Positions 1 through 64,000 of a DNA stretch of 64,000 nt are shown here, one piece after another (position 1 is the first letter of the stretch; each line of letters begins with the position of its first letter). Source of the DNA: Stieleria neptunia. GTDB taxonomy: Bacteria; Planctomycetota; Planctomycetia; Pirellulales; Pirellulaceae. The stretch covers positions 992,001-1,056,000 of the forward strand of contig NZ_CP037423.1 in NCBI RefSeq assembly GCF_007754155.1, given 5' to 3'. A model generated the notes under the pieces. It saw only the letters and a program-made list of their open reading frames with translations, did no database searches and was not told the DNA's origin. The position numbers were made by a program, and so were the translations under genes.

Positions 1-795
1 CACAAATTCCCGATTGGACGTGGAGCCTCCGCTTTTCAGAGCATTCTGCAGATCAAACGAACTCAAGCCTTGTGATGTCGAAGCCTCTTGCGCTTTGGCC
101 GTTGAGATTTTATGTTGCGATGATTTACCTTGGTTTCCATGCGAGGCGTCTTGGCGAAATTCAGCAATCCACCCTGCAAGGTTCTTGCCGTTGATGTACT
201 GCATCGCATAGTAGTACGTGCCTTTTTCAATTCCGAAAGCATAGACGGGGACAACATGCGGATGATCCAATTGACCCGCCGCGCGGGCTTCGTTTTGAAA
301 CCGAGTGCGCGCCGACTTGCTGATCATCGCATTGACGGGCAAAACCTTGATCGCAACCGTTTTGTCAAGCTTGACATCCTTGCCCTTGTAGACGACGCCC
401 ATACCGCCTTGGCCGATTCGGCCGAGTAGCTGATAGTCTCCCAGTTGTTTGACCTGCCAGGATTCGAATGCGATGTCGCTATCGATCATGTCAAACGCTA
501 CGGTGGGCGAAGGTACGGCAGTCTTACTCTCATCCAAATAAACTGCTCGGATCAATTCCTCGCTTTCAGCGAAACGTGAAACGTAAGAGTCAAGATCGAC
601 AGTCTCTCCCTGATTGCGGCGGAGATTGACCTCCAGTTGGACCAGTCGAACGAGGAGATGCTCGCGAGAATCACGGTCGACTCGTTCCAGGAACTCGCCG
701 ATCTGAGGGGCTTCGTTATGCATCCATGCTTGTTTGAACTCAACACAAAGTTGTTGAATCTGGTCCTGTGGTTTGCTTGGGAACTCAGTGGCCAC
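1..795 (-). CDS. Ser/Thr protein kinase, N-terminal part (runs off window)
   Basis: Reading leftward from a GTG at 795, the frame is open for 265 codons to the window edge, so the C-terminus is missing. An AGGAG-type ribosome site sits 7 bases before the GTG. An alpha-helical acidic leader of about 110 residues precedes the kinase fold. The kinase part shows the glycine loop GRIGQGGMGVVYKG, the VAIKVLP lysine strand, the ARTRFQNEARAAGQLDHPHVV helix region and the hinge YYAMQYINGKNL. This is a Hanks-type (PknB-like) kinase, which planctomycetes carry in large numbers. Catalytic and activation-loop motifs lie beyond the edge, so activity cannot be judged. Substrate unknown. Confidence 0.9.
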   Translation of the reverse strand, partial: MATEFPSKPQDQIQQLCVEFKQAWMHNEAPQIGEFLERVDRDSREHLLVRLVQLEVNLRRNQGETVDLDSYVSRFAESEELIRAVYLDESKTAVPSPTVAFDMIDSDIAFESWQVKQLGDYQLLGRIGQGGMGVVYKGKDVKLDKTVAIKVLPVNAMISKSARTRFQNEARAAGQLDHPHVVPVYAFGIEKGTYYYAMQYINGKNLAGWIAEFRQDASHGNQGKSSQHKISTAKAQEASTSQGLSSFDLQNALKSGGSTSNREFV

Positions 796-1168
796 CCTGG
801 TTCTCCTTTGATCGGACGCCGAGTGCATTCAGAGATGAAACGAATCGCATCTTGATTGTACCCGGCCGTGTCGGGCTGGCAGACCCCCCATGCAAGATTG
901 GCGGCAGTTGCTGGCGGATTCGCTGCCGTTGCGCAGTTCCCATTCGATCGATGTTCGATGCCGCGGTGACGAGACCGCCATCTCGAAGCGTGTCAGCTTG
1001 CGCGCGGAGGTGGCGGACACCGAAGCGAGTCACCGGTGTGGCGAAGCGAGCCCCGGCGGCCGGCACCGGAATGATAAGGGAAACGTGCTCGCCCACGCGG
1101 AACTCATCAACGGGTGAACTGAAAGCATTGCGATCTGGCATCGTTTTCTCTGGTTTGGTTTGCGGCAT
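785..1168 (-). CDS. Possible hypothetical protein upstream of the kinase
   Basis: A 127-codon leftward frame starts with MPQTKPEK and stops at 785, overlapping the kinase start by 11 bases. Codon choice in the first half (VDEFRVGEHVSLIIPVP) looks coding-like; the second half is less convincing and no family is recognised. It could be a decayed remnant or a chance frame. Low confidence. Confidence 0.25.
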   Translation of the reverse strand: MPQTKPEKTMPDRNAFSSPVDEFRVGEHVSLIIPVPAAGARFATPVTRFGVRHLRAQADTLRDGGLVTAASNIDRMGTAQRQRIRQQLPPILHGGSASPTRPGTIKMRFVSSLNALGVRSKENQGGH

Positions 1169-1399
1169 GGTTGGGTTACTCCATTGTCATTCGACTCCGC
1201 TTCGTCGATCGTCGAATCACCCATCAGGACGTCGGACGAGTTCGGCGAACGGTGACGCTACCGGAGGTGAGCGGCAGTGCGTCCAACAACGCTAGGCGGT
1301 CGCCTCGGTCGAAGTCGGGTTGATGGCACGGAGTTGAGCGGGCAGTTGGCAGTTGGCAGTAAGGGTTCGGAGCTGACCGGTAGGGTTGCGCCAGACGGC

Positions 1400-1535
1400 T
1401 GATGCCAAACGGTACCTTTCACTCTTCGAACTTTACTCTTCCAACGACCTCCCCTCGCTTCGCTCGACTCTCCTGCCAGGAGGGTGACTTTTGCAGTGCG
1501 CGGTGACGCTTCGAGCCTGCGCGGTTGACGATGGT
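1400..1535. repeat. Intergenic repeat with 'cctgccaggaggg' core
   Basis: The gap 1169-1646 contains no convincing gene. It holds a block (about 1445-1515) with 'cgcttcgc' followed by 'cctgccaggagggt', which reappears with variations at about 58500-58640. The core is a near-palindrome (cctcctgccaggagg-like). It looks like a dispersed, non-coding repeat of this genome. Confidence 0.5.
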
Positions 1536-1646
1536 ACAATGGTTTTGCGTTCTACCGTGCGACGTTCGTGACTCGCTTGCGAGCGCGCGAATCGGAAGCG
1601 GCGACTTCAGCGAAACCCTTCCTCGAATCTGAATCAGGACAAGACC

Positions 1647-2528
1647 ATGACAAGAAGCCGATTGACCGTGTGTTGGGCGGGTGTGCTGGCAAGCGTCGCG
1701 ATGATCGGGATCACACCCCTCTTGGCCCAGCCCCCTGCATTGCCGAAAGGCGTCGAAAGCAGTTTTGATTCGGAGGAGGGCTCGGTCCTAAAAGTATTCT
1801 CCGCTGAACACGAAGGCCATCGGTTCATTGCCTACTTGGTTCAATGGAAGGACTTTGAGGTCATCGTGAGTGACCCGCTGGCGCGCAGTGATTTCCAGCA
1901 GGGTGACACGATCCAGTTTTTGGCGCAAAAGGTACGACTGCCGAACCTCTCGACATTAAATTTTGTCCTGCTGGCAGCCCCGGCGGAAATGAAACGCGCC
2001 GCTGCCGACGGAACCGACGACACGGCGTCACCAGCGGAACGAAAACGCATGATGGATCTGGTCGGCGGTGATCTGGATTCGGCCAGGAATGAACAAGAGC
2101 GTTTCTACGCGTTGAACCGTGCGGCGAAGAAGGCATTGAGCGCCGGAAAAACGGAAGAGGCCCGGAAGCTTGCCGAGGAGTTGTTGCGACGCGCACAGAC
2201 ACAAACCGATGACTGGAACTACGGCAATGCCATCCAGGACGGGAATCAGGTGTTGGGTCGGATCGCCCTTGCAAAGGGTGATGTCACAGAAGCGAAAAAG
2301 CGTCTGCTGACGTCGGTGGATAGCAAGGGGTCACCGCAAATGAACTCGTTTGGCCCCAACATGCAGCTGGCGAATGAATTGCTTGCCGTCGGGGAGAAGC
2401 AGGTCGTGCTGGAGTATTTCGATCTTTGTCGCAAGTTCTGGGAGCTTGGCGCGGATCGGCTCGCTGTCTGGACGGAAGCGGTGAACAAGGGCCAGAGGCC
2501 GGACTTTGGTGCAAGTCTCGACTACTGA
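1647..2528 (+). CDS. Secreted hypothetical protein with helical repeat region
   Basis: 293 residues. An N-terminal signal peptide is clear (basic MTRSR, hydrophobic core, cleavage near LLAQPP, about residue 28). Residues 30-110 look like a beta-rich domain. Residues 130-290 are alpha-helical with spacing typical of TPR-like helices (EARKLAEELLRRA, LGRIALAKGDVTEAKKRLL). Start chosen at the ATG with an AGGAC ribosome site 6 bases upstream. No named family recognised; probably periplasmic. It stands alone on the plus strand between the kinase region and a small membrane protein. Confidence 0.8.
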   Translation: MTRSRLTVCWAGVLASVAMIGITPLLAQPPALPKGVESSFDSEEGSVLKVFSAEHEGHRFIAYLVQWKDFEVIVSDPLARSDFQQGDTIQFLAQKVRLPNLSTLNFVLLAAPAEMKRAAADGTDDTASPAERKRMMDLVGGDLDSARNEQERFYALNRAAKKALSAGKTEEARKLAEELLRRAQTQTDDWNYGNAIQDGNQVLGRIALAKGDVTEAKKRLLTSVDSKGSPQMNSFGPNMQLANELLAVGEKQVVLEYFDLCRKFWELGADRLAVWTEAVNKGQRPDFGASLDY

Positions 2529-2632
2529 AGGTGAAGCTGCACTCTGGGGCGTCCATTGCCCGTGGAGCACCCACGGCCGTGAATCATGAAAGCGCCGCCG
2601 ACCGCCGCATCCACGCTTGCCCCTGACGAACC

Positions 2633-3040
2633 ATGACCATCCAACACAGCGATGAAGACGATCACGGACGCAACCCCTTTCAACCGCCCAGTGCGATGGA
2701 TACAGGCCGGCAACGGCGATCGATGGTCTATCTGTTCGCTTGTTTGTTGTGGTGTGGGCTGGCGATCAAGATCATGGTGCTGCGGCCGATCATGCGCTCG
2801 ATTTTTGAGGACTTCGAAGTTGAGTTGCCGGGGCTGACCCGTTGGTTGCTGCATCCGGGATTCAGTGCCCTGGTCCTCTTCATCGCGGTCGGGCTCGTTT
2901 CCGCTAGACTCTTTCTGGCGGCAAGTGAGACGCGTCGCCGGATCGGCGGGTACGCGGTCGTGTTGGCGCTGGTCCTGTTGGGCTTGGTGGTGATCGGCTT
3001 CGGGTTGCCGCTTCTCAGTCTGATGCAGGCGCTGTCTTGA
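2633..3040 (+). CDS. Small membrane protein, three TM segments
   Basis: 135 residues. The N-terminus has an NPFQPPS stretch, a variant of the NPY..P motif common at the start of small planctomycete membrane proteins. Three hydrophobic segments follow (about residues 30-50, 80-100, 107-130). The loop FEDFEVELPGLTRWLL resembles a loop found in GspF/PilC-type proteins and their short relatives, but the full type II secretion domain is absent. Function unknown. Part of its DNA (2738-2783) and the DNA just downstream are duplicated in shortened form at about 15947-16062. Confidence 0.7.
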   Translation: MTIQHSDEDDHGRNPFQPPSAMDTGRQRRSMVYLFACLLWCGLAIKIMVLRPIMRSIFEDFEVELPGLTRWLLHPGFSALVLFIAVGLVSARLFLAASETRRRIGGYAVVLALVLLGLVVIGFGLPLLSLMQALS

Positions 3041-3050
3041 CGCGGCAGGC

Positions 3051-3135
3051 TGCGAGCCGAGGCAACTGGTGCGCCATGGTCATGCCGTCGCAGCCGCAGT
3101 CGCGGTCGGGCAGGAGAGTACCTTCTTGCATTTAC
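3051..3135. repeat. Segment duplicated at 15985-16062
   Basis: The stretch beginning 'ctgcgagccgaggcaactgg' directly downstream of the small membrane protein is repeated nearly exactly at about 15987-16062. Both copies are non-coding. The rest of the gap to 3290 shows no gene. Confidence 0.7.
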
Positions 3136-3290
3136 CTTGGCTTCATCTTGGCAGGCTTGCCTCGGTTTCAAGACACCGCCGAACTCGATTGGAGCCGAGC
3201 AGACGAGCACGCTGGTATCGTCAAACTGGCGGCCAGTCGCACGGCGGCCGCATCGAATCGACGTCCCAAGAGAATGCGGCGTCGAATCCG

Positions 3291-5681
3291 CTACCGTCTG
3301 GTCAGTCGGTGAATCATTGCGATCAATTTTCGGCTGTCCAGCGGCTTGGTCGTGTAGTCGGTGCAGCCGGCGGCGAGACATTCGTCGCGGTCGCTTTTCA
3401 TGGCGTTGGCGGTCAGGGCGATGATCGGCAAATCGTACCCTTTTCGGCGTAGTTGGGCGGCGGCGTTGTATCCATCCATGACCGGCATTTGCATGTCCAT
3501 CACGATCAGATCAATGGGTGGCCGATCGTCTGATTCGATGAGGTCGATCGCTTCTTGGCCGTTGGTCGCGGTCACGACCTCTCCGCCCGCTTTCTCGATG
3601 AAGTGTTGAGCGAGGTAGCGGATGTCGTGGCGGTCATCGACCACCAGAATGTTTGCTGAGATCGTCAAGGACTCCCCAGGCGTTTCGGCCGAGACATCGA
3701 GCGACAGGTTCGGCTCGACCAGGGGGCCTTTCGCTGCGCTGTCGATCGTCAAGGTGAACGTGCTGCCTTTGCCGTATTCACTCTCCACCGATACATCGCC
3801 GCCGAGTGCCTGGGCCAGTCGACGACAAATTGCCAGTCCCAGCCCGGTGCCGCCGAACGAACGCGTGGAGGTGTTATCGGCTTGCTTGAACGGCTGGAAC
3901 AAGGATTGTTGAACGTGCGGCTTGATTCCGATGCCGGTATCGATCACATGGAAGGTCAGTCTGTCTTCGTAGCGGCAGATGACGTTGACTTCTCCCCGGT
4001 CGGTGAATTTGATCGCGTTGCCGACCAAGTTCAGCAAGATTTGCCGCAGCCTGACGGGGTCGGTTTGGACCCATTCCGGGATCGGGCCATCAAACTCGAC
4101 TCGCAGTGGAAGATCTTTCTCGAACGCTCTTACATTCATCAACGAACAGACTTCGGCAAGCACGCCGTCCGGCCGCACCTTTGATTTCTCGATCTCCATC
4201 TTGCCGGCATCAATTTTGGACAAGTCGAGAATGTCGTTGATGATGTTCAGCAAGAAATTACCGTTACGACGGATGGTCTCGACAACTTGCAAGTTATCAG
4301 GATCTTGCAGGTGATCTTTCAGGATGTCGGCGTGGCCGAGAATGGCTGCCATCGGAGTGCGGATTTCGTGCGACATGTTCGCCAGGAACTCGCCGCGCGA
4401 ACGGTTGGCGGTTTCGGCAATCTGTTTGGCTCGTTTGAGCGATTGCTCAAATGCCTTCCGCTCGTCGACATCGATGACGTACCCGGTGTATCCGAGGAAC
4501 CCGCCATCGTCATCAAAACGAGGCCGGCCGACATCGACGGCCCAACGGTAATTGCCATCGGCCATTTTTAGTCGGTACTCAGACGAGTACGTTTGTCGCG
4601 CGTTTGCGGCAGCGAGGAACTCGTCCCTGGTACGCTGTTGATCGCCTGGGTGGGTCGCTGTGGTCCATCCGAGTCCCATGCCCTCGGCTTCGGATTGCCC
4701 CGTGGTAACGTGCCAGCTCTTGGACAAAAACGTACACATGTGATTTTCGTCGGTTACCCACAACATCGCCGGCGAGGCATTGGCAATCTCGCGAAAATAA
4801 TTTTCGCTTTGACGCAGCATTTCGACCGAGAGCTGTCGTTGGGTATTGTCATAGAAGTGACAGACGACGCCATAGCGATCACCGGGTAGGACGATCCGTT
4901 CAAGCGACCAATCGTAGGCTTCGACGACACCTAAATCGGCGCGCTGATGAACAAACGGAGGTGAGACGTATGGCTCGCCGGTTTCGAGGGTGTGACGAAA
5001 TCGATTGCACGCATCCTCGGCGACGTCAGTGGACCACAACACTTTTAATGACTCTTCCAGCAAACTGCCGATGAGGCGATCGACGTTGCGAAACGCTTCT
5101 CGCGCCCCGCCGCTTGCGTAACAGATTTTCATGTCAGCATCGACGACATAAAGCCCCTGTGGGCTGTCTTCGACGAGTTGCCGGAACGTTTCGGCCGACT
5201 GACGCAGGCTTTGTTGGTCGCGGTCCTTTTCCAATAGCAGATCGCGGACCTCGAACTGACGCTTTCGATCTCGTAACTTTGCCCGGACGGTGGTGACGAA
5301 AATGGCGAGACGTAGCGGCCGATTGATGAGCGTGACGTGTTCAATGGACAGAATCCGTTGCAAAACCGCCGAGCCGACTTCGCCGGGTTGCAGCAGCACC
5401 AGGATTGGCAACTCGGACCACTTCGGTTGGCGGGAGAGCGTTTGTTTTAGGTGGGCAACGGCCACATCGTCGAGATGCTCTTGGGCGATCAGAGCGAGTC
5501 CCGCACCGGCGGTGATTGCATCCAAAAAATCTGCGAGGGTCCCACAACAACAGACGGAGATTGCGTTCTGCTGCAACACCTGGCTGCATAATTTTGCATC
5601 GTGCTGTGTCGGCGTTAACGTCACCACCCGCTGGTTTAATGCATCGTCCTCGAATGCGATTTCGCCTGGGGTCGATTCCAT
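3291..5681 (-). CDS. Hybrid sensor histidine kinase with PAS domains
   Basis: 796 residues, no membrane segment, so probably cytoplasmic. Order: an N-terminal receiver-like domain (about 15-135) that lacks the phospho-acceptor aspartate at its expected strand (ALIAQE); a coiled linker; PAS domain (about 160-280); second PAS with PAC (about 290-410); HisKA with phospho-accepting His near residue 437 in FLANMSHEIRTPM; HATPase_c with the DTGIGI and FGGTGLGLAI boxes; C-terminal receiver with acceptor Asp near 728 in VMDMQMPVMDG and the conserved TANAM and K in TTKPLD. The ATG overlaps the TGA of the upstream KaiC-like gene (TGATG), so the two are probably translationally coupled and act together. 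Signal unknown. Confidence 0.93.
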   Translation of the reverse strand: MESTPGEIAFEDDALNQRVVTLTPTQHDAKLCSQVLQQNAISVCCCGTLADFLDAITAGAGLALIAQEHLDDVAVAHLKQTLSRQPKWSELPILVLLQPGEVGSAVLQRILSIEHVTLINRPLRLAIFVTTVRAKLRDRKRQFEVRDLLLEKDRDQQSLRQSAETFRQLVEDSPQGLYVVDADMKICYASGGAREAFRNVDRLIGSLLEESLKVLWSTDVAEDACNRFRHTLETGEPYVSPPFVHQRADLGVVEAYDWSLERIVLPGDRYGVVCHFYDNTQRQLSVEMLRQSENYFREIANASPAMLWVTDENHMCTFLSKSWHVTTGQSEAEGMGLGWTTATHPGDQQRTRDEFLAAANARQTYSSEYRLKMADGNYRWAVDVGRPRFDDDGGFLGYTGYVIDVDERKAFEQSLKRAKQIAETANRSRGEFLANMSHEIRTPMAAILGHADILKDHLQDPDNLQVVETIRRNGNFLLNIINDILDLSKIDAGKMEIEKSKVRPDGVLAEVCSLMNVRAFEKDLPLRVEFDGPIPEWVQTDPVRLRQILLNLVGNAIKFTDRGEVNVICRYEDRLTFHVIDTGIGIKPHVQQSLFQPFKQADNTSTRSFGGTGLGLAICRRLAQALGGDVSVESEYGKGSTFTLTIDSAAKGPLVEPNLSLDVSAETPGESLTISANILVVDDRHDIRYLAQHFIEKAGGEVVTATNGQEAIDLIESDDRPPIDLIVMDMQMPVMDGYNAAAQLRRKGYDLPIIALTANAMKSDRDECLAAGCTDYTTKPLDSRKLIAMIHRLTRR

Positions 5682-7207
5682 CAGGCACTGTCTCCGGTCT
5701 TGGTGCTGTCCCCGGGCTTGGTGATTAACGATTTCGGTTCGCCGATGAAGCTGGGGACACCGGTCAGGATGCCATGGAACTTCGTCAGCGGCGGTCCGAT
5801 TTCGACGCCTTTGTCACTCAGTTTGAACTCGCGGATCGATCGTTCGTGGCGGCCGGTACGCTTTTTGGCGACCGAGATCGCTTGTCGGATTTCGCCGGCG
5901 GCTTCGAAGTAGCGAAACAAAACGACGGAGTCGGCCAGGTAGCTCGCATCAACGGGGCTACCCATCGCTTGCCCGAGCATTCCGTGCTGTGCGACAACGA
6001 CCAACGTCAGGATGCTCCGTTTGCTGAGGTATTGCAGCAGTTCGTGCAGTTGGATGACCAGGAACTTTTCATGCGGCATCGCATTGAGATAGCCGTTGAT
6101 GCTGTCAATCGAAACGACGCTCACCCGGCGTCCTTGGCGGTCCGGCATGACTGCTTGGCGGACCACACATCCAAATTCGCTGGGAGTGATTTCGCCGGGA
6201 ATGAGATTGTGAATGGCGATCAGTCCACTCTCGATGTGACGTGGCAGGTCAAAACCAAGGCCTGCGGCACGAACGAACAGCGATTGTTCGCTCTCTTCGA
6301 ATTGAAACAGGACCGACCGCTCGCCTCGCTCGGCGGCGGCGATCGCAAACTGCAACGCCATCGATGATTTACCGACACCGGCAGGTCCGAGCAACAGTGC
6401 ACTTGTTCCGGCGTTCAAACCGCCGCCGAGTAATGCGTCGAATTCTGCGTTGCCGCTCATAACCTGATGCGTCTCGACCGGCCCGGCAGGCTGCTCGGTC
6501 GCTTCACGCGGATAGATGTTCAATCCGCCGCGGGCGATTCGCATATCGTGAGCCCCCCCGATGAAGCTGCTTCCGCGATGCTTGACGATTCGGATCCGCC
6601 GTCGCTCGCCGCCGTAATCAGACAACAGGTGTTCTAAGCGGATGACACCGTGAGCGATGCTTTGCAAGTGCTGGTCATCGCTGCCGGAATAATCGTCCAG
6701 CAGCAGTACCGTACATCCACGACCGACGAAGAACTGTTTCAGTGAGAGGATCTGTCGACGATAACGAAGTGAGCTTTGGGAGAGCAGTCGCATTTCCGAG
6801 AGCGAGTCAAAAACGACGCGTTTGGGCCGCAGCTCTTTGACACGATCGAGCACGCCATCGACCGTGGTGCCGAGTTCGATCTCGGCCGGTTCAAACATCG
6901 TGTACTGCAATCGTGGATCTTCGATGCTATCGGTATCGACGAGTTCGTAGAGGTCGACGCCGTCGAGGGTCCAGCCGTGAGATTCCGCAACGCCTTGAAG
7001 TTCCTGTTTCGTTTCCGACAATGTGACGTAAAGCCCCGGTTCGCCGTTTTCCGCGCCTTCGAGCAAGAACTGCAATGCCAGAGTCGTCTTTCCGGTCCCC
7101 GGCATGCCTTCGATCAGGTAAAGTCGGTCCCGGGTTAGCCCACCGCGCAGAATATCATCGAGCTGCGGCACTCCGGTGCTGACCTTTGCAGACTGGTTTG
7201 CCGTCAT
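5681..7207 (-). CDS. KaiC-like dual RecA-fold ATPase
   Basis: 508 residues with two KaiC/RecA-type domains. The first P-loop is GMPGTGKTT (34-42), the second GPAGVGKSS (about 273-281); both have following Walker B-like strands (VVFDSLSEMR, VVSIDSINGY). Length matches KaiC (about 519). A GTG 15 bases upstream is also in frame, but the ATG at 7207 has GAGGAG 6-7 bases before it and is preferred. Members of this family outside cyanobacteria are often linked to histidine kinases and signalling; here the histidine kinase is directly coupled. A circadian role is not implied; no KaiA or KaiB is seen nearby. Confidence 0.9.
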   Translation of the reverse strand: MTANQSAKVSTGVPQLDDILRGGLTRDRLYLIEGMPGTGKTTLALQFLLEGAENGEPGLYVTLSETKQELQGVAESHGWTLDGVDLYELVDTDSIEDPRLQYTMFEPAEIELGTTVDGVLDRVKELRPKRVVFDSLSEMRLLSQSSLRYRRQILSLKQFFVGRGCTVLLLDDYSGSDDQHLQSIAHGVIRLEHLLSDYGGERRRIRIVKHRGSSFIGGAHDMRIARGGLNIYPREATEQPAGPVETHQVMSGNAEFDALLGGGLNAGTSALLLGPAGVGKSSMALQFAIAAAERGERSVLFQFEESEQSLFVRAAGLGFDLPRHIESGLIAIHNLIPGEITPSEFGCVVRQAVMPDRQGRRVSVVSIDSINGYLNAMPHEKFLVIQLHELLQYLSKRSILTLVVVAQHGMLGQAMGSPVDASYLADSVVLFRYFEAAGEIRQAISVAKKRTGRHERSIREFKLSDKGVEIGPPLTKFHGILTGVPSFIGEPKSLITKPGDSTKTGDSA

Positions 7208-7354
7208 CTCAACTCTCCTCACGTCGTGGATTGACCATCACCCTCTTCCAGCCTGAGCAATGGGAATCGCAAAAATTCCGTTGCCACACCGACGATTGTA
7301 GGGGGCAAATGTTCGACCGCAACAATCGACAGGTGGCGAATCGTCCGACCGTGA

Positions 7355-7672
7355 TCGTTTTGGGACCAACGCGGAGCAAAATGGGCGGCGGCTGCCAACA
7401 ATCCAGCGTCGGCGTTTCGCGAATCCTGCCACCCGGGCATCTGGTACACCGTTTACTCAGCACACGACGATACCAAGACCTCGATCGCCTCGCGGTCCTC
7501 GCTGCCTTACATTCAACCGAAGCACGGATCACCGATCAAAAGCGGCACCCGCGGGCATCAGGACCGCGCCGCGGAAGCCGGTCAGGTGGCGGCTGAAAAG
7601 CTGCAAGCTTACGGCAGCCACTACGTCGCCGAACCGACACGCGACCTGGGCAGCCAATTGCCACACTTCTAG
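7355..7672 (+). pseudogene. Orphan coding-like frame without a start codon
   Basis: A frame of 105 codons lies open between a TGA at 7352 and a TAG at 7670-7672. It has no ATG, and its only GTG is far downstream, but its third-codon-position G+C and composition look coding, ending AAEKLQAYGSHYVAEPTRDL...PHF. It is most simply the 3' part of a gene whose 5' end was lost or frameshifted. The preceding part of the gap (7208-7354) is the upstream region of the KaiC-like gene. Family not recognised. Confidence 0.4.
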
Positions 7673-7678
7673 CGGCTT

Positions 7679-7849
7679 TCAACTCGATTCGTCGTCATCC
7701 CGCATGGGGGTCTTCGAATGGATCAGGCGTTGATGCCCCGACACACCGCTGACGAAATCGGGGTGCACGTGAGAATCTGCATCGTTGGTGTGAAGCACCG
7801 AAATGTCGGCCCACTGTGCGGCGATCCATTTCTGATACATCTCGCTCAT
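7679..7849 (-). CDS. Small ORF coupled to the bPH-domain protein
   Basis: 56 codons, MSEMYQKWIAAQWADIS to ...MRDDDESS. Its ATG overlaps the TGA of the upstream membrane protein (ATGA), the same coupling seen throughout this window. The sequence is polar, with an acidic tail and several histidines; no family is recognised. The coupling argues for translation, but the protein could be a chance extension. Confidence 0.45.
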   Translation of the reverse strand: MSEMYQKWIAAQWADISVLHTNDADSHVHPDFVSGVSGHQRLIHSKTPMRDDDESS

Positions 7850-8532
7850 CCTTGGTTTCCACGGATCAGTTTGATGATGCTGTCGGGATGGGGCAGACGT
7901 TTGGCGACGACTTCTAGGTCGTCTTGACCAGAGCTGCTGATGCCGATGTCGCCCACCCTTAGCAGTCGCTCGCCGAAGGACTGGTCGAGCTGGATATTCC
8001 GGACGTCGTCGTGCTGGACTTCCGAAGTCTCGCGTGAAATGATGCCGCGTTGGTAAATCGTTCGGTCGTCGGTCACGGTCAGGGTGGTGAACCGGCTCTG
8101 TATCATCCAATAACTGACGACTGCGACGATCACCACGAGCGTGATGGCGCATGCCCAGGTCAACAGAGACGCTGGGCCGAGCCTTGCGGTTTCGTCCAGC
8201 GAATAGCCGGCGATCGCCAGTCCGGTGATGGACAGGACCAGGGCGACCGCGGCGACCAGGAAGAGGGTTCCCAGGATCAGTGTCGCGACCGGCCGAGCGC
8301 GAAAGACGACCGGGTGAACGGTGCCCAACGTACGTTCCTCTGGCTCTGCGGCCAAGCGATGCTTGCCGACGGATTCTCCATCGATGTTTTCGACGGACGT
8401 CACCACGGCGGTTGGCATTTCCAGCTCGAAGGGTTTGTGGCATTCCGGACAAACGACCGGACCGTCGAGGTGCTCGATGGTGCTGTCAACATCGTGGTTG
8501 CAGTAGGGGCATGTGGTGGAGAGCACTTGCAT
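7846..8532 (-). CDS. Zinc-ribbon and bPH-domain membrane protein
   Basis: 228 residues. The N-terminus has a zinc-ribbon pattern, two CxxC pairs (CPYCNH and CPECHK). Two hydrophobic segments lie at about residues 83-110 and 125-147. The C-terminal part (about 150-225) resembles a bacterial PH domain of the YdbT/DUF304 kind: LTVTDDRTIYQRGIISR, then EVQHDDVRNIQLDQS. Such proteins are membrane anchored with the PH domain in the cytoplasm; role unknown. Followed by an ATGA-coupled small ORF. Confidence 0.8.
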   Translation of the reverse strand: MQVLSTTCPYCNHDVDSTIEHLDGPVVCPECHKPFELEMPTAVVTSVENIDGESVGKHRLAAEPEERTLGTVHPVVFRARPVATLILGTLFLVAAVALVLSITGLAIAGYSLDETARLGPASLLTWACAITLVVIVAVVSYWMIQSRFTTLTVTDDRTIYQRGIISRETSEVQHDDVRNIQLDQSFGERLLRVGDIGISSSGQDDLEVVAKRLPHPDSIIKLIRGNQG

Positions 8533-8785
8533 GGATCGATCTCCGGCGTTGTAGGGGGCGGTTCGGCGCTATCAATCACTTCGCAACTCGCGTGCCAGCA
8601 CCGAGGTGGAAACCAGTGGTTTGGGCTGATGGAGAAGCGATCGCGTTGCATCGATCGAACGCAGTATCGATCGGAAATCGTGTGGAATCCCGCCACGTGT
8701 CGAGAACGGACGTTTCCGTCGGCACCGGGTTTGCATGAAGGGGATTCGGTCTGTCCCCGTTCCACCAGAGAAATAAAACATTCCG

Positions 8786-10060
8786 ATGAAAAAACTAACT
8801 CGACTGTGCGTCGCTGTGATTGCCGGCGCAGCGTTGTCCACTGCCGCCGCACAACCGCCCGCCGCATCAATTCACGATGCCTCTCCATCGAAAATAAGCG
8901 ACTGGGCGTTGGCCGGTGTGGTCTGGAGCGACGCCAGTTTGACAAAGAAACTGGCCGATCAAGCTGCGAAAGAGTCTGATTCGGAACAGCAAGTCACTCG
9001 GTACCAAAAGATTTCCGGTCAGTCTGCCACGATCATCAAGGCGATGGAGGAATTCGGTTGGAAACAGGTCAAACGATCGGCCACGGTGAACGATGGTCGA
9101 TCGGGCAGCACAGCGGACGGGCAGCGTTCAATTCCAAGTCCGAGCGAAGTGGGGGCTGCGCTGGCCGATTCGCTCGGCCGACCCGCTGATGGATCGAAAG
9201 AAGCATCGCAGAAGAAGCGATCCGAGCGAACGGGACGTCGCAATGACGCAGCAGAACTCGATCCGAGCATCAAACGATTTGACACCGAAACGCCGGCGGG
9301 CCGCGACGATCCGGGCATCGATGACGAACGGACGGGTAAACGCACCCCGCTCGACTTGGACCAGTACCGTGTCGATGACGTGATCGACGAGACACCTGGC
9401 GAAGCACGTCATCAAGCCGATGCGACCGAAGACGGCGTCGAAGCTGCAATCGCGGCAGCGGCCGGGCGTCGCGGCGTGGGACGCGGAACGGTGGGGCGAA
9501 TCAGTCTACGCGAAGCCCAGACGCGTTCCGCGACGCTGCCCTACTCGAAAGATTCGATCTACGATAGCGACGATTATGATCCCGATGCCGATTACGACAT
9601 CGACAACCCACTGGGCACTCAATTTACCAACCCGGAAAGTGCTGACCTGGGAGACCAAGACGATGACATCGACCCGAAGAACCCGGCCAAGGTCATTGAC
9701 GGCGAGGACGAGTTGATTGCTTCGATGAGACGGAATCCAACTGCAGGCCAATCTCGCGATAACCCATCGCGCGACAGGGGTGCTGGGGCCAAAGCCAAGC
9801 GATCCGGGGCAGCAGATGTCAATCTTGACCGCTACACCGCCGATCGATCCAAACACGTCCAAGATGCGCACTGGGTCCAGTTTCATTTAAACGCCAACCA
9901 GGTCGTGTGGAGTGAACTGACCACGCGCGAGAACTTGAATGTTCAAACGCGAACCGCCCTGATGAAGTTAAGGGCGAACATGAAAGTTGCGATGGACGCC
10001 ACCGACAACAAGCGACTGCAAAAAGTCCTTCGTCAAAATTCATTTCAGCGGTCTCTGTAA
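8786..10060 (+). CDS. Secreted low-complexity hypothetical protein
   Basis: 424 residues. A signal peptide is evident (MKKLTRLCVAVIAGAALSTAAAQ, cleavage about residue 23). Residues 25-90 are helical. Residues 100-330 are charged and disordered in appearance, with an Asp-rich stretch DSDDYDPDADYDIDNP near 260-275 that could bind cations. The C-terminal 90 residues are again helical and basic. No family recognised. The gap before it (8533-8785) shows nothing identifiable. Confidence 0.7.
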   Translation: MKKLTRLCVAVIAGAALSTAAAQPPAASIHDASPSKISDWALAGVVWSDASLTKKLADQAAKESDSEQQVTRYQKISGQSATIIKAMEEFGWKQVKRSATVNDGRSGSTADGQRSIPSPSEVGAALADSLGRPADGSKEASQKKRSERTGRRNDAAELDPSIKRFDTETPAGRDDPGIDDERTGKRTPLDLDQYRVDDVIDETPGEARHQADATEDGVEAAIAAAAGRRGVGRGTVGRISLREAQTRSATLPYSKDSIYDSDDYDPDADYDIDNPLGTQFTNPESADLGDQDDDIDPKNPAKVIDGEDELIASMRRNPTAGQSRDNPSRDRGAGAKAKRSGAADVNLDRYTADRSKHVQDAHWVQFHLNANQVVWSELTTRENLNVQTRTALMKLRANMKVAMDATDNKRLQKVLRQNSFQRSL

Positions 10061-10109
10061 AGCTTTCCGATGACTGAACCTGTGCCGCCAATTCCCCTCT
10101 GAGGCGATG

Positions 10110-10865
10110 ATGCCTGACGACCGATCGCGACCCGAAACCCCGACGCCCCAACTGACCCGACACTGGGTCATGGCTGGGATTGTGTCGTCGGCGTCACGAT
10201 TTATTCCGATCCCTTTTGTGGACGACGTCATTCGTGACCGTTGCCAACGTTATGTCGTTGCAAAAACACTGGCGGCACACGACGCCCAGTCCTGTCTCGA
10301 TCAGGTCCGGCCGTATTTCGGCAGCAGCGCCGGTTGCGTGTCTGGTTGCCTGGCGATGATCGCCAAGGCTTCGCTGAAACTGTTGTTGTTTCCCATTCGC
10401 AAGGTCGTCCGTGTGCTGACCTCGGTTCGTGGCGTGCCGCTGGAAATCACACGGATGGTTCTGCTCGGCCGCACCCTGGATCGGAAACTTCAATCGGGCG
10501 AGGTCCCGACCACTGCGGAAGCGGAGCGCATGCGAGTCGCATTTGAGGCTGCATTTGCACGCATGGACTTCCGCGCGGTCAAGGCCGTGGTCAACGATTC
10601 GCTGAACCAGGTCGGCGGGTGGAAAGATGCGGCCATTGCTGTCGCTCGCGATGTGCTCGATACCACGGCAGACCCGGACAAGCGTGACTTGGCCGCAGAC
10701 CCTATCGAGAACGCACCACAAGTCGAGGAAGGTGCAAAACGCGTCGATGAGGCGATGCATGATCCGGCGATGCTGCAGCTGTTTGCTGACTTTGATCAAC
10801 GATTCGATTCCGAATACGCGAACACATCGCTGCGTCGCAGCGAACGGGAATCGCCTAAAGGCTAG
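10110..10865 (+). CDS. Hypothetical protein with amphipathic/hydrophobic helices
   Basis: 251 residues. Residues 15-40 contain VSSASRFIPIPFVDDVIRD, and 70-100 contain a hydrophobic stretch (GCLAMIAKASLKLLLFPIR), suggesting membrane association. The remainder is helical, with an acidic C-terminus. Two adjacent ATGs (10107 and 10110); the second is better spaced from GAGG. No family recognised. The stop codon TAG lies in a copy of a dispersed repeat (see 10855-10905). Confidence 0.65.
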   Translation: MPDDRSRPETPTPQLTRHWVMAGIVSSASRFIPIPFVDDVIRDRCQRYVVAKTLAAHDAQSCLDQVRPYFGSSAGCVSGCLAMIAKASLKLLLFPIRKVVRVLTSVRGVPLEITRMVLLGRTLDRKLQSGEVPTTAEAERMRVAFEAAFARMDFRAVKAVVNDSLNQVGGWKDAAIAVARDVLDTTADPDKRDLAADPIENAPQVEEGAKRVDEAMHDPAMLQLFADFDQRFDSEYANTSLRRSERESPKG

Positions 10866-10905
10866 ACACCAACGGTTGCTGCAACCCTTTTCCGCTCGAC
10901 AAACG
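10855..10905. repeat. Dispersed repeat, copy 1 (gctagacaccaacggttgc)
   Basis: The 19-base string 'gctagacaccaacggttgc' here is the exact reverse complement of one at about 21323-21342; flanking bases (the 'aaaggg' side and the 'taaa' side) also match. This copy supplies the TAG of the upstream gene. Confidence 0.65.
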
Positions 10906-10970
10906 CAACCCGAAAAATCAAAGCTGACAAAGTACGAGAAGCTTATCCGGCCTTCATCGGCGGAGAAATG

Positions 10971-11672
10971 ATGAAACAAGAAACCATTGCGGCCTATGCA
11001 GTGCATTGTCTGACGGCATCGGGGATCGTGCCCGCGGCGTTGGCGATGATGGAAATTGCGAGTCCGTACTGTGATCCGCGAATTGTCTTTCTGTGGTTGC
11101 TGTTGGCGACCTTGATCGACGCGATCGATGGTCCGCTGGCAAGGCGATTTCACGTCAAGCGTTACGCATCGAGCCTCGATGGGCGGACGGTCGACGACTT
11201 ATTGGATTACCTTACGTTCGCCTTCATCCCCCTGTTATTGATCTGGCGGATGGATTGGATGCCGGCGGGGCTGGGGTGGACCGTCGTGTTCGCCATGTCG
11301 GCCAGTTTGTTCGGATTCGCTCATACCGACGCGAAAGATGAGGCAAACGGATTCTTCCGCGGCTTCCCGTCTTATTGGAATGCCTACGCCCTGTACGCGG
11401 GGATCATGTCCGCGATGGTTTCACCGTGGCTGACCGCCGTGACACTTTGGGGACTGAGCGTGCTGACCGTATCGCCGGTGTGGATGATCTACCCGAATTT
11501 GACGCCCAAGCCGTGGAAGATGAGCGTGATGGTCGGCGCTGTGCTCTGGGCGATTGCGATGCTGGTGATGTTGTGGCAATTTCCGCAGCCACCGGCGGCA
11601 TGGGTCGCTGTATCGCTTGTCTACCCCGCATATTACGTCGCATTGTCGTGGCATTTGCGACAAGCTTGTTGA
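10971..11672 (+). CDS. Phosphatidylcholine synthase-like CDP-alcohol phosphatidyltransferase
   Basis: 233 residues with about seven hydrophobic segments. It carries a CDP-alcohol phosphotransferase core, DAIDGPLARR followed by DGRTVDDLLDYLTF, which matches the variant pattern of phosphatidylcholine synthase (Pcs; CDP-diacylglycerol plus choline) rather than the canonical DG(x)2AR(x)8G(x)3D(x)3D of PgsA. The later FFRGFPSYWN also fits Pcs. The second of two ATGs is 5 bases after GGAG and is taken as the start. Inner-membrane enzyme. The Pcs assignment is by motif memory; another CDP-alcohol transferase remains possible. Confidence 0.8.
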   Translation: MKQETIAAYAVHCLTASGIVPAALAMMEIASPYCDPRIVFLWLLLATLIDAIDGPLARRFHVKRYASSLDGRTVDDLLDYLTFAFIPLLLIWRMDWMPAGLGWTVVFAMSASLFGFAHTDAKDEANGFFRGFPSYWNAYALYAGIMSAMVSPWLTAVTLWGLSVLTVSPVWMIYPNLTPKPWKMSVMVGAVLWAIAMLVMLWQFPQPPAAWVAVSLVYPAYYVALSWHLRQAC

Positions 11673-11674
11673 TT

Positions 11675-12140
11675 TCATTTAGAAAGTGGTCGTCGGTGGA
11701 GCGTCCGTTTTCTCCAAAAAGCCCCACTTCCACGCTGCAGTCAAGAATCGACGCGCGATCGGGCGGTTCAATCAGCGTGTGCCCGGATTGTTTTGCCCAC
11801 ACTCTGATGATGTCGTTTTGGCACGCAAGGGGGAAGCACCACCAGTTGCATCCAATTCTTCGGTTCAGGGTGTCGCGACCACTTGTCGAACGTGGCATGC
11901 ATTTCACGTAGCAATGGTCCGCATGCGGGCGGTGGAACAATCCGATTAAGATTCCGCTTGGTCGCAACGCGAAGCGAGTCATCGGAGATGAACGGATCTT
12001 CTGTTTTGCGTCGCAGGGTCCGCCAAACTTTCCCGCCAAACTTTTCCGGCAAATCGACGGATGGTCTCGTCAGCGGGTGTCGGCGGCAGAGTGAACCGAC
12101 CGCGCGGCTGAAACGTTTTCACGTCGGTGGGTTCACTCAT
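11675..12140 (-). pseudogene. Frameshifted, truncated gene remnant
   Basis: Three consecutive leftward frames join into one coherent protein: MSEPTDVKTFQPRGRF...ETIRRF from 12140; then after a shift near 12045 KFGGKVWRTLRRKTEDPF...MQLVVLPPC; then after a second shift near 11840 NDIIRVWAKQSGHTLIEPP...FLNEINKL, ending against the 3' end of the Pcs-like gene. The first shift lies in a local duplication ('ccaaacttt' and 'ccaaactttt'). The protein therefore cannot be made intact and its 3' end seems lost. Family not identified. Confidence 0.6.
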
Positions 12141-12415
12141 TCGATTGCGACGTCGGTGTTGAGCGGTATGCCAGGGGAGGCCCCTGAGCGGGACAGCACC
12201 ACTTTGTCTCGGCATGGCACGAACGACAACCGTCAACGCGACCATGGGTTCGTGCGGTGATTGGATCGTGCGGAAACGGTTTTCGCCGGGAGCGAACTGT
12301 CAGTTTTAGTTGGCAGACAACCCCGCTACCAGCTTTTAGCGGAAACGATCTGGTCTGATTGCGGTCTGTCGATAGCGGAACGCACTAAGGTTTGCTGAGT
12401 GCATCGTAGAAATTA

Positions 12416-12538
12416 GCGGGCTGTCGGTTTTGTGAGCCACGTGACGCATAAGTGGCCGGGCACCGCGGTGCCTGCCCGAGGCCTTACGGCCAGCGGCTCA
12501 CCATTGATTCAGCAGCTCCCATCTAGATCGACAGACCT
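12416..12538. repeat. Structured mobile-repeat copy (degenerate)
   Basis: Runs from 'gggctgtcggttttgtgagcc' to 'agatcgacagacc'. It is about 80% similar by eye to 62227-62341, with the same internal stem (gtgagcc / ggctcac; gaggccttacggcc) and partly conserved terminal inverted repeats. A flanking 'tagcg' occurs on both sides. No coding content; the rest of 12245-12552 shows nothing else. Confidence 0.65.
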
Positions 12539-12552
12539 CTAGCGCCGTCGAC

Positions 12553-13155
12553 TCAGTCGGCACGATCGATTGACGACAAAACATCATCCGGTCGTTGCAA
12601 CTCATCGCGAACCAATTTCCACACGTTGGGTTGAAATAAGACCGAATTGTGAGAGCCGAACACGAAACGCTGGTCATCGCTGGGTTGCTGTCGAACCAGC
12701 ACTTCACCCTTGGCGTGAATCACCGTGCGGAAGATATCCAGATCGTCCGGCAATGGCACTTCGGCAGATGACGCGACGGACATGATTCGAAACTCGGGCG
12801 TGATGTATTTTGAGAGGTATCGCGTCCGCTGGACGATTGGCACCGCGGTTGTCACGGGGCAAACGGAGATCAACCGGATCTGTCGAGGTGGTTTGATCTT
12901 GTGCATGGCCGATCGCGTCAGCCAGTCACCGAAACTGTGGGTGACGATCGCGAAGTCAGGTCGATCAAACGCACAGAACTGTTCCGCCAAGGACCGCACA
13001 CTGGTGTCCAAGTCCGTGAAGATCCGGGGGTAATCCCAACGCACGACTTGCCGGAATGCCCCCTGTAGGTACTTTGCCATCGGCCACATCATCCACGCCG
13101 GCGACATAAAACCGGGAACCAGAACAACAGGTGTCGAATCGGTCATGTCGGTCAT
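12553..13155 (-). CDS. Alpha/beta-hydrolase family protein
   Basis: 200 residues. The opening VVLVPGFMSPAWMMWPMAKYL and the nucleophile-elbow motif VTHSFGDW (Ser about residue 73) fit an alpha/beta hydrolase fold, lipase/esterase-like. The elbow is THSFG rather than the classic GxSxG. A late His for the triad may be the one in VFGSHNSVL. No signal peptide. The start overlaps the stop of the upstream App1-type gene by 4 bases (ATGA), so both enzymes are likely made together and may act on lipids (inference). Confidence 0.8.
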   Translation of the reverse strand: MTDMTDSTPVVLVPGFMSPAWMMWPMAKYLQGAFRQVVRWDYPRIFTDLDTSVRSLAEQFCAFDRPDFAIVTHSFGDWLTRSAMHKIKPPRQIRLISVCPVTTAVPIVQRTRYLSKYITPEFRIMSVASSAEVPLPDDLDIFRTVIHAKGEVLVRQQPSDDQRFVFGSHNSVLFQPNVWKLVRDELQRPDDVLSSIDRAD

Positions 13156-14339
13156 GGCTTCAACAGAGGCGCCGAACGTTGTTCGTCGCGGCGTGTGGCC
13201 GTCTCGATTGCCGAAAGTTGCGAGGCGTCCAGCAATCCCAGATCAACGCAGTGTCGAGCCGCTTCGACGCTGTCCTTGATCGCAAACATCGGCACACCGA
13301 TGTTTTCGCTCTGGTGAATGTGTCGGTCGACTTTCAAATCGTGCTCGCTATCCCCCATGGGGTCGATGTCGCGAATGAAAATCGCTTTGATGCGTGATCC
13401 AAACTCTGCGGCCGCGGTCGCGTACAACCGCGCGTCTTCCTGGCCAGAATCACCGGACAGTACAAACGGCAAATTCGGGTATTCGTGCATCAATCGCCGC
13501 ACCTTGTCGAGTTTGTGGTCGTGTCCGCCCTTGAGGAATTTGTTGTCATCAAATCCGAGATCTCGCAACAGGATCGGACCTTCGGGAATCGCGTTCACTT
13601 CGATGAAGTCCTGCAGTAGATCATACAGATTCCAGGGAGAGCTGCTGACGTAGAACAGTGGATTGGTGGGATTTCCATCGTCGGACGAACGGTGCATCGC
13701 TTCGTACCATCCGGCCACGCCGGGCAACGGTGCACGCGTTCGGGCATTGCTAAAGAACGTCAACTTGGCCATCGTGCCGATGTTTGTCGCCCCGGTGTGC
13801 AGAATCGTATCGTCGACATCGCTGATCAACACGAACTCTGCCTCGTCCGGCACCGCCATCACCTTGCTGGTCGTTGCCGATTCGATTGCGGTTGTCAGGG
13901 GATGATCGACAACCGCAAGGACCGCATCGGACCAGAACGGCATGGCATCGACGATTTCGCTGCGATCCATTGTCAGATGAAAGTAGCCTTCGTTGTCGCT
14001 GGTCGCCACGCCGGTCGCCGTTCCAAAATTGGCCCGAATTGTAACGCCGGGCACCTCGTCACTGGCGAAACGTTGGATCGTATTGGCCAGATTGTGCCAC
14101 CAGCGATCGTTACGAAAATTCGCGTCCAGTGGCGGGTTGGTCAGTATGCGGCCGTGCAGGTGAATCGTGTCGGCGGTCGCATAGCCGGTATAGGGTTGAA
14201 TCTTTGGTCGTCCAGATCGACCGAGCCGCTTTCGTAGTCGGCGGATCTGCACATCGGCAAGATCATCCACCGATGCGACCGATCGAGTCATGATTCCCTG
14301 TAACTCCTCTCGCCAGCTCGACGTGCTTTCCGGTTTCAT
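13152..14339 (-). CDS. App1-type phosphatidate phosphatase domain protein (DUF2183)
   Basis: 395 residues. The central part has the HAD-like DxDxT signature ISDVDDTILHTG (about 170-181), then LTFFSNARTRAPLPGVAGWY, FYVSSSPWNLYDLL and FVLSGDSGQEDARLY, the pattern of the App1 catalytic domain, whose yeast member is a Mg-dependent phosphatidate phosphatase. The N-terminal 150 residues include a beta-rich domain often found before it. No signal peptide. Coupled by ATGA to the downstream alpha/beta hydrolase. Confidence 0.88.
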   Translation of the reverse strand: MKPESTSSWREELQGIMTRSVASVDDLADVQIRRLRKRLGRSGRPKIQPYTGYATADTIHLHGRILTNPPLDANFRNDRWWHNLANTIQRFASDEVPGVTIRANFGTATGVATSDNEGYFHLTMDRSEIVDAMPFWSDAVLAVVDHPLTTAIESATTSKVMAVPDEAEFVLISDVDDTILHTGATNIGTMAKLTFFSNARTRAPLPGVAGWYEAMHRSSDDGNPTNPLFYVSSSPWNLYDLLQDFIEVNAIPEGPILLRDLGFDDNKFLKGGHDHKLDKVRRLMHEYPNLPFVLSGDSGQEDARLYATAAAEFGSRIKAIFIRDIDPMGDSEHDLKVDRHIHQSENIGVPMFAIKDSVEAARHCVDLGLLDASQLSAIETATRRDEQRSAPLLKP

Positions 14340-14410
14340 CGTTTCTCCAAGGTTTTCTACGAGTTGTCTGTTTTAACACCGCAAAAGGCAGACCGAATGG
14401 ACCAAATGTT

Positions 14411-14629
14411 GTGGATAAGTTCGAATTCCGATCACTGGACATACGGATGTGGCTGGTAATCAACCAAGTTGGCCCCTTCGCTGCGATTTTTTGGGGCGCA
14501 GTTCGCGGTCTCGGCATCACCGATGTCCGAAGTCGTGACGATGCACGCAAGCTTGCCGACGCGGTCGAAGCGATGCTGCAATCGCAGGCGGTGGCCAAGG
14601 GACGACGTCCCATGCGGCTTGAGGGGTGA
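14411..14629 (+). CDS. Possible small hypothetical protein
   Basis: 72 codons from a GTG (an ATG at residue 13 is the alternative start). Contains a short hydrophobic stretch (LVINQVGPFAAIFWGAV) and a helical tail (SRDDARKLADAVEAML). Divergent from the App1-type gene. Codon choice is plausible, but no ribosome site or family is recognised. Confidence 0.35.
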   Translation: MDKFEFRSLDIRMWLVINQVGPFAAIFWGAVRGLGITDVRSRDDARKLADAVEAMLQSQAVAKGRRPMRLEG

Positions 14630-14766
14630 CTTCTACCGAAGAAGGCATTGGTCGGATATCATTCGAAATGAAGGTATGGCATCCGATGGCCCGATCGTGG
14701 TCGAAGCGGGTTCAGCCGCCATGGCCGACTGGATCTCCAACGCGACGCAGGAACTGGTGACCACCG

Positions 14767-15861
14767 ATGGACTTTGCACTCTTACTGATCTACCTGACGA
14801 TTGCGATTGGATTTTCATTTCTTTGTTCGATCGCCGAAGCGGTTTTGCTTTCGATCACGCCCAGCTATCTTGCGGAGCGAAAACGTGATCCCAACAAGTC
14901 GGCGGCTCGAATCATTCGGCTGAAGGAGAACGTCGATCGTCCCCTGGCAGCGATTCTCAGCTTGAACACGATTGCTCACACCGTCGGTGCGGCGGGGGTG
15001 GGGGCACAAGCGGCCAAGGTTTACGGCAGCCAGTGGGTCGGCGTGACGAGTGCGGTGCTGACGCTACTGATTCTCGTTTTTAGCGAAATCATTCCAAAGA
15101 CGATTGGCGCCATGCACTGGCGAAAGTTGGCGGGCGTCGTTGCCGGATTCATCGACGGATTGATCCTCTTGATGCTGCCGCTGGTCTGGTTGTCCGAAGC
15201 GATCACCAAAGTTTTATCCAGCGGTGGCGACCGAGAACTGGTGACGCGGGGCGAGGTCGCGGCCATCGCCGAGCTGGGAACCCAGGAAGGAGTGTTGGGG
15301 ACACGCGAGTCGAGCGTGTTAAAAAATTTGTTGAAGCTGGATTCGGTGTCTGTCGAGGATGTGATGACACCGCGAACCGTTGTGATTGCTCGTGAACAAT
15401 CGACGATGCTGTCTGAGTTTGCCGAGGAGCTACGAAAACTTCCTGTCTCTCGAATTCCGATCTATGACAAGCGGCTCGACAACGTCGTCGGCTTTGTCCT
15501 GCAAAATGACATCATGCTCGCGTTGCTGGCGGGGGAAACCGACAAGACGCTCGCCGATTTTTCTCGCAAGTTGATCGCAGTGGAAGAACACGATTCGATC
15601 GCGGACACGTTTGAAGTGTTGTTGAATCAGCGTGAACACATCGCATTGGTGACGGATAAATACGGTGGAATGGAGGGCATTGTCACGCTCGAAGACGTGG
15701 TCGAAACGCTGCTGGGGCTGGAGATTGTGGATGAACAAGACGCCCAAGTTGACATGCAGAAACTCGCCCGCGAGCGCAGGCGAGACCGCGCCGAAAGACA
15801 GGGCACCGCAAAGTTTGCCGAAGTCATTCCACCCACGACCGAAGATGGGCAGTCATCCTAA
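14767..15861 (+). CDS. CNNM/CorC-type transporter-like protein (DUF21 plus CBS pair)
   Basis: 364 residues. An N-terminal CNNM (DUF21) membrane domain with about four hydrophobic segments (residues 1-170) includes FSEIIPKTIG, a hallmark of this fold. Two CBS domains follow (about 190-315): VEDVMTPRTVV... and DKYGGMEGIVTLEDVVETLLG. The C-terminal CorC_HlyC domain is absent, as in shorter family members. Members are linked to magnesium or other cation export. Stand-alone gene. Confidence 0.88.
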   Translation: MDFALLLIYLTIAIGFSFLCSIAEAVLLSITPSYLAERKRDPNKSAARIIRLKENVDRPLAAILSLNTIAHTVGAAGVGAQAAKVYGSQWVGVTSAVLTLLILVFSEIIPKTIGAMHWRKLAGVVAGFIDGLILLMLPLVWLSEAITKVLSSGGDRELVTRGEVAAIAELGTQEGVLGTRESSVLKNLLKLDSVSVEDVMTPRTVVIAREQSTMLSEFAEELRKLPVSRIPIYDKRLDNVVGFVLQNDIMLALLAGETDKTLADFSRKLIAVEEHDSIADTFEVLLNQREHIALVTDKYGGMEGIVTLEDVVETLLGLEIVDEQDAQVDMQKLARERRRDRAERQGTAKFAEVIPPTTEDGQSS

Positions 15862-15946
15862 ACCCCGTCGAATGCACGTCGGAGTTATAAATCCTAGCTG
15901 ACTCCACTGAATCATCATCGATCCCGCGATACCGTTGACGAAGCAC

Positions 15947-16062
15947 TCGTTTGCTGTGGTGTGGGCTGGCGATCGAGATCCTGGTGCTGCGAGCCGAGGC
16001 AACTGGTGCGCCATGGTCATGCCGTCGCAGTCGTCGGCGGGCAGGAGAGCATCTGCTTGCAT
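15947..16062. repeat. Shortened duplicate of the 2.7-3.1 kb locus
   Basis: 'tgtggtgtgggctggcgatc' (inside the small membrane-protein gene at 2738-2783) is followed here directly by 'gagccgaggcaactggtgcg' (downstream of that gene, from 3053). The junction falls at a shared 'gctgcg', so about 270 bases are missing between them. Confidence 0.7.
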
Positions 16063-16070
16063 TGACATTG

Positions 16071-16118
16071 CCCTCTCTGGCGTTTGCTTGCTGCGCAAAC
16101 GCCGTCTCTCCCAGAGGG
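16071..16118. repeat. Hairpin repeat (ggcgtttgc / gcaaacgcc)
   Basis: A perfect 9-base stem (16079-16087 with 16095-16103, 7-base loop) is flanked by imperfectly pairing 'ccctctct' and 'agagggaga'. There is no T-run, so a terminator is not indicated. Confidence 0.6.
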
Positions 16119-16200
16119 AGAGAGTTTAAATCGGTTGCCAAAAGCTGCAGCAAAAGAATCGACGTCCCGAGCCACACCGGCATGGCGTTCTAAGGCGGAG

Positions 16201-16251
16201 CCCTGGAACGAGGGGATGCCCTGGAACGAGGGGATGCCCTGGAACGAGGGA
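16201..16251. repeat. 18-bp tandem repeat, three copies
   Basis: Two full copies of 'ccctggaacgaggggatg' and a third partial copy. The surrounding gap 15862-16603 has no convincing gene. Confidence 0.85.
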
Positions 16252-16603
16252 GGGATTGCGGACGGTGTGGTCGACGCGATGAATCAGAACGCGTGTTTGT
16301 CCGGTGAACCTCATGGCGTCGCGTGTGTTGCGCAAATTGCGGATCGGTTTGCCGAACACGGAAAACGTCCCGTTGATTGAAGGTCGTGCGGTTGCTGCCC
16401 CTGTGCGGGGAAGGCGCATTTCTCTCACAAGCACCCCCGCGGATGACGAAAAATCGTCAGGGGGTTCGTGCCACCACTGATTCAGTCGCCGGGTGTGTTT
16501 TGTTTTCCAGACACGGCGACCGAATGCAGCAGATGATCGAGACGAAGCGAGCAACAAACCAAACTCAATGCAAATCGAATCCCCAGCCGATGAGGGGCGC
16601 CGC

Positions 16604-18928
16604 ATGACGGCGTCTGGCGGTCAAGCACCTACGATGGCCCCAGCAATCGGGGCGTCGTTTCATCGCGGTATCCCTGAATTCAGCGACCTGATGTTGGCTT
16701 GCCGCCACCACGCGGCGCTGACGTTCGTGGTCGGCAGCGTGTTCGCGGCCACGCTGGCGATGGCCGCCTGGGCGTGGATCCGACCGAACTATCATGCCGA
16801 GGCATTGGTGCGTGTGCGCGAGAAGCAAAACGTGGTGTTTGCCCCGCAGACCTCGCGGGCAGAAGACATCGCCTTCTTTCGCTCCCAGGCCGCTTTGGTG
16901 CGATCCCATCAAGTCCTTTCGGCCGCCTTTGATGACGACGAAGTCCAGCAGCTGACCGATGTGATCCCCGATGGAAACCGCGTCGAATGGCTGGACGGGT
17001 TGTTGCGGGTCGAGACCCAATCGGGATCCGAAGTGATCAGCATCACGGTGCATCACGAAACGCCGCTGGTCGCCCAAGCGTTTTGCAACGCGATCACCCG
17101 GGCGTATCTGGACGAAATCACGCACCGGATTTCGTCGGATCGAAAGCTGCGTGAAGCCCAGCTCGAGCAAGCCGTGGTGGCGGCGGACATGCAGCTGGAC
17201 AAGCTCTGGGAAGACCTCAATAGCGTCGCCCGATCGGTGGGCTCGGACAGTGCTGAATCGTTGACCATTCGTGACGAATTGCAGTTTCAATCCTATCGTG
17301 ATTACGCCCAACAGTTGCAAGCGGCACAGCTCAGGGGCAGCCAGCTGCAAAGCCAGCTGGACGAGTTGCAGGCAAGCCATGGTGAACAGCCCACGGTCAG
17401 CGATGACGTTGTCGAAAAATTGTTGCGGCAGAACCGCGAGGTCAGCACGGGGCGCAAGCAGCTGATGGGCTTGGAACTGCAGTGCCAGCAGATGGAAAAG
17501 ATTGCCGCCAGTGCGGACTCGCCACAGATGCGTCGGCTGACGGACCAACGCGACCGGTTTGCCGAAGAACTGGAGCAATTGATTCAACGCACCCGCGCCG
17601 ATATCAGCGAGACGCTGCTGATCCAGGCCCAATCGGAACACCAGCAGTTGTTTGCGAAGCTCAAGCAGCAGATCGAATTGAATCGCAGCGAAAAAGAGTT
17701 TCTGCGGGAACGTTTGACCGAACTGAATTCTGTCGTTGCCCGTGCGGCCCCGAAAACCGCTGTGCCGCTGGACATGTCCCGTCACGCGGTCGATCGGCAA
17801 AGTCGTCTGGCCGACGGACTTTGGAAGACGCTGCAGGAGTTTAGGATCGAAGGACAATCGCAACCTCGTGTCGCCCTGCAGTCCCTGGCGACGCTGCCCA
17901 CGCAAGCGAATCATTCGCGTCAACTGAGGGCGGCCGCGGCCAGCGGGGCGGGCGGATGGATGCTGATCATGTTCGCCGTCGGGTACCTGGAATGGCGGGA
18001 TTGTCGCGTGCGATCCCCTCGTGATCTGGTTTCTCGATCACGATTCCCCGTCTTTGGCACGAATTCCTATGCGGCCACGCAGTCCAAGTTCGGCTTCGGG
18101 TTGCGGCAAAAACAAATGAGCGGCGGTGTGCGAGAGGCGGTTGCACGAGTCTTTTTGCGGAACCAGGATGCCGCGGACAGCGTCACGCTGATGGTCACCA
18201 GTTGCGTCGCGAACGAGCCGCGTCAGCTGGTTTCACAAGAAATGGCCGTCCTGCTGGGAAGTTTCCATCGTCGAGTGTTGTTGATCGACTGCGATACCGA
18301 CCGGGGGCAGCTGAGCCACGCACTCGGAGCATCGCGATCCAGGGGAATCCGGCAACTACCCGTCGGCAACCAGGCTCCTGCGGTGGAGACGATCGCGGAG
18401 GTGTTGGTTGCGACGAATCAAACCGAGGTGGATTTCATGCCGATCGGGACCATCGACGACGATCAGACGTGGATTGATCCCAGAACGTTGCGGCACGTGA
18501 TCGGCGTCCTGCGGCCACGCTACGACGCGATCGTCGTCAACGGCCCGTCATTGATGGGGTCGGCCGAGGGGGCGTTGCTCGCCGAAGAAGTCGATTCGAG
18601 TGTGTTTGCCGTGTTCGTCGATGACAGCCGCTGGAATCAACTGGTGCTGTGCGAAGAGTCGGCCCGCCAATCGGGAATCACGCTCAGCGGTTCCATTGTT
18701 TATTCAGGCACGGGCAAATCCGGTCTGCGTTTGGATCCCGATCGATCCACGACCGCTGCGACGTCTTCGCCCGCATCCGACGATACCGAAAACGAGACGG
18801 CGCTGCGTCTGGAAATCGACGCATTGCAGGATGAACTGCGTCGGGTGCGCACCGACGGAGAATCGCAAGCGGCCCCCCCAAATTCCGACTCCATGGCAAC
18901 CCAAATCGAGGACGTGACCCCTTCATGA
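16604..18928 (+). CDS. Wzz/BY-kinase-like polysaccharide co-polymerase with degenerate P-loop
   Basis: 774 residues from an ATG preceded by GAGGGG (6 bases); in-frame starts at 16568 and 16493 lack a ribosome site. Architecture: first TM (about 34-58), a Wzz-type periplasmic part with long coiled coils (about 180-400), second TM (about 446-463), then a cytoplasmic CpsD/CapB-like domain. That domain keeps Walker A' (RVLLIDCDTDRGQL, about 556) and DAIVVNGPS, but where the P-loop belongs it reads TSCVANEPRQ, with no GK[ST]. The C-terminus has no tyrosine cluster. It probably controls glycan chain length without kinase activity (inference). Its stop overlaps the next gene by ATGA. Confidence 0.85.
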   Translation: MTASGGQAPTMAPAIGASFHRGIPEFSDLMLACRHHAALTFVVGSVFAATLAMAAWAWIRPNYHAEALVRVREKQNVVFAPQTSRAEDIAFFRSQAALVRSHQVLSAAFDDDEVQQLTDVIPDGNRVEWLDGLLRVETQSGSEVISITVHHETPLVAQAFCNAITRAYLDEITHRISSDRKLREAQLEQAVVAADMQLDKLWEDLNSVARSVGSDSAESLTIRDELQFQSYRDYAQQLQAAQLRGSQLQSQLDELQASHGEQPTVSDDVVEKLLRQNREVSTGRKQLMGLELQCQQMEKIAASADSPQMRRLTDQRDRFAEELEQLIQRTRADISETLLIQAQSEHQQLFAKLKQQIELNRSEKEFLRERLTELNSVVARAAPKTAVPLDMSRHAVDRQSRLADGLWKTLQEFRIEGQSQPRVALQSLATLPTQANHSRQLRAAAASGAGGWMLIMFAVGYLEWRDCRVRSPRDLVSRSRFPVFGTNSYAATQSKFGFGLRQKQMSGGVREAVARVFLRNQDAADSVTLMVTSCVANEPRQLVSQEMAVLLGSFHRRVLLIDCDTDRGQLSHALGASRSRGIRQLPVGNQAPAVETIAEVLVATNQTEVDFMPIGTIDDDQTWIDPRTLRHVIGVLRPRYDAIVVNGPSLMGSAEGALLAEEVDSSVFAVFVDDSRWNQLVLCEESARQSGITLSGSIVYSGTGKSGLRLDPDRSTTAATSSPASDDTENETALRLEIDALQDELRRVRTDGESQAAPPNSDSMATQIEDVTPS

Positions 18929-19806
18929 GTGAACCCACTTTGCCCTCCCCGGTACCATCACTCGTGGCTCTTGCAGCGGATTCAGACTTGTTTCTCCATC
19001 CGCCCCATCGACCTGGATCCGCGGCGTCTTCGATGGCGCCCTCCATGGTGACGGTTGAGCCGGCAGACGAGTCGTTGGTGGTGCCGACGAAGTACTTTCG
19101 TGCAAAGCCGTTCGTTGAATGGGTGATCACGGCATTGTTGATGTCGGTCGCGATCCCGATCATGGCGATCGTGGCGTTCATCATCCTGGTCTGCGATGGG
19201 CGCCCTCTTTTCTATCGCCAGGTGCGTGTGGGGAAGAACGGCAAGAACTTCCAAATTTGGAAGTTTCGCACCATGCGGACCGGTGCTGAAAAGGACACCG
19301 GACCGGTCTGGAGCAGCCCGAACGATTCGCGAGTGACCCGATCGGGCCGCTGGTTGAGATGTTGCCATCTGGATGAATTGCCACAATTCATCAATGTGCT
19401 GGCGGGCGAAATGAGTCTGGTCGGCCCCCGCCCGGAACGCCCCGAATTTGTGTCGACCTTGGCGGAAGAGGTGCCGGGTTACTTGCGACGCACTCGGGTC
19501 CGCCCCGGCATCACCGGTCTGGCACAACTGAAACTGGGCTATGACGAATCGATCGTGGGAATTCCCGAGAAAGTCGCGTGTGATCTGCAATACATTGGCA
19601 CGGCCAGTCTGTACCAAGACCTGAAACTGTTGCTGGCGACGCTTCCCTACATCGCGGGGCAGCTCTCCTTCAAACTGAGGGCGAAATCGCGGCGTCGTGT
19701 TCCGACGGCCGCCGCACCGATGGGACCGGCAACGATGCAGGCCGAGCAATCTGAGTCTGCACCACAGCAAGACCCCGCGATCGAGCTGACGCAGAACGTG
19801 GCGTGA
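18925..19806 (+). CDS. Polyprenyl-phosphate sugar-1-phosphate transferase (bacterial sugar transferase)
   Basis: 293 residues. A Pro/Ser-rich cytoplasmic leader (1-60) precedes one hydrophobic segment (about 68-92) and the PglC/WbaP-type catalytic domain: RPLFYRQVRVGKNGKNFQIW, KFRTM, LDELPQFINVL, MSLVGPRPERPEF and VRPGITGLAQ. It lacks the extra TM bundle of long WbaP homologues. It would transfer a sugar phosphate to the lipid carrier as the first step of repeat-unit synthesis. Coupled to the Wzz-like gene. Confidence 0.93.
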   Translation: MSEPTLPSPVPSLVALAADSDLFLHPPHRPGSAASSMAPSMVTVEPADESLVVPTKYFRAKPFVEWVITALLMSVAIPIMAIVAFIILVCDGRPLFYRQVRVGKNGKNFQIWKFRTMRTGAEKDTGPVWSSPNDSRVTRSGRWLRCCHLDELPQFINVLAGEMSLVGPRPERPEFVSTLAEEVPGYLRRTRVRPGITGLAQLKLGYDESIVGIPEKVACDLQYIGTASLYQDLKLLLATLPYIAGQLSFKLRAKSRRRVPTAAAPMGPATMQAEQSESAPQQDPAIELTQNVA

Positions 19807-19923
19807 CCAACGCACGGAAAACGTGCGGGAGAGGCTTCCAGCGTGTCGACTCAGCAACCGCTGCTGAGAAATCGGTGAGAATCAGCAGAGGGATGGCAGA
19901 ATGATCCGGGGCAGAATGATGGG

Positions 19924-20060
19924 CAACGCGGTGAAGCATTTCTCCCCGTGTGTTCCTTGAGGTATTAGCGGCAGGGCGCGAGTCCTCCGGTCTTTCACGC
20001 TGTTTTTGTGAAACGCGACCGGACGGCTCGCGGGCTACCGCTAAAAAAGCTTCACGGCGT
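19924..20060. repeat. Long palindromic repeat, copy A
   Basis: Outer arms 'gcggtgaagcatt' (left) and 'gcttcacggcgt' (20049-20060) enclose 'tagcggcagggcgcgag', a variable centre and 'gctcgcgggctaccgcta'. Related to copies at 21143-21273 and 62148-62400. Its right arm forms the last codons and stop of the neighbouring gene. Confidence 0.8.
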
Positions 20061-21105
20061 CGAAGATCGGTTCGGCCAGCCCCTGTTCGGCCTGTGCGAC
20101 GAGTGCCGCCATCTCCCGTGCGGTCACGTAGTAGTACTTGAATCCGTAACGATCGGCGGTTTCCCGCAGTCTGGCGTGAAACTCCGTGGCCCGTGAACTC
20201 AACCACACCTCGGTGTTGGCTTCCAGCGCGCCGTGTGTGTGCAGTTTGACGAATTGCCACTGGGGGTGCCCGGAAACGATGACGCGTGCTTTGAGCCAGT
20301 CGTCGATTCGGTTTTCCGAGAGCGGTTGCGAGCCGGCGACGTTGCCATTTTCGATCCGCGGTTTTTGCCAGGGTCGCCGGTGGGTAACGACCAACGGACC
20401 TTGGATCATCAGCAACCCGTCCCGCGGTCGTGCCGCGCCGACGGTTGCGGGGATGCCGGTGTCGTGCGACTTGGGCCGTTGGGGGTCGTCGATGGCGTAG
20501 TAGATGCTGTTGATCGTGCGTGTTTGTGCCGCGTGGGGAGCGGCGGGCATGGTGAAGTCGGCGTAACACCCGGTTTCGCGCAGGACCGTCAGTTCGTCGT
20601 TGACGCCGCAGTGGCATCCGTCGGGGTGCGAATTGTCCAGCGCCCAGTTGCCGTGGATGAATCCGTAGCGGATCTGGCCGGACGCGTCTCGGTGCAACAG
20701 TCCGTGTCGCGTGTGCAGGGTTTCGGTCGACCGCAACAGAAGCTCACGCAAGGACGCGGCGTTGTCGTTGTCGTGATGCAAGTGCACCTCCACGTCCCCG
20801 TAGCCCGACCGCGTCAGCGTCGCGAGCTTTTCCAGATGCTCGGGGAGGTAACATTCGATCGGATAAAAAAAGCTGTGCTGTGGCGGTCGGCCGCGCGAGT
20901 CGCAACAGCCGTCGACCGTGCGCGGGTAGTCGTTCAGCCAGCGATCCACGCGCTGTCGTTGCAATTCCAACGCCGCTCGGCCACGCTCGGGCTCGAAATG
21001 GTCGGTGACACAGACGAACACGTGCGAGGGGGTCGGCAGCGACCGTTGTCCCGCGCGATAGGCGCGGGCGAACGTCGTCGTTCCCATTCCCCGGATTTGC
21101 ATCAC
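20041..21105 (-). CDS. Polysaccharide-deacetylase-like (NodB-fold) protein
   Basis: 354 residues. HVFVCVTDHFEPERG near residues 28-42 and VEVHLHHDNDN near 107-117 fit the metal-binding positions of a NodB-like deformylase/deacetylase fold; FVKLHTHGALE further on adds a His motif. Such proteins occur in exosortase/polysaccharide loci. Start is GTG or the adjacent ATG (21102). The last residues (DAVKLF) and the TAG are supplied by palindromic repeat copy A. It lies downstream of the large leftward operon, separated by repeats. Confidence 0.7.
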   Translation of the reverse strand: MMQIRGMGTTTFARAYRAGQRSLPTPSHVFVCVTDHFEPERGRAALELQRQRVDRWLNDYPRTVDGCCDSRGRPPQHSFFYPIECYLPEHLEKLATLTRSGYGDVEVHLHHDNDNAASLRELLLRSTETLHTRHGLLHRDASGQIRYGFIHGNWALDNSHPDGCHCGVNDELTVLRETGCYADFTMPAAPHAAQTRTINSIYYAIDDPQRPKSHDTGIPATVGAARPRDGLLMIQGPLVVTHRRPWQKPRIENGNVAGSQPLSENRIDDWLKARVIVSGHPQWQFVKLHTHGALEANTEVWLSSRATEFHARLRETADRYGFKYYYVTAREMAALVAQAEQGLAEPIFDAVKLF

Positions 21106-21142
21106 TGGCGAGCCCTGTTTCTCAAAATTTCCCCCAATACGG

Positions 21143-21273
21143 AAACGCTGTGAAGCATCTATTTTCTATGTTTTACGGGGTGTTAGCGGCAGGGCGCGAG
21201 CCCTCCGGTTCCTCATCGCTGCCGACCTACCGGAGCGCTCGCGCCCTACCGCTAAAAATTGCTTCACAGCGTT
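21143..21273. repeat. Long palindromic repeat, copy B
   Basis: Outer arms 'aacgctgtgaagcat' and 'gcttcacagcgtt' are exact inverse complements over 13 bases. Inside lie 'tagcggcagggcgcgagccc' and 'gctcgcgccctaccgcta'. Confidence 0.85.
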
Positions 21274-21312
21274 GCCAATCAGGGTTCGGTCCCGAATGGC
21301 ATTGGCATCAGT

Positions 21313-21440
21313 GTAAAGGGATTCCGCAACCGTTGGTGTCTAGCGTTTACGGACCGTCCAGCTTTTCGAGTACGACGGCCCTTCCGGGCCGTCGTCCGCT
21401 GTACCCCCGACGACGACCTAGAAAGGACGTCGTAAAATTG
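21313..21440. repeat. Dispersed repeat with perfect hairpin
   Basis: Begins 'gcaaccgttggtgtctagc' (the inverse of 10.86 kb). Contains a perfect 10-base stem, acgacggccc / gggccgtcgt, with a TTCC loop (21372-21395), then 'ccta..aaggacgtcgta', the inverse of 45612-45631. No T-run follows. Together with copy B it fills the 398-base gap before the glycosyltransferase gene. Confidence 0.75.
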
Positions 21441-21503
21441 TCCGCGGACCGCGTCACACTCCATCGACGAGATCGTTGGTCTTTTTCGCGTTTCGCGTCT
21501 TTC

Positions 21504-22748
21504 CTAAGCGGCACGCTTTTCGCTTGCAGGTACCGGTTCGGAGGTCGCGGGGATGTGGCTCCAACTCGATCGTTCGGTCGGATTCCAAATCACGGTATCA
21601 TGTCCGATCAGATATCGGCAGATTCCAAAGCCGATGGCAGCGTTCATGACGACGAACGACGTACCGGCGCGAGCCAAACGCGAGGCGAGCGAGCGACGCG
21701 ATGTCACCAAGCCATAGGCGGCCGCTCCGTAGGCGAACGCTTGCAACAGCAGAAGGAATTGAAAGCGGGGCTCGGTCGCCAACATCAGGTTGCTGACCAT
21801 GGCGGCGATCAACAGGAACGGACCGCACCAACGAGTCAGCTTGTGCGATGCAAATGCGGCTGCCTGGTCCAGGTTTTTCCACCGCAGCAGATCACGCAGC
21901 GTGGGCAGACATTGCATCGCGCCGAGACCGATTCGTTGGCGACGCAGGAACTCGCAACGGATCCCGCCGGTGCTGGGTGAATACGCCCGCGCGGTGGGAT
22001 CGAACACCAGTCGACATTGATGCGTCATCCGCGCCAGCATCGGCAGCACCAGATCATCGTTGATCGTGGGGCGTGACGGGGCGACGAACATCGATCGCCG
22101 GATGGCGTAGATCGCCCCGCTGGCTCCCAGCGTGATTCCCAGTCGGGCTTCAAAGCCGCGGATCTTGTTTTCCAGTTTCCAGTACAGTGATTCGCTGGGC
22201 GCCCCTTGCCCGTCGACCATCGTGACTTTGCCGGCGACCACGCCGACCGTCGAATCGGTAAAGTGTCGCCCCAGCCGCTGTAATGAATCGCGGTCGAAAC
22301 GCGTCGTCGCGTCGGTGAAAATAATCACGGGACTGGCGACAGACTGGACGGCGTTGACCAATGTGGCCGCCTTGCCGCGGCGAGTTTGAAAGGTAATGGA
22401 TTTGACGCGGCCGTCGTTGAATCCCGACACCAGACGCGGCGTCGCATCGGTGCTGCCATCGGAGGCGATCAGAACGTGCAACCGCTCCGGCGGATAGTCG
22501 CAGTCGAAGATGTTTTCAATGCGTTCGGTGAGGTGATTCGCGGCGTTGTGGGCGGCGATCAGGACCGTGATCTCGGGCAGGTCCTCCGCCCGGTCGGAGA
22601 CCGTCGGCGGTTCATCGCGGCCCAGCATGCGGGCCAGCATGGCAATCAGGATCGGATAACCGACGTAAGCATAAAATAACCCCAGCAGAGAACCGAGGAG
22701 CGTGAAAACGAGAACAGCGTGCACTGCAAGGATCCAGAGAGGGGCCAC
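21504..22748 (-). CDS. Membrane glycosyltransferase, family 2
   Basis: 414 residues. One N-terminal TM (about 6-28), then a GT-A domain: ITVLIAAHNAANHLTERIENI (about 60-80), the DxD-like SDGSTD and IIFTDATTRF, a NDDLVLP acceptor-region motif and the RRQRIG (QxxRW-like) box. Three more TM segments lie in 300-385. This arrangement resembles processive or membrane-bound GT2 enzymes. GTG start. 103 bases separate it from the previous gene of the operon. Confidence 0.88.
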   Translation of the reverse strand: MAPLWILAVHAVLVFTLLGSLLGLFYAYVGYPILIAMLARMLGRDEPPTVSDRAEDLPEITVLIAAHNAANHLTERIENIFDCDYPPERLHVLIASDGSTDATPRLVSGFNDGRVKSITFQTRRGKAATLVNAVQSVASPVIIFTDATTRFDRDSLQRLGRHFTDSTVGVVAGKVTMVDGQGAPSESLYWKLENKIRGFEARLGITLGASGAIYAIRRSMFVAPSRPTINDDLVLPMLARMTHQCRLVFDPTARAYSPSTGGIRCEFLRRQRIGLGAMQCLPTLRDLLRWKNLDQAAAFASHKLTRWCGPFLLIAAMVSNLMLATEPRFQFLLLLQAFAYGAAAYGLVTSRRSLASRLARAGTSFVVMNAAIGFGICRYLIGHDTVIWNPTERSSWSHIPATSEPVPASEKRAA

Positions 22749-22851
22749 GACGTGACGGCAACGGTCGAACCCCCTTTAGGTTCGTCATTCGGGGGCCGAC
22801 TTCGACGCTCAATCTGCAGGGATCCCATGAGGGAAAAAGGACATCGGCCGC

Positions 22852-24165
22852 TCACCGGCTGACCGCGTCCATGACCGCCGCCAGCTGGCTCGTCTGACGC
22901 CGGCGTGAGAATTGGCTGAGGTCCTCGTCAAGACCTGTTGACGGAACAGGCCGCTCGGCCAGCAACGTGACCAAACACGCGGCGATGCGATTCGTTTGGT
23001 CGGGAGAGAATCGATAGCTGTGCCCGTGTTGACCGATCAACGAGGCTGTCTCGCCGTTGCCGCAAACCGACAGGATGGGCTTTCGTAGCGACAGGTATTC
23101 GAACAGTTTGGCCGGGACCACACGCTCGGCGCCCGGTTCATCGGCCAATAACAGCAACAGCACGTCGGCCGACGCGGCCAATTCCAAGGACTGGCCGTGC
23201 GGCAGATAATCGTGGCGTTGGACGTTGACGACGGTTGCATCCAGTTTGGCGACGATCGCGTCTTGATGGGGCGTGCGTCGACCCGCGAGGATCAAATCGA
23301 TGCGCGAAGCGGAATCGGGATCTGCGGCGGCGAGTTGAATCAACGCATCCACGACGGGTGAAATGTCGGTCAACTTCCAAAGCGTTCCCGTGTACACGAT
23401 CCGCAATCGGTCCGACGGATTCGAGGCCGGACGCAGGGCTGGCAAATCGTCTTCGTCGTAACCGTTGTAGATGCAGTGCACCGACGCTCGGCCGCCGGTC
23501 GCTTGGATCTGGCCGGCGAGTTCCTCGGCGCTGGCTTGCGTCGTTGCCACCACCGCATCGGCTGCCCGCAAGACCTTGCCCAGCATCACCTGTTGTCGTC
23601 GAAACGCGATCCCGGATCGTTGGTGGTTTTCAAAGTGCTGGCTGGCCAACAGCCACTCATCGCGAAAGTCCAGGACGAGGGGTAATCCGAAACGACGCTT
23701 GAGGGTTCGGCCGAGCAAGAACGACGAAAACGGTGGGCCCGTCACGTACACCACGTCATGGGGAAGCTGACGCAGCGTTTGTGTCGCCAGTCGGGCGGCA
23801 AACGGGTTCCACAAGATCTGGGGGTCGGGTTGCAGCAGCGACATGCCCGCCTTTCGAACGCATTGCTTCATCCAACGTTTGAACGAAATCGATGACGGAT
23901 CATCGGTCGCGATCAGTTTTTGCTTGGTCCGGTAAGACGGTTCGAGCGTTTTGGCGCGAAGCACCGTCGTCTGCGGATCCAGTTCCATCGACAGATCCTT
24001 GTCGCGAACCGGAACCGACGGATCGGCCGCGGTCAGCACGGTCGGTCGCCAATCATACCGGGGCAAGTACTTGGCAAACTTGACACTGCGTTGCACCCCT
24101 CCCCCGCCGGTCGGAGGGTAGGCGTAGCTGATCAAGAGCATCCGTCGCTGATCGCGCGTCATCAT
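22852..24165 (-). CDS. GT4-like glycosyltransferase
   Basis: 437 residues from an ATG overlapping the upstream stop (ATGA). The frame continues further upstream, but that portion overlaps the previous gene and reads as low-complexity Arg-rich sequence, so it is rejected. N-terminal GT-B motif SYAYPPTGGGGVQRSVKFAKYL; C-terminal half has IVYTGTLWKLTDISPVVDAL and VVPAKLFEYLSLRKPIL with the expected Glu. Likely adds a sugar to the growing lipid-linked unit. Confidence 0.88.
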   Translation of the reverse strand: MMTRDQRRMLLISYAYPPTGGGGVQRSVKFAKYLPRYDWRPTVLTAADPSVPVRDKDLSMELDPQTTVLRAKTLEPSYRTKQKLIATDDPSSISFKRWMKQCVRKAGMSLLQPDPQILWNPFAARLATQTLRQLPHDVVYVTGPPFSSFLLGRTLKRRFGLPLVLDFRDEWLLASQHFENHQRSGIAFRRQQVMLGKVLRAADAVVATTQASAEELAGQIQATGGRASVHCIYNGYDEDDLPALRPASNPSDRLRIVYTGTLWKLTDISPVVDALIQLAAADPDSASRIDLILAGRRTPHQDAIVAKLDATVVNVQRHDYLPHGQSLELAASADVLLLLLADEPGAERVVPAKLFEYLSLRKPILSVCGNGETASLIGQHGHSYRFSPDQTNRIAACLVTLLAERPVPSTGLDEDLSQFSRRRQTSQLAAVMDAVSR

Positions 24166-25337
24166 GCCGCCTTGCCGGTTCTCGACTCTCGCGACGAGAG
24201 GACTCGGTGAAAGACCGCCTCGAAACGCGACGCCATGTCCGCCAAGCCGTCGGGCACGAAGTCGCGTTCGGCATCCGGCGGAGACTCGATTTGCGCGACG
24301 ACGGCATCGACCAGGGCATCCAGGTCGTTGTCGGGGACCAGTCGATCGACACCCGGCGTCGCGATTTCCGAGACGCCGCCCACGTCGGTCGCCACGAAGG
24401 GCACGCCGCAGGCGATCGACTCCAACAGCACGTTGGGAATTCCCTCGCTGTGGCTGGTCAAGACCATCGCGTCGGCGGCGTTGTAGCGAACGGCCAGTGC
24501 TTGTTGGCTGAGGTTGCCTTCGAATCGCACACAGTGATCCAACCCCAGTCGCCAGCGCAGGTTGATCAAGTGGTTTCGCATCGAACCATCGCCGGCGATC
24601 AAGATCCGCAACCGATCGCCCCACTTGATTTGCCACCGCCGAGCCGCTCGAAACAGCAGCGTCGGATTTTTGACCGATTCCAATCGTCCGGACCACATCA
24701 ACACGATCGCGTCTCGGGGCAATTCACAAACGTCGCGGGCCTCTTCACGATCGTCGGGATGAAAGCAACGGTGATCGACGCCGCGATACACCACATCGAT
24801 CTCTTCGGGTGGCATCCCCAGCCGGATCGCTTGCGCGGCCAAGTCCCGGCTGACCACGACCAGCCGCTGCGCGTCCGACAGCACGCTTTGAATGGCTCGC
24901 CGGCGAGCGGGGTGGTGGGGCAGAACCCGCAAATCACTGCCGCCGGAAAACACGACGCACGGCACGTGAAACAATTCGGCGGCTCGAACGGCAGCCCTTC
25001 CATCGGGATGCAGCCAATAGCCCATCACCACATCCGGTGTGAACGTGTTTTGCATCTGCTTGAGCACCGGCAAGATCGAACGCCAATAAAAAACGTCGTA
25101 GTGATTTCGCCAGAACTTCGGCGGATAAAAGTACGTGGGATGGGACACGTCGGACGAGGGATCAGGACTCGATCCCGGTTGGGGCTTCGGTTGACGAAGT
25201 CGTTCCACCCAGGGGACGGGCGCGACCACGCGCACGCGGTGGTTGACGCGCAAGGCGTCAACCAGATTGCGATTGAACATTCCCTGGCGGGGACTCGTGG
25301 GCGTCGGGTAGGTGGTGGCGATGTACAGCAAGTTCAT
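24162..25337 (-). CDS. Glycosyltransferase family 4
   Basis: 391 residues, GT-B fold. N-terminal TTYPTPTSPRQGMFNRNLVDAL; C-terminal WSGRLESVKNPTLLFRAA, LLIAGDG-like LRILIAGDGSM, and the EX7E region HSEGIPNVLLESIACGVP. No TM. ATGA overlaps on both sides place it within the leftward operon. Confidence 0.92.
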   Translation of the reverse strand: MNLLYIATTYPTPTSPRQGMFNRNLVDALRVNHRVRVVAPVPWVERLRQPKPQPGSSPDPSSDVSHPTYFYPPKFWRNHYDVFYWRSILPVLKQMQNTFTPDVVMGYWLHPDGRAAVRAAELFHVPCVVFSGGSDLRVLPHHPARRRAIQSVLSDAQRLVVVSRDLAAQAIRLGMPPEEIDVVYRGVDHRCFHPDDREEARDVCELPRDAIVLMWSGRLESVKNPTLLFRAARRWQIKWGDRLRILIAGDGSMRNHLINLRWRLGLDHCVRFEGNLSQQALAVRYNAADAMVLTSHSEGIPNVLLESIACGVPFVATDVGGVSEIATPGVDRLVPDNDLDALVDAVVAQIESPPDAERDFVPDGLADMASRFEAVFHRVLSSRESRTGKAA

Positions 25338-26323
25338 GGTGTGGTCGTCCTGGCCAATTCAGCAATCACGGGGCGATGATCGCCGCCCAAGTCGGGGCCG
25401 ACGTGGGCGTTCTGGACGATCCAGTTTCGGTCGGCCAGGACGTGATCGATTCTGACGCCATGAAAGCGTGTGTACTTGGTGTACCCCCATCCGCTTCCGG
25501 CGATCGAAAACGCATTCTGGAAACGGTTCCAAAACTCGCGGTGAAACGTACTTTCGGCGGGCAAGTTGAAATCACCCGCGACGATCGTGGGGAGTTCCGA
25601 GTCATCGATCGCATCGACGATCTGTCTGGAAAGATCGCGGCGCAGTTGGCCCATCTGTCGGATCGCGTCCGGCCCGCGATCGAAATCCAAGTGCTGGATT
25701 CTTTCTAAGGCGGGTCGAAACGTGGGCAGGTGCACCGAAACCAATTGAATGCGACTGCCCTGGGGCCCGCCCAGTTCGCAACCGATCGCGGCCACGGCTC
25801 GGAAATTGTTTTCCGAGTGCCGGCCGAGCACGCGCGCCTCGCTCAAATCAAGCGGGCTTCCGATCACGACGTGATGCGCTTGTCGGCGTTGCCAGCCCAG
25901 TTTTCGGAACAACGGATCGGAAACCGCTTGGGTGCATTCTTGCAGCATCAAGACATCGATTCGGTTGTCGTGAATCAATTGAATGAGTTGCCGGTCATCC
26001 AGGGTGCCGCCGCCGACGTTGCAAGTCAGCACGCGAAGTGTTCGCGCCGTGCCGGTGGGAGTTGCGGTTCGGCGCGGCAACTGGAACCCCAAGATCGGAA
26101 ACAGGACGACGAAGGCATGAATCAAATAGATCGGCGTCCATCGCCATCGAAGCTTGAGGGTCAATGGGACCAGCAACAGCAGCGGCAGCGCCGCCACCCA
26201 GCGGGGCGAGAACAGAAACAGCGTGACCAGCCAATACGAATTCAGACTCGAGTGCATCACCGCAGCGCCGATGATCAACAACACGAGATACAAAATCGCG
26301 AAAATCAGCGTCGCACGTTTCAT
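25334..26323 (-). CDS. Endonuclease/exonuclease/phosphatase (EEP) family membrane protein
   Basis: 329 residues. Three TM segments (about 5-25, 33-57, 64-83), then an EEP-fold domain: VLTCNVGGG, DVLMLQE with the metal-binding Glu, VSVHLPTFRPALE, AGDFNLPAE, and the terminal GGDHRPV. Related proteins with this membrane-plus-EEP layout are common in bacteria; the substrate here is unknown and need not be nucleic acid. Its position among glycosyltransferases is unusual. Confidence 0.87.
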   Translation of the reverse strand: MKRATLIFAILYLVLLIIGAAVMHSSLNSYWLVTLFLFSPRWVAALPLLLLVPLTLKLRWRWTPIYLIHAFVVLFPILGFQLPRRTATPTGTARTLRVLTCNVGGGTLDDRQLIQLIHDNRIDVLMLQECTQAVSDPLFRKLGWQRRQAHHVVIGSPLDLSEARVLGRHSENNFRAVAAIGCELGGPQGSRIQLVSVHLPTFRPALERIQHLDFDRGPDAIRQMGQLRRDLSRQIVDAIDDSELPTIVAGDFNLPAESTFHREFWNRFQNAFSIAGSGWGYTKYTRFHGVRIDHVLADRNWIVQNAHVGPDLGGDHRPVIAELARTTTP

Positions 26324-27708
26324 CCCGCGATCCTGGATGGGTGGCTTCGTTGGGGGCCGGAGTAGCCGATGACGACGCGCATTTTACCCGCCGCCGTCAA
26401 TTGGATCTGATCGACCTGCTGAATCTCCAATTGAGAGGAATCACCGATGTGATGAAGGATCCGCTGTCGCAGCGCATCGCGGTCGTCGGCGTTCCAGTTG
26501 TCACCCACGACGACTTGCAATCGGATCACGTCGCGCCGCGTCTGGACGGCTTGGAATTGGCGAATCGCCGGGATGTCTTTGATGATGTGGGGAAAGAACG
26601 CGCCGGGCAGGTGACGGCCGTCGGGTAATTTCAACACATCCATCTGTCGGCCGACAATTTTTTCCAGCAACGGCAGCCCGCGACCACAATCGCAATCCCC
26701 CGTACCCGCCACGGCGCGATCCCCGATGGCATAACGCACAAACGGCATCGCCGTGTTGAACAGATCGGTGACCAGGATTTGACCTTCTTCACCGGGGGCG
26801 GATGGATTGCCGTGGTCGTCCACGATTTCGACGATCAAATTTTCGCTGGTCACGTGTAAGCCCCGGTGACGATCACACTCGGCGGCAATCAGGGTGAACT
26901 CGCGCGAGCCATAGGTTTCGAAGACGGGTGATCCGAAGGCGCGCTCGATCAATTCCCGTTGATGGTCGTACAATTTCTCGGAACCGACGATGATCGATTC
27001 GGGCCGGTGGGTGCGGAGACCGCGTTCGTCGATCGCCCGGGCCAAGACAAACAGCGGATTGGCGTAAGCGACCAAGACCTTGGGGCGATAACGATTGAGT
27101 CGATTGACGTAATCGCTGACATTGGATTCTGACATCTCAAAACTGTTCAGCATGTCACGTCGGTAGAGCAATCGGGCGTACAAACACTCTTTCAGGTGCT
27201 GGCGCCAGGGCAGCTTGTTCAGATTGACGCCCCACAGATGAGACTGTTTCGTGCCCGGGGACGCACCTGCCCAGCCGTATCCGCGAAAGGCCGCCGCCAC
27301 GCGTCGGTCGTTGGCGTCCCGTTCGATCAAGAACCGCAACGGGGCACCGCTGGACCCACCGGTCGCCTTGGAAACGAACGCGACGCCCGGGTAGCGGGAT
27401 CGAATGGCATCGGCGTTTTCGCGGATCATTTCGCGGGTGGTGATCGGCAAGGATCTCAGATCATCCAGGGACCAGACGGCATCGACGTCGATTCCGTGAT
27501 CGGCCCAGCGATCGCGATACCAGGCCGAATGCGCGTTGCAGTAGGTGAGCAAGTCACGCAGTCGCCGCACTTGCAAGGATTCGATTTGCTGCCGTGGCCA
27601 CCATTGGCTCGCTTCCAAGTCCCGCCAATGATGGAACGTTTTGCGACGCTTGATTCCCGATTCGAATGCGGGCAGGATCCATTTTTGATAGGCCCAATCG
27701 ATCATCAT
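26320..27708 (-). CDS. PaaK/CapK-like adenylate-forming enzyme
   Basis: 462 residues. AMP-binding fold of the phenylacetate-CoA ligase family: SKATGGSSGAPLRF (P-loop-like A3 motif, about 114-127), FETYGSREF, ILVTDLFNTAMPFVRYAIGD and the C-terminal GRQMDVLKLPDGR. Homologues called CapK occur in capsule and exopolysaccharide clusters; the acid activated is not established. ATGA overlaps on both sides. Confidence 0.87.
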   Translation of the reverse strand: MMIDWAYQKWILPAFESGIKRRKTFHHWRDLEASQWWPRQQIESLQVRRLRDLLTYCNAHSAWYRDRWADHGIDVDAVWSLDDLRSLPITTREMIRENADAIRSRYPGVAFVSKATGGSSGAPLRFLIERDANDRRVAAAFRGYGWAGASPGTKQSHLWGVNLNKLPWRQHLKECLYARLLYRRDMLNSFEMSESNVSDYVNRLNRYRPKVLVAYANPLFVLARAIDERGLRTHRPESIIVGSEKLYDHQRELIERAFGSPVFETYGSREFTLIAAECDRHRGLHVTSENLIVEIVDDHGNPSAPGEEGQILVTDLFNTAMPFVRYAIGDRAVAGTGDCDCGRGLPLLEKIVGRQMDVLKLPDGRHLPGAFFPHIIKDIPAIRQFQAVQTRRDVIRLQVVVGDNWNADDRDALRQRILHHIGDSSQLEIQQVDQIQLTAAGKMRVVIGYSGPQRSHPSRIAG

Positions 27709-28778
27709 GCTGCCTCGGCGGAGTAAAGGTTCTCGTAGGCATGCACCATTTTTCGAACACAGAACTTGGCTTCGACGCGGGCACGTCCCTCGCTGCCGAA
27801 CCGGCGGACAAGCAGCGGGTCTTCATTCAATCGCTGAATCGCTCCGGCGATCGCCGCGGGATCACGCGGGGGCACCAGGATTCCGGTTTGCCCGTCCGCA
27901 ACGACTTCGGGATTACCGCCGACGTCGCAGGCGACGACCGGCAAACCGGTCGCCATCGCTTCGAGCAGCGTCAACGAGATCCCTTCGGTGACCGACGGCA
28001 AGACGAACATGGATGCTTGCGCCAACACCGCGGGAATGTCGTCACGGATGCCGTGGAAATGAACCTGGTCGCACAATTGCAACGTTTGCGTGAGAGTTTC
28101 CAAGCGTTGACGCTCGCTGCCGTCACCGATGATGTCCAAGGCGAGACGACAGTGGCGTTGCTTGGCGACGTGGATCGCCTGGATCAGTGACGCGATATCT
28201 TTTTCAGGACTGAGCCTTGCCACCACGACGGCCCGTCCCCGTGGTCGGTTGTCGACGAGCGTGAATCGTTCCAGGTCGACGCCGTTGAAAATGGTGGTCG
28301 TTTTCTCCGCCGCGATGCCTTCATCGATCGTCAGTCTCGCCCCGTCGTTGGACACACTGACCACCCGGTCGACCCATCGTGACAGGCCGCGAAACAGGGT
28401 GGTCTGGCGACGCGAAGAATCGAACCGCTGGCCGTGCCGCGTGTGGATGATGCGGGGGGTGCGGGCGATCCTTGCCGCGGCGACTCCGTAGACATAGGCC
28501 GCGGTATTGTGGGTGTGGACGACGTCCGGTTTGATTCGGCGAAGCGTTTTGGCAAGTTGTGCGACGAGCCGGGGCTTGAGGCCTTCGCCTTTGTCCATCG
28601 CGATCACGGGCCAGCGATGCGATTCGATCTCGGGTGCCAGATCGCCGCGCGGCTGCAGCGAGACGAACGTCAATTCGTATCGCGAACGATCGGCAAAACG
28701 GGCGAATTCGACGAGCAGTTTTTCCATCCCGCCGACGTGGGTTCCGAGCGAAATGTGGACGACGTGTTGAGCGCTCAT
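27705..28778 (-). CDS. Glycosyltransferase family 4
   Basis: 357 residues from an ATG overlapping the upstream stop (ATGA); the longer in-frame extension reads as Arg-rich shadow sequence and is rejected. [19 protein letters not shown] at the start, [42 protein letters not shown] and the EX7E box [19 protein letters not shown]. Confidence 0.93.
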
Positions 28779-29473
28779 GCGGCGTCCTCGGTCAAGAAGG
28801 GAACGACGCCGGGGGCAAGCGATTTGACGTGACGCGCCGGATTGCCCGCCACGATCGTGTCGGCGGGAACGTCTTTGGTCACGACCGCCCGCGCACCGAC
28901 GATCGCACGATCGCCGATGTGAACGCCCTTCAAGATGATCGCTCCGTGGCCGATCCAAACGTCGTCACCGATCGAGACGGAGGAAACCTCGTGCGAAGGC
29001 GTCGTCAATCCGTTGCGACGATCCTCTGCGTCGATCGGATGTCCATCAAAATCGCTGATCCGAACCCCGCCGGCGATCAGACAATGGCGGCCGATCGTGA
29101 TACCGCGGCCGACGACCAGGGCGCAGTTGTGCCCGATGAACGTGCCGGTTCCGATCGACAGCGACGGTGAATCGCAATGCCGCGAACTGAACGCAAACGA
29201 CGACTTTCCCGATAGCGTGACCTCGTCGCCGATCGAAAGCTCTCCGCGGCCGACCAGGTACGGCAATTGCTCCATGCGAAAACGCTTTCCGACGGCAACG
29301 CACTGGCTGCGAAAGAGTGGTTCGTACCAACAGAATCTGGCCGCCCAACCGATCAGCTCGCGCGCGACGACGTGCATGCGGTACAGCGCCGCAAAGATCG
29401 GCCGATTGATCGCGGTCACCGGCAGATGGCACTGCAACAACCATCGAACCGTCGTTTTGATTCGGTCACGCAT
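28775..29473 (-). CDS. Hexapeptide-repeat acyl-/acetyltransferase
   Basis: 232 residues from an ATG overlapping the previous stop (TGATG). The C-terminal 150 residues are left-handed beta-helix hexapeptide repeats ([38 protein letters not shown]) with the catalytic-type His and the AGNPARHVK ending of the WbbJ/LacA family. The N-terminal 60 residues are a helical extension. It would O- or N-acylate a sugar. Confidence 0.9.
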
Positions 29474-30405
29474 CACGACACTCCTTCGGGTTGATTGGGA
29501 CGCATCATCGACTGGCGAAGCAAGACCAGCAATCGCTTCAGCCTGCCCAGACGCTTCATGGCGGGCATTCCGGCAAACGGAAGGGGCCAACCGGCAACCG
29601 AACGCATCAACATCGGCAGCGCCGTGGAGGGCTGCGGATCCATCGCCGCCCAGCGATAGCGGACGTACGAGGTCCAGAACAACCGTGAAGGAAGACTCAA
29701 CAGCGATCGATTGCGTTGGATGACCTCCAGCATCTTGCTGCAGTCGACTTCGATGCTGCCCCGGGACAGGCTGCCCGGTTCCAAGACCGCAGTCGCCAGC
29801 GGTTGCGAATCCAGGTAGACGGTGTTGTTGGCCGCCAATCGAATCCACAGGTCGCGGTCTTCGGCGGGTTCCAAACCGGAAATGAAGCGCAGGTTTTCGA
29901 TGGCGGGGCGTCGGACCAACACCGTCCCGGTCCAGTGCAGCGTGCCGAGCATGAAGGCGTCGGCGCCGCTGGCTCGCAGGGGGCGGTCGTACCATCGGTT
30001 TGATTTGGATTCATTGAGTGTCGGCGGCAATCCCGGCGACTGACTGTAGAACCGCCCCGCGACGACGTTGACTTCCGGATAGGCTGCAAAGATCGAAAGC
30101 TGGCGTTCGATCTTGTCGCGTTCCCAATGATCGTCGGCATCGAGGAATCCGACGAAGTCACCGGTGACCGCGTCGAGCCCACGATTGCGGGCGGCGGCGG
30201 TTCGTGAATTGGCCTGGCGAATCAGGGTGACCGGATCGGAGTATCGCGACTGGACGAACTCGGCCAAGCCGTCGCTGCTGCCGTCGTCGACCACGATGAT
30301 TTGCCACAGCGGTACCGTTTGCGCCAGGCAACTGTCGATCGCCCGGGCGATGGTGGCCGAGGCGTTGTAGGCCGGGATCACGACACTGACGGTAGGGTTG
30401 CTCAT
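29473..30405 (-). CDS. Glycosyltransferase family 2
   Basis: 310 residues. GT-A domain: [41 protein letters not shown] and the DxD-type [11 protein letters not shown]. The C-terminus (230-310) is helical without clear TM. Overlaps the upstream gene by 4 bases. Confidence 0.94.
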
Positions 30406-31565
30406 GCGGCCGCCCTCGTGTCGTTGGTGACGTGACGGTAGTAACGCAGGATCTGATCGACGACCACGTCGGTGCTGAACTGATCGCAGCAGTGCTGCCG
30501 TGCGGCGAGTCCGAGTTGTCGTCTTTCATTCCGATCGGTCAGCAACTGGGCCAACGCGCTGGCCAAGCCGCCACGCCGGGACAAATCGAGCGACCGGCCG
30601 CCCGGCCCGATCATCCACTGCATGACGGGGTGCCGATGGACCAGGCAAGGCAGACCACTGGCGGTGGCTTCCAAGAGCGCGATCGGCATCATCTCTTTCA
30701 GACTGCCCAGCGCGAACACATCGGCCGCGCGGTACAGGTCCGCCATGCGGGTTCGTGGAAATCGAACCAGGAATCGAACGCGGTCGGCCAGTCGCCGCTT
30801 GCCCATCGCGATCAGTTCGTCGGTTTCCGATTCGCGACCGCCGGCGATGACCAGCCAGGCGGGCAATTCGGGGTGTTGGTGGAGCAACGCGTGAAATTCA
30901 TCGATCACGTCATCGATCCGTTTGTGCCGCCGCTTGATCGCTGCGGCGACCAGGACCACCAGTGCTTGTCGGGGAATTTGCAATTCATCACGCAGCGGTG
31001 CGCCGTCGCCGGGGTGGAAGTGATCGGTGTCGATAAAGTTGGGGATGGTGGTCCACGTGTGTTTGTCAAAACCGGCGTCGCGGGCTTGTTGGTGGTGCCA
31101 CGGCGCGAGGTGCTGCAGATAGGTGATCTGTTGTTGAAACCGCAGCGATTCTTCGGTCCCGTGGGCCAGGATCGTGCGTGTCTTGATGCGGCCGCGGCGC
31201 CAGGCTTTCTGCACCTGGGTCGCGACGAAGGGGTCTTGGACGTGCAGCACATCGATGTCTTCGGACCGCAGCACTTTGATCAGATTGCGCGCGAACGTGG
31301 TCTGTTCGATGGCATAGCCGCTGCCCATCCCGATCCGCCAGCCGAGCGCGGGCGGCATCGACCGCAGCAGCGCCCGGGTCTTGGCCGCATCACGGGTCCA
31401 GCAGGGAACGACGCGGTCGAAGTCGGACTCGGGTTCACCCGCACCCTTGCATCGGATGACGTGTTCGCCCCGGGCCGCGAGCGCGTTGCCCAGGTCATCG
31501 GCCCAGGCTTCGATGCCGCGGGCGACGTGTCCCAATCCGGATGAGGCGACGCAGATTTTATTCAT
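30402..31565 (-). CDS. Glycosyltransferase family 4
   Basis: 387 residues, GT-B fold. SGLGHVARGIEAWADDL, VLHVQDPFVATQVQ, ILAHGTEES, VLVAAAIKRRHKR, FALGSLKEMMPIALLEATASG (EX7E region). No TM. Coupled by ATGA to both neighbours. Confidence 0.92.
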   Translation of the reverse strand: MNKICVASSGLGHVARGIEAWADDLGNALAARGEHVIRCKGAGEPESDFDRVVPCWTRDAAKTRALLRSMPPALGWRIGMGSGYAIEQTTFARNLIKVLRSEDIDVLHVQDPFVATQVQKAWRRGRIKTRTILAHGTEESLRFQQQITYLQHLAPWHHQQARDAGFDKHTWTTIPNFIDTDHFHPGDGAPLRDELQIPRQALVVLVAAAIKRRHKRIDDVIDEFHALLHQHPELPAWLVIAGGRESETDELIAMGKRRLADRVRFLVRFPRTRMADLYRAADVFALGSLKEMMPIALLEATASGLPCLVHRHPVMQWMIGPGGRSLDLSRRGGLASALAQLLTDRNERRQLGLAARQHCCDQFSTDVVVDQILRYYRHVTNDTRAAA

Positions 31566-32686
31566 GAGCCGGAACTCCCGTGGGCCGCCAGTGACGGCGT
31601 CCTTTGATTGGCGACGACGGATTCGTCGTTGTAGCGGAAGCGATCTTTCAGCCGCAGGATCGGCTGTTCAAAGAACCGCCATGACAACGCGGCGACGGCC
31701 AGTGACACGATCACCTTGGTGACATCAAGCCACCACGGGTCGCCCATCTTCCAGCGAAACTTTACCAGCGTGTCCAGGTTTTCGTACAACACCAAATGGT
31801 ACAGGTACAAGCCGTAGCTGATCGTTCCCAGACTGACCAGGTATCGATTGCGAAACACCGCCAGCGGCCGGGTTCCGGTCATGCACACGAACAGTCCGAT
31901 CACGCCGAAATAGGCCAGGCTGATGACGGCAACCGGCAGGGACAGTTGCAAGTATTCGCCGCCGGTCAACGCCGGGTTGTTCCGGCACAAAATCCAGTAC
32001 ATCGCCGCATAGACGATGAAGCTAACCGAGGCGATCGACGCGTAGCAAACCGCCTGACGCTCACGTTTGACCGACCGAGTGCGAAGCATGACCCAAGCCA
32101 AAATCGCACCCAGAGCCAGGCTGTCGGTATGTCCCAGTAACACGGTCTTGGGTAAACCCTGGCTGCGCAACAGAATCGGCAACACGACGAACAGCCCGGC
32201 AAGCCACCATTTCGAGCGGCCCCGAAGCAGCAACAGTGCGGCGGGCCAAAAGAGATAAAACTGTTCTTCGATCGCCAACGTCCACGTGTGGCCCAATGCC
32301 AGGTCTACCGGCGGAGTTTCCCCGCCCCAGTACTGATGGATGTTTTGCAGATAGACCAAGTAGTAACCAAACCCCGACGTGTCGGCGGGCGTGGCGCGGA
32401 TCAAGTTGACGGCGTACGCCATCAGGATCACCAGATAGTAGAGCGGCAGGATCCGCAGGCTTCTGCGCCAGTAGAACGCGCGCAAGAACTGTGGCTGATC
32501 GAGATTGCGTTGAATGATTCCGGTGATCAAGAATCCCGACAGCACAAAGAACAAATCGACTCCCGTCGCACCGAACCAAAACCCGCGCGGCAGATGGCAG
32601 CACAGCACGGCCATCGCGGCGATTCCCCGTAATGCGTCGAGTTCCACAATGTAGGGTGCGGTCGTGGTTGGTTTCGTCGATTCCAT
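31562..32686 (-). CDS. Acyltransferase family 3 membrane protein
   Basis: 374 residues with about ten hydrophobic segments. Opens LDALRGIAAMAVLCCH (conserved RG and His), then DLFFVLSGFLITGII, RRSLRILPLYY and HTWTLAIEEQFYLFWP, all typical of Acyl_transf_3. Such proteins O-acetylate or succinylate glycans in the inner membrane. Confidence 0.95.
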   Translation of the reverse strand: MESTKPTTTAPYIVELDALRGIAAMAVLCCHLPRGFWFGATGVDLFFVLSGFLITGIIQRNLDQPQFLRAFYWRRSLRILPLYYLVILMAYAVNLIRATPADTSGFGYYLVYLQNIHQYWGGETPPVDLALGHTWTLAIEEQFYLFWPAALLLLRGRSKWWLAGLFVVLPILLRSQGLPKTVLLGHTDSLALGAILAWVMLRTRSVKRERQAVCYASIASVSFIVYAAMYWILCRNNPALTGGEYLQLSLPVAVISLAYFGVIGLFVCMTGTRPLAVFRNRYLVSLGTISYGLYLYHLVLYENLDTLVKFRWKMGDPWWLDVTKVIVSLAVAALSWRFFEQPILRLKDRFRYNDESVVANQRTPSLAAHGSSGS

Positions 32687-32689
32687 CGA

Positions 32690-33688
32690 TCAGGCTCCTA
32701 CTCCGTACCGTGCCGACAGGGCGTCCAGGACGATGCGACGGACGCGTCGCAGGCGTGCCAGCGGACGTCCCAGGCCGAGCGGATGGGGCCACGGCCAGTT
32801 GCCGATGGAATTGACGGTCGCCCGCAAGGCTTCCCCGTAGCGTTTTTCCACATCGCACAATTCAATCGCCCGTTCAAACTCTCTGGCGGCGAGCCCCTGT
32901 TTGACGAAACGCCGGATCCCCGGCACGTCTGCATAGCGGTTCGGCAGCGAGCGGGTGAACCGCATGTCCAGATCGAAGGTGCGGTCACGGTTTCCCGCGC
33001 TGGCGCCGTCGGACCGCTGTCGGAACCTGGCCAGCGGTGTTTCCAGACGACCGACCGTCCCGATCCGGCTCAAACGCAGCCACAATTCGTAGTCTTCGGA
33101 GATATCCATCGTTTCATCGAACAAGCCGACCGTCCGCAGCGCGTCACGACGACAGACGACCGTCGGTGTGCCGAGTCGATTGCGAACGACCATTTCGGCA
33201 AAGCTGTATCGCCGCAACGTGGTGGTCTGGTCGATGCAGGACGGTGTGCTGTCCCAGGGAATCATGATCGAACCGATCGCCAGCAGTCGTGGATCGGTCT
33301 GCAGTGCAGCGACTTGCAGGGCCAATTTGCTCGGCAGCCACGCATCGTCGGCATCGAGAAAGGCGATGTATTGACCGCTGCTTGAGCAGATCCCGTGGTT
33401 GCGCGCCCCCGCGGGGCCTTTGTGTCGACCGTTCATCAAGTAGGTGCAGGGAACGCCGCATCGTGCGACGATTTCGCGCGTCTGGTCGGTGGAACCATCG
33501 TCGATCACGACGATTTCCAGGTCGTCATAAGACTGCATCGCCACCGACCGCAACGCGTCCACGAGATAGCGGGCGCAGTTGTAGGTGGGGATGATCACCG
33601 AGACGCGACCCGGACGGTGGCGTTGGGTCGACGATGCGGTCCAGTTGGGCGTGATCGCTGCGGCGGCTTCGGCGTGATCGCTAGCCAT
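32690..33688 (-). CDS. Glycosyltransferase family 2
   Basis: 332 residues. VSVIIPTYNCARYLVDALRS (29-48), VIDDGSTDQT, GPAGARNHGI, FLDADDAWLPSK and EDYELWLRLSRIG. Its start overlaps the upstream methyltransferase gene by 8 bases. Confidence 0.94.
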   Translation of the reverse strand: MASDHAEAAAAITPNWTASSTQRHRPGRVSVIIPTYNCARYLVDALRSVAMQSYDDLEIVVIDDGSTDQTREIVARCGVPCTYLMNGRHKGPAGARNHGICSSSGQYIAFLDADDAWLPSKLALQVAALQTDPRLLAIGSIMIPWDSTPSCIDQTTTLRRYSFAEMVVRNRLGTPTVVCRRDALRTVGLFDETMDISEDYELWLRLSRIGTVGRLETPLARFRQRSDGASAGNRDRTFDLDMRFTRSLPNRYADVPGIRRFVKQGLAAREFERAIELCDVEKRYGEALRATVNSIGNWPWPHPLGLGRPLARLRRVRRIVLDALSARYGVGA

Positions 33689-34739
33689 CTTGTTGTGCCT
33701 CGATTCGAAAGAAGCTCAAAAAGTTTGAACGCACCGGCGGTGTGCGCAGCAGCGCGTTGTAGTCATCTTGTCGAACGGGGTCGTCGGCAAAGCGTTTCAC
33801 GCGAACGTTCTCGTCGACGTCCAAGAAAAACAGGGCGTCGATTTGATCGATGTAGGTGCCCGCGCGATAGTCAAACAGAACGAGTCGCCGGGCGGCATGG
33901 ATTCGATTGGGATCGTTCACGTCATCCAGAATTGTCACGCCCTGGCAGCGTGGGTCGTCCGCCAATTGTCGCGCCAGGTGGCTCTTGCCCGCCCCGGATC
34001 GGCCCACCACGGCGACCTTCAGCGTGGCGTCTTGGGGTGCATCTTGGGACGCTTGGTCCGCGAGAAACGCGGGCAGGAAATCGACGTCGCGCGCCGTCCG
34101 GTCGCAGCGAAAGAACGGGCGCCCGATGGAATCTTCACGCAGTTCATCGTTGGTGTAGCCGAGGAACTCGATGGTCTGGAACCCGCCATATTTCAGCAAC
34201 ACCCAAGCGTAATCGCGGGGGTTGTCGCCATGATGGCCCTCGAAGTACATCACTTGCGACAACCCCGCCAACCGGCTGAGGATGGAATTGCGGTCTTCCA
34301 GTTCCTTGGTGCCGTAGACGGAAAGAAACATGACGGTGTCGTGCGGTTGAAGGGCCGCCAGCGGATTGTCCAGATCGTCACAACGAAAGGTCGCTGTAGA
34401 GTCGCCGTACAAACCGCGGGCACGTTGCACGGCGGCGCTGTCAAAGTCCAAGCCGGTGACCTGGCGGGCGCCCAAGTTCATGCAATGGTTGACGATCGCT
34501 CCCATGTTGCATCCGGCGTCGAGCACACGTTTGCCCGCGATGTCGTCGGCACGAAACAGTTTCAAACGTGCATCCGTCTTGTCCCGCAATCCGACCACCT
34601 GTCGAGCGTGGTCGGAGTGGTAGTCGACGAACCATTGGTCCCGCTTGGTCGCGATGGAACGGTGCCGCGACAAGACGCGGGACACCAGTGTTCGTGGTGC
34701 ACGCGAGATTCGACGGCAGGTCGCTGAAAAATGACTCAT
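33681..34739 (-). CDS. SAM methyltransferase fused to a P-loop domain
   Basis: 352 residues. N-terminal half: class I methyltransferase with motif I VLDAGCNMGAIVNH (about 72-85), then TGLDFDSAAVQRAR. The C-terminal part (about 240-352) begins VAVVGRSGAGKSHLARQL, a Walker A with GAGKS, and continues as a small nucleotide-kinase-like fold (VLFDYRAG, FFLDVDENVRVKRFADD). A GAAGGA-type site precedes the ATG. The pairing suggests methylation plus phosphorylation, or nucleotide-dependent control, in glycan synthesis (inference). Confidence 0.82.
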   Translation of the reverse strand: MSHFSATCRRISRAPRTLVSRVLSRHRSIATKRDQWFVDYHSDHARQVVGLRDKTDARLKLFRADDIAGKRVLDAGCNMGAIVNHCMNLGARQVTGLDFDSAAVQRARGLYGDSTATFRCDDLDNPLAALQPHDTVMFLSVYGTKELEDRNSILSRLAGLSQVMYFEGHHGDNPRDYAWVLLKYGGFQTIEFLGYTNDELREDSIGRPFFRCDRTARDVDFLPAFLADQASQDAPQDATLKVAVVGRSGAGKSHLARQLADDPRCQGVTILDDVNDPNRIHAARRLVLFDYRAGTYIDQIDALFFLDVDENVRVKRFADDPVRQDDYNALLRTPPVRSNFLSFFRIEAQQDG

Positions 34740-34794
34740 CGGTTGGTCTTCCTTTCGCTGACAAGGGGCCCGAGACGCTTCTCGTGGATGGGAA

Positions 34795-36354
34795 TCAAGG
34801 TTTCGCCTCCAAGACGCCGCGGATTCTCGCCATCCGTCTCAGAGTGGGGAAAAGGTAGCGCTGTCGGTCGGAGGTGTTCAATCCGAAGCTGCAGGCCACG
34901 ACGACGGCAATCAGGGTTGCGATCAATCCGCCGATGATCAATTCCGTCCAATTGCTTTGAGCGGTGATGTGGTGCACGGCGAATACCAACGGCGCCAGCA
35001 GCACCGCGACGACAACGGTGGGGCCAAGGATCTGGCGGCTGTAATCGTTGAAATGAAGTTTCAGGTCGGAGCAGACGATGATCGGGTGCGCGATGCCACG
35101 GCACAGGACGGCGGGCAACGCGGTTCCGATCGCAACGCCCAGCAATCCGAACGGTTCAATCAGTGTGACGCTGAGGACCAGGTTCATGATGCCTTCGACA
35201 CACATCAACCAGGTCAGGCCTTTGAATCGACGGCGGCCCAGCAAGATCTTGGAACCGATTCCGGTGGCGGCGGTGAACAACGCACCGACCAGCAAGACCT
35301 GGAACAGCAGCGGTACGGAGTGGTAAATGTCGGTCTGGACGTATTTGTCGCCGATCCACAGGCGGTAAAAACCGCCGGCCCAGATTCCGGTGATCAACGC
35401 CGCGCTGACCGCGACCAAGGAAAGCATCCGCGACCCTTTCAGGTACAGTTGCTGCAGACCGGCCAGATTGTTGTGTGCGTCGAGGTCGGTTGCCGCGGGA
35501 TAAAAGACCTGGCTGACGGGAACGAAGATGTTGGCAAAGTACTTCATCAAGTTATTGGCCAAAGCGAAGTAGGCGATCGCCGAGACCGGCATGAAAATCC
35601 CGATCACCAACGCGTCGGAAAAGCTGATCACCAAGTGACTGACGGCAAGCAGGGCGCTCCAGAATCCGAAACCGATGCATTCGCGGCAGCTGGCCCAACT
35701 CGCCAACCGCCAGGAAATTCTTAATTCGGGAAGCACGCGACGACCGACCGTCCAGCGAAGCACATAATCGAGAAGGTTTCCGGCGGCGCCGGCGGCGCAG
35801 ACCCCGATCAATCCGTAGCCGGCGATCAACGCCAGGATCGTCGCGGCGGCCGAGGCGATTCGGCAGAACAGGCTGACGACGGTGATCAGGTCAAAGCGTT
35901 GCTTGGCCGTCAGCGCGACCGAAAAGGGGAACAACAACAATTGGATTGCCGTCGAACAGCCCAAGATCAGAACGCACCAAACGGCTTCCGTCTCCAACGC
36001 GGGCGGCAAGGAAAAGAAAGCGGGGGCGGCGGCGGCGGTCGCGAACGTGGCGATCCACACGCACAACGCACAGCCCAAATGCAAGGCGAATCCGCTGCTG
36101 GCGGCACGGTTCATGCGGTCAAAATCACCCTTGGAAAAGTACCGCGTGATGTACTGGGTCATCCCCGCACGCAATCCAAGATCCAACAGTCCGTAATATC
36201 CCGTGATGCTGATCACGATGGTCCAGACGCCGTACCGCGTATCACCGATCTGATGCAAAACGAAGGGCGTCAAAAAAAACGCGATCGCCACTTGGATGAC
36301 GTAAGCCACCCAATTGCTCAGTATGTTTCGAGAGATGACGCGGAAACTACTCAT
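34795..36354 (-). CDS. Wzx-like polysaccharide flippase
   Basis: 519 residues with about 14 hydrophobic segments. The N-terminus ISRNILSNWVAYVIQVAIAFFLTPFVLHQIG and TRYGVWTIVISITGYYGLLDLG are characteristic of polysaccharide biosynthesis (MOP superfamily) proteins. ATG at 36354 preferred; a TTG three codons upstream is the alternative. It would flip the lipid-linked unit to the periplasm. Confidence 0.93.
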   Translation of the reverse strand: MSSFRVISRNILSNWVAYVIQVAIAFFLTPFVLHQIGDTRYGVWTIVISITGYYGLLDLGLRAGMTQYITRYFSKGDFDRMNRAASSGFALHLGCALCVWIATFATAAAAPAFFSLPPALETEAVWCVLILGCSTAIQLLLFPFSVALTAKQRFDLITVVSLFCRIASAAATILALIAGYGLIGVCAAGAAGNLLDYVLRWTVGRRVLPELRISWRLASWASCRECIGFGFWSALLAVSHLVISFSDALVIGIFMPVSAIAYFALANNLMKYFANIFVPVSQVFYPAATDLDAHNNLAGLQQLYLKGSRMLSLVAVSAALITGIWAGGFYRLWIGDKYVQTDIYHSVPLLFQVLLVGALFTAATGIGSKILLGRRRFKGLTWLMCVEGIMNLVLSVTLIEPFGLLGVAIGTALPAVLCRGIAHPIIVCSDLKLHFNDYSRQILGPTVVVAVLLAPLVFAVHHITAQSNWTELIIGGLIATLIAVVVACSFGLNTSDRQRYLFPTLRRMARIRGVLEAKP

Positions 36355-36378
36355 CAAAGTCAAGGTTTGAGTTTGAAA

Positions 36379-37791
36379 TCACCAACGGACAAACAGACGG
36401 ATGGTCACGTAGAACAGCAACAGTGACGCGGCACTGGCGAGAAGTGACAACAGCAAAAACCGGTTGCCGATTCGTAATCCGGCGACCTGGCTGGGGAGCG
36501 AGGCATGGGCGGGCATGGAAATCGCGGCCGCGACCAGCCCCAGGATCAAGTAGGTGGGGGCGACGAACTGTCGCGAGATGGTCAGCATCGCGGCGATGCA
36601 TCCCATCAAGGCGGCGAAGAGAAACCCGCACAACCGTGAGTGTTCGCGAGCCGCTTGGGCCGCCGGCGTTTCATCGGCGGGCGGTTTCGTTCGCGGTCGC
36701 CGTTGTGACCACAGGCCGAACCCGGCGGCCAAAAAACAGGCGACGAAGGTGGTGCCGCCGAAGAAACCCAATTCGGCATAACAGTGCAGAAAAGAATTGT
36801 GCGTCACCACGCCGATTTCATCGGCGATCAACCCCTCGCCCAAACCGAACAACGGATATTGCCGCCAAATGTTCAAGCTGTCCGACCAGATCTGAATCCG
36901 GTCTTGCCCGGTCCCTTGATTGATGGCGCTGAAGTCCGACATGCGGCTGGAAAACGCCAACGCCAACAACGACAATCCCGGCAACGCCAAAACCCCGTAT
37001 TTGCCGCCGCGGAAATAGCACAATGCCGTCGACACCGCGCAGATCAACGAGAGCAGTGCGCCGCGTGAATGGGTCATCGCCAGCGCGGCCAACAGGACAC
37101 CGGCCGGCGCGAGCCAACCGTAGCGAATCCATCCGGTCCGGGGTTTGGTCAGAAACGATCCGCAAAACACCAGCCCCATGACAAGGATCAATCCAAAGTC
37201 ATTGGGGTCTTGAAAGATGCCCGTCCCGCGAATCCGCTCGACCTGCTCGGCGACACCGTCTTGGATGACACCGCGGTCTTGGATCGATTCCAGTGCGGCG
37301 ATCGACACCCAGCCGAATTTGTCCAACAACACCAGTGTTGCCATCGTGGTGATCGCAGCGGTCAGCCATTTGACGAAAAAGCGAAGTCGGGTCGGCGTGT
37401 TGACGAGCCCGATGATCAGCACGTACAGGGCGATCAGCTTGCTGACTTCCAGCATCGACATCCTTGCCGCCCAGATGAATCCGTGGGAAAGATGCGATGT
37501 CCCGACCGCGATGACCAACAACAGCAGCGCCGCCGTGATCGGCCGGTGGATCAATCGGCCGTGGCTGAATTGTTTGGCGGACGCCCGGGCGGAAACGGCG
37601 AGACAGGCGACGATCAGAACTTGATAGATCGGCCACTTGTCCAAGGCCGGGACCAAGTCCGCGGGCCGCACAAACAGCGTCGCGGTCGTCGCCAGCAACA
37701 ATGCAAACCCCCAGCCGTGCCGGTCATCGACGTCCGTGTCGATGCGGGGCATGTGGGTGTGATCGGTGGTGTCAAAAACCGCCGTTGCCAT
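36379..37791 (-). CDS. O-antigen ligase/polymerase-like (Wzy/WaaL) membrane protein
   Basis: 470 residues, about 12 hydrophobic segments. The large periplasmic-loop region GTGIFQDPNDFGLILVMG, then MTHSRGALLSLI, and PLFGLGEG...THNSFLHCYAELG, with the conserved Arg and HN motif, match the O-antigen ligase/Wzy superfamily. Whether it ligates or polymerises cannot be told from sequence; the company of Wzx and Wzz favours polymerase. Confidence 0.9.
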   Translation of the reverse strand: MATAVFDTTDHTHMPRIDTDVDDRHGWGFALLLATTATLFVRPADLVPALDKWPIYQVLIVACLAVSARASAKQFSHGRLIHRPITAALLLLVIAVGTSHLSHGFIWAARMSMLEVSKLIALYVLIIGLVNTPTRLRFFVKWLTAAITTMATLVLLDKFGWVSIAALESIQDRGVIQDGVAEQVERIRGTGIFQDPNDFGLILVMGLVFCGSFLTKPRTGWIRYGWLAPAGVLLAALAMTHSRGALLSLICAVSTALCYFRGGKYGVLALPGLSLLALAFSSRMSDFSAINQGTGQDRIQIWSDSLNIWRQYPLFGLGEGLIADEIGVVTHNSFLHCYAELGFFGGTTFVACFLAAGFGLWSQRRPRTKPPADETPAAQAAREHSRLCGFLFAALMGCIAAMLTISRQFVAPTYLILGLVAAAISMPAHASLPSQVAGLRIGNRFLLLSLLASAASLLLFYVTIRLFVRW

Positions 37792-37832
37792 CTGGTTGGT
37801 TGCTTCCCTGCCACACGTGGCTCGTCACGCGA

Positions 37833-38441
37833 CTAACGGAGATACTCGATCTCGACGTGTTCAAGTTCTTCGCTCGGGTCGGATTCGATTTCGTACCACT
37901 TCGAGGTCGCGACCGATGCGGACGCGCCGCCTGTCCCTTCACTGGCTGGAGACGCACTGGCTGAAGACGCACTGGCGGCGTGGCCGGATGGATCGGCTTG
38001 AAGTTGTGGGGCGGTGGCTGCCCGATCAACGCCGGCCAAGTCAACGCTGGCCAAGTCAACGTTGGCCAGTTCGCTGGGCACTTCGTGGCTGATCTGCTCG
38101 ATCGGATGGGGCAGTGCCGGGTCGGGGACGATCGGGTCGGGCAGTGTTTCGTCGCTGACGTGTTCGTACCACTGCTCGTGCATGTGCTGGTCGATTGGCA
38201 CGTGCTGGTCGATGGGTTCATATTGGATCGTCGACTGCCAGGCATCGCAGGGATCCAACGGTGTCCATTGAGTCTCGCGATAGCCGGCGTTGTTGACGAT
38301 CGAATCGTAGGCGGCTGGCGTGATGGTCTGGGGACGTTGGTGCGGGAAACGCGACTGGCAACCGGCCAGCGTGAGTGCCAGCCCCGCTAGTGCGAGGTGG
38401 CCGATCGTGGTTCGTGTCGATGGGGTGGACCGCTGGTTCAT
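37833..38441 (-). CDS. Lipoprotein of unknown function
   Basis: 202 residues. Signal peptide with lipobox LTLAGC (Cys about residue 28). The mature part is low complexity and acidic, with peptide repeats reflecting short DNA repeats: IDQHVPIDQHMHEQ, LANVDLASVDLAGVD and SASSASASPAS. Lies between the Wza-like and Wzy-like genes; may be a cluster-specific envelope protein. Confidence 0.75.
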   Translation of the reverse strand: MNQRSTPSTRTTIGHLALAGLALTLAGCQSRFPHQRPQTITPAAYDSIVNNAGYRETQWTPLDPCDAWQSTIQYEPIDQHVPIDQHMHEQWYEHVSDETLPDPIVPDPALPHPIEQISHEVPSELANVDLASVDLAGVDRAATAPQLQADPSGHAASASSASASPASEGTGGASASVATSKWYEIESDPSEELEHVEIEYLR

Positions 38442-38456
38442 GTTGTTTGTGTCAGG

Positions 38457-39554
38457 CTATTGACTGAACCCGACGCCTCCGCTGGTCTTGTCAAGCACTT
38501 TCCCGGACAACCGTGATGCCGTCCCAGTGCCCAGCAGAGTGAATCCCAGAATCCGCTCCAGTGGCGACGTGAATTTCGCGATCGCGGAATCGAAGGCCAC
38601 GATCTTGTTGTGCGCGATGAAGATTCGGTCACCCGGCAGGAGCTGATAGTTGGTGGTGACATCGGCCAATTGCGTGATGCCTTCCCAATCGACGGGCAAC
38701 ATCACGCTGGTGCCTTGTTCGCGATTGGGGCGGGCGACCCACATCCGACTGGACGAGACGTAGCTGAGTCCGTTGATTTGGCTCAACGCGTCAATCACGG
38801 TCTCATTGCCGGTGTACGGCAGCCGGACCAGTTCATCGCCCAGCCCGCCGCCCTGGGTGATGACATAGATGCCCTTGCTGTTGTAGGCGTAAACGGACAC
38901 CGAGACCTTGGGATCGGAAAACTCCGTGGACATCTGGGCGGCGATCGCCAGACGTGCTTCGTCCAAGGTCATGCCGGCCAATCGAACCGAGCCGTATTGC
39001 CCAAGCGTCACGGTGCCATCGGGACCGACGAGATGCTCGCCGGCGATGGGTTGAATTCCCGCGACGCCGCGCAACGACATCGAAACAAGGGGCTGCTGCA
39101 ACTGTGTTTTCAGATGGGCTTCGATCCGCTGCTTGGCCTGATCGACGCCAACGCCGACCACTTCGACCGCTCCATAGCTGAATCCGAGCTGGATCACGCC
39201 GCCGAGTTCCACTTGGTATTCGCCCTCGATCGGTTCGTCGGGAAAGGTCCCCGTCACGGTGAGCAAGACGATGTCACCCGGCTGCAGTGCGTGTTGTTCC
39301 TGAGAGACATTCTGTTGGACATCGATCGTCAAAATATCCGGCGGCTCGATGCGATACATCGGCGTGGTCACCTTGTCCAATTCGCGAGGCACAAACGCCA
39401 CCGCGGCGTCCGAGTCGCAATTCGCATCCACCAGCGCCGGCAATCCGAGCGGAGCGTCAACCCTGTGCACCAAGTGGCATCCGGTACTGGCCATCGCGCA
39501 TGCCGAGAGCAGCACGAGAGCGAGGTGTCGCAGAGAACAGACGGCGAAGTTCAC
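38457..39554 (-). CDS. Wza-like polysaccharide export lipoprotein
   Basis: 365 residues. Lipoprotein signal with lipobox ASTGC (Cys about residue 26). Poly_export domain: YRIEPPDILTIDV and LQPGDIVLLTV, YQVELGGVIQLG, then a second similar region (PIAGEHLVGPDGTVTLGQYG) and an SLBB-like part with LADVTTNYQLLPGDRIFI. It would form the outer-membrane export channel. GTG start. Confidence 0.93.
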   Translation of the reverse strand: MNFAVCSLRHLALVLLSACAMASTGCHLVHRVDAPLGLPALVDANCDSDAAVAFVPRELDKVTTPMYRIEPPDILTIDVQQNVSQEQHALQPGDIVLLTVTGTFPDEPIEGEYQVELGGVIQLGFSYGAVEVVGVGVDQAKQRIEAHLKTQLQQPLVSMSLRGVAGIQPIAGEHLVGPDGTVTLGQYGSVRLAGMTLDEARLAIAAQMSTEFSDPKVSVSVYAYNSKGIYVITQGGGLGDELVRLPYTGNETVIDALSQINGLSYVSSSRMWVARPNREQGTSVMLPVDWEGITQLADVTTNYQLLPGDRIFIAHNKIVAFDSAIAKFTSPLERILGFTLLGTGTASRLSGKVLDKTSGGVGFSQ

Positions 39555-39621
39555 GTTGTTGATTGCAATGGAGAGTGGGGCAGGAATCGCAAGGCCGGGG
39601 GCAACGGCATCGATCAGGCAA

Positions 39622-40047
39622 TCACCGCTGGTGGGCGGAGTTAAACTGGTAGTAGTGCAGGAAATTGTTGAACGTCCCGCCTCGTCCCGTCTGCATCCGT
39701 TCGCTCTGGGCCGTCGGGGCCGCCGATCGCTGGATCGTTCGTTCCAGTCTGCGAAGCTGCTCGGCTTGTCGGTTCTGACTCTGACGCATCTGTTGACGCG
39801 GCTGAACGAACGAGTGATAGGGGCTCAAGACGCTGTTGTCGCTGCGCAGCAAATCCAGATAAGGCGACAAACGCTGTTGGTAAGGCGCCGTGGACGCGCG
39901 ATTGGAACCGCCGCCGAATCCTCGCATCGGTGCCTGGGCGTGGGCGGATCCGGGCAAGGCAACCAGCGCCAAGCCGACCGGCACCATGATGAGGGGGCGG
40001 ACGATTCGATCGCGGAGTCGAGTTGAATTGCGAAGCTGTTTGATCAT
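39622..40047 (-). CDS. Small secreted protein with SPYL motif
   Basis: 141 residues from the ATG after GGAAAA; upstream in-frame start at 40083 is not preferred. Signal peptide (VGLALVALPGSAHA, cleavage about residue 38). Mature part Gly/Gln-rich with QQRLSPYLDLLR and FNNFLHYYQFN, a pattern I associate with small secreted planctomycete proteins of unknown role. First gene of the leftward operon. Confidence 0.75.
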   Translation of the reverse strand: MIKQLRNSTRLRDRIVRPLIMVPVGLALVALPGSAHAQAPMRGFGGGSNRASTAPYQQRLSPYLDLLRSDNSVLSPYHSFVQPRQQMRQSQNRQAEQLRRLERTIQRSAAPTAQSERMQTGRGGTFNNFLHYYQFNSAHQR

Positions 40048-40286
40048 TGCCGTTTTCCACGGGGTGCTATGGGGCTTACCCACCCTATCGTCCGCCTAAC
40101 CGGTACATCTTTCCTCTGTTCTGCAAAAAACGCAGGATTGTCTTGGAAATGTCTCAAGCATCAACGGCGCGTTCGGCGTGTCGAACTGCACACCTGTCCG
40201 GGTTCGTTCTGCAAATCCGGTCATAGCGAAACGTCGCGGTCTGCGGACGAAAAACGATTCGATGGCGTTGCATTTTCGGTGACGCC

Positions 40287-40344
40287 GATGGACAGAAGAA
40301 CTGTGTCCATTCCCATGACCCCTAGAATCTGACCCCTAGAATCC
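40287..40344. promoter_or_regulatory. Inverted repeat and 14-bp tandem repeat upstream of the exosortase gene
   Basis: 'atggaca' (40288-40294) pairs with 'tgtccat' (40304-40310), a 7-base inverted repeat. It is followed by two exact tandem copies of 'gacccctagaatc' plus one base (40317-40330 and 40331-40344), ending four bases before the GTG. Possible operator or promoter elements in the 301-base divergent region; no clear -35/-10 seen. Confidence 0.4.
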
Positions 40345-40348
40345 ACTC

Positions 40349-43300
40349 GTGCAATCGAATCTGCAGGCTCCCCGAATGGGCACATGCCGCGGCTGGCGAG
40401 GCAAATCGACTGGCGTTTCGGCTCGGCCTTCACCGACGCGGATCCAGGCTTGGCTGACATTGGCTTGGCTGGCATTGGTTCTGTGTTGCTACCGTCAGGT
40501 GATGGGGCATCTGTTTCAACAGTGGCACTCCCAGACGAGTTATTCTCATGGGCCGGCGGTTCTGCCGATTGCCATTTGGTTGTTGTGGCAGCGGAGATCG
40601 ACCCTGCCGGCGATCGGCAAGCCATGGGGACCCGGACTGGCGTTGCTTTTAGCCGCTCAAGGTTTTCTGTGGCTAGGCGGATACTTTCATCTTCCAACGC
40701 TGCAATGTTGGACTCTGCCCCTTTACCTCTGCGGAATGGTCGGTTTGCTGGCCGGCCGCGAAGTGTTGGGCTGGAGTTTGCCGGCGATCGGCTTTCTGGG
40801 GTTCATGATCCCGCTTCCGTTTCAGTTGGAATTGCTGGCAAATCAATCGTTGCAATGGTTGTCCGCCTGGTGCAGTTGTTACCTGCTCAGTCTGACGTCG
40901 ACCTTTGCCGTGACCGACGGCTACACGCTGATGATGGCGACCGGCGGGGTGGGGATCACCAAAGATTGCAGCGGATTGCGAATGACCGTGGCTGTCGTGG
41001 CACTGGGGACCATCATCACCTTTCTCGCCCGATCGCGGTCTGATCGGGACCGAGGTGGCCCCGCGCCGGGGTGGAGCGTGGTGCGGGATTTGGCCACGGT
41101 GATGTTGCTGGCAGTGCCGGCGGCCATTTTGGCCAACGCCGCCCGGATTTCAGTCGTCGCCTGGGTGGCGGACCGCTACCAAACCGAGTCGTACACAAGG
41201 TGGGCCCATGACCTGGGCGATTGGTTGGCATTGCCCCTGTCGGCCCTGTTGTTTTTGGCGTTTCGGGCTTGGATCAGCAGGACGCGTGCTTTGTCAACGT
41301 TTCAACGTGGCGTGGGACCGGACGGTTCGCGCCGTTCCGCAACGGTGCTAGCGACAGCCCACGAGCCCTCCGGTCGGATCAACCCTCAAGTGGCAATCCG
41401 GAGACTGCGCGGTGGTGATCGTGATTTCGATGGCGGCAGATGCTGGGCAGCCTGGGGCAAGTCCGTGGTGGCGGTGGGGGCTGTGCCCTTGGTCATCGCC
41501 GGCATCGTCGCTGTCGCGATGGTTCATCATGCGGCCAAGCGAGAACGCATCATCCGCGAAACCCTGACCGAGGCACGCGTTCACGAAGCCAACGCCGACT
41601 GGGATGGTGCGGCCATGTGTTACCGAACGTTGTTGCAGCTGCAGCCGGAACAGATCGACGCTCGCTATCGTTATGCCTGGGCGTCGCTCCAGGGAGCGGA
41701 CTCCGTCGACGCTTCCATGCAGGCCTTTTATCAACTCGAATCCGTCCTCGAGCAAGCGCCGTCGCATGTCGATGCCTTGCGAACGCATTTGGAATTGGCG
41801 TTGGACCTTGATCAGGCAAAATCAGCCAGCCGCAGCGCCGAACGCCTTTACGGGATCGATCGCCGCGACGCGCATTCGCTGCGGCTGTGTGTGGAAGCCA
41901 TGCTGCGATTCCCCCACGGCTCGGGCGACCGTCACCCGTTGATCACGGTCGATCGGCTGAACCGATGGATGGAACGATTCGGTCCCACGTCCCAGTGGCG
42001 GGATCGTTTGGTGATCGAGGTGGCATCGTATTGCTGCGATCACGCAAAGTCGATGGATCGGCGTGTGACCAGCGCGATCGAACCGGCGATCGCCGATGCG
42101 GCCGACGGGGTCGGTTCAACGTACGCCTTCCTTCAAGCGTGGCGATACGCGCATGTGTTCGGCACGGGAACTCCGTCCATCGAACGGGCTCGGTTGAGTA
42201 TCGACAACCAGTGCCCGGCCGGGGTGGCCTATCGGATTTATCTGGCCAGTGCGCAGGAAGCTGTGTTGCAACGTCGTCGCGACGATGCGAAACGGTTTCT
42301 GACCCGAGCGATTGAGCGGCTGCCGAATCACCATGCGGCCTACGCGATTTTAGGCGATGTTTTCGCCAGCCAGGGACAATGGCCGCAATGCACCGCGGCG
42401 TACCTGCGGGCGTGGCGGTTGGTGGGGGATCGCCCGATGGGACTGGGGATCAAACTGGCCGAGGCGTTGTTTCAAGCGGAGCGTTATGCGGAGTCGGCTG
42501 CGTTGGTGGGGCAGTTGCTGAAGCAGGAAAACCAAACGCTTCGTCCCGTCAGCCGCGATCTGCGGATCCGCTGGATGCTGGTTCAAGCCGGGCTGGATGC
42601 CCGCGATGGGCGGCACGAACGAGCGCTCGAGACGATCGGGCGTTGCCGATCCTTGATCGCGATGTCGCCGGCACCGTCGGCCGACGAGGCCGCCGCGTGG
42701 TTGCCGGCGCTGGAAACGCTGCAGGCTCGCTGTCTGGTTCGCTTGGGCCGCTATGCCCAAGCCGCCACCTTGTTCGAGTCGCGTGCGGCCGACGGCGATC
42801 GTTCAGCCGACGGCGATCGTGCGGCCGACGGTAAGCGTTCAGCCGATCAATGGACGGCGGCCGCTCGAGCCTGGCGATCCGACGGCAACTTGCCGGCCGC
42901 CGAACGCTGCTATCGCAGTGCGCTCTCGGAACTGGGGTATGACAACGAAATCTGGCTGGAACTGGTCGACTTGCTCCGCGACCGATACGGAGTCCGCGGC
43001 GCGCTCGAGGAGATTGCGCTGCGGCAACGACGCGGTGGCGCGACTGCTGCTGCCACGCAGCGAACCGCCCCTTCGGAGGAGATGCTTGCCCAAGCCTATG
43101 AACGGGTTGGCCGAGGCGATCTCGCCATCCGGCACTATCGGACCGTTGCCGAGCGAGGTGTTGAAGACGTCGCGGCGCTGGCGATCGCGTTGGCGCGTCA
43201 CGGGCATGCCGACAAGGCGGTCGCGTTGGTTTCCGATCCGCGCTGGACGGTCAACACTTCCCTGAGGGCTCATACCGCCGCCGTGATCGCGGTCAGCACG

Positions 43301-43900
43301 ACCGAATGGTCACCCGCCGACCAGGCGACTTTGGAACCAATCATCCAGCGCGGCGTGATCGAGGCGGTCGATGACCCGGCGCTGCTGATGGCGATCGTGG
43401 CCTGGCATACGCATCACCGGCGCAAGACCGCTGCGCTGGAATTGCTCGATCGCGCCGTGACGCGACACCCCGACAACGTCGTCGCCGCAAACAACTTGGC
43501 GATGCGATTGGCCGAAGAAGGGCGTGATCTTCAGCGGGCACTTCGACACATCGATGACGTCTTGAAACAGACCGGTCCGGTGTCCGAATTCTTGGACACC
43601 AAGGGTTGGATCTTGGTCCAGATGGATCGTGCCGAAGACGCACTGGTGTGGTTCAGGCGTGCCGTCGCAGGTCCCGGTGGTGCCGCTCCGACCACACACC
43701 TCCACATGGCAGCCGCCTACTTGGCGGTCGGCAATCGCGATCAAGCTCGAGAATCCTATCAGTCGGTCCAGGTCGAACGGCTTCACGTCGATCAGCTGCA
43801 TCACAGCGAACAGCGCGCCTGGGCCAGGCTACAAAGCGAATTCACTCGCCCGAACGAATTGACCACACGGCCCCCCTTGCAGCGGAGCGGCGAAGCCTGA
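40349..43900 (+). CDS. Exosortase fused to a long TPR domain
   Basis: 1183 residues. Exosortase part (30-320): about eight TM segments, SYSHGPAVLPIAIWLL, and catalytic triad Cys207 (TKDCSGLRM), Arg266 (NAARIS) and His287 (HDLGDW). A linker (about 320-370) contains a repeat-derived stretch, then one TM (about 375-394) and about 780 residues of helical TPR repeats with an inserted AADGDRSADGDRAADG region (about 811-832). Exosortases cleave C-terminal PEP-CTERM-like signals at the inner membrane; the TPR part probably faces the periplasm (inference). GTG start without obvious ribosome site. TGATG overlap with the EpsI-like gene. Confidence 0.88.
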   Translation: MQSNLQAPRMGTCRGWRGKSTGVSARPSPTRIQAWLTLAWLALVLCCYRQVMGHLFQQWHSQTSYSHGPAVLPIAIWLLWQRRSTLPAIGKPWGPGLALLLAAQGFLWLGGYFHLPTLQCWTLPLYLCGMVGLLAGREVLGWSLPAIGFLGFMIPLPFQLELLANQSLQWLSAWCSCYLLSLTSTFAVTDGYTLMMATGGVGITKDCSGLRMTVAVVALGTIITFLARSRSDRDRGGPAPGWSVVRDLATVMLLAVPAAILANAARISVVAWVADRYQTESYTRWAHDLGDWLALPLSALLFLAFRAWISRTRALSTFQRGVGPDGSRRSATVLATAHEPSGRINPQVAIRRLRGGDRDFDGGRCWAAWGKSVVAVGAVPLVIAGIVAVAMVHHAAKRERIIRETLTEARVHEANADWDGAAMCYRTLLQLQPEQIDARYRYAWASLQGADSVDASMQAFYQLESVLEQAPSHVDALRTHLELALDLDQAKSASRSAERLYGIDRRDAHSLRLCVEAMLRFPHGSGDRHPLITVDRLNRWMERFGPTSQWRDRLVIEVASYCCDHAKSMDRRVTSAIEPAIADAADGVGSTYAFLQAWRYAHVFGTGTPSIERARLSIDNQCPAGVAYRIYLASAQEAVLQRRRDDAKRFLTRAIERLPNHHAAYAILGDVFASQGQWPQCTAAYLRAWRLVGDRPMGLGIKLAEALFQAERYAESAALVGQLLKQENQTLRPVSRDLRIRWMLVQAGLDARDGRHERALETIGRCRSLIAMSPAPSADEAAAWLPALETLQARCLVRLGRYAQAATLFESRAADGDRSADGDRAADGKRSADQWTAAARAWRSDGNLPAAERCYRSALSELGYDNEIWLELVDLLRDRYGVRGALEEIALRQRRGGATAAATQRTAPSEEMLAQAYERVGRGDLAIRHYRTVAERGVEDVAALAIALARHGHADKAVALVSDPRWTVNTSLRAHTAAVIAVSTTEWSPADQATLEPIIQRGVIEAVDDPALLMAIVAWHTHHRRKTAALELLDRAVTRHPDNVVAANNLAMRLAEEGRDLQRALRHIDDVLKQTGPVSEFLDTKGWILVQMDRAEDALVWFRRAVAGPGGAAPTTHLHMAAAYLAVGNRDQARESYQSVQVERLHVDQLHHSEQRAWARLQSEFTRPNELTTRPPLQRSGEA
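41347..41377. repeat. Half of the palindromic repeat inside the exosortase gene
   Basis: 'gctagcgacagcccacgag' followed by 'ccctccggtcgg' matches the left half of the long palindromic repeats at 21174 and 62166. It encodes VLATAHEPSGR (about residues 334-344) in the linker between exosortase and TPR parts. Confidence 0.65.
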
Positions 43901-44550
43901 TGGATTTCCGTTTGACCCGAATGAAGGCCGCGGTGTTGGGTTGCTCCCTTGCCCTGGTCGGTTGTCTGGCGACCACTGGTGCGCGCACCGGTGTGCCGCC
44001 GCAATGCGCGTTTGAGTTGGCCGAGACGCTCGGCGGATGGGAGCTGATCGAGCGCTGCGAATTGCAGCCGAGTGAGCTGGAGATTCTGCAGGCGGGAGAT
44101 CACTGGCGATGTGTCTATCAACATCGCCAGACCAAGCAGGTCGTGGTCGTGACCTTGATCGCGGGGCCGGGAGGTCCGCTGGCCAGCCATCTGCCGGAGA
44201 CCTGTTATGCGCGGACCGAGTTCCGTGCGCACACTGAGCCCGTCGTTTGGAACGTGCCGGATCAGCCGGACCGGTTCCGTTTTCAAACACTGCAGCCGCG
44301 GAACGTCGATCAACCCGCGCTGACGATCGCCTACGCCTGGCACGATGGATCGCGGTGGCGGGCGCCGCGGTACCCACGCTTTCAACTGGCCGGTCATCCG
44401 ACGTTGCAACGATTGCTCGTCACCATGCGGCACCCCGGCGGGATGACGGCGGAGGCTCAGCAGGTGATCCGGCAAGTCGTTCGGCTGACCGTCGACTCCT
44501 CACCGACGCGAGTGACACAGCGCTCGATTCCGGCCCCGAATTTAAAATGA
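43900..44550 (+). CDS. EpsI-like exosortase-associated lipoprotein (DUF3485-like)
   Basis: 216 residues from an ATG overlapping the exosortase stop. Lipobox LALVGC (Cys about residue 22). Mature part: GWELIERCELQPSELEILQA, HLPETCYARTEFRA and RWRAPRYPRF fit the EpsI family, which in many bacteria is fused to or adjacent to exosortase and has a conserved PxxCY-like motif. Periplasmic, probably an exosortase helper. Stop overlaps the protease start (ATGA). Confidence 0.82.
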   Translation: MDFRLTRMKAAVLGCSLALVGCLATTGARTGVPPQCAFELAETLGGWELIERCELQPSELEILQAGDHWRCVYQHRQTKQVVVVTLIAGPGGPLASHLPETCYARTEFRAHTEPVVWNVPDQPDRFRFQTLQPRNVDQPALTIAYAWHDGSRWRAPRYPRFQLAGHPTLQRLLVTMRHPGGMTAEAQQVIRQVVRLTVDSSPTRVTQRSIPAPNLK

Positions 44551-45587
44551 ACCGACACCAGAACCAAATTCAAACCATGCCCACGGTCATCAAACCAACC
44601 CGCCTCGTCGAACTGCAAACCCGCCGCCCCGGGCGCCCGCTCGGGCGTGCGTGTGGCGGACTCTTGCTGGTGCTTTTGCTGGGTGCCGAGCAAACCGCGA
44701 ACGGCGGCACGATTCGTCACGATCGCTCCGATTCCAGTTACACGAGCTTGGCCACCAGCTATCCGGCGGTGGGCGCGTTGACGTGGAGTTCGATGATCTG
44801 TTCGGCCACGTTGATCGAAGAAGACTGGATTCTGACGGCCGGGCACTGTTTGGATGAGGTCGGTCTGTCGGCGAGCGACTGGACGTTTGATTTGACCGAT
44901 AGCGGCGGCGGGGTCCACGTGGGGGCCGAGCGGTTTGTGTTTTCGGGCTGGACGGGCGATCTTCAAACGGGGACCGACATCGCCCTGTTGAGACTGGCCA
45001 CGAGCGAAACGACCGTGACGCCGGCGACCATCAACACCAACACGTCCGAAGTCGGGCAGACGGCAACCCACGTCGGGTACGGGGTCACGGGCAATGGTGC
45101 GACGGGCATCACCGCACCGGCGGGCACGAAACGGGCCGGTCAAAACGTCGTCGATGTCGATGGCAGTGCGGTTTCGGGCTACAGCGACGATATTCTCTTT
45201 GAAGATTTCGACAGCGGATCGGCGGGCGACAACGTTTTTGGGACGGCAACGCAGCAGGATCTGGAATACTTGATCGCCGGCGGAGACAGCGGAGGCGCGG
45301 TGTTCATGGACTTCGGCAGCGGCGAAGTCCTGGCCGGGGTGCACTCGTTCATCGCCAGCGTGGATGGCAATCTGGATGCGGACTATGGTGATCTGGCCGG
45401 TTCGATCAAGGTTTCGTCGTACGCGTCATGGATCACGTCCACGATCTCCGGCGGCGATCCGGTCGCGCCCGAGTTGTCATCCTGGATGATGTGGATGGTG
45501 TTCGCCGTGGGGTTGTGGATGACCTCTCGTTCCAAACCGACGGTCGTCGAGCGGAAAAGGGGTCAGGTACGAATGGCACGGGCATAA
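44547..45587 (+). CDS. Trypsin-like serine protease with PEP-CTERM-like tail
   Basis: 346 residues. N-terminal signal (LGRACGGLLLVLLLGAEQTANG). Chymotrypsin fold with catalytic His100 (TAGHC), Asp144 (GTDIALL) and Ser248 (GGDSGG). The C-terminus has APELSSWMMWMVFAVGLWM (PELSS at 308-312), a hydrophobic segment and a basic tail, the three-part layout of an exosortase sorting signal with PEL in place of PEP. It is the third gene of the exosortase operon, so it is a plausible substrate. A second ATG at 44577 is also possible. Confidence 0.87.
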   Translation: MNRHQNQIQTMPTVIKPTRLVELQTRRPGRPLGRACGGLLLVLLLGAEQTANGGTIRHDRSDSSYTSLATSYPAVGALTWSSMICSATLIEEDWILTAGHCLDEVGLSASDWTFDLTDSGGGVHVGAERFVFSGWTGDLQTGTDIALLRLATSETTVTPATINTNTSEVGQTATHVGYGVTGNGATGITAPAGTKRAGQNVVDVDGSAVSGYSDDILFEDFDSGSAGDNVFGTATQQDLEYLIAGGDSGGAVFMDFGSGEVLAGVHSFIASVDGNLDADYGDLAGSIKVSSYASWITSTISGGDPVAPELSSWMMWMVFAVGLWMTSRSKPTVVERKRGQVRMARA

Positions 45588-45629
45588 GTAGAACGGGATT
45601 CAGCAACCGTTGTACGACGTCCTTTTTAG

Positions 45630-45808
45630 GTCGCCGGGGCGAGCCCCACGGGCGACGGCCCGGAAGGGCCATCGTACTCGAACAAGCGGTCGTCGGGGCG
45701 AGCCCTCCGGGCGACGGCCCGGAAGGGGCCATCGTACTCGAACAAGCGGTCGTCGGGGCGAGTCCCACGGGCGACGGCCCGGAAGGGCCATCGTACATCA
45801 GAAAAGCG
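45630..45808. repeat. Three tandem 59-60-bp units
   Basis: Units 45630-45688, 45689-45748 and 45749-45808 share 'cgacggcccggaag' and 'gggccatcgtac'. They are an expanded, inverted version of the hairpin repeat at 21.37 kb. The 310-base gap contains no gene. Confidence 0.85.
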
Positions 45809-45897
45809 ATCGCCTTCAGCTGGGCGGCTAAAGCCTGCACACCAACACTGATGCCTGTGCCATCCGCGGCATCCTCAGTTTAGAGGTTGCCGAAGCG

Positions 45898-48800
45898 CTA
45901 GGCCGCTTTGTTCCGCGACGCGTTGCGATCCGTGTCCCGCCGATCGGCCAACTTCGATTCCGGCCGATACCAGATCGTCGATTCCGAAACTGGATCCAAT
46001 TCGATCCGTTGGAACAGCATGACCTGCGGACGTGTAAAGCAGGCCGCCCGAGTGCGAATCATCTTGCGTAGCAACGTTTCGACTCGATAGCCGAGTTTGG
46101 TCATTCCCGGCATCAGGCTTAGCACGCGGTCGACGACGTCGCTAAACATTCGGTTGCGGCGACTGCCCCGATCGTTGCTATACAGCCCCAGCGAATTGTT
46201 GGCGTAGTGGGCCGGCACGACGCTCCGCAGCTTCAGGCCTGCCAGTTCAAGACACTGTATGAAATGCGAAGGCGGGAAACCGAATTCGTAAACGCCGTAG
46301 GATTGGCTGTATGGATGGCCTTGCAGGAATTGATAGAGTTCCGTCGCCGATTCCACGTACGGTTCTCGGATCATCACCCACTTTCCCCCCGGGGCCATCT
46401 TTTGACGAATCGCGGCGGCGACAAACGCGATATTGGGGAAATGGTGCACGCAGTTTCGAGTGATGACCGTCTGGTACATCTTGTCCGAATCGTAGAACGC
46501 GTCGAGCGAATGTTCGATCTCAATGGGTGCCGCGTCGACGCGTGAACGCAAGTAGCCTGTGCCGGTGATGTAGTTCGGATTGGGCTCCAACAGCGAGATG
46601 TCCTGGTATCCTTCCTGGCAGAGCGCCCAGGAGAGGAACCCGCTGCCGCCACCGATCTCAACGGTCGGCTGGTCCTTTTCGATTCCCATCAGCCGCAAAA
46701 GCTTCAGCGTCGATTGGAAGTCCAGGCTTTCGTGGAATCGTCGGAATGCGAGGTCTCGGTCCGATTCCCAATAGACGGATTCCAAGACCTTTGCGGCGAC
46801 GGGATCCGACTTTGCGTTTTCGTTTTCGGCTTCAATCAAGCGTTCCCAAAGGTCGGGATCTTCACGAAGCGGAAACAGCGACAGATCGTCAAGCTGCTGC
46901 GGATTGATTTTGGGTTTTTCTGATGTCCCGGGTTTTTTTCGTTGCGTGTCCTTCGCATCGCCATTCGACACGAATTGCTTGAGAGACGCTTCGCTCGGTG
47001 AAAACGCTTGATCAAACTCCGCGATGTCCAGCTTGGTCAGCGGTCCGAGATCGCGCTGTGAGAATCGTTGCTTCCGTATGCTCAGATAATTGTCGCTGTT
47101 GAGTTCTGGAAGGATCGAAGGGTTTTCTTCCTTGGAGATCCAATGGTCACCCAGGGCGAGATAGTCGACGTCCATGTATCCGAACGATTCCAATGCATCT
47201 TCGGCCGTGTCGACAATCGCCTCTCCGTTCACGTTGAAACTGGTGTTGATGACAATCGGCAACCCCGTCAGTTTCTCGAAGTGGGTGATGATCTGGTACA
47301 GGTCTTCATTTTCGGTTTGGCAAACGGTTTGTACCCTGGCCGTCCCGTCGGCATGCACCACCGACGGTGCGAGATTGCGTGTTTTCTCACGCGCCTGGCC
47401 GATCAGCAGCATGAACGGCGACTCTTCATGGATCTCAAAAAAATCGGAAACGCGTTCTCGCAAGCAAGCCGGGGCGAAGGGGCGAAATTCTTCGCGGTGC
47501 TTGACGCGCGCATTGAGCGTCTCCTTCATTGTTTCCAGCCCCGGATGAGCCAGCAAGGAGCGATGGCCCAGTGCTCGCGGACCGAACTCGGCGCGACTCG
47601 TACAGCGGGCGACAATTTTCCCGTCGGCAAGAGCGCGTGCGATTTCCTCGTGGATCGAATCCGGACGGGTGGCCCGCACGTTGCGGCGTCGGATCGTTTC
47701 AGCCGCTTCCGCGTCGGTCACCTCGTGTCCGAAATAGCAAGACTTGATTCGTTGCCGGCTAATCGGATGCGACTCGTTGGCGGCCAACTGTGCCGCGCCG
47801 ACGGCGCATCCGTCGTCCGCTGCCGCGGGATAGACGAAGATTCCGTCGCAACCGCTATTGGTTCGAATCGCCTCGTTCATCAGACCGTTGAGCGCCACAC
47901 CTCCGGCGAGCGCCACATTCGGCAATCCGGTCAACGCGATCGCCTGCCGAACCAATTCGACGCCTGTCTTCTCGGTCAGTTCTTGAACCGAGGCGGCCAA
48001 ATCAAAGTGCTGTTGCTGAATCGGATCTTCCGAAGCGCGTTGCGGCAACAGTTTGTGAAATGCTTCGGTGAACTGATAAGCGAGATGCCCATGCGGTCCG
48101 AGTTCGCCGAGCCGCAAATAGTCGGTCTCGTGCAACCAGAGCCTTGCCTGGGAATCGACGCTGATCATCTCGCGGAGGGCGTCGCGGTACGTCGGTTTGC
48201 CGTACGCCGACATTCCCATCACCTTGTATTCATCGCCGAGTTGGAAGCCGAGGTGTTGGGTGGCGAACAGATAGAAGATGCCCAAGCTGTGTGGCCAACT
48301 GCTTTCGCTAACCCTTGTTAGAGATCCCGATTCCGCTCGATAGACGCTGACCGTGTCCGCCTCTCCCATGCCGTCGATCACGATCACCGTTGCGCTTTCG
48401 AATCCGGAATTGAAGTACGCCGAAGCCGCATGGGATTCATGGTGATTGAAAAACCGAATCGGCACACCGTCCACGTATCGGGTGATCGTGTCGGCGATCT
48501 GGCCATACTTGACCGCCCAATTCCAGTACCATGTCATCCGCTTCAAAAGTCGATGATTGGTCGTTTGATCGAGTCCGAGTGCTTGCAGATGGGCCAGCAA
48601 TTCGTGAGCCCATTCGGTCGGCCGGTCGACCGACAAGTACTCGCGATCGGAGAGCCGTCGGGACAGGAAGTCACAGATCGATTGCGACGCGAGCGAATCG
48701 GGGACCAGCCGGCCGATTTCTTGAAACATCGTCTTGGTGACGAATTCGTCTGAGCGAAAATTGACCGCGACAGAGTCCAGGGTCATCCCGCGTTCTGTCG

Positions 48801-49053
48801 CAACTCGGCAACATTCATCAATGGCGCCTACCGGAAAATGCCAATCGTGTTTTCGATTGGTCAACCGCTCTTCGGCGACGGCGAACAACACGCGTCCCGA
48901 TTTGGCCTCCACCAAGGAAGCCGCCGCGTCATGCCCGAACGTTCCAATCCCGAGGACGGCGGCGCGATCGTCGTCGCCGCGCGGTGCGAGCTGGGGATAG
49001 GATGACAGAAGGGGCTCCGAATCGTCCGAGTGAATGTTGAACATGCGATGCAC
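45898..49053 (-). CDS. Carbamoyltransferase fused to a methyltransferase
   Basis: 1051 residues. N-terminal about 640 residues: NodU/TobZ-type carbamoyltransferase with HHESHAASAY (about 205), VIDGMGE, ALAGGVALNG and the YrdC-like C-terminal ADGKIVARC, EFGPRALGHRSLLA (about 490) and TSFNVNGEAI. After a charged linker (about 690-740), a class I methyltransferase: VEIGGGSGFLSWAL (about 797) and WVMIREPYVE. It would carbamoylate and methylate a sugar. GTG start close to AAGG; ATG at 49044 is the alternative. No signal peptide. Confidence 0.9.
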   Translation of the reverse strand: MHRMFNIHSDDSEPLLSSYPQLAPRGDDDRAAVLGIGTFGHDAAASLVEAKSGRVLFAVAEERLTNRKHDWHFPVGAIDECCRVATERGMTLDSVAVNFRSDEFVTKTMFQEIGRLVPDSLASQSICDFLSRRLSDREYLSVDRPTEWAHELLAHLQALGLDQTTNHRLLKRMTWYWNWAVKYGQIADTITRYVDGVPIRFFNHHESHAASAYFNSGFESATVIVIDGMGEADTVSVYRAESGSLTRVSESSWPHSLGIFYLFATQHLGFQLGDEYKVMGMSAYGKPTYRDALREMISVDSQARLWLHETDYLRLGELGPHGHLAYQFTEAFHKLLPQRASEDPIQQQHFDLAASVQELTEKTGVELVRQAIALTGLPNVALAGGVALNGLMNEAIRTNSGCDGIFVYPAAADDGCAVGAAQLAANESHPISRQRIKSCYFGHEVTDAEAAETIRRRNVRATRPDSIHEEIARALADGKIVARCTSRAEFGPRALGHRSLLAHPGLETMKETLNARVKHREEFRPFAPACLRERVSDFFEIHEESPFMLLIGQAREKTRNLAPSVVHADGTARVQTVCQTENEDLYQIITHFEKLTGLPIVINTSFNVNGEAIVDTAEDALESFGYMDVDYLALGDHWISKEENPSILPELNSDNYLSIRKQRFSQRDLGPLTKLDIAEFDQAFSPSEASLKQFVSNGDAKDTQRKKPGTSEKPKINPQQLDDLSLFPLREDPDLWERLIEAENENAKSDPVAAKVLESVYWESDRDLAFRRFHESLDFQSTLKLLRLMGIEKDQPTVEIGGGSGFLSWALCQEGYQDISLLEPNPNYITGTGYLRSRVDAAPIEIEHSLDAFYDSDKMYQTVITRNCVHHFPNIAFVAAAIRQKMAPGGKWVMIREPYVESATELYQFLQGHPYSQSYGVYEFGFPPSHFIQCLELAGLKLRSVVPAHYANNSLGLYSNDRGSRRNRMFSDVVDRVLSLMPGMTKLGYRVETLLRKMIRTRAACFTRPQVMLFQRIELDPVSESTIWYRPESKLADRRDTDRNASRNKAA

Positions 49054-49350
49054 TTACCTTTTTCCACACAACGTCATGAATCTGGACGTCGTGACTATTG
49101 ATGTGTTCCGTTCCAACGGGGCGTCGCGGCAGACGGTAAAGCAACCCGTGAATTGGTTGCAATGCTGATTTGGGAATGGAAAACGCACTTGATCTTGCGG
49201 CCGGCCAATTGCTAAGGTGCCCGACAAGTGTTTGAGCCGTCTTGTTTTCTGATCGACACAAGTGCTGCTCCATCCAATTTGATTTGACGACGGTTTCGTG
49301 ACGGGATTTCCCAGCGATGACGTCCTTCTTCACGGCGACGGATTCCAGCC

Positions 49351-50169
49351 ATGCTTCCACCCCCCACTGAAATTGATTCGCGTTCCTCCAACGCGATCGC
49401 GTCACGACCAACCCACTTTGATGCGGACTGCCAAACCGTTTACCGGGTTCCGGGTACACAGTGGCTCGATCCCGTTCAGACCAGTGCACAGACCGTCATG
49501 CGGCTCGCGACGAGCGAACAAACACTCGGCGCAGTCTCCGACGTGATGGCGAAGCTGACCAGTGATGACTATTTGGAGTACTTGAAGGGCTACTACCAGT
49601 CGGGACGATCCAAATTTGGAAGCAATTGGCATTACGCGGATCTGTTGACGGTGCTGCACGCCGCCTCGTCGCTGATCAAGCCTCGTAACTACCTTGAAAT
49701 CGGTGTTCGCCGAGGCCGCAGTTTGGCCGTTGTTTCTTCGCTGGCACCCCACTGCGAGATCTTTGGATTCGACATGTGGGTCGCCGACTACGCGGGAATG
49801 CCGAATCCGGGACCCGACTTTGTCAAACAGGAACTGGCGGATCTCGGCCATCGCGGCACGGTCGAATTGATTTCCGGCGACTCTCACCAAACCGTTCCCC
49901 AGTTTTTCGCCGACAATCCGGACGTTCGCTTCGATTTGATCAACGTCGATGGAGACCACACCGAGGCCGGAGCCCGAGCGGACCTGGAAACGGTTTTACC
50001 GAAGTTGGCACTCGGCGGAATCATCGTGCTGGACGATATCACCCATCCGCAACATCAGTACTTGGAAACCGTCTGGGATGACCTGATCGGGGACCATCCC
50101 AACTACAGTTCCGCAAAGTATCGCGATCTTGGATACGGTGTTGCGGTGGCGATCCGAAAACGGGATTAA
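49351..50169 (+). CDS. Class I methyltransferase (Methyltransf_24-like)
   Basis: 272 residues. LEIGVRRGRSLAVVSSLAP (about 116-134), FGFDMW, INVDGDHTEAGARADLE and GGIIVLDDI give a Rossmann methyltransferase with the metal-coordinating acidic residues of the Methyltransf_24/cephalosporin-hydroxylase-like group. First of three rightward genes. The 297-base upstream gap shows no other feature and probably holds divergent promoters. Confidence 0.85.
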   Translation: MLPPPTEIDSRSSNAIASRPTHFDADCQTVYRVPGTQWLDPVQTSAQTVMRLATSEQTLGAVSDVMAKLTSDDYLEYLKGYYQSGRSKFGSNWHYADLLTVLHAASSLIKPRNYLEIGVRRGRSLAVVSSLAPHCEIFGFDMWVADYAGMPNPGPDFVKQELADLGHRGTVELISGDSHQTVPQFFADNPDVRFDLINVDGDHTEAGARADLETVLPKLALGGIIVLDDITHPQHQYLETVWDDLIGDHPNYSSAKYRDLGYGVAVAIRKRD

Positions 50170-50172
50170 GCC

Positions 50173-51156
50173 ATGACTCCAATGAGTGTGATGGTCACGG
50201 GGGCGTCGGGGTTTCTCGGCGGAACGATTGCCCGCGTCGTCCGGGCACGATGCAAACGTCTGATCGTTTGCGCCAAACCCGGTGACTTTGACGCACAGCG
50301 GATCAGCGATCAACGATTGTGTTTTCGGCTCCCCGATCAACGCTTTGCTAGCATTGTCGCGAAAGAGCAGCCCACTTGGTTGATCCACTGCGCCGGTTCG
50401 GCGAGCGTGCGAGCGTCGTTCGCAGATCCCGCGGGCGACCGCCGAGCGAATGTGGCAGTGACGGAGTTCATATTTAAAACGCTGGCCGAACATTCGCCGA
50501 AGACGCGGGTGATCAATCTGTCCAGCGCGGCCGTGTACGGGCAACCGGCCTCGCTGCCGATCACACTCGATACGCCCGCCATTCCGATCTCTCCCTATGG
50601 CATTCACAAGCGTGAATGCGAATTGATCAGCGAGCGTTATGGGAATCGGGACGGAATTGAGACGGTCAATCTGCGGATCTTTAGTTCGTATGGTCCGGGG
50701 TTGCGGAAACAGGTCTTGTGGGACATTTACAAGAAAGCGATGGCGGGTCAGACTGTGTCGCTGTTCGGTGACGGCACCGAGACCAGAGATTTTATCTTTT
50801 CGCGTGACGTCGCAACCTTCGTCAACCAGATGATCCATCGTCCCGAATCGGCCCAGCGGCCGACGACACGGCCCAAGACGCTGTACGTCAATTTGGCGTC
50901 GGGAAGATCGGTTCAAATCCGAGACCTCGCAACCCTGTTCCTGCAGCAGATCGGTAGTGATGCGGAGCTTTGCTTTACGAACGAACGCGCCGCGGGGGAC
51001 CCGCGTCATTGGGCGGTCGATGCATCGCCGCTGGACGAATTCGGATTTTCCCCACCTCCGACAAGCCTGAAAAAAGGGCTGTCGATTTATGCACGTTGGA
51101 TCCGCTCTTTAACGGGAAACGCCGATGCGGATCGCATTTTGGCTGCTGCAAGATAG
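50173..51156 (+). CDS. NAD-dependent epimerase/dehydratase
   Basis: 327 residues. Extended SDR: VTGASGFLGGTIARV (GxxGxxG), NLSSAAVYG, and the catalytic SPYGIHK (YxxxK). Typical of nucleotide-sugar epimerases and dehydratases. Starts 3 bases after the methyltransferase stop. Confidence 0.93.
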   Translation: MTPMSVMVTGASGFLGGTIARVVRARCKRLIVCAKPGDFDAQRISDQRLCFRLPDQRFASIVAKEQPTWLIHCAGSASVRASFADPAGDRRANVAVTEFIFKTLAEHSPKTRVINLSSAAVYGQPASLPITLDTPAIPISPYGIHKRECELISERYGNRDGIETVNLRIFSSYGPGLRKQVLWDIYKKAMAGQTVSLFGDGTETRDFIFSRDVATFVNQMIHRPESAQRPTTRPKTLYVNLASGRSVQIRDLATLFLQQIGSDAELCFTNERAAGDPRHWAVDASPLDEFGFSPPPTSLKKGLSIYARWIRSLTGNADADRILAAAR

Positions 51157-52462
51157 CATTCGCCAATGGGCCGGATGGGTAGCCGGACTGCACTACGTGC
51201 GCAATTGCCTTGAGGGTCTGGCTTGCTTGCCCGAGGGCCAGGCTCCCCAGGTCGTCGCGTTTGTGCCCGAATCGCTACGCGACAGACTGCTGGCCGATGC
51301 GGGGTTCCGCGATGCGCCGTGGCTGGAAGTGAAGTGGATCGAAGACGAGCTGTTGAGTGACCGGTCGCGACGGCGTGAATTGCAAGATCGGGTCGCCGCC
51401 GAATCGTGCGACATGCTGTTCCCTGCCATCAGTCCACCGGGCGTCTCAACGGGTGGGAAAACGATCGGTTGGATCACGGACCTACAACACAAACATTATC
51501 CGCAATTTTTTTCTGAAGCCGAGTTAAACTATCGCGACGATTTGTTCTCGTTCCTGATCGGCTCGTCCAGCCGCATCGTGTGCAGCAGCCAATCGGTCCG
51601 CGACGACTTGGAGCAACATTTCCCCGCGGTTGACGATCGGGGATTCATCTTGCGTTTTCGCACGCGACCGCCTGCATCGGCGTTGCAAACCAGCCCGAAA
51701 TCGGTCCTGTCGGAGCTTGGCATCGACCGGCCGTACGCCTATCTGCCGTATCAATTCTGGCAACACAAAAATCACCGAGTCGTTTTCGAAGCTTGGGCGT
51801 TGCTATTGAAACAAGGCCTGCGCTATCCGCTGATCTGCAGCGGAGCGACGGTCGATGCACGGGCCCCCGAGCATTTCGCAACACTGGAGCAGTTCATCCG
51901 GGCCAACGGCTTGGCGGATCAGATCAAGATCTTGGGAATGGTTCCCCGCGAGCAACAGTGGCAGCTCTATCGAGGCGCAAGACTGATCCTTCAACCCTCG
52001 CTGTTCGAAGGCTGGAGCACGTCGGTCGAAGAGTCCAGGTCACTGGGCAAAAGCGTCTTCCTGTCCGACATCGCCGTGCACCGCGAACAGATGGACGGGA
52101 TCGGTACGTTTTTTGATCCCGCCGACGCAACGGATCTGGCCGAGCAACTGAAGTCCAAGTGGGACGACCTGCCCGATGGCTTTGACGAAGCGATCGAGTC
52201 GAGTTCGCTTGTGGCCAATCAGAACGACATGCAGCAGTTCGGCCGGCAGCTTGTCGAACTGTTTCGTGAAACGCATGCTGACACGCGCGTGCCGATTGCC
52301 CCGAGTGTTCTGCCGTTGCTGCTGTCGATCCAGAACGAGTCCGAGCAACGGCTCGATGTGATTCACCAACTCAGTGCCGAAATCGACCGTTTGCGAGACG
52401 TCAAGCAGGAAGTCAAACTGGGATGGTTCGACAAACTGCTAGGCCGCGGCACGGTCGGATAG
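51125..52462 (+). CDS. Glycosyltransferase family 4-like
   Basis: 445 residues. GT-B signals: WITDLQHKHYPQFF, LPYQFWQHKNHRVVFEAWALL, IKILGMVPREQQWQLYRGA, LFEGWSTSVEESRSLGK. The C-terminal 50 residues are coiled. Overlaps the epimerase gene by 32 bases and, at its 3' end, the convergent ABC transporter gene by 24 bases. Confidence 0.92.
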   Translation: MRIAFWLLQDSIRQWAGWVAGLHYVRNCLEGLACLPEGQAPQVVAFVPESLRDRLLADAGFRDAPWLEVKWIEDELLSDRSRRRELQDRVAAESCDMLFPAISPPGVSTGGKTIGWITDLQHKHYPQFFSEAELNYRDDLFSFLIGSSSRIVCSSQSVRDDLEQHFPAVDDRGFILRFRTRPPASALQTSPKSVLSELGIDRPYAYLPYQFWQHKNHRVVFEAWALLLKQGLRYPLICSGATVDARAPEHFATLEQFIRANGLADQIKILGMVPREQQWQLYRGARLILQPSLFEGWSTSVEESRSLGKSVFLSDIAVHREQMDGIGTFFDPADATDLAEQLKSKWDDLPDGFDEAIESSSLVANQNDMQQFGRQLVELFRETHADTRVPIAPSVLPLLLSIQNESEQRLDVIHQLSAEIDRLRDVKQEVKLGWFDKLLGRGTVG

Positions 52463-54475
52463 ATTGTCCGACGCGATCTCGGGTGAATTGTCCGGCTGGC
52501 CGTGGAACAATTTCTGGAACGTCGTGCAGGTTTCCCGTAGTGTTTCAGCGTCTCCGCTGGAAACGACTCGGCCATTCTTCATCACGATGATTCGGTCGCA
52601 CAATTTGAAGGCTTCCGGACGATGGGAGACGAAGATGCAGGTACGGTCGGAGATAAAGTCTCTCAACGCGTCATAGATCAGTTGTTCGCTGTGCTGATCG
52701 ATCTGGTTGGTCGCTTCGTCAAGAATCAGGATGGAAGGATCACGTAAAAAGGCCCTGGCGAGTGCGATGCGTTGTTTCTGTCCGCCGGACAATCGATTGC
52801 CGTCAAATCCGACCTCGCTTTCGTAAGTCTGGTCCAGATTTAAGATGAATTCTTCCGCACGCGCCATTTTGGCCGCCGCGATGACTTGATCATCGGTCGC
52901 GTTGGGGCTGCCGAAGCGAATATTTGCCGCGACGGTGTCTTCGATGATGGCGGGCGATTGGGAAACCATACTGATGGAACGGCGAACTTGTTTGGCGTCC
53001 AGCGTTTTGATGTCGACGCCGTCAATGAACACACTGCCATGATTGGGATCGTAGAACCGCAGCAGCAGTTTTCCCAGCGTGGATTTTCCACAGCCATTTT
53101 CTCCGACGATGCAGACGGTTTCGCCCGCTCGGATGGTCAACTCGATTTCATCGAGAACGGGTTGGTCCTCGCAATACCGAAACGACACCGCGCGGTATTC
53201 AATATTCCCCGGCGTGCGGACGACCGGCGCGATTGGGGGTTGGTCAATGACGGTTTCGTCGGCCGCGGGTTGGTTCGGAACCGTCAGCCGGCTCGGTTCG
53301 TTCAACACTTCGGCGACTCGGTCGGCCGCAGCGATACCGATTTGCAGGTTGCTGTAAATGTCCGTCAACTTTCTTGCCGGATCACTCATCCCCACCATCA
53401 TTGCAAAGAAGACGAGCATCGAGGGGATCGTCAGCGGCTGTTCGGTCAGTTGGATGCCGAACAGATGGGTTTGCTGGTTGAGCACCAAGTAGGCGCCGAT
53501 CACCAGCGTCGCGCCGATCGCCAAAATTCCCGCCAATTCCGTCACGGGTTTCGTCAGGGCAATCCAAAGTGAAATCTTGACGGATCGCCGCATCCGATCC
53601 ACGCCGGCAAGGTCGACCTCTTTTTCCATCTCACGCTCCATTCCGTACGCTTGGACGGTCGGAAGCGAAATCACCGACTGGAAAATCAGGCGATTGAGAT
53701 GCACCGAGTCAGAGACGTGTGCCTTGAGCGAGCGTCGCACCCTGCGATTGAGTGCGCTGATCAGCAACGCCGTCGGCGGCGTGACGATTAATGTGAACAG
53801 CATCAACCGCCAACTGATCAGCGATGCACCGATCGCACAGGAGAGGATCTTCAACGGTTCTCGAACCGATGCCCCCAACAGGACCTGTAGGCCCCGGCTG
53901 ACATGCTCGATCGACTCGGTGAAATGGGTGACCAGCTGGCTGGTCCCGAAGCGGTCGTAGCTTGCCAAGTCCAGACCCAACACGCGCTGTGTGTATTGGT
54001 TCTGCAGATCGAGCGTGGTTCGTTGCACCACCCAAGAGGTCGAAACGAGGTTGCCGACGATGAACAAGTTCTTCAGAGCCGTCGTCGCCAACAGCAACGC
54101 GACAAACAACGCGACGGTTTGAAACGGATCGTTCGGCAAGAGTTCCGCATAAGGACGCAGTCGCATTTTGGTATCGATCGCATGCTGCAGCGATTTGAAC
54201 TCCGCCTGCAACTGTTCACGCCGGATTGGTGTTAACGATGCGTCTGCATCTTCCAATTCGGCCGTGATCACACGCTGTTTCGCTTCGCCTTCGGCGATGT
54301 CGTCCGCGATCCATTGTTGAACCGATTTGCCCCGCAGAGAAACCTCTAGCAAGGGGTACAAGGCGCCGATGTTGCCGCCCCACAGCATTGCCACTGCGAT
54401 GGAGCATAAAATAGATGCGGACAGCGCGGCCGGAAAGCGGGTCATGCCGCGCGCAATTCGGAAGAATGGATTCAT
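52439..54475 (-). CDS. MsbA-like ABC exporter (fused permease-ATPase)
   Basis: 678 residues. Six TM segments (about 15-360) with a long loop before TM2 (about 45-120), then ATPase with Walker A GENGCGKST (about 455), signature LSGGQKQRIALARA (about 561), Walker B ILILDEATN and switch VSHRPEA. Exporter type, probably for a lipid-linked glycan. Convergent 3' overlap with the GT4 gene. Follows the two-domain glycosyltransferase by 18 bases. Confidence 0.95.
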   Translation of the reverse strand: MNPFFRIARGMTRFPAALSASILCSIAVAMLWGGNIGALYPLLEVSLRGKSVQQWIADDIAEGEAKQRVITAELEDADASLTPIRREQLQAEFKSLQHAIDTKMRLRPYAELLPNDPFQTVALFVALLLATTALKNLFIVGNLVSTSWVVQRTTLDLQNQYTQRVLGLDLASYDRFGTSQLVTHFTESIEHVSRGLQVLLGASVREPLKILSCAIGASLISWRLMLFTLIVTPPTALLISALNRRVRRSLKAHVSDSVHLNRLIFQSVISLPTVQAYGMEREMEKEVDLAGVDRMRRSVKISLWIALTKPVTELAGILAIGATLVIGAYLVLNQQTHLFGIQLTEQPLTIPSMLVFFAMMVGMSDPARKLTDIYSNLQIGIAAADRVAEVLNEPSRLTVPNQPAADETVIDQPPIAPVVRTPGNIEYRAVSFRYCEDQPVLDEIELTIRAGETVCIVGENGCGKSTLGKLLLRFYDPNHGSVFIDGVDIKTLDAKQVRRSISMVSQSPAIIEDTVAANIRFGSPNATDDQVIAAAKMARAEEFILNLDQTYESEVGFDGNRLSGGQKQRIALARAFLRDPSILILDEATNQIDQHSEQLIYDALRDFISDRTCIFVSHRPEAFKLCDRIIVMKNGRVVSSGDAETLRETCTTFQKLFHGQPDNSPEIASDNLSDRAAA

Positions 54476-54493
54476 TGCTATTTTCGAATCAAC

Positions 54494-56338
54494 CTATCGG
54501 ACTGCGGGTTCAAGAAGTGTGTGAGTATGGTGTTGCACCCACTGCCGAAACCGATAAGGCCGAATCGCGCGTCTCATTTCACGTGTCGTCGGAATATGTC
54601 CCAACTCTCTGCGCCGCAATCGATTCATCTCCGTTGCGCCGAGTGTTTCCAAAAGCACTTGCGTCTTCTGTGTCTCGATCACACGAAACGCTCCGAGGAA
54701 GCGCGGCACTCGGACGAAATTCATGCCGGCGGCGCGGAACCGTAGGATCAGATCCCAATCCATTGCGAACTGAAATGATTCATCCATCGTAGCGCCAACG
54801 GCGTTCCAGGCCGATCTCCGCCAGAACATCGTTTCCTGGGGAATGTAGTCGGCAAACTTGATCGCGTGATCATCGTGCTTGGGCAGGATCCAACGTCCGA
54901 TCTCTTGGTCATTTCCGTCGATGATCAGCCGATGACCATAGATCACGTCGACTTTGGGATTGCGACGGAAGTATTCGGAGACAAAGGAAAGACTGCCGGG
55001 CAAGAGGATGTCGTCGGAATTCAGATAGGCCATGATGTCCGTATCAATGTGGCTGATTCCACGGTTGATCGCCTGGGTTTGGCCGCTGTCCGGACGCGAA
55101 TCCCAATGGTGCAATTGCGTTGCGTGTCGCTTGATGATCTCCACACTGCTGTCGGTCGAGCCGCCGTCTTGGACGACATACTGCAGCAACGGGAATTGCT
55201 GGCGGACGACGCTTTCAATCGTTCGTTGCAAAAATTCGCCGGTGTTGTAATTCGGCGTCACGATGCCAATTGACAGTCGATCGGTTGAGGGAATCTGCGG
55301 CGTGTCGTTGATCAGCCGCACGGCACGTGGAGCGTGCTGTTGAAGCTGAAACAGACGGCTGCGGAAAAAGTTTCGAATGCGTGGCCCAAAATAGTCGGGC
55401 ATGAACCTGGTCAGCACCCGTGGATACTTCAACGAATGCGATGCTTGCAATCGAATGTGCGTCGCCTGCAATCGAAGTTTTGCGGCCTGGCTACGAATTC
55501 CTGTCTTCGCTGGATCGGCGTCGAGTGATTGTTTGACCTTGATCGCGTTTTGAAGCACCGCTGCGTCGTAGCCGGCACTGAGCGGATCGATTTCCTGTTG
55601 GGCTGCATGAAAGTGTCCGACACGCAACGCCACCCCGTCGGGAACCGCGCCCAGATGACGCGCCAACAGACGGGCCTGTTCCATCGCCCGGGCCGTCTGC
55701 ACTGCCAGCGACGTGACACCGAACTGGCGATTGCCACGGTGTCTGCGTTTTCCAGCCAGACAATCCTTGACACACAAGGAAACGATACCCTGTTGATAGC
55801 AACGAATCACAAAGTCGTACCAGCAACAGTACTCCAATGAATTGTCAAGCATCCCGACTTGATCGAGCACCCGGCGCCGGAAGAACAGACTGGGATGCCA
55901 CGACGTGCACTTTTTGATGAGGCGGCGTTGGTTCATGTGGCGTGGGATACGTCGTCGGTACGCCACGCTGTCCTCGTCAATCTGCTCAATCCCTCCATAG
56001 ACGAGGTCGACTTCGGGGTGTGTTTCGAAAACCGTTTTGACCCGCTTCAACGCCCCTGGAAGATACACGTCATCATCCGAGAGACACCCGACGAGTTCGC
56101 CCTTTGCTTGCTCCAGTCCACGGTTGAATGCGTCGGCGGACCCCGCCGGAGACGCCTGGATCACGCGTGAGTGCAGATCGGGATCGGAGATCGTGGCCAG
56201 TGATTCCAGCAACGGTGATGCGACCAACAGGTGTTCCGTCGGACGTTCTGAACAGGCTTGAGTCGACACGCTTTCAAGTGTCTCTGCCAAAAAGCGACTT
56301 TTTCCCAGCGTGGGTGTGATGATGGAGAATGATAGCAA
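54494..56338 (-). CDS. Two-domain glycosyltransferase family 2
   Basis: 614 residues with two GT-A domains: SFSIITPTLGKSRFLAETLE with LSDDDVYLP (about 5-215), and LSIGIVTPNYNTGEFLQRTI with LNSDDILLPG (about 360-560), separated by a helical linker. Start is TTG with no clear ribosome site. Probably adds two sugars or acts processively. Confidence 0.88.
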   Translation of the reverse strand: MLSFSIITPTLGKSRFLAETLESVSTQACSERPTEHLLVASPLLESLATISDPDLHSRVIQASPAGSADAFNRGLEQAKGELVGCLSDDDVYLPGALKRVKTVFETHPEVDLVYGGIEQIDEDSVAYRRRIPRHMNQRRLIKKCTSWHPSLFFRRRVLDQVGMLDNSLEYCCWYDFVIRCYQQGIVSLCVKDCLAGKRRHRGNRQFGVTSLAVQTARAMEQARLLARHLGAVPDGVALRVGHFHAAQQEIDPLSAGYDAAVLQNAIKVKQSLDADPAKTGIRSQAAKLRLQATHIRLQASHSLKYPRVLTRFMPDYFGPRIRNFFRSRLFQLQQHAPRAVRLINDTPQIPSTDRLSIGIVTPNYNTGEFLQRTIESVVRQQFPLLQYVVQDGGSTDSSVEIIKRHATQLHHWDSRPDSGQTQAINRGISHIDTDIMAYLNSDDILLPGSLSFVSEYFRRNPKVDVIYGHRLIIDGNDQEIGRWILPKHDDHAIKFADYIPQETMFWRRSAWNAVGATMDESFQFAMDWDLILRFRAAGMNFVRVPRFLGAFRVIETQKTQVLLETLGATEMNRLRRRELGHIPTTREMRRAIRPYRFRQWVQHHTHTLLEPAVR

Positions 56339-57168
56339 GGTTCAAAGTCCCGCGAAAAAGTCAGCGCCGAGTCTCGAAGGTAGGGAAGTGCTGCAAACTT
56401 TTAATGATGCATCAATCACACGTAAAGATCATTTGTGTGATGAAGCGTTGGCGGCCTACATTCGTCTTTTGGGCTTAACGGTTGGAAAGCAAAGTTCACT
56501 TGTCGTCCAGGCACTTCCGTGCCGACGGCAACTGCATTGCGTCGCAATGCCCCGGTCTCATCACAAGCGTCAGAAAACGACACTCATTGCTCGTATGATC
56601 GGTGGGAATCGCTGCCGTCAATCAACAGAATCCGGACAAATCTCCATTCTTTCTCGATCGTCACATTTGACAGCAAATAGTCGTTGACAGTAAAGGATAT
56701 TCGTCACTCTCCCCCTGGGGGTTCTTCGTGGATTTTGGTGGCTAATCGCTCAGGACCCAGGTTTTTCGAGGCATTGCTGCGATGTCCGAATGGGGAGAGC
56801 GAGGACAAACGCTCGGTCCAAACGACCCTCCGCCGACACGGGTGCCGGCCGAGGGCACGAAGCACCTTCGGCGCATCGCAGACCAGGTGATTCCTTGGCG
56901 GGTTGCTCCTCAGCCGCCGCAGGCCACAAGTGACCAAATGATTCCGAGGAACTGGGTGTGAGGATTATCATGTCGGATACGCGGCGGGTCGTGGAGGCCG
57001 TTCTCTACGTGGTGCTTCGTGCCCGCTTCTCAGCCTGGTCCCGGGAGTTTGCTTGAAAATGACATTGGTGGCTCGCCTCACGGCGTTGACCCCGTTTGAG
57101 AGAATAACAGAGCCCTACTCCCGCGCCTGCCGCGTTTTTCCGTTGAAGTCACCTTTCGGAGTTCCGCC
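56339..57168. other. Non-coding stretch before the IS110 element
   Basis: No gene is convincing here. About 56950-57168 would be the left non-coding end of the element; in IS110-group elements that region encodes a guide (bridge) RNA. Element ends could not be set. Confidence 0.35.
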
Positions 57169-58360
57169 ATGGCCAAGAAGAAATCCTCTGGGAAACCTAA
57201 GCGTCGATCACGTGGTGGGTTTCCGATTGACAACGCACCCGTTCCACAATCACTTGACACAATCAACTTGAACGCTGCCGGCATCGATATTGGTTCGACC
57301 CAGCACTATGTTGCCGTGCCCTCCGATCGCGACTCATCACACGTTCGCTGCTTCGGCACCTTTACATCCGATCTGGCGTCGCTCGCAGATTGGTTGGAAG
57401 AGTGCGGCAATTTGTGTTCTGCGTTCTTACATGCGGCAACGAGCCATGCTCGTCGCCAACGCGAGCGAGCATATCCAACGGATGCAGAAGGCGATGATGG
57501 AAATGAATGTCCAGCTCCATCACGTCATTTCGGACATCACCGGCACCACTGGCCTTGCCATTTTGGATGCCATTGTTGCGGGCAGTCGAGACCCTCACCT
57601 ACTCGCAAAACTTCGCGATCCAAGGTGCAAAAATGACGAGTCGACGATCGCGAAAGCTCTGGAAGGCAATTGGCGTGAAGAACATGTATTTGCGTTAAAA
57701 CAGGCTCTGGAACTGTACCGTTTTTACGGTTCCAAACTGTCGGAAGTCGATTCCAAGCTTGAAGAACATTTGGGTACATTTTCCGACCGAAGTGACGGTG
57801 AGATTCTGCCGAAGCTGAAGGCTCCTAAAGCTGGAAGCAATAGCCCCCGGTTCGATATGCGCAATCAGCTCTACCGGGTGCTGGGCGTCGACATGACGAC
57901 CATTGATGGGATTAGCGGTCAATCCGCAATCACACTGATTTCTGAAATCGGTACCGACATGAGTAGGTGGGCAACAGAGAAGCATTTCACTTCTTGGCTT
58001 TGCCTATGTCCGGGCAGTAAGAAGACAGGTGGGAAATTGCTCAGTGGTAAAACACGTACAAGTGCGAACCGAGCCGCCGCCGCACTTCGAACAGCCGCCG
58101 CGTCCCTGGCACGATCAAACTGCGCCTTAGGAGCGTTCTTTCGCAGGATCCGTTCCCGTCTTGGTTCACCCAAAGCGATCACGGCGACGGCCCACAAGCT
58201 CGCGAAAATAGTTTATGGGATGCTGAAGTACGGGAGGGAATATGTCGATGTCGGCAACGACTATTACGAACAGCAATACAAGAAGCGAGCAATGGAAAAC
58301 CTGGCGAAACGGGCAGCTGCACTCAACCTGCGAGTGGTCCCCAATGAACTAGCTGGGTAG
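57169..58360 (+). pseudogene. IS110-family transposase, internally deleted and frameshifted
   Basis: Frame 1 from 57169 gives INLNAAGIDIGSTQHYVAVP (first catalytic Asp) through LADWLEECG. At about 57408 the reading frame must shift to continue ICVLRSYMRQRAMLVANASE through the Transposase_20 part (IDGISGQSAITLISEIG, PGSKKTGGKL, RAAAALRTAA) to 58360. In intact relatives about 70 residues lie between LEECG and ICVLRSY, carrying other DEDD acidic residues. They are missing, so the enzyme is dead. Confidence 0.85.
57169..58360 (+). mobile_element. Defective IS110-family insertion sequence (coding part)
   Basis: Only the transposase-coding span is given; terminal boundaries and target duplication were not found, as expected for IS110 elements, which lack long terminal inverted repeats. 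Confidence 0.7.
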
Positions 58361-58702
58361 GAAGTTCCTTGAGAGCAGAGCCCGCCTCCGCTTCACCTGG
58401 CTTCGCCAGCCTACCGAACAGAACCATCGGACATCGCAGTCATCCCTCAAAAAACCTTCCCCGAGTATTCGAGAGCAGCCACTAAACTCGCGGAAGACCC
58501 CCCCCTGGGAGAGTCGAGCGCAGCGAGGAGAGGGTTTGCGTTGTTGCTTGGGGTCGCCCATCAAGAGTGACGTGAACGCCTCGCTTCGCGCGACCCTCCT
58601 GCCAGGAGGGTCGCTATCAAACTGCACGACCTCCGGACGGGAGGGTTACTTCTTCACTTGGTGCCTGCCCCCCTTTTCCACTCGCGGATGCTGCTTGCAC
58701 GC
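58361..58702. repeat. Intergenic region with 'cctgccaggaggg' repeat
   Basis: Contains 'cctcgcttcgcg..accctcctgccaggagggtc' (split over 58581-58612), related to 1445-1515, and further near-palindromes ('cacctggcttcgccag', 'cctccggacgggaggg'). No gene seen. Confidence 0.55.
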
Positions 58703-59815
58703 CTATTGAACCTGAGAATCCTTTGCTTCGATTTCGATTTCGAATTCCGTGACGACGTCCAAATCCTCGCCAGGTTGTGTCAGGCGTGCCGCAGCGGCTT
58801 CGACGGCTTTGACCAGGGGCTTGAGGTCTTCGTCAGACGTTCCCGACTTCGTCAGTGACCGAATCATGTATTGCGTGTCCTCGATGGCAGAACGAAGCTG
58901 TTTCGCCGCAGCCTCGGACTTGTCGACCGAATAGCGTCCGATCGCGGAATACATGCTCGTGGTTGCACCGGAGATCAGGTCCTTTGAGCTGAAGCCGGGG
59001 GTGCTCTCCAAATAACGTAGCGCCGTAGCGATTTGATGGTCCTTCGTTTCACGCGATCGGATCGAAGTTGATGGTCGAATCGTCTGCGGTTGAGGCACAT
59101 CATCGATGTCCTCGGAGCGGAAATTGGGGTCCACCGGGGGTGTCGCCGGGGGCGGCGGCGGTTGTGTGAGCGGAGCTGGAAGGGCGAAGCCTGACGCGCT
59201 TGTGGACACGTCGGAGATCGAGACCGGATCCTGGGGGAAACGATTGTCGCTGCGCCGGGACGCGTTCGGATCCCAGGCCAGCGGATCGGGCTGACGCAGC
59301 AGTTCATTGATTCTGCGTCCGATGATCTCCTGTCGGGCTTCGGTCCGTGCCTGGTGCTGTGATTTCAGTCTTTCGAGTCGCCGAGACAATTCGTCGATCT
59401 GATCTTTTTGCTCGGTGAGCATCGCGTCAAACTGGTTGCCGAGCATGCTTTCCAATTGCTCTTTCAGCTGGACGGTGTCGGCGCCCGTTACGGATCCGAG
59501 GATCTGTTCCACCAGCGGGCCGATGCGTTCCGCGTGCGGCAGCGGTTTGATGTGTGGCGGGGAGCCGTAGACCGGCGTGGCCACGTTCTCATAAACAACT
59601 CTGGTTTGGGGGATCAAACGTGTAACCCCTTCACGGGTGACCTTTTGATAACTGGTTTCAACTTTGGGCCGGAGGATTTTTGATACCGCAGGCTCCGGCA
59701 TGAATGCGTCTTGCGCGATGCCGGGTGGAGCGAAATGCAGGATGCCGGCCAGCACGGCACCCGATGTGACCATGGTGGCCACGAGCGTGACGGGTTTCAA
59801 TTTTGATCGGAACAT
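58703..59815 (-). CDS. Secreted coiled-coil hypothetical protein
   Basis: 370 residues. N-terminal hydrophobic segment (TLVATMVTSGAVLAGILHF, residues 10-28), cleaved or anchor. Coiled coil about 115-165 (LKEQLESMLG...ELSRRLERLKSQ), a Pro-rich stretch (LTQPPPPPATPPV) near 215-228 and a helical C-terminus. AAGGA site before the ATG. Third gene of the sigma-kinase operon; perhaps a partner or target of the kinase (inference). Confidence 0.75.
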   Translation of the reverse strand: MFRSKLKPVTLVATMVTSGAVLAGILHFAPPGIAQDAFMPEPAVSKILRPKVETSYQKVTREGVTRLIPQTRVVYENVATPVYGSPPHIKPLPHAERIGPLVEQILGSVTGADTVQLKEQLESMLGNQFDAMLTEQKDQIDELSRRLERLKSQHQARTEARQEIIGRRINELLRQPDPLAWDPNASRRSDNRFPQDPVSISDVSTSASGFALPAPLTQPPPPPATPPVDPNFRSEDIDDVPQPQTIRPSTSIRSRETKDHQIATALRYLESTPGFSSKDLISGATTSMYSAIGRYSVDKSEAAAKQLRSAIEDTQYMIRSLTKSGTSDEDLKPLVKAVEAAAARLTQPGEDLDVVTEFEIEIEAKDSQVQ

Positions 59816-59843
59816 GGTTTGGGTCCTTCTCTAGAGATTGGAT

Positions 59844-61370
59844 TTAGTCGACGGGGGGGAAACCGATGTCGTTTTCCAGCTGGTTCATACCGAGTTGGAT
59901 CTGCCGGATCTCGTCAGCGAACCCCTCCCACTGCCACGACAGAGAGGCCTCCTCTCGTGGGGCTTTCGACTCGATTGACGGGCCGGTCGTGATCGTGGTC
60001 GCTGGTCGAGGAGGCGCGCTTGCTTCGCGGGTGACTGGCGTCGTCGACGGGGATCGCGGTGACGTCCCGATCCATGGAAACTTTGCCAGCGCGAACAGGA
60101 TCGCCAACGCGGCAACGGCAAACAGAGCCGCGATCACAGATCTTCCACGGGCCATGCGGGGGCGTTGCAGCAGAACGGGCAAGGGATTGGCGGAGGGGTG
60201 TCGCACGTGCGCTTCGGCTTGGCGAAGCAACTGGGCCGCGTCGATCGCCGATGCGATTCGCTGTGCAGGGGCCTTGCACAGAAATCGCTGGACCAAGCGT
60301 TCGACCCAGGGCGGCAGCGATTCGACGCGATCGACGACGGGGCTTGCCGGCGTGTCGATGACTTTGCGAAGCACCGCGATCGGGGAATCGGCGACGAAGG
60401 GCGGGCGTCCGGTCAGCATCGAATAGAGCACGCTGCCCAGGCTGAACAGATCACTTCGCGGCCCGACGTCTTCACCGGCAGCCTGTTCGGGGCTCATGTA
60501 TTGCGGCGTCCCGGCGACCATGCCGCTGACGGTGACGGTGGCGTCATCGATGGCGCGGGCGAGCCCGAAGTCGGCGATCAGGATGCGGGGGCTGTTCTCT
60601 TCTAACAGGATATTGCCGGGTTTGATGTCACGATGCACCACGCCGCGCTGGTGTGCCGCGGCCAACCCTTCGGCGATTTGTGCCGCGATGCCGAGCGCGG
60701 TTTCCAAGTCCAGCGGGCCTTCCTGATCGATCCGGCATTGCAGGCTGCGACCGGCCGACGACGAACCGATCAGCGGCATCACCAAATACGGGGGATGGGA
60801 TTTTTCGCTGACACCGTAGATCGGCATGATCGAAGGGTGCACGATCGCGGCGGCCGCGCGGGCTTCGCGGGTAAATCGTCGTCGGGCCGGCGCCAGGCCG
60901 GCCAAGTGTGACGCCAGAAACTTGATCGCGACCGGGCGTCCGAGTTGGTCGTCGAAACCCGATGCGACGACTCCCATGCCGCCCGAGCCGATCACCGAGT
61001 CGATTCGGTAGCGGTCGATCCGCCCCAGGCACGCCGGGTCGTTTTCTCGCGGTGGGGCAGCGATCGCGCGCAGCCAAGCCTGTGTCGCATCGGCATCATG
61101 GCCGGTCGCCGGTGCCGTCTCGGTCACCGGCAGACGTTCATCGTGGGCCGGTTCGTCCCGGCCGTACACGCTGCGGGTTTCGGTCCACAACGTTGCATCG
61201 CCGGCGAGTGTTTCCAGCCGATGCTGGCACGCATGACAGGTCGCCAAATGGTCTTCGGCGATGGATTGCTGGTGCTCGCTGAGCGTCTCATCGAGCAATC
61301 GCAGCAGGATTGCTTCGTCACAATGCAGTCCACGGGATTCGTCCCGTGGCGGAAGGTTCGCCGCGACCAT
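59844..61370 (-). CDS. Membrane Ser/Thr protein kinase with anti-sigma-like zinc motif
   Basis: 508 residues. The N-terminus has HLATCHACQHRLE, an HxxxCxxC zinc motif as in anti-sigma factors. Kinase domain (about 120-385): VIGSGGMGVVASG, VAIKFL, HRDIKPGNIL, DFGLARA and GTPQYMSPEQ, so catalytically complete. TM at about 410-430 and a short outer tail (about 80 residues). GGGAGG lies 8 bases before the ATG, which directly follows the sigma gene stop. Confidence 0.93.
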   Translation of the reverse strand: MVAANLPPRDESRGLHCDEAILLRLLDETLSEHQQSIAEDHLATCHACQHRLETLAGDATLWTETRSVYGRDEPAHDERLPVTETAPATGHDADATQAWLRAIAAPPRENDPACLGRIDRYRIDSVIGSGGMGVVASGFDDQLGRPVAIKFLASHLAGLAPARRRFTREARAAAAIVHPSIMPIYGVSEKSHPPYLVMPLIGSSSAGRSLQCRIDQEGPLDLETALGIAAQIAEGLAAAHQRGVVHRDIKPGNILLEENSPRILIADFGLARAIDDATVTVSGMVAGTPQYMSPEQAAGEDVGPRSDLFSLGSVLYSMLTGRPPFVADSPIAVLRKVIDTPASPVVDRVESLPPWVERLVQRFLCKAPAQRIASAIDAAQLLRQAEAHVRHPSANPLPVLLQRPRMARGRSVIAALFAVAALAILFALAKFPWIGTSPRSPSTTPVTREASAPPRPATTITTGPSIESKAPREEASLSWQWEGFADEIRQIQLGMNQLENDIGFPPVD

Positions 61371-61961
61371 TTATTCTGCCTCCCTCTGTTCGATGAATTC
61401 TCGAAGCCGTTTCAGCACGCGGCAGCGGGCCACGTACACCGCTCCTTCGCTGAGCCCCAGATCCTGCGCGACCGCGCGGGCCGGATGATCACCGACGGCT
61501 GTTTGCCAGAACGCGTCCCAGGTTGTTGCCGAGACCATCGGGCGGACGTGCTCGGCCGCACATTGAAAGAGTTGCCGGCGATGCTCCAAATCGAACTCCG
61601 TTTCCAAAGGGATTTCAATTCCGTCCACGACGTCCGCCAGCACATTCGTCTCGCCGCCGAGCGGACGCGCGGTGTCACTCAGCCGTCGAAATCGATCCAC
61701 GGCCACCCGGCGCGTCGTTTGCGACAACCAGCCCCGAAACGAACCTGTACCGTCGGGGTCGAAGCGGTCGATCGCCGCCGCCACCCGTAACAACACCTCT
61801 TGGACGATCTCGCGGGCGTCGGCGTCTTGCAGCTGTCGCCGCCGGGCGAGCCGGTAGATCACCGGTTCGTAGATCTGCAAAAACTCGCTCCACGCCGCGT
61901 GGTTCCCGCGGTCACGCAACCGCAACAGCAGACTCGGTCGTGTGATGGGAGGAGCTGACAC
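61371..61961 (-). CDS. ECF-like RNA polymerase sigma factor
   Basis: 196 residues, GTG start. Sigma region 2: FLQIYEPVIYRLARRRQLQDADAREIVQEVLLRV and FRGWLSQTTRRVAVDRFRR; region 4: WQTAVGDHPARAVAQDLGLSEGAVYVARCRVLKRL. Adjacent to a kinase carrying a zinc anti-sigma-like motif, a pairing common in planctomycetes. The kinase may control the sigma factor (inference). Confidence 0.92.
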   Translation of the reverse strand: MSAPPITRPSLLLRLRDRGNHAAWSEFLQIYEPVIYRLARRRQLQDADAREIVQEVLLRVAAAIDRFDPDGTGSFRGWLSQTTRRVAVDRFRRLSDTARPLGGETNVLADVVDGIEIPLETEFDLEHRRQLFQCAAEHVRPMVSATTWDAFWQTAVGDHPARAVAQDLGLSEGAVYVARCRVLKRLREFIEQREAE

Positions 61962-62147
61962 GGGTGAAACGCGAGTCCGGTGAAAACGAAGCAGGTGGCT
62001 GACATTGTTCTACACGGATGAAATGTCGCCGTCTTACATGGATTCAGAAAAACATTTTGGGGGCGAGTTGAAGTTGGTGCGTCTCGGCCGGCTTGGCCGT
62101 GATGGCACCGGACGCGTGGAACGCCGTGGTGGATGGGCTTGCCGGGC

Positions 62148-62400
62148 TACGCCGTGAAGCATTTGTTAGCGGCAGGGCGCGAGCCCTCCGGTTCCTCCTC
62201 TTTGCCAAAACACCGGAGGGCTCGCGGGCTGTCGATTTTGTGAACCGCGACGCGTAAGCGGCCGGGCACTGCGACGCTGCCCGAGGCCTTACGGCCAGCG
62301 GCTCACCATTGACTCAGCAGATCCTGACTAAATCGACAGCCCGCTCGCGCCCTGCCGCTAAAACCTCAAGAAACAAAGGGAAAGAATGCTTCACAGCGTT
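62148..62400. repeat. Long palindromic repeat, copy C, interrupted by a small insertion
   Basis: Outer arms 'gccgtgaagcattt' and 'gcttcacagcgtt' (62388-62400) and inner 'tagcggcagggcgcgagccc' match copy B, but the right half is split at 'gctcgcg' by the insertion 62227-62341. The larger gap 61962-62679 otherwise shows no gene. Confidence 0.85.
62227..62341. mobile_element. MITE-like insertion of about 115 bp
   Basis: Ends are inverted repeats: 'ggctgtcgattt' and 'aaatcgacagcc'. The host string 'gctcgcg' is present on both sides, as expected for a 7-8-base target duplication. The interior is strongly palindromic (gaggcctta / taagcggcc; ggctcac). A diverged copy is at 12416-12538. Confidence 0.75.
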
Positions 62401-62679
62401 GCCCCGCCGGGGATCGGGCTGACGGGGTGGACAAACGTCTTCATCAGGTACCTTTGACAGCGTTGCATGGACGGGGTGAGCTGGTCGAGAGCGTCAGAAT
62501 CGATGCGTTGGCAAGGTCTCCTCTTTTTTCTGGATTTTGGGGGGCGATAATGCGCACGGTGCCGGCGGATGGTAAGATGCTCTGCCCATTACGGTTAGGA
62601 CGGTCCGCTCGGACCCCTTTCCGAGAAAGAGAAAACGTACCCCCCTTTCTTGCCTCCCTTCCTGTTGGAGATTCAACGT

Positions 62680-63258
62680 ATGTCTCGTTTGATGTTGCCT
62701 TTGGCTGTTTTTGGTTTGCTGGTTTGCTCGGTGGTTTCGGCTGAGGAGCAGACGAAGAAGAAAGCCGCAAAAGGTTTGAAGGCCGGCGATGCGATCGGCG
62801 CGTTCCACGTCACGAAAGTCTGTGGTGCCGAGGATGATGGCGTCGAGCAAGGTGAGCGGCTTTGCTATCGCTGCAGGTATCAATCACGCCCGATGGTGAT
62901 GGTGTTCGCACGTGACACCGGTGGAAAGCTGAATGACTTGGTCAAGGAAATTGACGCGGCGGTCAAAGCCAACGAAGACGCCCAACTGAGAGGCTTTGTC
63001 ACATTGATGGGCGAAGACGCTGCGGCATTGAAGGACGTCGCGACCAAGGTCGTCGAGACCTCCGGTGCGACCTCCGTTCCGGTTGTGATTGCCGAAGACC
63101 ATGTGACCGGACCGAGCAACTACAAGCTCGACGAAAACGCGGCCATCACGGTCGTCCTGGCCAACGACAGCAAAGTCGTCGCGGCACGTAAGTTCAACAA
63201 GGCGGACAAGGTGAACGTCAACGGCGTCATGAAAGTCGTCAACAAGATGCTCAACTAA
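62680..63258 (+). CDS. Secreted thioredoxin-like fold protein
   Basis: 192 residues from an ATG with GGAG 9 bases upstream (an ATG-less upstream extension is rejected). Signal peptide (LMLPLAVFGLLVCSVVSAEE, cleavage about residue 21). Mature part: a CYRC motif (LCYRCRYQSRPMVMVFARD) at about 65, then a thioredoxin/peroxiredoxin-like alternation with VPVVIAEDHVTGP. The CxxC follows the wrong strand for classic thioredoxin, so redox activity is unproven. Ends 18 bases before an intrinsic terminator. Confidence 0.8.
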   Translation: MSRLMLPLAVFGLLVCSVVSAEEQTKKKAAKGLKAGDAIGAFHVTKVCGAEDDGVEQGERLCYRCRYQSRPMVMVFARDTGGKLNDLVKEIDAAVKANEDAQLRGFVTLMGEDAAALKDVATKVVETSGATSVPVVIAEDHVTGPSNYKLDENAAITVVLANDSKVVAARKFNKADKVNVNGVMKVVNKMLN

Positions 63259-63276
63259 ACGAAGCGTCTAAAATGG

Positions 63277-63313
63277 ATAGCACGGTCGTTGATGCGGCCG
63301 TGCTATTTTTTTT
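63277..63313 (+). terminator. Intrinsic terminator
   Basis: Perfect 9-base stem 'atagcacgg' (63277-63285) with 'ccgtgctat' (63298-63306), 12-base loop, followed by a run of T to 63313. It terminates the thioredoxin-like gene. Confidence 0.92.
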
Positions 63314-63327
63314 GCACGGTACTTTCA

Positions 63328-63684
63328 TTGACCGCTGCACTGAAACACTTCGCGTGGCAGGACACCGGCGAGAATTTACAGGTGTACGTTCGGAGGTTGC
63401 GGAAAAAGTGCCCGTTCTTCTGGCGCATGTGGTTTTGGTGGTTGGGACCGCTGTGCGGCGCAGTCGTCGTTGCGATTGCGATGCACGGGGTTGGACCGAT
63501 GATCCCGGTGAAGAACAAACTACCGTCGGGTGCGTGGGCGGCGATTGGTGCCTTCTTCGGCCTTTTCTGGTCACACCTTGGCTTGCGCCGCGCGTCTCTG
63601 GAATCGAATTCCATCGCGAACCTTAACCGCCTGATCCCCCAAGCAGCACACCCGACTGGAAAGCGCACACGGGAGTCATCCTGA
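63328..63684 (+). CDS. Small membrane protein, start uncertain
   Basis: 118 codons from a TTG; the frame extends further left only into the terminator, and a GTG at 63382 is another possible start. Two hydrophobic segments (MWFWWLGPLCGAVVVAIAM and GAWAAIGAFFGLFW). No family recognised. One base separates its stop from the next small gene's start, suggesting a pair. Confidence 0.45.
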   Translation: MTAALKHFAWQDTGENLQVYVRRLRKKCPFFWRMWFWWLGPLCGAVVVAIAMHGVGPMIPVKNKLPSGAWAAIGAFFGLFWSHLGLRRASLESNSIANLNRLIPQAAHPTGKRTRESS

Positions 63685-63685
63685 C

Positions 63686-63856
63686 TTGACGCGAAAGATC
63701 AACCCGTACGATGCCCCCAGCGAGCGGAGTCACGAGAGACCGCCCCGCACCGCTAAGTCAGCTAATCACGTTCGAGTGACATGGGTGCTCGTCGTAACGT
63801 TTGTGCTACTCGCTGTATGTGCCCTGGTGCTTCCGGCATTCCAAGCGGCCCGATGA
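63686..63856 (+). CDS. Small membrane protein with NPYDAP motif
   Basis: 56 residues from a TTG, MTRKINPYDAPSERSHE..., with one C-terminal hydrophobic segment (WVLVVTFVLLAVCALVLPAF). The NPYxxP start is a recurrent feature of small planctomycete membrane proteins. No ribosome site; probably coupled to the upstream gene. Confidence 0.6.
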   Translation: MTRKINPYDAPSERSHERPPRTAKSANHVRVTWVLVVTFVLLAVCALVLPAFQAAR

Positions 63857-63929
63857 TGATTCGGAGTGGGATCACAGGTCAAAAGATTGCGGGTAAGAAA
63901 ATCAATCGCGACCGTTGTCTACTTGCCCC

Positions 63930-63985
63930 GCATCCCAGCAGTCACTTTTCCTACCCATAATTTTCCTACCTTTCTCTCCGGAACG
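63930..63985. repeat. Direct repeat 'ttttcctaccc' at the window end
   Basis: 'ttttcctaccca' and 'ttttcctaccttt' occur 15 bases apart within a pyrimidine-rich stretch. No gene seen from 63857 to 64000. Copies of this kind may be dispersed in the genome, but only one is in this window. Confidence 0.45.
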
Positions 63986-64000
63986 TAACCAGCGGTGCGA

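Follow-up and report, generated by a model that had tools for sequence, protein, structure and literature searches.

The three overlapping genes at positions 40,349 to 45,587 of the window (the whole 64,000-nucleotide stretch of Stieleria neptunia DNA analysed here) probably encode a dedicated C-terminal sorting system, in which one exosortase would serve one protease. The initial annotation had proposed that the operon encodes a protease as its dedicated cargo and that PEL replaces PEP in the tail, and the sequence comparisons described here give good support to that proposal. PEL-tailed proteases adjoin the cassette, while their PEP-tailed relatives, which served as controls, have no exosortase beside them; the PEL tail is conserved, is under selection and is found at a single place per genome; and the cassette exosortases form a separate clade. 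The host genome is a single contig of 10,975,817 bases. The features of the cassette are as follows.

40349..43900, forward strand: exosortase-TPR fusion gene, an open frame of 1183 aa with a GTG start
40469..41269, forward strand: exosortase domain, residues 41-307 (PF09721, E 2.6e-38)
40964..40969, forward strand: catalytic Cys207 and the clade-specific Asp206 before it (residue check and clade alignment)
41144..41146, forward strand: Arg266 of the NxxR motif (residue check and clade alignment)
41207..41221, forward strand: His287 to Asp291, HxxxD replacing HxxxG (clade alignment; HxxxG as given in PMC1569441)
41465..41521, forward strand: extra membrane segment between exosortase and TPR region, residues 373-391 (hydropathy 2.67)
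41534..43846, forward strand: TPR region, residues 396-1166 (TPR models and AlphaFold helices)
43900..44550, forward strand: EpsI-like (DUF3485) gene, 216 aa, with a lipobox recognized by eye (PF11984)
44547..45587, forward strand: gene for a trypsin-fold protease, 346 aa, the proposed single cargo (PF00089; triad His100/Asp144/Ser248)
44547..44705, forward strand: signal peptide region, protease residues 1-53 (rapid evolution; hydrophobic segment recognized by eye)
45459..45542, forward strand: C-terminal PEL tail (residues 305-332), consisting of PVAPELSSWMMW and a hydrophobic stretch (conservation, tail model and pN/pS)

The start of the EpsI-like gene lies in a TGATG that overlaps the stop of the fusion gene, and that of the protease gene in an ATGA that overlaps the stop of the EpsI-like gene. 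The coupling described in the initial annotation was thus confirmed, as were the EpsI-like and trypsin-like assignments of the two downstream products. The same genes were observed in Stieleria sedimenti, Rhodopirellula sp. SM50 and JC639, TBK1r, CA13 and two Fuerstiella MAGs.

The fusion protein and its partners

The exosortase domain scored 132.3 bits against PF09721 (gathering threshold 25.7), and the expected triad is present within it, residues 207, 266 and 287 being Cys, Arg and His. The CxG and NxxR motifs described for EpsH (PMC1569441) are also present. The conserved EpsH set includes HxxxG as well (PMC1569441, Haft 2006); here the Gly position, the fourth residue after His287, is occupied by Asp291. 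Residues were compared between 31 clade sequences (27 of them distinct, with duplicates P0121, P0122, P0125 and P0131) and 26 other exosortases (with one duplicate, SEP_G049 being identical to STD_L059). Four residues after the His, the clade sequences have Asp (27), Glu (two) or Val (two), as against Gly in 25 of the 26 others. The catalytic Cys is preceded by Asp in 30/31 clade sequences and by Ala in 26/26 others, and residue 64 is Ser in 27/31 and Asp in 24/26, respectively. In a phylogenetic analysis, the 18 cassette exosortases (that of the window and 17 others) formed one clade with support of 99/99, in a tree for which the software flagged long branches. Left out of that tree were L051 and L056, which contained stops in the region aligned, L063 and L070, of which nothing remained once trimmed, and L064, whose genome is already represented by the G059 sequence.

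Against the 8TM_EpsH model (TIGR02602; curated cut-off 105.55 bits), the score was 102.8 or 104.1, and 106.2 when in-frame neighbours were included. The comparison with exosortase subtypes that the initial annotation had suggested gave no assignment: none of the named NCBIfam subtypes (XrtA, XrtW, XrtD, XrtV and others) was reached at its cut-off, the best being XrtA with 106.3 against 208. The cassette enzyme is classed here as a member of the exosortase family in the Pfam sense and, given its departure from HxxxG, which is a feature of its clade, not as EpsH sensu stricto. A search by sequence found no solved structural relative of the domain. Seven membrane segments in it lie above the hydropathy cut; the sole trace of an eighth is a helix in a model of low confidence.

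The long TPR stretch noted earlier behind the exosortase was verified as an arm of approximately 770 residues. TPR models match between residues 406 and 1140 of the fusion, and an AlphaFold model places successive helices over residues 396-1166, mostly at pLDDT 60-90; the model as a whole has a mean pLDDT of 63.8 and a pTM of 0.34, its exosortase and membrane part being poor and its TPR part fair. The fusion scored 101.9 bits against the PrsT model (TIGR02917), well below the curated cut-off of 312.2. Ahead of the first membrane segment are six Lys/Arg and no Asp/Glu, and the linker carries 12 Lys/Arg vs 5 Asp/Glu. From hydropathy and charge, with one expected membrane segment falling under the hydropathy cut, the N-terminus and the linker of the fusion are predicted to be cytoplasmic, and the TPR arm to lie outside the inner membrane, on the face of Cys207/Arg266/His287.

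The cassette fusion is not unique of its kind, since further exosortase-TPR fusions of 1741 and 1762 aa were found in G039 and G059, and one of 1695 aa in P0144. Such fusions occupy three places in the exosortase tree: the cassette clade; G039 and G059, together with a large fusion of 1742 aa in G042 that was judged by frame length only (the L098 stretch lacks the whole frame); and P0144. This distribution implies either repeated fusion or fusion followed by later splitting.

The EpsI-like protein scored 27.2 bits against PF11984 (cut-off 26.1). NCBIfam provided no family for the window's copy, and the copy in G756 gave a weak EpsI_type_V match, under the NCBIfam cut-off. The protease matched PF00089 with an E value of 7.3e-20 (72.2 bits against 20.6), with its catalytic residues H100, D144 and S248 intact. 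Trypsin specificity depends on an Asp six residues ahead of the catalytic Ser; Leu242 stands at that position, and trypsin specificity was accordingly rejected for this protease.

Conservation and origin of the PEL tail

The protease ends in VAPELSSWMMWMVFAVGLWMTSRSKPTVVERKRGQVRMARA. In all seven genus orthologues the tail reads PVAPEL-x-SWM-x-W, with PEL and SW kept throughout. PEL is also found in 39 of 42 close homologues, and chance resemblance was thus rejected. The tail had been described as PEL followed by a membrane segment and a basic end; its PEL/SW portion stood in every orthologue, but the basic end is weak, with scattered, unconserved Arg/Lys and no RRRR-type cluster.

Selection on the tail was gauged by pN/pS ratios, which are simple counting estimates over eight species including CA13. 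The ratio is 0.10 for the tail motif (residues 305-316), where the codons for P, E and L change silently, and 0.15 for the mature protease domain (residues 54-303), as compared to 0.83 for the signal region (residues 1-53), 0.57 for the membrane stretch after the motif and 0.96 for the last 14 residues. The exosortase and TPR portions of the fusion gave 0.41 and 0.46. By this measure the PEL tail is a selected feature, apparently constrained like the protease domain itself.

The PEP-CTERM models PF07589 and TIGR02595 gave no match to the tail at E values up to 1, the tail is absent from the 33 PF07589 matches of the genome, and it has PEL where Pro-Glu-Pro would be expected. These observations, together with the weak basic end, would suit a tail that acts as a membrane anchor only, uncut by the exosortase, with some other factor, for example co-expression, keeping the genes together. 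An anchor, however, has no need of a fixed PEL-SW motif, and the difference in constraint between this motif and the membrane stretch that follows it, as well as the ordinary PEP-CTERM tails of sister homologues, makes this explanation rather unlikely.

The search of the genome for like tails that the initial annotation had called for was performed with a model of this tail, and it is apparent that each of the seven cassette genomes contains a single place with such a tail (E values of about 1e-17 to 1e-16). G006 has a decayed copy (E 9e-7); beyond these, nothing better than E 0.03 was observed in the 14 genus genomes. The proposal of a single cargo depends on the model of this particular tail, which a PEL ahead of an unlike membrane stretch would escape.

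The origin of the tail was traced in the best 80 of the 120 matches listed out of 587 for the protease, which were also used for the tree. The 42 close homologues (E up to 2.4e-119) comprise 39 with PEL and three with PEP, and the next 38 comprise 26 with PEP and 12 with other endings. On the tree, which was built without the tail, the PEL label requires two changes, as compared to a mean of 22 when labels are shuffled, and P0042, with the tail VPEPASWIIW, stands just outside the PEL branch. The tree is midpoint rooted and its bootstrap is not fully settled. Most simply, PEL would have arisen once from PEP, on a branch with support of 97/95, with one return to PEP (P0039, P0041); by descent the PEL signal is, on this evidence, a derivative of PEP-CTERM. 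The return to PEP in two close homologues weighs against the proposal of a dedicated pair.

Association of the protease with the cassette

The fusion is present in seven of the 14 genus genomes, and a close protease (at least 74 % identity) in the same seven. The neighbouring wza gene has the same distribution; within-genus co-occurrence therefore partly reflects one accessory island, and it was rejected as proof by itself. Gene order was more informative outside the genus, where CA13 (L127) and G756 (L182) have the fusion, the EpsI-like gene and the PEL protease together. The initial annotation had noted that exosortases sit beside exopolysaccharide genes. This link holds in the genus, where wza and wzy homologues adjoin the cassette, but no wza or wzy homologue was found beside the cassette in CA13 or G756, and exopolysaccharide genes were consequently rejected as part of its definition.

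EpsI lies directly upstream of the PEL protease in all 11 loci examined, and an intact exosortase-TPR fusion is upstream of it in nine. The other two are the Fuerstiella loci: L128 has EpsI and the PEL protease with a contig-cut, frame-shifted fusion, and in L129 the two genes stand behind a frame-shifted piece of the TPR arm only. Unless it reflects a MAG defect, L129 would count against a strict pairing rule.

Among 241 family genomes, the protease (E up to 1e-50) was found in ten: the seven of the genus, CA13, G756 and G778. The G778 relative is 51 % identical and ends in a VPEPSS tail; neither an exosortase nor an EpsI match was observed in 19.5 kb around it. Neither gene was matched in the 7 to 19 kb around 11 further distant relatives (ten with PEP, one with PQP). 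An exosortase or EpsI was thus found beside a PEP- or PQP-tailed relative in 0/12 loci, in stretches of 7.0 to 19.5 kb, several of them cut short by contig ends (1.4 kb on one side of L173). L175 gave a weak match to residues 476-577 of the L005 protein (25 % identity, E 6.5e-4), which falls outside the exosortase part of that protein and was not counted, and the set excludes further distant protease hits (four in G057, two in G039 and one each in G037, G047 and G056). In addition, ten of 23 close fusions identified by protein search lie on contigs identical in size to that of a PEL protease, the corresponding number for the three PEP proteases being zero. Equal contig sizes are a weak pointer to pairing; 29 of the 39 PEL homologues have no fusion contig of equal size, in a fusion list that is incomplete and lacks, for example, the G010 fusion.

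It was of interest to compare these data with the other sorting genes of the same genomes. The host genome contains four further exosortase matches, including a weak one, and 33 PF07589 matches, 23 of them above the cut-off, with PEP tails at 29 of the 30 PF07589 loci listed. Substrates that all carry a different motif, together with an unprocessed protease tail, had been named in the initial annotation as evidence against the pairing; as to the first half of this condition, other substrates do carry PEP, but a dedicated pair predicts the same. These figures could also be taken to mean that the fused exosortase acts generally, on PEP tails as well, or that other exosortases handle the protease, which would merely be the nearest cargo, and cross-recognition is possible by sequence. 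Against this unlikely reading, other exosortases are present in all 14 genus genomes, and PEP tails are equally common with the cassette (27, 31, 18, 15, 35, 19 and 22 PF07589 matches) and without it (22, 19, 21, 7, 16, 37 and 20); moreover, the PEP- and PQP-tailed protease relatives are without a neighbouring exosortase, and the active-site flanks of the cassette enzyme differ. The best account of these data is that the cassette exosortase is probably not the general enzyme of the genome.

An ordinary system is situated at 4.19 Mb (C1, L164) and consists of an exosortase, an ATPase (AAA_31; Wzc-like on reading), a 1669-aa TPR protein, EpsI, a sugar transferase and a deacetylase. Over 271 residues, the C-terminal portion of the TPR arm matches this TPR protein with an E value of 2e-16, and the cassette EpsI matches the EpsI of this system with 9e-17. 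TPR proteins followed by EpsI, near exosortases, were also seen in G058 and G049. The 4.19 Mb system shares the order exosortase, TPR, EpsI with the cassette, but its TPR protein is separate, its exosortase and TPR genes are parted by that of an ATPase, and EpsI is followed by genes for a sugar transferase and a deacetylase. We read the cassette as a possible condensed form of this ordinary machine.

Proposed mechanism and relation to known systems

The pathway that we propose for a dedicated system would begin with export of the protease via its signal peptide, after which the PEL tail would keep it at the inner membrane. The exosortase would recognize this one tail at the outer face of the inner membrane, cut at or near PEL through Cys207 and hand the protease over to an acceptor. 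Its partners on the same face would be EpsI and the TPR arm, which might hold the cargo or the acceptor. Processing and the surface delivery suggested in the initial annotation would be steps beyond what the sequence shows. The cutting of the tail, the transfer, the parts played by EpsI and TPR and the place where the protease ends up are all predictions of this model, the chemistry of which is borrowed from the sortase-like model of ArtA (PMC7157517).

The protease might instead be part of the machine, for example by maturing the exosortase or the acceptor, and not (only) its cargo; all 11 PEL loci encode it together with EpsI, and the mature protease is under tighter constraint than exosortase or TPR, but this is highly unlikely, as homologous PEP-tailed proteases stand without neighbouring exosortase genes, which suggests that the protease lineage consisted of sorted cargo before it was paired. 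Both roles could be combined.

A further step is put forward tentatively, with nearly as much to be said for it as against it. Tag and enzyme may form an orthogonal pair, in which the change from PEP to PEL and the enzyme changes (Asp206, Asp291 and the loss of Asp64) co-evolved. The fused enzyme would then recognize PEL but ignore the PEP tails of the same cell, and its TPR arm would replace a separate TPR partner. On this hypothesis, the residue changes beside the Cys and the His would set the choice of motif.

The cassette resembles the PEP-CTERM/EpsH system (PMC1569441) in its Cys/Arg/His exosortase, EpsI-like protein and TPR protein, in a cargo with a signal peptide, a C-terminal motif and a hydrophobic stretch, and, in the genus, in its position near exopolysaccharide genes. 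PrsT, a TPR protein, has been linked to PEP-CTERM systems by phylogenetic profile (PMC1569441). The cassette departs from the system outlined in that source in having one proposed cargo rather than many, PEL rather than PEP, a TPR arm on the same polypeptide as the exosortase, HxxxD rather than HxxxG, and, in CA13 and G756, a location without adjacent wza/wzy homologues. Fusions of an exosortase to a CAAX protease (PMC1569441) likewise join the enzyme to a second domain, which is a membrane protease in those proteins and a TPR arm in the cassette. By eye, the L005 protein resembles such an exosortase-CAAX protease fusion.

The term dedicated, and the pattern of an enzyme adjacent to a single target, derive from rhombosortase (PMC3237569). 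The cassette conforms to that pattern, in that the enzyme adjoins its proposed target and the tail model finds one match per genome, and trypsin homologues are also found among GlyGly-CTERM cargo (PMC3237569); enzyme family and signal are, however, unrelated in the two systems. Archaeosortase ArtA and PGF-CTERM (PMC7157517, PMC11980579) share with the cassette a proposed cysteine transpeptidase chemistry and a C-terminal tripartite tag, but ArtA is archaeal, has a lipid acceptor and serves many cargoes. In the titles and abstract openings of the openly licensed PMC literature, no exosortase-TPR fusion, PEL tag or dedicated trypsin-like cargo was found. The combination of a PEL tag, changed active-site flanks and a built-in TPR arm in one conserved cassette thus appears to be new, within that literature.

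Tag recognition by exosortases, and the roles of their EpsI and TPR companions, are known mostly through comparative genomics. The cassette reduces the problem to one enzyme and one adjacent cargo, in which the tag differs by one letter and the enzyme by a few corresponding residues; the cargo, being a protease, offers a ready activity read-out, and the ordinary PEP-tailed proteins of the same cells provide an internal control. In the fusion the link between a TPR protein and an exosortase is a physical one, and the scatter of such fusions over the exosortase tree suggests a general exosortase-TPR partnership. If the orthogonal pair is true, the choice of motif by exosortases would become traceable to named residues.

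Flanks of the exosortase cassette

The following features were located in the window on either side of the cassette of the exosortase-TPR fusion, the EpsI-like gene and the gene for the trypsin-fold protease with a PEL tail.

39622-40083 (-), small secreted-looking protein, adjoining wza
45629-45812, 60-bp GC-rich tandem repeat in three copies, directly 3′ of the protease gene
45898-49053 (-), fusion of carbamoyltransferase and methyltransferase domains, 1051 aa

The gene for the small protein is retained across the seven cassette loci of the genus, and a homologue (L038:10744-11157) adjoins a second exosortase-TPR-wza cluster in the same genome.

The fusion gene and other exosortases

Within the TPR region of the fusion gene, short in-frame repeats were found.

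42782-42863, in-frame repeats

The orthologues vary in length at this site. Other planctomycetes also encode exosortase-TPR fusions, 1762 and 1741 aa long (L099 and L100), and the exosortase tree places both outside the clade of cassette exosortases.

The fifth exosortase match of the genome (L005, G000:C1:5661438-5664995) is weak and lies within a 581-aa frame, the C-terminal half of which, as judged by eye, looks like a CAAX-type membrane protease.

A decayed protease copy

One genome of the genus, G006, contains a remnant of the protease gene.

L097:5147-5374 (-), PEL protease, decayed copy

G006 is without the exosortase-TPR fusion. The motif PELASW is still legible in its protease remnant.
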